IMG/VR virus record: IMGVR_UViG_3300047189_000004
Coordinates: 1-20,713 of that record
Source of the DNA: a virus
DNA length: 20,713 nucleotides
Direction: 5' to 3' (one strand)
Below are positions 1-20,713 of the stretch, piece by piece (positions within the stretch are counted from its first letter, which is position 1; every line of letters begins with the position of its first letter). The position numbers and the translations under genes were made by a program. The notes under the pieces are model-generated. The model did no database searches. It was not told the DNA's origin and saw only the letters and a program-made list of their open reading frames with translations.

Positions 1-229
1 CATATGCACAAGCAGCAAGTGCCCCCGTCGTCATCGCAACAACATCACCAATCGGGGAAAGTCCTTGCGCTACGCTATCAACATACGCCTTCGTCGCAAT
101 CTGTTGGTTGCCAGTTGTGGAACCAATCCACAGACCGCCAACCGCTACGTCATGGAATCCGAGTTCACCGACGGCAAGTGCCCCTGCGTCGGTGTTTGCG
201 TTCCTGCGTACCTGTATAGTCACAGACAT
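1..229 (-). CDS. Tail fibre protein, N-terminal part (cut by window edge)
   Basis: The frame opens with ATG at 229, preceded by a near-perfect SD (GGAGGTGATGAG directly before ATG), and stays open to base 1, giving about 76 residues. It begins MSVTIQVRRNANTD and continues with VGELGFHDVAVGGLWIGS, then IATKAYVDSVAQGL. This 'gelgfd...glyiG...iaTkaYVDsvaqGL' layout is typical of the N-terminal region of phage tail fibre or receptor-binding proteins that attach to the baseplate. It starts 19 bp after the stop of the preceding collagen-motif fibre gene, so both are probably made from the same late transcript. The receptor-binding C-terminus lies outside the window. Fibre identity comes from the motif and position; the receptor is unknown. 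Confidence 0.75.
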   Translation of the reverse strand, partial: MSVTIQVRRNANTDAGALAVGELGFHDVAVGGLWIGSTTGNQQIATKAYVDSVAQGLSPIGDVVAMTTGALAACAY

Positions 230-248
230 CTCATCACCTCCAAGTGAT

Positions 249-578
249 TTATATGGGCCATATGCCGCCATCAATGTTCCCGATGGCTCCGCCTGCCGCT
301 GCGATGATCGACCAGTTGACCCCCTCAATCGGGGTGATGCCCGTGCAGGCCACAAGGCATATCCACGAGCTGCCGTTGTATGAAACGCTGTCACCGTCAA
401 CGTAGGGAGTTAGAGCGTTGTATGCTCCAAGCCAGTTGATACTTCCCGCGGGGCCTCTCGGACCCGGGACGCCGATGGTGATCTGTTCCTGTACTTCTTG
501 TGTCACCTGGATCGTGATGTTGTTGTCAATCACCGTCTGTGTCTCGACATTCTGACTGACGATATTGCCGTCAGTCAT
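249..578 (-). CDS. Small tail fibre/spike protein with collagen-like motif and CBM-like domain
   Basis: A 109-aa protein. ATG at 578 is chosen because CCGGAGGCGACCT precedes it; an in-frame ATG at 677 would give an implausible Arg-rich extension. The start overlaps the upstream stop by 8 bp. Residues about 1-35 are polar and beta-prone (NITIQVTQEVQEQITI), followed by a short collagen-like GVPGPRGPAG. A small domain then reads WLGAYNALTPYVDGDSVSYN...SSWICL...GITP, resembling the carbohydrate-binding CBM5/12-type modules often found on phage fibres (x-Y-x-x-G-D-x-V-x-Y-x-x-x-x-W). The C-terminus is Gly-rich. It probably forms a trimeric accessory fibre that contacts a surface glycan; this is inferred from motifs only. 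Confidence 0.7.
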   Translation of the reverse strand: MTDGNIVSQNVETQTVIDNNITIQVTQEVQEQITIGVPGPRGPAGSINWLGAYNALTPYVDGDSVSYNGSSWICLVACTGITPIEGVNWSIIAAAGGAIGNIDGGIWPI

Positions 579-912
579 AGGTCGCCTCCGGTTCGAGCGT
601 GATCCACCCCTTGGCAATCTTGTGAGTTTCTTCTGTATCCGCTGGCACGACCTCGACATCGAAGCGGGCGGTTGCAAAGGTCCAGGTCGCCGTTGTGGTA
701 GCGCCGATGGTCACCGTGACGAGCGTTGTATTGGCCACAGCGTCATACGTCCCCAGGACGATGCCGGCAGTCGTATCCACGTGCTTGACGAGCGTTCCCC
801 CTGACCGGACGTCAGCTCGCACCAGGAGGCCAGTCAGGTCCTCATGTGCCAGGACCGTGAAGCGGAACACGTCGCCCTGGATTGCCTTGAGTGTCACGTC
901 ATTTTTCAGCAT
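571..912 (-). CDS. Baseplate/upper-fibre-type structural protein (BppU-like N-domain)
   Basis: A 113-aa protein starting at ATG 912, with ACAGGAGGCACCC as a strong SD. The pattern is 'kaiqGDvFrFtvlahedLTGllvRADVRsGgtLV...' followed by alternating strands and '...TwtFatARFDVEVVPAD...iakGWITLEPEAT'. This resembles the small beta-sandwich found at the N-terminus of BppU-like baseplate proteins and in many stand-alone phage tail proteins, where it docks receptor-binding fibres. It ends inside the start of the collagen-motif fibre gene (8-bp overlap), consistent with coupled synthesis. The family assignment is by motif resemblance only; it could be another small beta-rich virion protein. Confidence 0.65.
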   Translation of the reverse strand: MLKNDVTLKAIQGDVFRFTVLAHEDLTGLLVRADVRSGGTLVKHVDTTAGIVLGTYDAVANTTLVTVTIGATTTATWTFATARFDVEVVPADTEETHKIAKGWITLEPEATYD

Positions 913-933
913 GGGTGCCTCCTGTCAATCTGT

Positions 934-966
934 TCCCGGCTTCTGCCTAGCCCACGGGAGCCGGGA
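934..966 (-). promoter_or_regulatory. Stem-loop between holin and fibre genes
   Basis: An 8-bp perfect inverted repeat (TCCCGGCT/AGCCGGGA, 934-941 with 959-966) encloses a 17-nt loop in the 61-bp gap between the holin-like stop (974) and the next ATG (912). No U-run follows, so it is not a classical intrinsic terminator. It may be an RNA-stability element or chance. Confidence 0.35.
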
Positions 967-973
967 CGGTCAG

Positions 974-1369
974 TTAGGCTAATGGCGGCCCTGTCGGCGT
1001 TGTTGGCGGAACGATCGGCTTGCCAGCATCGATAATAGGTACTGCCTTGTCGACGTAGAGCACCTGCTTCAAGTCGACCGTCGCTTGCTTTTCGACCGGA
1101 GTCGTCAACAGGTAGGGCGACCAGATCTGCTTAAAGGCCAATTCTGTCTCACCAAGAATAGCTCCCAGGATATAGGGGAGATTGCCAGCTGCGATCACCT
1201 TGGCGAGCGACCCGTCCAACCACATGACGAGGAACGCCAGACCAACTGACAGTGCGAAAGCAATCAACTGCTTGACACGGCCATCCCACCCTTTCTTGAG
1301 CAGGACAGACGCGATGATGGGCGCGAAGAACCCAACCACCCATATCCACACACTCGGTAGATTTGCCAT
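974..1369 (-). CDS. Holin-like small membrane protein
   Basis: A 131-aa protein. ATG at 1369 is supported by TAGGAGGAACT immediately upstream; the SD begins with the amidase stop codon itself. Hydrophobic stretches lie at residues about 7-24 (VWIWVVGFFAPIIASVLL) and 34-50 (QLIAFALSVGLAFLVMWL), with a weaker one at about 56-72. They are followed by a soluble tail with charged residues and a Pro-rich end (PIVPPTTPTGPP). Position directly after the amidase and two or three membrane segments fit a class I/II holin that permeabilises the inner membrane at lysis. No specific holin family was recognised, and the long C-terminal tail is unusual. Another phage membrane protein is possible. Confidence 0.6.
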   Translation of the reverse strand: MANLPSVWIWVVGFFAPIIASVLLKKGWDGRVKQLIAFALSVGLAFLVMWLDGSLAKVIAAGNLPYILGAILGETELAFKQIWSPYLLTTPVEKQATVDLKQVLYVDKAVPIIDAGKPIVPPTTPTGPPLA

Positions 1370-1377
1370 AGTTCCTC

Positions 1378-2076
1378 CTACACCTTTCGGTGCTCGAGAT
1401 TGTAGAATGCCCAGGCGAGAACGTCGTAGGTAACCGGCGTGTTGCCTTTCGTCGCCAGACCGATGATGCCTTCGTCTGCGTTCCATTTCCTCACGTCGGC
1501 TGTCGTCACCGCCGGCTGTGCCAACTCGCGGGCCTGGAGGACTTTCAGGATCGTGTCGAACTGGAACAGGGCCCCTGGGCAGTTGGGTTTGTTGATGGGG
1601 CTGATCTGGTAGTGTCCGACGATGTGCGCCCGGTCCAGTGGGATGATCGTGCCATAGATGCGCTTGACCTCACTCCGTATCCAGGCGATCAGGTCTATTG
1701 TCGTGGCCAGTTGCTTGACCGTGAGCTTGCCCTTCGTCGTTGCCCACACGCCCTCATGCTCAATACTAATGGTGTACTTGTTGGCATTGACCCCTCTTGT
1801 CACGACAGCGGACAGGGTCGAGTGTCCGTAATAATTGCTGTCCGATGCCTTATCGCTCGTTCCATTCCCCCAAGCTGTATCCTCAATGGAGACCAATTGC
1901 GTAACGCGCCCATCCTGCGCCACGACAAAGTGAGCCGAAGCCTGAGCGGAAGGATTGCACAGCCATGAAACGGCACCCGCGAAGGCACCATCTGTGATAT
2001 GACAGACGATGATGTCGGGCTTCCAGCCGTCGCGGCCGGCGTCCTTGTTTACTGAAATCTGTTGAGCAATGTTCGT
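1378..2076 (-). CDS. N-acetylmuramoyl-L-alanine amidase (Amidase_2/PGRP endolysin), non-canonical start
   Basis: Phage endolysin of the zinc-dependent amidase_2/PGRP fold, cleaving the MurNAc-L-Ala bond of peptidoglycan. The first GTG start (1923) would delete the first zinc ligand. Reading the frame upstream gives TNIAQQISVNKDAGRDGWKP, then DIIVCHITDGAFAGAVSWLC, joining AHFVVAQDGRVTQLV. This restores the ligands: His in VCHITDG, His in HIVGHYQIS and Cys in NKPNCPG, plus the expected DTAWGNG and SIEHEG segments. The frame is open only back to TAG at 2088-2086 and contains no ATG, GTG or TTG before the His. An SD (TAGGAGG) lies 5 nt before ACG at 2076, so ACG (a mutated ATG?) or ATT at 2070 is the likely start. 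The coordinates use ACG, giving about 232 aa. The C-terminal about 45 residues look like a small extra domain. Confidence 0.85.
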   Translation of the reverse strand, partial: TNIAQQISVNKDAGRDGWKPDIIVCHITDGAFAGAVSWLCNPSAQASAHFVVAQDGRVTQLVSIEDTAWGNGTSDKASDSNYYGHSTLSAVVTRGVNANKYTISIEHEGVWATTKGKLTVKQLATTIDLIAWIRSEVKRIYGTIIPLDRAHIVGHYQISPINKPNCPGALFQFDTILKVLQARELAQPAVTTADVRKWNADEGIIGLATKGNTPVTYDVLAWAFYNLEHRKV

Positions 2077-2085
2077 ACCGGCCTC

Positions 2086-2799
2086 CTACTTCGGCTCGTC
2101 GAGATAAGACACTGGCACGTCCATCCACGTGAACGCATACCGCTCAAGACCCTTGCAGATGCCGTAGCCCACGAAGCGGAAGTATTTGCCTCCGACGGTG
2201 AACTCATGCTCTCCGACCTTGAGGGTGGCCTTTGCGCCGTCCGCGTGGTCAGGGACGTCGATGATGTCCGGCGCCTGGGTGACGATCGGCTCCGGGAAGT
2301 CCTCCTGGGTTCCGTTCGCGTGCTGCATGATGGCCTGAGCCGCGTCCACCATTGGTGTCCAAACACGCGGAACGGCCACAAGCGCAGCCAGGACGATGTC
2401 GTTCAGCTCGACCACCCCGATGTTCTGGAGCTTGACCTTCTCCGCGTCAGACAGGGCAGCGACCTTCTCGGGTTCGTCCAGCCATGCGAGGGCATTGAAC
2501 TTGGCGTCCGTTGTGACCGGATGAACGCCCTGACCCAGCGTGGGCCGAGTGCCGATGGTCCCGAGCGATTCCAGCGTGAACGTGACCGGGATCTTGGACG
2601 CGGGCCTGCCATACGCTCCGGTGCACTCGTAGATCGGCGGGACGCTGACCGGCTCGTGCAGGGTCAGTTCCTTCGTGCCGAGATGCCCGGACTCATTGAC
2701 GGTCTCAACCTTGCCGTCCTTGCCCAGCCAGACCTCAATCTGCAAGGTCTTGGTCTTCTGTTCCTGAACGTCTTCCGGTGTTCCATGATTGTGCATCAT
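2086..2799 (-). CDS. Unrecognised late phage protein
   Basis: A 237-aa protein from ATG 2799, chosen because AAAGGAGAACGGA precedes it; the first codons read MMHNHGTPEDVQEQ. No family is recognised. The body has a beta-rich N-terminal half (LQIEVWLGKDGKVETVNESG), a helical middle with LSDAEKVKLQNIGVVELNDI and a C-terminal beta region (GEHEFTVGGKYFRFVGYGI). It has no membrane segment or signal peptide and few cysteines. It lies between a membrane-anchored protein and the amidase. It ends in TAG in the same frame as the amidase, and the TAG forms part of the amidase SD. Role unknown; a tail or lysis accessory function is possible from position only. Confidence 0.6.
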   Translation of the reverse strand: MMHNHGTPEDVQEQKTKTLQIEVWLGKDGKVETVNESGHLGTKELTLHEPVSVPPIYECTGAYGRPASKIPVTFTLESLGTIGTRPTLGQGVHPVTTDAKFNALAWLDEPEKVAALSDAEKVKLQNIGVVELNDIVLAALVAVPRVWTPMVDAAQAIMQHANGTQEDFPEPIVTQAPDIIDVPDHADGAKATLKVGEHEFTVGGKYFRFVGYGICKGLERYAFTWMDVPVSYLDEPK

Positions 2800-2824
2800 T
2801 CCGTTCTCCTTTGGCTCTGTGAGC

Positions 2825-3280
2825 CTACTTCTGTAGTAGCGATGCCACCCAAATGATGGCACCGACAACCGCCGTCAAAAGCAAGTATTCAACAATCTTC
2901 CAACCGATAGCAAGCATGGGCTTCTTTGCTTCAACCTCCGTAGTGTTCACGGCCTTGAGGTCTTTGATGTCTGCTGTAGCAGCCTTGACTTCCGTGATGT
3001 TCTCACCCTGTTTCACTTGCAGAGAAGCGACTGCCGTTGTCAGGAGACCAATCTGCGTGAGCATCGCCGTCTGTGCAACCACGGTATCGCCCGTAATCTT
3101 GCCATTCTCCCCTAGCCGCTTTACCAGCCCGACATCGGGGTCAGAGATAATCCAGAGGATCTTGTCCATCGCCTTGCTAATCTTGTCGATGACGTCCGCC
3201 TGCGACCTGATCTGCTCCGAGAGGACGCCGCTGTTCACGTTGCCGCTACCATCACCCATGTACGTCTGATTGTCGGTCAT
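2825..3280 (-). CDS. Tail-anchored coiled-coil membrane protein (XhlA-like lysis accessory?)
   Basis: A 151-aa protein with ATG at 3280 after CAGGAGGTTGAA. The N-terminal about 110 residues are polar and helical with heptad-like spacing (LSEQIRSQADVIDKISKAMD; VASLQVKQGENITEVKAATA). A single C-terminal membrane segment spans about residues 121-147 (IGWKIVEYLLLTAVVGAIIW) and ends in a Lys. Soluble coiled coil plus C-terminal anchor is the architecture of XhlA-type phage proteins, which assist holin/endolysin lysis. Position upstream of the amidase and holin agrees. At 151 aa it is longer than typical XhlA, so the assignment is architectural only. Confidence 0.6.
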   Translation of the reverse strand: MTDNQTYMGDGSGNVNSGVLSEQIRSQADVIDKISKAMDKILWIISDPDVGLVKRLGENGKITGDTVVAQTAMLTQIGLLTTAVASLQVKQGENITEVKAATADIKDLKAVNTTEVEAKKPMLAIGWKIVEYLLLTAVVGAIIWVASLLQK

Positions 3281-3298
3281 TTCAACCTCCTGCGTCTG

Positions 3299-3315
3299 GT
3301 GGGGTCGATCCCCAC
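3299..3315 (-). repeat. Short GC-rich hairpin in intergenic gap
   Basis: A perfect 6-bp stem, GTGGGG/CCCCAC, with a 5-nt loop in the 57-bp gap between the InlB-repeat gene stop (3338) and the next ATG (3280). There is no U-tract. It could be a weak RNA-processing or stability element. Confidence 0.3.
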
Positions 3316-3337
3316 GGCTTCATATCGCGTATGGCGG

Positions 3338-4342
3338 TCATACGACTTCCTTGACCTTGGACAACCGGACTCGACCAACCCATCGCCAGACCTTTGCGAT
3401 ACAGGCGTTGATCGTGAAGTAGGCGATGATGTCTCTGTCTTCATGGACATTCGTATCGGTTCGCGGGTTCTGTGTTCCGTTGATAACGGTATCTCTCGTC
3501 CAGTAGGTGAAGGAGTACCCAGTATCGGGGATTGCCTCTACGGGAGTTCCATCCTCGCCATCATCAATCTGTTGTGGGGAATCTCCGGATACTTCTCCGT
3601 GTGCATCGGCACTATAAGTAAGAATCCACACCGCAAGAAACATGGCCGTCGTCGTGATGTCGGCCTGTACATTCAAGTCTTGCCGTGCCGCCACAATGCT
3701 GTCGTTGTCGCTCCACTTTAGAAAGCGATAATGCTCATCAGGAACAGCGACCACTTCGGTACCATCGTCTCCTTGCTCAACCTCTTGTATAAGAGTTCCA
3801 GTAATTGAACCGTGATCTCCTTCAATGTATGTCAGCGTGAAGTCCAAAATGAATAATGCAGTAAGCGTAAGGCTGGCGTGGACATCCACGTCGCATCGCG
3901 TTGGGGTTGCAAGATCGTCATCCCATTTATCGAATGTATATCCCGCATCAGCAACGGCCTCTACGGGAGTTCCATCTGCCCCATCGTCGATATGAATTTG
4001 ACTGGCATTGCCAAGGATGGTCCCGTGGTCAGCAAGATATGTCAGAGTCCATGTCGGGTAGTTGGAGCCGCTGAACGTAATATCACAACAAATGATATGC
4101 CCATACGTTGGGTCCCCTTCATTCCCGACACCGATATTGTGAAAGGTATAGGAACCAAGAGCGGGATCAACGTCAATCCAATGGTATTGCCAGTAGTCTG
4201 ATACCGAAACGAAAAGCGTTGTTTCTCCGCTTGCCGGAACCCATGTAATTGTCAGGTCAGAACCGTATGCGACCTCCGTTATAACTTGTGTAAGCGGCGA
4301 TACGATTCCGTTTCCACTCCGCCAACGCCATATTTGGCTCAT
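3338..4342 (-). CDS. Tail-tip/adhesion protein with three divergent InlB B-repeats
   Basis: A 334-aa protein starting at ATG 4342, overlapping the previous stop as ATGA. Residues about 99-164, 169-235 and 240-310 are three copies of a divergent InlB B-type (beta-grasp) repeat. The pattern is (T/S)LTY.....HG.I.G...Q....G.DGT.VEAV.D.GY.F..W.D.......R.D..V.....LTA.F. Copy 1 has GADGTPVEAVADAGYTFDKW and copy 3 has GEDGTPVEAIPDTGYSFTYW. Residues 1-98 are a separate beta-rich domain. Short aromatic motifs, IWRWRSG and VWRWVG, lie at the two ends. In secreted proteins these repeats act in adhesion; here, after the tail hub, the protein is probably a virion-exposed adhesin. Its DNA is locally poorer in GC than the head genes (25/60 at 3781-3840 against 37/60 at 14461-14520), suggesting separate acquisition. 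Confidence 0.75.
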   Translation of the reverse strand: MSQIWRWRSGNGIVSPLTQVITEVAYGSDLTITWVPASGETTLFVSVSDYWQYHWIDVDPALGSYTFHNIGVGNEGDPTYGHIICCDITFSGSNYPTWTLTYLADHGTILGNASQIHIDDGADGTPVEAVADAGYTFDKWDDDLATPTRCDVDVHASLTLTALFILDFTLTYIEGDHGSITGTLIQEVEQGDDGTEVVAVPDEHYRFLKWSDNDSIVAARQDLNVQADITTTAMFLAVWILTYSADAHGEVSGDSPQQIDDGEDGTPVEAIPDTGYSFTYWTRDTVINGTQNPRTDTNVHEDRDIIAYFTINACIAKVWRWVGRVRLSKVKEVV

Positions 4343-4677
4343 GCTTCTACCTCAATTCCCATACCTGTCGCTCGCCAGTTGACCGTGACAGATGGACCAC
4401 CACCGCCTGTCGGGCAATAATAACCGTCGACGATAAACCCCACCGTGATGTCTGCTCCAACATAGAAGTCATAGGCATCCTGAAGCAAGGCTTGAACGCT
4501 CGCAACGGGCATACCCGAGGAACACATGGCGGTCAAGAGAACGGTAGGCGGGCCGACGAACTTGGCACCGAACACGATCTGCGTCCCGGTAACCGTACCG
4601 TGCTTGTCCAGGGAGACGATCGCTCCGGTATAGGACTTGATAGCGCCGTTGATGAGTTCGTTACCCCGGCTGCTCAT
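4339..4677 (-). CDS. Small tail protein with H-type-lectin-like domain
   Basis: A 112-aa protein from ATG 4677, coupled by ATGA overlaps on both sides. After an N-terminal linker (MSSRGNELINGAIKSYTG), residues about 30-105 read 'TQIVFGAKFVGPPTVLLTAM....ITVGFIVDGYYCP....VTVNWRATGMG'. The 'v.F...F..pP.V.lt......it..GF.v......vnWrAtG' layout resembles H-type lectin domains, known as sugar-binding modules in discoidins and snail agglutinin and found on phage tail tips. It could bind a host-surface glycan. The resemblance is by eye, and some tail proteins share such a beta-sandwich without binding sugar. Confidence 0.55.
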   Translation of the reverse strand: MSSRGNELINGAIKSYTGAIVSLDKHGTVTGTQIVFGAKFVGPPTVLLTAMCSSGMPVASVQALLQDAYDFYVGADITVGFIVDGYYCPTGGGGPSVTVNWRATGMGIEVEA

Positions 4678-5702
4678 ACGACCATCGCCTCGAGGGTCGT
4701 GGTGACTTCGGTGCCTACGATATCGATGATCGAACTCACGACCTTGTACAAGCCGGGCTGCCCGTTGATGTCGGTCCAGCCGAAGGACCGCCAGAGCGTG
4801 TCAGGAAGGAAGCCCAGGCGCTTGACGGTGAGACCTTGCGCTGCCTGCCGGTCGAGCTTGTAGAGTTCGTCGGCCATGTCCTGCAGCTTGGTGTCCTTGA
4901 GCTGCCAGACCTCGGCAAGGAATGGGTTGACCTTCTTGCTCAGGTTGAAGTTGGTGAGGTCCGGCGTAGTGCCGCTCATGCCCGCGATCTTGCCGGTGCC
5001 GGTGTTGCTGTTGGCCACCACGACGTCCGAGTGGATCTGCTTGTAGTGGATGCCATACGAGGCGCCCATGAGCAGCGGTTCGACCTCCGAGAGCGCAATG
5101 GTGCCGATAGGCGACGTGTAGCAGGGAGCGATGACCGCGAACCGCCCCGTCTCCGGCACGGCGTAGATCACGTAGCCCAGCCATTGCAGGATCTGCTGAA
5201 TCTCTGCCAGGTAGGTCGAGTTCGCCATCAAATAGATGCCCCCGTCACAGACGGCGCTCATGAGTGTCGTATTGGTCACCAGGATGTCGCAACTGATACC
5301 GGACAGGGTCGAGACGGCAGTGACCAGTGCCTGCAAAAGCTCGCCAACGGTGCTCGACGGCGTCAAGCCAAAGTCGGTACTGGACTTCTGGATGAGCGGA
5401 AGTTTCCACGCGGAGAGTCGGTCGCTGAGCGGCAAGTTGCTTGTGACACCGTCCTTGAGTCGCTCCACCGTTCGGTCGTCCAGTTCGTAGTGATACGTGG
5501 TGTCGTTCACCGTAATGAGCCATTCCCCGGCCAGGTTGCGGATGTCCATGACCGGCGACGGCTCAAAGCCTTCGAGCGTCGCGCCACCGCCGTCAAAGAT
5601 GCCAGTCTTGAGCTGGATGTGCAGCGGCTTGTAGTACGCGGAGGTCAGCACCCCATAGTGCGGGGCGGCGATCGCTATGTCGGGGATCCTTACGGTCGCC
5701 AT
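4674..5702 (-). CDS. Tail hub / tail-tip structural protein
   Basis: A 342-aa protein starting at ATG 5702, preceded by GTGGAGCT, and overlapping the preceding gene by 13 bp. It opens with strand-rich sequence (MATVRIPDIAIAAPHYGVL) and has a mid-region 'LAEIQQILQWLGYVIYAVPETGRFAVIAP'. That motif, seen in gp27/late-control-D-like hub proteins, is a helix followed by a strand that evaluates a local function. The C-terminus (GLYKVVSSIIDIVGTEVTTTLEAMVV) is also hub-like. Position two genes after the tape measure supports a Tal/hub-type tip protein forming the distal ring. No peptidase or lysin motif is seen. Identity rests mainly on position and general fold features. Confidence 0.6.
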   Translation of the reverse strand: MATVRIPDIAIAAPHYGVLTSAYYKPLHIQLKTGIFDGGGATLEGFEPSPVMDIRNLAGEWLITVNDTTYHYELDDRTVERLKDGVTSNLPLSDRLSAWKLPLIQKSSTDFGLTPSSTVGELLQALVTAVSTLSGISCDILVTNTTLMSAVCDGGIYLMANSTYLAEIQQILQWLGYVIYAVPETGRFAVIAPCYTSPIGTIALSEVEPLLMGASYGIHYKQIHSDVVVANSNTGTGKIAGMSGTTPDLTNFNLSKKVNPFLAEVWQLKDTKLQDMADELYKLDRQAAQGLTVKRLGFLPDTLWRSFGWTDINGQPGLYKVVSSIIDIVGTEVTTTLEAMVV

Positions 5703-6040
5703 AGCTCCACGCTCACGAGGTTCTGCTTTGCCGTGTCTCGGCTGTCGTTGCTACAGATGACCTGCGCGTCGACACTCAGAAGTGAATACGTGTGCCCGTC
5801 GAAGGAGATCTCGTCCTCGCCGTCCTTGAGCCCTGCCATGAGCGTGGTGTACTGTGCCGCTCCGACAACGTGGAGGACGACACGCCGCTTGTAGTAGCCC
5901 ATGCCGCGCATGGAGAGAGCTTCCCGAAGACCCGCCACGATGGAACCCACCGGCGTCCAGACGTCGCCGGGCGTCGTCTCTTCGACGTACGTGCACGCGC
6001 CCGTCCTGGTCGTGTCGTTTGGGAGTGCGTAGCTGCTCAC
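5690..6040 (-). CDS. Distal-tail-type protein following the tape measure
   Basis: A 116-aa protein. GTG at 6040 is favoured: it lies one base after the tape-measure stop and is preceded by TCGGAGGGTGAC (SD spacing 5 nt). An in-frame GTG at 6061 would add seven residues. Sequence: SSYALPNDTTRTGACTYVEE, with VGSIVAGLREALSMRGMGYY and SFDGHTYSLLSVDAQVICSN further on, and a C-terminal NLVSVELWRP. In siphophages the gene between tape measure and hub usually encodes the distal tail (Dit) protein, but 116 aa is short for Dit and no signature was recognised. Structural tail role inferred from position. Confidence 0.5.
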   Translation of the reverse strand: MSSYALPNDTTRTGACTYVEETTPGDVWTPVGSIVAGLREALSMRGMGYYKRRVVLHVVGAAQYTTLMAGLKDGEDEISFDGHTYSLLSVDAQVICSNDSRDTAKQNLVSVELWRP

Positions 6041-6041
6041 G

Positions 6042-7661
6042 TCACCCTCCGAAGGCGGCACTGCCGCCGAGCGCTGTCATGACCTTCGCGAAGACCAAGT
6101 TGCCGAGGGTGTCTTTCAGCTTGCCGAGGGCCGACTGGTCAACCTTGATGCTGGTACCATCAATTTTGAGCGTCAGTTGCAGTTCTGCTTTTTTGACCTT
6201 CACAGCACCCGACAGGCTGCCAATGTACGAGCTCAGGCCTGTGACGTTGACGCCGGACACGTTGATGGGTGACCAGGCTGCCGCCGCCTTGGCGTCTTTC
6301 GCCGTCTTGTCTGCGTACTTCTTCTCAATCTCTGCCCGCCTGGCTGCCGATGTTTCTGTGATCAGCACCTTGTCATAGCCCGCCTTTCTCCAGGCTGCCA
6401 CGTCCAGATCAAGGTCATGGAGTTCCTTCTGCTTCTCTGTATGCGTCGCGTCATAGAGCTGATGTTGGAGGTCCAGATTACCTGCGATCTGATCAGCGGT
6501 TGCGGACACCGGGACGGGAACAGGATTGGGAGTGTATCCGGTATGTGCCTGCTGGCCGGCGACAGTTGCATACCAGGGAGCGGTGCTGCTCGAGGGCACA
6601 ACGGGCGGGACGTAGTACTTCCCGCCAGGGCTGGTCCCATACGTCGGGTTGAATGCGTGGAGCAGCTTCTCTCGCTCAGCAGTCCATGCATCGGAGTTCG
6701 CGCCCTGGACTGCTGCAATGCCAACCGTCAAGGGTAGAGCTGCCAGGCCTAGGAGTTTCGTGAGAGCAGCCCAACCCGTGCCAGCAGTCAATAGGTCGAT
6801 AGCGGTCTTGAGTCTGGCAATGCCGACGATCGCCACTGCTGTCGCGCCGCCAATCGACAGGATCCCTGCTGCTGCCGACACGGTGCCTGTGATCAACCCT
6901 TTCATAGCGTCGGGCATGTCGTTAAACTTCTCGAGGAGGGTCGTGAGTCCGTGTGCAGCGCTGGTGAGTTCTGGGATCAGGGTCTTGCCGAATGACTTAC
7001 CCAGCTCGGTCAGGGCGCTTGTGAGTTTCTTGCCTGCGCCTTCCATGCCCGACATCTTCTCGCCTGCCTGTCCTGCGTAGACGCCCAGCTGTCGCAGCAC
7101 GTCATTGAAGTCAACTGTGCCGTCTTTGTTCTTCGTGATGATCACGCCGTAGCGCTGGAACAGGCCGACGTTGCCCGTCATGGCTTGTGCCGACGCCCTG
7201 AACCCCTGTTGAAGATCCATGCCAGTGACGGCGCTCAGGTCCAGCAGCCGGGGCAATAGGGCCTCAGCCTGTACTTCGGTCAAGTGCATCGTCCCAGCGA
7301 AGGTCAAGGCTGCCATCTGCGTTTCCTCGGAGACGGTTGTCTGTTTGCGTAGGCTGTTGGTTAGAGTCTCGATCCGGGTCATGGCAGCTGTCGAATACTG
7401 GCCCGTGTTCTGGAGACCAAGAGCCAGACTCTTCAGTGCCGTCTGATTTGAGGCGCTCTCCTTGACCATAAGGGCGAGCCCGGTGGTAAGTGCCGCACCC
7501 GCGACGACGGCAGCCGTGCCGACTGTTTTCAGAGCCGACAACTGGTCGGCTTGTGACTTCTTGTCGGCTGCTGCCTGTTTGTCGCGCAGGTTCTTCAGTG
7601 CCGCTTCTGCGTCACCGGTATTGATGACGACATTGCCCTGAATATCGAACTCTTCAGCCAT
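6042..7661 (-). CDS. Tail tape measure protein
   Basis: A 539-aa protein from ATG 7661, which overlaps the chaperone-fusion stop as TGATG. It sets tail length and is threaded through the tail tube. Evidence: length, position directly after the frameshifted chaperone, an Ala/Lys-rich helical N-terminus (DAEAALKNLRDKQAAADKKS), then hydrophobic helices at about 45-66 and about 255-325 (SAAAGILSIGGATAVAIVGI) and the tape-measure-like middle 'LTFAGTMHLTEVQAEALLPRLLDLSAVTG...GNVGLFQRYG'. After a Pro-rich linker (VPPVVPSSSTAP) the C-terminal third is charged and helical. At roughly 1.5 angstrom per residue this predicts a short tail of about 80 nm or less. No lytic domain is visible. Confidence 0.9.
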   Translation of the reverse strand: MAEEFDIQGNVVINTGDAEAALKNLRDKQAAADKKSQADQLSALKTVGTAAVVAGAALTTGLALMVKESASNQTALKSLALGLQNTGQYSTAAMTRIETLTNSLRKQTTVSEETQMAALTFAGTMHLTEVQAEALLPRLLDLSAVTGMDLQQGFRASAQAMTGNVGLFQRYGVIITKNKDGTVDFNDVLRQLGVYAGQAGEKMSGMEGAGKKLTSALTELGKSFGKTLIPELTSAAHGLTTLLEKFNDMPDAMKGLITGTVSAAAGILSIGGATAVAIVGIARLKTAIDLLTAGTGWAALTKLLGLAALPLTVGIAAVQGANSDAWTAEREKLLHAFNPTYGTSPGGKYYVPPVVPSSSTAPWYATVAGQQAHTGYTPNPVPVPVSATADQIAGNLDLQHQLYDATHTEKQKELHDLDLDVAAWRKAGYDKVLITETSAARRAEIEKKYADKTAKDAKAAAAWSPINVSGVNVTGLSSYIGSLSGAVKVKKAELQLTLKIDGTSIKVDQSALGKLKDTLGNLVFAKVMTALGGSAAFGG

Positions 7662-8061
7662 CACTCCACCCCGTGTGGTTTCTCGCCAAGTCGGTGTTCG
7701 GAAGCGATGACCTCAAGCGCCGTGAGCAGCATGACGGGCATGGCGTCCATGTCAGCCAGGCTCAGGCGCATCAGGTCTCCGTGCATCAGGTTCAGGACTT
7801 CGCGTGCTCTGGTGCCCCAGTAATCGAGCTCTGATTCTGACCAGAGCCAGTGGCACCTTCCACGAAAAAATGCTTGAACGCCTCGACGATCTCCGTGCTC
7901 GAGAGATTCTCATTGGTTGCCACTGGTTTGCCCCGATGCATCGCCACGAGGTCATGAACAAGGCCGGGATCGCCTTGCAAGTAGGTCTCGTAGGTCATGC
8001 CATACACGTTCACGTGGTACTTAGCGTAGAGCTGGTCGACCTGACCCTTCGTAATTTCCAT
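7661..8061 (-). CDS. Tail assembly chaperone G-T fusion, made by -1 frameshift
   Basis: Predicted lambda gpG-T-like product. Ribosomes read the 89-aa G frame from ATG 8061 to codon 66 (TTC, 7866-7864), slip -1 on T TTT TTC (7870-7864) and continue in the -1 frame to TGA 7663-7661. This adds 67 residues for about 133 aa in total. The -1 frame has no start of its own near the junction. It encodes SESELDYWGTRAREVLNLMH, then SLADMDAMPVMLLTALEVIA, the hydrophobic/helical type of sequence expected for the T part. Its stop overlaps the tape-measure ATG (TGATG), as expected for coupled translation. The fusion bridges tail tube and tape measure during assembly and is absent from the virion in lambda. 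Confidence 0.8.
7792..8061 (-). CDS. Tail assembly chaperone (G-like)
   Basis: An 89-aa protein, ATG at 8061 overlapping the tail-tube stop as TAATG. Sequence features: MEITKGQVDQLYAKYHVNVY, then EIVEAFKHFFVEGATGSGQN, stopping shortly after at 7792. Small acidic/helical protein, encoded directly ahead of the tape measure and carrying a slippery heptamer near its end: this is the hallmark of the lambda gpG family, which coats the tape measure during tail assembly. Most ribosomes would make this short form; a fraction make the G-T fusion. Alternative identities are unlikely given the frameshift architecture. Confidence 0.8.
   Translation of the reverse strand: MEITKGQVDQLYAKYHVNVYGMTYETYLQGDPGLVHDLVAMHRGKPVATNENLSSTEIVEAFKHFFVEGATGSGQNQSSITGAPEHAKS
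7864..7870 (-). promoter_or_regulatory. -1 ribosomal frameshift site T TTT TTC
   Basis: The minus-strand heptamer T TTT TTC (plus strand GAAAAAA) lies in the X XXY YYZ phase relative to the G frame (CAT TTT TTC). The zero frame ends 70 bases downstream while the -1 frame remains open to the tape-measure start. Confidence 0.8.
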
Positions 8062-8441
8062 TAGGCCGCCGGCTCGACCGTTCCGCCGATGTTGAACATC
8101 CAGTTGCCACGATTGGAATCGCTGCCCGCCGTCTTGATGGTGATCGAGCAGGTGGCGGTCACGGCAGCCGTGTTGGCGCTGACGGCGGTGAGTGTGGCCG
8201 ACAGGCCGAGCAAGGCCAGGGGATCGACCCAGCCCTTGAACTCTGCCGTCGCCGACGCGGTGCCCTTGAACTTGGTCATGACCGACTGGGCAAGCGTCTG
8301 GCCAGCATCGTTGTTCTGGATTTCCAGCTCTTCGCCGGCAGCCGCATCCATCTTGAGGCCCTCGACGATGATCCCCGTCGGGCCGCCTGTCACGGTAATC
8401 AGTGAACCGGGACCCATCCCGTAGGCATATCCGTTATCCAT
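8061..8441 (-). CDS. Probable major tail tube protein
   Basis: A 126-aa protein from ATG 8441, SD AAGGAGATAGAAC. Sequence begins MDNGYAYGMGPGSLITVTGG and contains SATAEFKGWVDPLALLGLSA and a Gly-Asn-rich end (SDSNRGNWMFNIGGTVEPAA). Small, beta-rich, encoded immediately before the tail chaperones, the usual place for the tail tube subunit. The phrase 'VMTKFKGTASATAEFKGWVDP' reads like the strand pairs of tube proteins that record deviations from a base value. No definitive family signature is visible, so the call rests on position, size and composition. The neighbouring 131-aa protein could be the tube instead. Confidence 0.6.
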   Translation of the reverse strand: MDNGYAYGMGPGSLITVTGGPTGIIVEGLKMDAAAGEELEIQNNDAGQTLAQSVMTKFKGTASATAEFKGWVDPLALLGLSATLTAVSANTAAVTATCSITIKTAGSDSNRGNWMFNIGGTVEPAA

Positions 8442-8452
8442 GTTCTATCTCC

Positions 8453-8848
8453 TTATTCCACCGCGGAAGGCGATGGTGTCATGTCTACAACGGCGACGTA
8501 CACGCCGGTCGGAGTCGCGTCAAACGTGAAGTCGATCTTGGTCGTGGCACTCTTGAACCAGTCGGTCGGCAAGGTCGAGGACACCCACACGCCAGGCTTG
8601 CCCGTGACGGCAGCAGGAATGGTGATCGGCCCCACGGCGGTGACAATACCCAGGTTGGAGGCCTTTGGGCGCGTGATGGTTATGGTGTGCGTCGCGCTAT
8701 CCGTATTGATGACCACCAGGTGCATGTACTCCGAGTCGGCCGCCACGTTGTTCCCGTTCGTTCCATCGGCCAGCGCGAGCGTGACGATCTTGCCGACATT
8801 CATTGCCTTGCTGACTTGCTTCGTGAGTAGGGTCGGTCCTGTTGGCAT
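8453..8848 (-). CDS. Beta-rich virion protein of unknown role
   Basis: A 131-aa protein, ATG at 8848 after AAGGAGACACC. It reads as alternating strands: KIVTLALADGTNGNNVAADS, YMHLVVINTDSATHTITITR, then 'VSSTLPTDWFKSATTKIDFTFDATPTGVYVAVVDM'. No Cys and no membrane segment. The composition and length resemble phage decoration or small head/tail beta-sandwich proteins ('HLVVINTDSATHTITI.. p.a...g...t.tip'). Placed between the tail-terminator-like gene and the probable tail tube, it may decorate the tail tube or act at the connector. Function not recognised. Confidence 0.55.
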   Translation of the reverse strand: MPTGPTLLTKQVSKAMNVGKIVTLALADGTNGNNVAADSEYMHLVVINTDSATHTITITRPKASNLGIVTAVGPITIPAAVTGKPGVWVSSTLPTDWFKSATTKIDFTFDATPTGVYVAVVDMTPSPSAVE

Positions 8849-8861
8849 GGTGTCTCCTTAT

Positions 8862-9188
8862 CTATCCCTGAATGGGAATCGTCCACGTGCACTTGGCTAG
8901 ATCCAAGACCGGTTCGTATTGGTCAACCCGCCGGACGTTCGCCCGGTCAAGACAGGGCAGGGCGTAGATCATCGTCTCCATCCCGTCGGCCAGGACGTCG
9001 AACGCCGTGACCGCACAGTAGAGCGTCGTCGTGATAGTCGTCTTGCAGTTCGGTTCGCCTTCGCACCCGCGCTTGTCCAGCAGGTACGTTAGACACGGCA
9101 CGGTCTTGCTGATCGACTCCTGCGGGTAGATGTAGTAGACCGGCAGCCCGACGGTCTTCAGGATCGCTGTGACGTCCTTACTCTTCAT
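8862..9188 (-). CDS. Tail completion / terminator-like protein
   Basis: A 108-aa protein. ATG at 9188 is chosen because it overlaps the upstream stop as ATGA and is preceded by GAGGGGGTGCCT; the longer frame from 9527 is spurious read-through over the gp10-like gene. Sequence: MKSKDVTAILKTVGLPVYYI, then PCLTYLLDKRGCEGEPNCKT and a C-terminal DLAKCTWTIPIQG. The pattern 'i..lL..tglPvyy...p...vPcltYl...' followed by a strand-rich end matches the small tail terminator/tail completion proteins of siphophages (gpU-like), which cap the tail tube. Position between gp10-like and tail genes agrees. Two CxxxxC-type cysteines are present. Confidence 0.65.
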   Translation of the reverse strand: MKSKDVTAILKTVGLPVYYIYPQESISKTVPCLTYLLDKRGCEGEPNCKTTITTTLYCAVTAFDVLADGMETMIYALPCLDRANVRRVDQYEPVLDLAKCTWTIPIQG

Positions 9189-9622
9189 AGGCACCCCCTC
9201 AGAACGCGGATACAGTCGTCGCGCTTGTCCTTGAAGGCCTGCTCGACCCAACGGTCCGCATGCTGGCCGGACGTGGTGTGAAAGTGTCCCTCGATGTCCT
9301 TGTAGATCCAGGGGATCTTCTTGGCTTTCGACCCGCCGGGACCTTCGGCATAGATGCCGGTGCCCCAGTGGACATACTTCGCGTAGGGCATCCCCACGTA
9401 GACTAGGCCGATGATGCTCGACCCTTCCTGCATCGCGGGCAGGAACTTCGTGCCGGTGGTCAGGTTGTGCGTCCGGTCGGTATAGGCATGGTTCTCGCGG
9501 GCATAGGTGCTGATCGTATCCGTGCACCAGTCGACGGCGATCATCATCTTCGCCCTGATCGCATCCGTGACCTTGGTAATCTCGCTCTGTGGAATCGTGA
9601 AGCTGATCTCAAAGGACGACAT
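9185..9622 (-). CDS. HK97 gp10-like head-tail joining protein
   Basis: A 145-aa protein from ATG 9622, with AAGGAGGTCGAGCTCA as SD; the ATG at 9781 would only add a shadow of the upstream gene. Sequence: MSSFEISFTIPQSEITKVTD, helix AIRAKMMIAVDWCTDTISTY, then HNLTTGT....GSSIIGLVYVGMPYAKYVHWGTGIYA, ending with HADRWVEQAFKDKRDD. The 'r....TG.L..si.......v.vg...YA.yvhwGTg' core is the signature of the HK97 gp10 family of tail-completion/neck proteins. It overlaps the preceding gene by 14 bp and the following by 4 bp. The family match is strong by eye. Confidence 0.8.
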   Translation of the reverse strand: MSSFEISFTIPQSEITKVTDAIRAKMMIAVDWCTDTISTYARENHAYTDRTHNLTTGTKFLPAMQEGSSIIGLVYVGMPYAKYVHWGTGIYAEGPGGSKAKKIPWIYKDIEGHFHTTSGQHADRWVEQAFKDKRDDCIRVLRGCL

Positions 9623-9938
9623 TGAGCTCGACCTCCTTGTGCGTGCCATAGTCGCGGACACGCACGACGTCGTAGGACGTGCCTGCAACGACGATACGGT
9701 TGCCGACAGCCACGATGGTCGCGGGACTCTCGCTGTCCACGTACAGGACATTCGTGACGATGACGCCCGCGCCCTCTTCATACCGGGTGAGGCTCATGCT
9801 GGCAGGAACGAGCGGGCCCTCGCTCACGGCAACGGGCGCCCAGTGGGGCACCTGCCTGCCACCCGCAAGCGTCTCGTACGTCGCGCTCTGCAGCGTGAAG
9901 GCCTTGACGTATGGGTCGAACATGTCCAGGTAACTCAC
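9609..9938 (-). CDS. Head closure (stopper-like) protein
   Basis: A 109-aa protein starting at GTG 9938, overlapping the previous stop as GTGA; an alternative start is ATG 9923. Sequence: SYLDMFDPYVKAFTLQSATY, then 'GGRQVPHWAPVAVSEGPLVPAS....VTNVLYVDSESPATIVAVGNRIVVAGTSYDVVRVRDYGTHKEVELNVVL'. A small beta-barrel with a 'gdrv...g..y.V..v.d.g.h.e..l' end is typical of phage head-tail joining/head-closure proteins (SPP1 gp16 or HK97 gp7 type), which seal the portal after packaging. Its place between adaptor and gp10-like genes supports this. Confidence 0.7.
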   Translation of the reverse strand: MSYLDMFDPYVKAFTLQSATYETLAGGRQVPHWAPVAVSEGPLVPASMSLTRYEEGAGVIVTNVLYVDSESPATIVAVGNRIVVAGTSYDVVRVRDYGTHKEVELNVVL

Positions 9939-10258
9939 AGGATGATATCTCCCTCGTCGGTGGGCGCCTCGTGATACAGCGGGATGCTGCCACCCCTGCC
10001 CCGCCTGAGCTCCGCGATGGCCGCCAGGACGCCCTCATTGGAATAGCTGATCCCGCCGATCGAACGAGCGACAGGGACCGTGCCGATGAGTGCCCGCAGG
10101 CAGGCGATCGCACAGCCGGTCGTGTCATAGACCGTGACGCCTGTGCTATCGACGGTCGTATAGCCAGCAAGCAGCGTCGTGATCTGCTCATCGGTCAGGT
10201 TGCCCGAGATCAGCAGCGACTTCGCTTTGACGGCGGCGACTGCTGTATTCTCGCTCAC
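9935..10258 (-). CDS. Head-tail connector (adaptor) protein
   Basis: A 107-aa protein. GTG at 10258 is chosen for its GTGA overlap with the previous stop and the SD GGAGAACAAGAA; the ATG at 10288 would add ten residues. Mostly helical: VSENTAVAAVKAKSLLISGN, 'LTDEQITTLLAGYTTVD', 'GCAIACLRALIGTVPVARSI', then 'EGVLAAIAELRRGRGG', ending in TDEGDIIL. The helical bundle of about 100 aa with 'LtDe.i..lL' at the start is typical of phage connector/adaptor proteins (HK97 gp6, SPP1 gp15 type) that bind the portal. Position right after the coat region agrees. Confidence 0.65.
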   Translation of the reverse strand: MSENTAVAAVKAKSLLISGNLTDEQITTLLAGYTTVDSTGVTVYDTTGCAIACLRALIGTVPVARSIGGISYSNEGVLAAIAELRRGRGGSIPLYHEAPTDEGDIIL

Positions 10259-10596
10259 TTCTTGTTCTCCATGAGCAGTTCCTTGCACCGCTGCTTGATC
10301 GCAGGGTCACGGTAGAGGGACGCAGCCCACTCGATGTAGGTTCGGTCGGTTGTGATGACTTGTTCCGGCGTCTCACCTGGATGTGACTTGCCGCCGAAGA
10401 CCAGCACGGCAGGATCCCCCGGCTGAGCGACTGGCTCAGCGTCATGGAGAACCGTCAGTACATCCGACAGCACTTCCATGAGTTTCACCACCTTGACCTT
10501 CCCGTTTGCAGGGTTCTGATCACACAGGACCTCGTGGCCAGCGCGCGCCTCGACGTCCCAGCAATCTGTCCCGCAATACCGACACTTCACGTGCAT
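10255..10596 (-). CDS. Small zinc-ribbon-like protein in head-connector block
   Basis: A 113-aa protein from ATG 10596, SD GGGAGGTATCT. The N-terminus contains CRYCGTDCWD followed by HEVLC, a probable zinc-binding site of C-x2-C-x(n)-H-x3-C form. The rest is helical and polar: VKLMEVLSDVLTVLHDAEPV and 'TDRTYIEWAASLYRDPAIKQRCKELLMENKK'. Small CxxC proteins occur in this place in some phage head operons and may aid assembly or bind the coat mRNA, but no specific family was recognised. It is the first gene downstream of a UUCG hairpin. Role unknown. Confidence 0.6.
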   Translation of the reverse strand: MHVKCRYCGTDCWDVEARAGHEVLCDQNPANGKVKVVKLMEVLSDVLTVLHDAEPVAQPGDPAVLVFGGKSHPGETPEQVITTDRTYIEWAASLYRDPAIKQRCKELLMENKK

Positions 10597-10613
10597 AGAT
10601 ACCTCCCATTCAA

Positions 10614-10631
10614 GGGGGCCCGAAGGCCCCC
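10614..10631 (-). terminator. UUCG tetraloop hairpin after the coat gene
   Basis: A perfect 7-bp GC stem (GGGGGCC/GGCCCCC) closes a TTCG loop on the minus strand, forming the extra-stable C(UUCG)G tetraloop. It lies in the 47-bp gap directly downstream of the coat stop at 10644. Only two Ts follow on the transcript, so termination would be partial at most. It may protect the 3' end of coat mRNA or reduce read-through. Confidence 0.6.
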
Positions 10632-10643
10632 CTATTCTCAGAG

Positions 10644-11762
10644 TTAGTCAGAGACGAAGCGTTCGGCCATACGGTGATCGAGTACCTTGACGCCGTACAG
10701 GATCTCGAAGAGCATGGTGTCGATGTGGTTCGTGGTGTCGCGCTCATAAGTGAGCATCACATTGAGACCATTGGAGAACAGGACCTTGGAAGGACAGGCC
10801 TGTGAGGGAGCTTCGGGAACCGTGACGAGGGCGATGGCGTTCTTGTGAAAAGCCAGGCTCTGCGTCTTGGCTGAGCTCACGACCGTCTCGCCGGTGATGG
10901 CCTTCGCGCCACTGATGGCAACCTGAATGCCGGGCGCGAAGTAGATCACGCAACCGGTCGCGGTCTGAGTGGCATCGGCGGTCAGCGTGTAGACTTGGGT
11001 ATCGCCCGCGATGGTGAAGACGTACCCATGGGGCAGAAGCCCGACAGTCGCGTCGGTGTCGGTGACGGTCATGGTGACTGCGCCGAGAGCGACGGGAGTG
11101 GGCGTCGAGCAGCCCGTCAGTGAACCGACCAGCGTGCCTTCGGTCGCCACCTGCTGCGACATGTCGATGTCGAAGCCCATGGCCCGTTCGAAAAGGCCAT
11201 TGGCGACGGCGTCCGTATTCCCGCGAGCAGCCAGAGAGGCAATGGCCTCGATGGACATGTACTTCGCGTAGGACATGGGGTCAAGGACGAGCGCCCGCTG
11301 GGACGTCGGCACCTTGCGGGCCGAGAGATCGGCGGAGAGGAGAGCGAGATCTGTCAGCACGGCAGTCGCGCTCTGTTCCCGGACATACGGGACGTCACGG
11401 GCGAGTGCCATGAGGTCGGTGTCGATCTTCTCCGCAATGGCGCGGACGGCGGGGATAGTGATCTGCGCGTTGAAATCGCTGATCTTCAGCGAGGCGTCTT
11501 CGGCGGTGTAGGTAACCAGGACGCCCTCGCGGTGATCAATCTTGAGCGAAATGCTCGATTCGGTCACGCCCTGAACGGACATGCCCGACTGGACTGCCTC
11601 AGCGGTAAACGTGGCCGGGCGCTTCACCGTGATGGTGTCGCCGACCTTGACGAATTCCTTGCTGAACCCGCGGTGGACAAGGTTGCCCATAACCAGGGCG
11701 GACTCCAGCTGCATCAGGAATTCGTTTGCTACAACAGTAGGGGTGATGAATGTGTTCGACAT
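10644..11762 (-). CDS. Major capsid (coat) protein, P22 gp5-like
   Basis: A 372-aa protein forming the capsid shell (HK97 fold, P22 coat family). Start ATG 11762; the SD TAGGAGG is 11 nt away and overlaps the scaffold stop, slightly long spacing. Family-typical segments: the N-terminus with GDTITVKRPA, the long-arm region 'SISLKIDHREGVLVTYTAEDASL', the spine helix 'PAVRAIAEKIDTDLMALARDV', and 'RALVLDPMSYAKYM'. Residues about 211-300 form an insertion with GYVFTIAGDTQVYTLTADAT, resembling the P22-type I-domain. It ends with SLAFHKNAIALVTVPEAP and DTMLFEILYGVKVLDHRM. Upstream gene is a separate scaffold, as in P22. Strong identification from several motifs. Confidence 0.88.
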   Translation of the reverse strand: MSNTFITPTVVANEFLMQLESALVMGNLVHRGFSKEFVKVGDTITVKRPATFTAEAVQSGMSVQGVTESSISLKIDHREGVLVTYTAEDASLKISDFNAQITIPAVRAIAEKIDTDLMALARDVPYVREQSATAVLTDLALLSADLSARKVPTSQRALVLDPMSYAKYMSIEAIASLAARGNTDAVANGLFERAMGFDIDMSQQVATEGTLVGSLTGCSTPTPVALGAVTMTVTDTDATVGLLPHGYVFTIAGDTQVYTLTADATQTATGCVIYFAPGIQVAISGAKAITGETVVSSAKTQSLAFHKNAIALVTVPEAPSQACPSKVLFSNGLNVMLTYERDTTNHIDTMLFEILYGVKVLDHRMAERFVSD

Positions 11763-11777
11763 AGTTTTAGACGCCTC

Positions 11778-12401
11778 CTAGACGTCAGGGTGCAGTTTCC
11801 TCCACGCGCGGTACTGCTCTGGGGTCATACCGTCGACCTCAGCCGCGGAAGGGTTGGTGATGCCTCCACCGGCTCCCATGCGGTATCCGGAACCGGTCTG
11901 TGCGATGAGATACGGTTTGGTTTTGAGTAGTTCGTCGACAGCCTCTTTGGCTCCGGTCACTTTGCCGTCCACGATCGTGACCTTGGACTTGTCAAGCATG
12001 GCTACAACTGCATCGGGGTCGATTGCGCCCGCCGTAGCAGCTGCTTTGAGGACCTCATTGATGATCTTTGCCTCCGAAACGGCGGTCTTGAGGCTCGTCA
12101 GCTCGAGGTCTTTGGCGGTGGCCAGCTCCTTGAACTTGCCCTGTTCCGCCAAGGCTTTCTCGTCGGCTGTCTTCTTATCGGTGGCGATCTTGTCGAGCTG
12201 TGCCTGCAACGTAGCCGCGAGCTTCGTGGCTTCGGCTGCCTTCAGGTTCACTTCCGTGAAGCGCTCGTAGGGGATCGTCGCTTCGTGCTGCTTCTCTTCG
12301 GCACCTGCCTCCGTTTTTACGACTGGCGTCGTGGTGCCGGCTGTCCCTGCCGTTCTCGCAACTCCTGTTTCTTCATCTGCTGCAAAATACCTTCTGATCA
12401 T
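11778..12401 (-). CDS. Capsid scaffolding protein
   Basis: A 207-aa protein from ATG 12401, with AAAAGGAGACTGAC as SD. It is highly charged and helical: PYERFTEVNLKAAEATKLAA, then coiled coil 'LQAQLDKIATDKKTADEKALAEQGKFKELATAKDLELTSLK'. A C-terminal region with EVDGMTPEQYRAWRKLHPDV follows, a short helix-turn-helix tail of the sort that binds coat subunits. Scaffold proteins sit directly upstream of the coat gene and leave the procapsid before packaging. No protease domain is seen, so the scaffold probably exits intact or is cut by another protein. Confidence 0.8.
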   Translation of the reverse strand: MIRRYFAADEETGVARTAGTAGTTTPVVKTEAGAEEKQHEATIPYERFTEVNLKAAEATKLAATLQAQLDKIATDKKTADEKALAEQGKFKELATAKDLELTSLKTAVSEAKIINEVLKAAATAGAIDPDAVVAMLDKSKVTIVDGKVTGAKEAVDELLKTKPYLIAQTGSGYRMGAGGGITNPSAAEVDGMTPEQYRAWRKLHPDV

Positions 12402-12442
12402 GTCAGTCTCCTTTTACGTCTTAACGCCGACGCGGCGAAGTC

Positions 12443-12694
12443 TTACGAACGGTTGTTTGCATTGCTTGGTCCCTTCAGTAAATCGAGTCTGCCTTCACCC
12501 AGAACGTCGCCTGACCTGCACAGGCGGGCCTCTGCATCGAATGCCCTATTGCGCCATGTGTCGAGCTCGTCCGAGAGCTTCAGGTACTCGCTCATGAGAA
12601 CGCTGCCCTGCGGTGGCGGCAACAGGCCCTTCGCCTGGTTCTGCTTCGACTTGAGCGCGCGCCGTTCCTGCAATGCCAGCTGCTTCGCGGTCAT
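12443..12694 (-). CDS. Small unrecognised protein between minor head protein and scaffold
   Basis: An 83-aa protein. ATG at 12694 is chosen for its ATGA overlap with the minor-head stop; only a weak SD (GAAGG) precedes it. Basic N-terminus (MTAKQLALQERRALKSKQNQ), then a helical region EYLKLSDELDTWRNRAFDAE and a short polar tail. No family recognised. The basic N-terminus followed by a helix could bind nucleic acid or the scaffold; this is speculation from composition. Confidence 0.5.
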   Translation of the reverse strand: MTAKQLALQERRALKSKQNQAKGLLPPPQGSVLMSEYLKLSDELDTWRNRAFDAEARLCRSGDVLGEGRLDLLKGPSNANNRS

Positions 12695-13494
12695 GCTGCC
12701 TTCAGTGCCGCGATCATGTCGTCGGCCGTCGGCAGCACGTCGTTCCAGCCGTCGACACAAAAGGGATGATAGGGAGCCAAGTCCGCGCCTTCCTTGTCCA
12801 CAATCTTCCTTGTGCCGGGAGGCCCGATAGCGGCGTTACAGATCTCACACGTCGGATCGCCATCCTCGCCACGCACGAGCTCCACCTTCGAGATGAACGG
12901 CATGGCGTCGGTGATGGCCTTGCGGTCGCACGTCCACGCCGTGTTGACCTCGTTGACGTAGAGTCGCCGCACGTTGAAGGCCAGGTTGTCCTTGCCCTGT
13001 TCCGTGAGCGACGCGGCGAGCGTATCTTCGACCTTCTTGAACGACCAGCTCTCGTTGACGCTCTGCTGAATCACGTTCGTGATGGTGTGCTGCGCGCCGT
13101 CCGCATAGTTCCAGAGGGCCTTCGAGAGAGAGAATCCCTCCGTCTCGCGCCACTTCTTGACTTCGGCCAAGGCGACTGAATCGAACCCGCCGCCAAGGAT
13201 ATAGCCGAGCGCCTGCTGCCACGGTGCAGGAAGGGCAATGGGATACTGGGCCAGATAGACCTTGTAGCTCTCTGCCTGGTACTTGTCGGCGAGCGCCAGT
13301 GTCTGCTTGACGAGACTGTCGCACATCCGGATGCCCTGAATGGCGGCCCACGAAGTGAGTGCATCCAGCGCAGTCCGGCCCGTCTTCGTCGTAAGCAGCG
13401 CTCCACCCTGTTTCGCAAGGGCAGAGGCCTGCTCAACGTAGGACTCCACGTAGGCTTGCGTATGCTGCTCTGCGATCTTTCCGAGTTCGTTCAT
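12691..13494 (-). CDS. Minor head protein (MuF/SPP1 gp7-like)
   Basis: A 267-aa protein, coupled to the portal by an ATGA overlap (ATG 13494). N-terminal about 200 residues helical (EQHTQAYVESYVEQASALAK; LSKALWNYADGAQHTITNVI). The C-terminal part holds 'LYVNEVNTAWTCDRKAI', then GDPTCEICNAAIG and PYHPFCVDGWNDVLP. The CxxC...HPxC end is the probable metal site typical of the phage Mu F-like minor head domain. These proteins bind portal and coat and are present in a few copies in the capsid. Order portal - MuF - scaffold - coat supports the call. Confidence 0.8.
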   Translation of the reverse strand: MNELGKIAEQHTQAYVESYVEQASALAKQGGALLTTKTGRTALDALTSWAAIQGIRMCDSLVKQTLALADKYQAESYKVYLAQYPIALPAPWQQALGYILGGGFDSVALAEVKKWRETEGFSLSKALWNYADGAQHTITNVIQQSVNESWSFKKVEDTLAASLTEQGKDNLAFNVRRLYVNEVNTAWTCDRKAITDAMPFISKVELVRGEDGDPTCEICNAAIGPPGTRKIVDKEGADLAPYHPFCVDGWNDVLPTADDMIAALKAA

Positions 13495-14849
13495 GGTATG
13501 ATATTCGGCAGCTTGAAGATGGAGGTCGCGGCGTCCTGCTGTTCCTTCTGCCGCTCAGCGATGATGGTGTCGATCTGCGTCTGGTTCATGCCCTGCCTGC
13601 GCAGGAGCTCAGCCTGCGAGATCGCACCGGCGCTATAGAGTTTCAGGTCGGTATCAATGTTCGACTGGACAAACGGGTCTTCCCATTCGACGTGCACCGG
13701 GATGACGTTCTGGGTCCGCACTTTGAGAATGAGACTGAATACGCGCGCCCAGGCAGAACCGAGCGTGGTCTGTGCCTCATAGACCTTGTCGATGAGTGGG
13801 CCGCTCATTTCCTGCATCGCGACGCCAGAGGGAGCCGCTTTCGGGTCCAGATAACTCATGGGCGTGGCCGTCACGCGTGCCAGGTGGTCGATGCGCTTGT
13901 CCACGGAGTTCCACATGTCAGCCATGTCCTGCGGGGGGATGACGGTCAGACTGGCCTTCTCGTTGTCTAGCATCCACGCGCCCCACACTTCCCGGGAGAG
14001 GCCGTCAGGGTTCTTCTTCAAGAACTCGTCACTGTCGATCCCAAAGACCGCCAGCTGTTGGCCGCCGTTGAAGTACGATCGGATCATCGCGTCCTGCACC
14101 AGGCGGTTGATGTCGTTCTGGATGGGGAGCGCGTTCTCCAATTCGGAAGTCCCGAAGGCCGACAAGCCGATCTTGTTGCGGAAGTGGACGACCGGGATGA
14201 CGCCGAGGTCGTTCTTGACGATCGCTTCCAAGCCGTCGAACGTCCAGCCATGCCAGACGCCACCTTCACCCGACATGCTGTATTCCCGGTGCACGGTCTT
14301 GGCGGTCATGGTGTCGCGACGGACGACGGGCTTCCCCACGAACATCTTGCCGAGTTCTTCTTCGATCCACTGATGCACACACCGAATCGGCTTGAGCTTG
14401 TCGGCGGGCGAGTAGGTCATGTCGATGTCCTGAGATGCCAGCACGCGGACGAAGGCATGCCCTGTCTTTTTGCCGAGCTCGTCATATTCCGGCCAGACGA
14501 CCACGTAGCCGTCGCCGTCGATGCCCGTCATGCGGTGGATCTCCGTGCTCTGCAGTTCCAGCTGGTTGTACTCGTACTCTTCCGTCAGGATCGTCTGATC
14601 GGCGTCCGTCCCGCCTGCATAGCTCTTGAGGTCCAACTTGGCAACCATCGCGTCGACCACCGCCGCGCAGAGGTTGGTCCTGATGCCCAGTCGGCCGGCG
14701 AGTTCCGCCTGAATCTTGAGTGGCAGATAGACCCGATACACGCCCTCATAGGCGTTCTCGTAGAGGGCAATGCGGGACTTGCCGCGCTGAACCGCCAGGG
14801 CTTCGCTGCGACTAAACGACTGCTCGATGACGTCGACTGTCTCAAACAT
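13491..14849 (-). CDS. Portal protein (SPP1 gp6-like)
   Basis: A 452-aa protein forming the dodecameric ring at the packaging vertex. Start ATG 14849 has SD GGAGGGCGGA and overlaps the terminase stop by 8 bp; a longer frame to 14936 would add 29 unlikely residues. Family-typical segments: the N-terminus YRVYLPLKIQAELAGRLGI, a clip/stem 'AFVRVLASQDIDMTYSPADKLKPIRCVHQW', then VIPVVHFRNKIGLSAFGTSE, 'LENALPIQNDINRLVQDAMIRSYFNG', and the wing/crown 'VTATPMSYLDPKAAPSGVAM'. The usual length of this family is about 450-500 aa. Strong identification. Confidence 0.88.
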   Translation of the reverse strand: MFETVDVIEQSFSRSEALAVQRGKSRIALYENAYEGVYRVYLPLKIQAELAGRLGIRTNLCAAVVDAMVAKLDLKSYAGGTDADQTILTEEYEYNQLELQSTEIHRMTGIDGDGYVVVWPEYDELGKKTGHAFVRVLASQDIDMTYSPADKLKPIRCVHQWIEEELGKMFVGKPVVRRDTMTAKTVHREYSMSGEGGVWHGWTFDGLEAIVKNDLGVIPVVHFRNKIGLSAFGTSELENALPIQNDINRLVQDAMIRSYFNGGQQLAVFGIDSDEFLKKNPDGLSREVWGAWMLDNEKASLTVIPPQDMADMWNSVDKRIDHLARVTATPMSYLDPKAAPSGVAMQEMSGPLIDKVYEAQTTLGSAWARVFSLILKVRTQNVIPVHVEWEDPFVQSNIDTDLKLYSAGAISQAELLRRQGMNQTQIDTIIAERQKEQQDAATSIFKLPNIIP

Positions 14850-16479
14850 TCCGCCCTCCATGGCTCTGTCTCTGTGCGTTGGCCTGCGTGAAGCTTCCGT
14901 TGCCAGCGTCGTACAGATCCTCATGCGCGCCGACACCGAGCACGGTCATTTCGTCGAGGAACGGCTCGTTCCACGGGGCAGCTACGAGACACACATTGCC
15001 CGCCTCGGCCGCAGCCAGGAACGCAGCACCGCGCTCGAACTTGTTGCCGGTTGCCCTGTTGCCGTGGAAATCGTAGCCCGGGAGAACCATGCGTGCGTAG
15101 TTGTCGATCGTGTTCGGGCCGCCTGAGCCTGGTTCCTGCTCCATCCACGTGGCCACATGCGACTTGGTAGAGCTGGCGTATTCCGTATCCAGCTGGGCGC
15201 ATTGCTTGACCAACTCCTGGACGTGCATGGGACTCATGCGATCGTTGGTCATGTGTAAGATGTAGAACACGCCGTCCTCCATGCCACCCAGACAGGACGC
15301 GGTATAGTCCGGATCCTTGCCCGGTCTCGGTTCAGTCGCGGCAAGGTCCCAGTAACGGATGAGCTGTTTGATGCCAACGGGCGCAGCGGGCACGATCTTG
15401 AACCATGACCGTTGTGCTAGGGCACCTTCACGCGGGACCGGGTTCTGCTGGTACTGAGCAGAGTACCCGTACGAACCGAGACGTTCCTTCGCGGCGGCGA
15501 GTTCATCAGGGCCTTCGCGTTCCGGCCAGAGAAGATCGCCTTCCTTGCGTTCGATGATCTCACCTGACAGAGGGAAGATGATGCGTTCGTCGTGCTCGGC
15601 CGTCGTCGGGATGGTCAGGAAGGTCCAGTCGTCATGCTGTCGCGTGGCCTGGATGTGGCCGATCAGGTCCTCCGTATGGAGGCGCTGCATGATAACGACA
15701 ATGGCGTCCTCCTTTTTGTTGTCGAGGCGGTCATAGAAGCTGCGGTCGAAGAAGGTGTTGGCGGCGTCGCGGTAAGCTTCACTGTCGCCATGCACAGCAG
15801 CCACTAAGTCGTCAGCCACGAGGAAGTTGCCGCCGAAACCAGTCACGTTTGAGCCCACCGTCATGGCGCGCATGACGCCCATCGCCGTGTTGGAGTATTC
15901 CGTCTTGAGATTATTGTCGCCCGCCAACTGGACCTTATCGCCCCAGCGTTCCAGGAACCATTGTGAGAGCAGAATGGCGCGACGGTCGAGGGAGTGCTTC
16001 GTGCTCAGCGATTCGGAATGAGACGCGAAGAGGAACCGTGCGGCCGGGTGCAGTGCCCAGTGCCAGGTCGGCCACATGATCGACACGAGGGTCGACTTCA
16101 TGCACCGCGGCTCGATCTCGATCGCGAGGCGCTTGATCTGGTGGAGGCTGACCGCTTGCAGATGTTCGCAGATATACCCGATGTGCCAGTTCTCAATATA
16201 TTCCGTGTCTGGGTTGATGATGTGCCAGGCGCGGGCAGTGAACTCGGACAGCGAACGCCCGCAGAGCTCGGCTTCGAGGTCGGCTTGATGTTCGACCAAG
16301 AAGTTCAGGGCAGCGGCGTTGTCGATGTGCGAAAAGTCACCTTTGTGAACCAGGGAGGCGGCGTGCGCTGCGCTCTGCGAACGACTTCCATTTTTCGCAG
16401 CGTAAACTCTCGAGGCCAGTGTCATAGCGAGACCTGGAACCCGCCATCCATGCGGTGCGTTCCTGCGGAATGCGAACAT
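14842..16479 (-). CDS. Terminase large subunit
   Basis: ATPase and nuclease that cuts concatemers and drives DNA into the procapsid. From ATG 16479 it has 545 aa. The ATPase contains Walker A-like EIEPRCMKSTLVSI (about residues 121-134), Walker B FLVADDLVA (about 219-228) and the coupling motif VVIMQRLHTEDL. The nuclease begins at RYWDLAATEP (about 374) with DPDYTA, followed by an acidic C-terminal site near EPFLDEMTVLG. Start choice is uncertain: neither 16479 nor 16425 has a strong SD, and the frame is open further upstream over the small-terminase gene (to 16599). The Walker A lacks the usual GxGKST glycines (PRCMKST), as in several phage terminases. Its stop overlaps the portal start. Confidence 0.88.
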   Translation of the reverse strand: MFAFRRNAPHGWRVPGLAMTLASRVYAAKNGSRSQSAAHAASLVHKGDFSHIDNAAALNFLVEHQADLEAELCGRSLSEFTARAWHIINPDTEYIENWHIGYICEHLQAVSLHQIKRLAIEIEPRCMKSTLVSIMWPTWHWALHPAARFLFASHSESLSTKHSLDRRAILLSQWFLERWGDKVQLAGDNNLKTEYSNTAMGVMRAMTVGSNVTGFGGNFLVADDLVAAVHGDSEAYRDAANTFFDRSFYDRLDNKKEDAIVVIMQRLHTEDLIGHIQATRQHDDWTFLTIPTTAEHDERIIFPLSGEIIERKEGDLLWPEREGPDELAAAKERLGSYGYSAQYQQNPVPREGALAQRSWFKIVPAAPVGIKQLIRYWDLAATEPRPGKDPDYTASCLGGMEDGVFYILHMTNDRMSPMHVQELVKQCAQLDTEYASSTKSHVATWMEQEPGSGGPNTIDNYARMVLPGYDFHGNRATGNKFERGAAFLAAAEAGNVCLVAAPWNEPFLDEMTVLGVGAHEDLYDAGNGSFTQANAQRQSHGGRNV

Positions 16480-16495
16480 CGAAACACGAAGGGCG

Positions 16496-17059
16496 TCACT
16501 GTTGCCCTTTGAGTTTGTCGACCAGGCTGAGAGCAGATGCCAGGTCGGAGATGGACGCCTTGCTGAGGTCAACCTTGACGTTGCCCTCCGGCTTGTCACC
16601 GAGTGCTACCTTGCCAACGTCCTGGGCGATGCGAACCGCCTGTGCGATGTCCTTGGCAGCCCTCTGGATCACCACCTGGTTCCCGAGCTTGTCCAGGACC
16701 TTCTGCCCTTCCAGCTCGTCGTCGACCAACGTAAGGATGCGGTGTGCGTAGTCCAGACACGTGGTGTCGAAGGTGGCGCCTTCATTGGCGACCATTTCCG
16801 ACTTCTTTTGAGTCGTCTGCTCATCGACGCGGGCAAGGAACCGTTCGCGCTGGACGTCCCATTGTTCCTTCTTGACTTTAAGACACATCGTCGTGGGATT
16901 GATGCCGTACTTATGGCACAAATCTGCCTGGCTAACCGGAGACGTGGCGTTTGTGTATTGTTTGTGTATTCTTTGCCAATCGATAGTATTACGAGTATGC
17001 TTGACAGCTGCTTTCTGTACCTTGATTGACTTCTTCGGGCTGACAGGTAATTGTCCCAT
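16496..17059 (-). CDS. Terminase small subunit
   Basis: A 187-aa protein from ATG 17059 that recognises the packaging start on viral DNA. Basic N-terminus (SPKKSIKVQKAAVKHTRNTI) followed by a helix-turn-helix (VSQADLCHKYGINPTTMCLK), a middle helix pair (TTCLDYAHRILTLVDDELEG), and a C-terminal about 50 residues 'VRIAQDVGKVALGDKPEGNVKVDLSKASISDLASAL'. HTH plus helical oligomerisation core is standard for phage TerS. It lies directly before the large subunit. Its ATG overlaps the stop of a candidate 44-aa ORF as TGATG. Confidence 0.8.
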   Translation of the reverse strand: MGQLPVSPKKSIKVQKAAVKHTRNTIDWQRIHKQYTNATSPVSQADLCHKYGINPTTMCLKVKKEQWDVQRERFLARVDEQTTQKKSEMVANEGATFDTTCLDYAHRILTLVDDELEGQKVLDKLGNQVVIQRAAKDIAQAVRIAQDVGKVALGDKPEGNVKVDLSKASISDLASALSLVDKLKGQQ

Positions 17060-17193
17060 CAGGGCAGCTCCAATAGATTCACCCAGTGCGGGATCGAGCT
17101 GCGATGTCCGCGCAGCTTAAGCCGGAAGGAGGTAAAGGCCGTGCTCAATGAGCCAATCCCGCGGGTGTATGAGGAAAGTCGACGAATTCGCAC
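17059..17193 (-). CDS. Candidate 44-aa leader ORF before small terminase
   Basis: GTG at 17193 lies 6 nt after an AGGAGG SD; the frame runs 44 codons and stops at TGA 17061-17059, overlapping the terminase ATG (TGATG). Product RIRRLSSYTRGIGSLSTAFT followed by SFRLKLRGHRSSIPHWVNLL: basic, no known family. The SD and GTG lie wholly inside the 3' arm of the 15-bp inverted repeat, so in the transcript they would be hidden. It could be a translational leader that couples terminase synthesis to unfolding of the hairpin. A short ORF of this size may be chance; the overlap geometry is the support. Confidence 0.4.
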   Translation of the reverse strand: MRIRRLSSYTRGIGSLSTAFTSFRLKLRGHRSSIPHWVNLLELP

Positions 17194-17269
17194 TACAAGC
17201 CTCCTGCCGAGACGTCACGGGTAGCACCGGCCAAACCGTGGACATCTGTGGTGACAGGAGGCTTGTAGT
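17192..17269 (-). promoter_or_regulatory. 15-bp perfect inverted repeat, possible RNA switch or packaging/protein site
   Basis: ACTACAAGCCTCCTG (17192-17206, plus strand) and its exact reverse complement (17255-17269) are separated by 48 bp. On the minus-strand transcript, U.G and C-G pairs extend the helix at both ends. The downstream arm carries an AGGAGG SD and the GTG start (17193-17191), so the folded RNA would block that initiation site. Location just ahead of the small terminase also makes it a candidate for a pac/cos-type or repressor binding site. Confidence 0.6.
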
Positions 17270-17351
17270 ATCCAGGAGGATATGATTGACGGCACGTATC
17301 ACTACGCGACATCATACGCGCGCTTGCATGGTCCGTACCTTTCGTTCTCAA
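17193..17351 (-). CDS. Candidate 52-aa ORF spanning the inverted repeat
   Basis: TTG at 17351 lies 6 nt after TAGGAGG; the frame runs 52 codons to TAG 17195-17193, which overlaps the GTG of the next micro-ORF (TAGTG). Product starts MRTKGTDHASARMMSRSDTC and contains PPGYYKPPVTTDVHGLAG; no family. Translation through both arms of the inverted repeat would melt it. The coding capacity is weakly supported (rare TTG start, no homology known); listed because start, SD and stop geometry fit the tight packing of the operon. Confidence 0.35.
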   Translation of the reverse strand: MRTKGTDHASARMMSRSDTCRQSYPPGYYKPPVTTDVHGLAGATRDVSAGGL

Positions 17352-17385
17352 ACTCGACCTCCTAGATCGGTTGTGCGTCTATAGT

Positions 17386-17979
17386 TTACGCGCTCAGTTT
17401 GGCATTGACAAGCCCCTCCAATGCGCTATTAACGTCACAACCCTCGCCGAACGACGGCTGTTTCCCTGGACGTGTTCCACGTTTCAGCACATACATCGCC
17501 TTCGCATGGCAAGCTTCGAGAAACGTTGGGTAGGTGCCGATGTAGTGCTTTCCGACTCGTACCTGGAAAACTGAGTCAATATTCCAGATACTGGGAACGC
17601 CTGTCGCCCGGACCACGGGCTTACGGCGTTTATGTTCTGTGGCTTCCTCCGCCTGGACCTCCGCTGGATCGCGATGGTGCCACCATCCAATTCTAACAGC
17701 GGGACCGAAGGATTCCCTGCCGACTTCGTAGAGCAGATCATATTTGCTACTCAGTCCGATGACGACGGCGCCGACAAACTCGCTGTGTTCTTCCTTGTGT
17801 AACTGTCGACGAAGAGCACGTACGACATTCCGTGCGTTGCCTCCTTGAAATCGTAACCTTGTCAGCCGTCCGCCCCTCGTGATTGTCTTGAAGCCCAACA
17901 CGTGCAAGGGCCTCTTTGACTTTGAGATTGTACTCTCGTACTTCGTCCGCCTCTCGTTCGTCCACGGCTTTCCATTCAT
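17386..17979 (-). CDS. AP2-domain-like DNA-binding protein
   Basis: A 197-aa protein, ATG at 17979 with SD AAGGAAGAGAT. The N-terminal half is basic and beta-rich (LTRLRFQGGNARNVVRALRR). Residues about 128-170 match the AP2 DNA-binding fold: GVPSIWNIDSVFQVRV, GKHYIGTYPTFLEACHAKAM, ending LKRG, i.e. three strands carrying 'f.vrv..khyiGtyptf.EA..A' and a helix. AP2 domains in phages occur in homing endonucleases and in stand-alone regulators. No HNH or GIY-YIG nuclease motif is visible here, so a regulator or a nuclease remnant is possible. It lies between a small coupled gene and the terminase, with a 127-bp gap upstream (17980-18106) in which I see no further gene. Confidence 0.6.
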   Translation of the reverse strand: MNGKPWTNERRTKYESTISKSKRPLHVLGFKTITRGGRLTRLRFQGGNARNVVRALRRQLHKEEHSEFVGAVVIGLSSKYDLLYEVGRESFGPAVRIGWWHHRDPAEVQAEEATEHKRRKPVVRATGVPSIWNIDSVFQVRVGKHYIGTYPTFLEACHAKAMYVLKRGTRPGKQPSFGEGCDVNSALEGLVNAKLSA

Positions 17980-18106
17980 ATCTCTTCCTTCCCGGTGCCT
18001 GACACCAGCTTGCCCTAGCCCTTCATTTCAGTGGCTCAGATGCAGCGCTTTTCGTTGGCCGGTTTTCCATTCGTGGCGCTGCGGTCGTACTCCCTATCCT
18101 ACTGTT

Positions 18107-18340
18107 CTATTGCTCAGAGGGCCTATACCCACGTTCAAGGAAGGCCCTGATCTCCGTAAGACACCCGGCGTCGTAGAGGGTGCCACTCTGCGGGAAGAAG
18201 GCGTAGCGTCGCCAGGGTGAGTACCACTTGATGACGCCCAAGATGGCGAGCCCCTGGAGGTTCCTCACCGCCCAGATGCGCGTCTTGCCAGAACTGCTAT
18301 GCCCGAGCTCGTCAAAGCGCAGGTACGTCTTCTCACTCAT
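18107..18340 (-). CDS. Small conserved-type 77-aa phage protein
   Basis: ATG at 18340 overlaps the stop of the Cys-rich gene (ATGA); a longer frame to 18481 is only its shadow. Sequence: MSEKTYLRFDELGHSSSGKT, then 'RIWAVRNLQGLAILGVIKWYSPWRRYAFFPQSGTLYDAGCLTEIRAFLERGY'. The core 'w.V.n..g...LG.IkWy.pWRrY.FfP...t.yda.CL.eI..Fl' looks like a small family common in phages and metagenomic contigs, of unknown function; I recall the pattern but cannot name a domain. Tight coupling suggests joint function with the Cys-rich protein. Confidence 0.65.
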   Translation of the reverse strand: MSEKTYLRFDELGHSSSGKTRIWAVRNLQGLAILGVIKWYSPWRRYAFFPQSGTLYDAGCLTEIRAFLERGYRPSEQ

Positions 18341-20713
18341 GATGTCACGTGCCCTTCGCAGTCGACGGCTTTGTGGTGATGCGCTCCGCCTGACGTCTTG
18401 CAGGGTGAACAACAATTCAGCGTGTTGTCCAGGCGACAGGCCTTCTGATGCTGACAGGTGTAACAGAGACAGTGTTCGCATTCGGGTTCATCCTGGCAGA
18501 CCTCTGAACGACGACCCGAGGGAATCTTTGCGACCGCGGCAGCCGACGTGTCGACGAACCGCGCATGCCCGAGCAGCGGCCACCGTTTTCTTGGATCCTC
18601 GAGATAACCCTGCTCGTTCTTGTGTCCCTTCGAACCTTCAGGCTTCAGCCAGACATGTGTGTACCAGGTCGGGCCGCTCACGTCCTCTGCTTCTTCAATA
18701 GCCACCAGCTGCTCGACTTGTTCGAGGGTGAGGACAATAAGCTGCTCATCGGCGTACGTCTCGTTGTACATCGCGCCGAAGGTGTCCTCTACAATCTTCT
18801 GCCCCAAGGGAACGACCTTGCCGTCCTCGGCCTTCCAGCCGGTGACGCCATAACGGATAATCGGCTCGTCCTTGCTGACCAGCTTGCGTCGTGGGTGTCG
18901 AAAGTCATCCCAGAGATCGCCGTAGATCTGCCAGCCGGCGTCCGTTCTCTCCACACGTGTCACCTTGCGAATGTCGTACACAAAGCCTCTCGCGTGCAGT
19001 GGGGTCACCAAGTCACCCACCTTGACCAGGTCCGGAACGTCCGGGTCGGCAGCCGGCTGCGTGACTACGTCGACTGTGGCCACTTCCTTCTTAGCGTACC
19101 ATTCACAGCCGTACTGTCCTGTCTCCATCGGGTAGCCGGGGATATTGCATGAGGTGTCGCAGCTGCCGGGTCCGTACTTGCAGGAGTGACAGAGACAGGG
19201 TCCGCCTTCGCCATTGTATCGGAGCTCGCATGCTGTTTCAGGGCATGGGCCTTGTCCGGGTGCGTAGATATCCGCGGGGAAGGTGGCTTTGTCGATCCAG
19301 TGTTCACAGTCCTTGATGATCGCCGGGTAGGGCTTGTGGTGATGTGGATGCTCGAGCGTGCAGATGGAACAGATATGGTAGGGCTCGTCGCCGTTCATCG
19401 CGCAGTTCTGATACGCTCGGCCACAGGTAAGGCACTTGCACTCACCACAGAATTGCCGCACATACCGCTGAAGAGTGACCATGTGCTGCTGTTCCATGGG
19501 CAACTGACTCTCCGTGTTTCCCAGGACGTCGACAGTGAGAGCAGCCTTGCGCCCACAGAGGGTTGTCGGCTGGAGCTCGGGCTTTCCCAAGCACTGGTCA
19601 CAGCCACAAGGCGGACAGTTCGCCCATTCCTTGTCGGTGTAGTTCAGGTGCGCTTGGTTCAGGCCACAGGTCTCGCAGTCACAGTGGCTGCAGGTGTCGG
19701 CGTTGCTTCCTGGGAGAGGGTTGTTGTCATAATCCGCGCGGGTGAGCTTCGGCTGCTTCTTCGGTTTCGGTTGCTTCGTCGCTTTGACGGGCACGGTCGG
19801 CTGTTCCTCGCCATCCTTCGCCCGGAAGTCAGGACATCCTCCCATCTTGCCGCCATGCTTGGAACAATAGATCGGTCCCTCGCAGGTGTGACAACTCTCT
19901 CCATTGTTGGCGCACTTCGGGCAGAGACAGTCGGAGCATGTCCAGCCTTCGCCCTCAGCTTTCGAGTACGCAGGACACTCCACAGTGTGAGCGTGATAGT
20001 GGCCACAGACACTTTTGTTCATCCTTTTGCATTGACCGCACGTCTCCTGGTTGATGCAGCTATGACAAAGACAGGGGCTTGTTCCTAGACAACCGTGAGG
20101 AGCGAGCGCCTCGAGGTCGCGATTCCTATTCGCCCTAGACGTCGCCCTCGACTTCTTCGCCTTGGCGGGCTTCGCCGTAAGTTCGACAGGAGCAATGGCC
20201 GTAGGCGCCTTCTTCCGGTGTCGCATGAGTAGCCGCCACTTCTCGAAGGGCTCGTAGACTCCAATACCATTGCGGTCGTTCTGTTTGGCGACGGCAGCGA
20301 GCGTCCAAGGCGTGTGATTGATGCGCCAGTAGAACTCTTCAGTCGATTCTCCGAGGTCGTAGCGGGAACCGTTCTCGACGCCCTGGATCAGCCCCTTGTT
20401 ATATGCCTGAGCGAGCAACTCTTTCGAGAAGAATGGTGCTATCTCATTGGCTGTGGGTGTGCTGACTCTCTGCAGATACATGATGAGCCTGTCCTCTGCC
20501 AGCTTGTCGAACTTGTCCGTTGCCGGCCAGTAGCCGACGCAGCGCTCGATGGTACATGGAGGATCCTGCCGACAATCGGGCTTGCACATGCAGCCGTACA
20601 GCGGGCAGCTCCCGCCCTGGTACTCGCCACAGTTCCGGCAGTCGCACATCCAGGGAGATTCGAGCTTCTCACATGGCAGATGAATTTCTTTCAGATGTGA
20701 CACGTCCTTCAAG
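18337..20713 (-). CDS. Large cysteine-rich protein with eight CxCxxC motifs (5' end outside window)
   Basis: At least 791 codons, open at the right edge; the first possible start in view is TTG 20712, so the true start is probably outside. About 60 Cys. CxCxxC motifs lie at residues about 23-28, 214-219, 262-267, 344-349, 369-374, 425-430, 506-511 and 748-753, four of them extended as CxxCxCxxC (e.g. CSHCDCETC, CGECKCLTC). Each opens a module with further CxxC and His/Cys, often ending D/E-C. Between modules lie Lys/Pro/Ala linkers (residues about 170-200 and 305-325), an N-terminal helical region (70-165) that may be winged-helix-like, and a Cys-free domain (about 560-735) with DLVKVGDLVTP and EQLIVLTLEQVEQLVAIEE. 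Metal (Zn or Fe-S) binding is expected; function is unknown. It ends ATGA with the 77-aa gene. Confidence 0.8.
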   Translation of the reverse strand, partial: LKDVSHLKEIHLPCEKLESPWMCDCRNCGEYQGGSCPLYGCMCKPDCRQDPPCTIERCVGYWPATDKFDKLAEDRLIMYLQRVSTPTANEIAPFFSKELLAQAYNKGLIQGVENGSRYDLGESTEEFYWRINHTPWTLAAVAKQNDRNGIGVYEPFEKWRLLMRHRKKAPTAIAPVELTAKPAKAKKSRATSRANRNRDLEALAPHGCLGTSPCLCHSCINQETCGQCKRMNKSVCGHYHAHTVECPAYSKAEGEGWTCSDCLCPKCANNGESCHTCEGPIYCSKHGGKMGGCPDFRAKDGEEQPTVPVKATKQPKPKKQPKLTRADYDNNPLPGSNADTCSHCDCETCGLNQAHLNYTDKEWANCPPCGCDQCLGKPELQPTTLCGRKAALTVDVLGNTESQLPMEQQHMVTLQRYVRQFCGECKCLTCGRAYQNCAMNGDEPYHICSICTLEHPHHHKPYPAIIKDCEHWIDKATFPADIYAPGQGPCPETACELRYNGEGGPCLCHSCKYGPGSCDTSCNIPGYPMETGQYGCEWYAKKEVATVDVVTQPAADPDVPDLVKVGDLVTPLHARGFVYDIRKVTRVERTDAGWQIYGDLWDDFRHPRRKLVSKDEPIIRYGVTGWKAEDGKVVPLGQKIVEDTFGAMYNETYADEQLIVLTLEQVEQLVAIEEAEDVSGPTWYTHVWLKPEGSKGHKNEQGYLEDPRKRWPLLGHARFVDTSAAAVAKIPSGRRSEVCQDEPECEHCLCYTCQHQKACRLDNTLNCCSPCKTSGGAHHHKAVDCEGHVTS

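Follow-up and report, generated by a model that had tools for sequence, protein, structure and literature searches.

The locus and its genes

The window, by which we mean the whole stretch of DNA that was analysed, is a 20.7-kb part of an uncultured tailed phage. Up to its edge runs a long minus-strand frame that codes for a protein made of small cysteine-rich modules (below, the Cys gene and the Cys protein). In window coordinates, the gene, its parts and the two genes that follow it are:

18337..20712, minus strand: Cys-module protein, 791 of its 857 codons within the window
In the first 66 codons, outside the window: header MRRAPVANGWAGSLFPEPI, read from L002:9803 onward
20521..20661, minus strand: module M1 (CDCRNC...GCMCKPDC...ERCVGYW), also in the related phages G003, L026 and L028
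20209..20517, minus strand: Cys-free helical segment, 84-87% identity in G003, L026 and L028; its name "HTH" is a label only
20128..20187, minus strand: linker 1, VELTAKPAKAKKSRATSRAN, a breakpoint relative to G003
19954..20091, minus strand: module M2 (CLCHSC...CGQC...C...HYHAH...CPAY)
19801..19953, minus strand: module M3 (CSDCLCPKC...CHTC...C...CPDF), widespread, two copies in L045
19729..19794, minus strand: linker 2, VPVKATKQPKPKKQPKLTRADY
19498..19722, minus strand: module M4, with two CxCxxC motifs (CSHCDCETC, CPPCGCDQC)
19267..19449, minus strand: module M5 (CGECKCLTC...CSIC...HPHHH...CEHW)
19087..19257, minus strand: module M6 (CPETAC...CLCHSC...CDTSC...CEWY)
18508..19041, minus strand: Cys-free segment S, 178 aa, matching no known family
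18349..18492, minus strand: module M7 (CEHCLCYTC...CSPC...AHHHKAVDCEGH)
18107..18340, minus strand: 77-aa gene (MSEKTYLRF...), whose start overlaps the stop of the Cys gene (ATGA); present only with the P22-type terminase
17386..17979, minus strand: 197-aa gene, without a family match, which follows the Cys gene in ten loci with both terminase types

The Cys-rich frame continues beyond the window edge; the TTG at 20712 does not mark its beginning. The same phage is represented by the record IMGVR_UViG_3300049913_000009 (36,770 bp), which matches the window at 100% over 18,812 bp and at 99.9% over 1,906 bp. In this record the true start is an ATG 66 codons further out, which overlaps the stop of the preceding gene, of 68 aa, in an ATGA. 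As the Cys gene thus overlaps both its 68-aa and its 77-aa neighbour, the run is probably translationally coupled.

The complete protein counts 64 Cys and 33 His among its 857 aa. Its pI of 6.2 makes it mildly acidic, and its sequence shows neither a membrane anchor nor a signal-like N-terminus. An earlier, sequence-only reading of this DNA had described a cysteine-repeat protein with His clusters, and both observations are borne out. We count 61 Cys and eight CxCxxC motifs inside the window, far above the 5,000 composition-preserving shuffles (mean 0.33, maximum 4), and the clusters HYHAH, HPHHH and AHHHK are all present. The extended motif C-x2-C-x-C-x2-C occurs five times and not four times as had been stated (shuffles: mean 0.02, maximum 2).

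Genomic context

On the same strand the neighbourhood holds the small terminase (terS, phrog_51), the large terminase (phrog_38), the portal (phrog_104), a head protein, a P22-type coat protein and the tape measure. The sequence-only reading had placed the Cys gene next to packaging genes, which is misleading. While terminases and portal are indeed nearby, the 77-aa and 197-aa genes intervene before terS, and most relatives carry an HK97-type terminase that is unrelated to the P22-type one. The P22-type terminase accompanies the Cys gene in the window phage, G004, L003 and L051, the HK97-type in G002, L006, L026, L028, L031, L045, L050, L053 and L066. Since the Cys gene is found with two unrelated terminase types, it belongs to the block of genes before the late genes and not to the packaging module. 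Directly before it, nearly all loci have a gene with a 3D domain, which is a domain of cell-wall enzymes; in the window phage, a lysozyme-like variant takes this place. The link with the 77-aa gene, for which a survey of co-occurrence had been proposed, does not extend beyond the four phages with the P22-type terminase.

A gene in this place might be a regulator of the late genes, and we consider this explanation plausible by position but unlikely on the whole, as it fits poorly in size, charge and variability. In the loci with flanks available, the Cys gene comes after early or lysis genes and before those of the terminase, late regulators of Staphylococcus phages hold the same position (PMC13123087), and a Cys-free helical segment exists. 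However, those regulators (RinA, Ltr) are basic and have a length of only about 130 aa (PMC13123087), whereas the Cys protein has 857 aa, a pI of 6.2 and modules that are swapped. Only 4 family members have the helical segment, and a regulator of one promoter should not exchange its domains wholesale among close relatives. Moreover, the 197-aa neighbour could fill the role just as well. Late regulators of this kind have direct-repeat binding sites beside the late promoter; a search for direct repeats gave no array between the Cys gene and terS and one 13-nt pair in 16900-18700, and sites of another type may be present.

Database searches and structure models

That the protein fits no known family, as had been suspected, agrees with all our searches. 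Whole-protein, module and profile searches of Pfam, PHROGs, NCBIfam, PADLOC and PDB gave nothing significant, and none of the relatives has a significant Pfam match. With each module run against Pfam at E up to 10, there was no match to a described zinc-finger or zinc-ribbon fold; in Pfam and PADLOC, none of the modules matched a known binding domain or anti-defence protein. A tblastn search of 50,697 phage and 72,556 plasmid records gave zero matches, and for the modules against the phages there were zero even at E 10. Genome contigs searched with the tail alignment yielded no relative. The only PDB sequence that a module profile reached was that of retroviral Gag zinc knuckles, through the Cys spacing and with a non-significant E-value of 7.3.

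The helical segment between M1 and linker 1 has no match in PDB or Pfam, and its helices are seen in a low-confidence model only. As a DNA-binding domain it found no confirmation in profile, Pfam and PDB searches. Structure prediction, which the sequence-only reading had recommended, did not yield a usable model: the two AlphaFold2 models have mean pLDDT values of 29.5 and 44.2, which is too low for use.

The sole hint at a host comes from the large terminase. Its only match among genome contigs (47%, C-terminal part) is L054, that is, JALSSH010000088.1, a 4.5-kb contig of an Ardenticatenia (Chloroflexota) MAG; this hint is too weak for the host to be named from it. The module profile gave no match in 301 Chloroflexota genomes, an empty answer that carries no weight.

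Module shuffling in the protein family

Scans of IMG/VR revealed relatives of the Cys protein on about 15 contigs. We delimited the modules by local alignment of the family proteins, which gives a pool of at least 20 pieces. Every complete protein opens with a 19-residue header that contains the 11-residue motif G[WY]x[GD]SLFxEPI. The 13 complete proteins draw on this common pool in 11 distinct module orders, and most end in one of two alternative tails. The first tail (M4-M5-M6-S-M7) is found in the window phage, L003, L006, G002, G003, L026, L028 and L031, and truncated in G004; the second (P-M3-N) is found in L045, L050, L051, L053b and L062; L066 has neither. Apart from the truncation in G004, each tail stays intact across its carriers, and the stretch between header and tail varies even among close relatives.

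Related phages have gained, lost, replaced, moved and duplicated modules, with breakpoints at a linker or at the header. For example, the window phage has M2-M3 exactly at the site of one linker in G003; a segment that lies near the N-terminus in the window phage (segment L) lies near the C-terminus in L045; and L045 has M3 twice. L045 and L050 share 89% from 295 nt upstream of the start through A-B-C and 81% in the tail P-M3-N, while their middle parts of about 1.5 kb and 0.4 kb consist mostly of unrelated modules. The linker KPAKAKK(QPK) is found repeatedly at block boundaries with near-identical DNA, and this DNA (AAGCCxGCCAAGGCGAAGAAG, with few changes) is likely to be an exchange joint. 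The header, too, is an island: L045 and L062 agree there over 73 nt (nt -9 to 64), and the sequences on either side are unrelated.

Two further rearrangements were seen. In L053 (3300025846_000006), three tandem ORFs at about 5774-6001, 5983-6996 and 6948-7292 each open with a version of the header motif (GYVDELFP, GWCGSLFDEPI and GYVGELFP); two of the three are just 68-99 aa long. At the C-terminus of L008/G004, a deletion fuses the Cys gene out of frame into the 77-aa gene, with the loss of segment S and M7.

One could read the gene as a landing pad for modules, where short accessory genes that bear the header are fused or separated by recombination; the protein would then be a loose set of small functions without a single role. 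The joints visible at the DNA level, the many module orders, the short proteins of L050, L051, L053 and L066 and the tandem header ORFs of L053 are what one would expect in that case. On the other hand, both tails stay together in their carriers, and the first of them is under strong purifying selection. We think this explanation a serious, though improbable, alternative.

Similarity between the modules

Next, we asked how similar the modules are to each other. Module profiles, with M4 left out, were compared by HHalign, and 40 shuffles of the columns with the Cys positions fixed served as the null. The HHalign probability was 93.8% for M3-N, 90.2% for M2-M7 (39 columns), 86.2% for M2-M3 and 72.3% for M5-M7 (36 columns), with at most 1 of the 40 shuffles scoring as well in each case. 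M6 scored above the shuffles against M2 and M7, yet just 7-8 columns were matched. In the same profile test, the similarity of M1 and B was no higher than that of the shared Cys core, and comparisons of single module sequences with the Cys positions fixed were marginal. Because several profiles match beyond the cysteines and M3 is duplicated in L045, we conclude that part of the array consists of duplicates of one ancestral unit. Expansion by internal duplication, as the sequence-only reading had suggested, is thus supported for M2, M3, M5, M7 and N, which align beyond the CxCxxC core, the opposite of what would have refuted that reading. The remaining modules may be unrelated or too diverged.

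Selection on the tail and the header

The Cys gene is under strong purifying selection. In the 450-codon shared tail, pairwise dN/dS among seven phages is about 0.12-0.22; comparisons with the truncated tail of G004 reach 0.25. Of the 35 cysteines compared in this tail, 33 are invariant, as opposed to 219 of the 413 other residues (p = 4e-7), which is consistent with metal binding. Taken together, the excess of motifs over the shuffles, the purifying selection and the invariance of the cysteines show that the gene is real and that its cysteines matter.

For the header, we compared 12 sequences. Codons 9-19 have a pS of 0.68 and a pN of 0.14, and pN on the flanking sides is 0.35 and 0.45; the residues G9, S13, L14, F15, E17, P18 and I19 never change. 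The low pN relative to pS and to the flanks shows that the header is more than a DNA joint. Its SLF is reminiscent of the motifs that bind sliding clamps; these usually carry a Gln, which is absent here, and we give the likeness no weight.

The 64 Cys and 33 His in 857 aa could also suggest a metal buffer similar to metallothionein, or a redox protein, with the task of shielding phage assembly or keeping metal away from the host. Such a protein has no need for conserved residues other than Cys, for ordered module types, for long Cys-free segments or for a header that looks like a docking motif. Furthermore, shorter relatives with 17-39 Cys persist, and we consider a buffer very unlikely. As for a nucleic-acid-binding hub, which the sequence-only reading had offered as an option, the mildly acidic pI of 6.2 speaks against general nucleic-acid binding.

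Comparison with known phage proteins

The polyvalent proteins of phages and conjugative elements combine, within a single chain, domains of very different and mainly enzymatic activities (Iyer et al. 2017, PMC5512222). Like the Cys protein, they are large proteins of mobile elements whose architecture is strongly variable among related elements, and the phage ones are encoded near the late genes (PMC5512222), just as the Cys gene lies a little way upstream of the terminase region. Unlike them, the Cys protein has no enzymatic domain in Pfam, PHROGs, NCBIfam or PADLOC and consists mostly of small Cys-rich units. To our knowledge, a constant header and linker joints are not part of the description of polyvalent proteins.

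By analogy with the phage polyvalent proteins, which are also large, modular and near packaging genes (PMC5512222), the Cys protein could be packaged into the virion and enter the cell along with the DNA when infection begins. We see only a small chance of this: the searches showed neither an enzymatic domain nor one of virion type, such as MuF, fused to it, and the gene is tied to the block before the late genes and not to one set of virion genes.

Another Cys-based phage protein is Com of phage Mu, a single small RNA-binding zinc finger (PMC6483171). Both proteins use small, Cys-based and probably zinc-stabilised units; the Cys protein, however, has many modules, and in Pfam and the PDB profile search it shows no sequence match to known fingers.

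A possible function

The explanation that we favour, tentatively and at somewhat less than an even chance, is a soluble cytosolic scaffold of small zinc-stabilised interaction modules, which is recruited through its header and shuffled to fit host factors or defences. The protein would resemble beads on a string, each bead having about 40 residues with 6-9 Cys at fixed spacing and often His, and probably keeping its shape with one or two zinc ions. Flexible linkers of Lys, Pro and Ala would lie between the bead groups. By its constant motif G[WY]x[GD]SLFxEPI, the protein may dock on a partner that is common to all these phages or to their host, while the variable beads would have host proteins as their ligands, with defence or regulatory factors the likeliest among them. 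Through recombination in the DNA of linkers and header, beads would be swapped between phages and in this way track changing hosts.

Pairs of the type C-x2-C and C-x-C at fixed spacing are typical metal ligands, and it is from the Cys spacing that we infer zinc and metal-stabilised folds, as we infer docking from the conserved header. Phage proteins that swap domains fast usually face the host, for example tail fibres and anti-defence proteins. The conserved ends, swapped middles and purifying selection of the Cys protein resemble proteins that face a changing partner, which is why we favour a scaffold aimed at host factors, with an arms race as the presumed cause of the swapping. Module swapping is by itself no proof of an arms race and might also be neutral.

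The scaffold might go further and be a cassette system at the level of protein, in which a fixed docking header and the DNA joints (header and KPAKAKK linker) exchange metal-stabilised modules, so that each phage has its own set of inhibitors of host factors or defences in one polypeptide; we consider this rather doubtful.

The Cys protein, by contrast, is soluble and built for the most part from tiny Cys modules; its exchange joints can be seen, its docking-like motif is under selection, and it is absent from the family libraries that we searched. Should the modules bind host factors, every one of them could guide work towards a phage-host interaction in uncultured bacteria, and the header could serve as direct bait for the partner they have in common. 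In addition, the family provides module combinations made by nature with which the construction of such proteins can be studied.

Other observations at the locus

The ends of the record IMGVR_UViG_3300049913_000009 join within the Cys gene, with a few bases overlapping, and the window spans the join. Since the window reads across it, the 36.8-kb record, although classed as linear, is probably a complete circle or else permuted.

Between the 197-aa gene and terS lies a strong RNA hairpin (window about 17191-17272, minus strand; -52 kcal/mol, z -6.2), which has no Rfam match. It is kept upstream of terS in all four phages with the P22-type terminase (the window phage, L003, G004 and L051), with paired changes in the stem, three of them compensatory pairs between the window phage and G004. 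The hairpin may act as the leader of terS, as a site for packaging or as a terminator.
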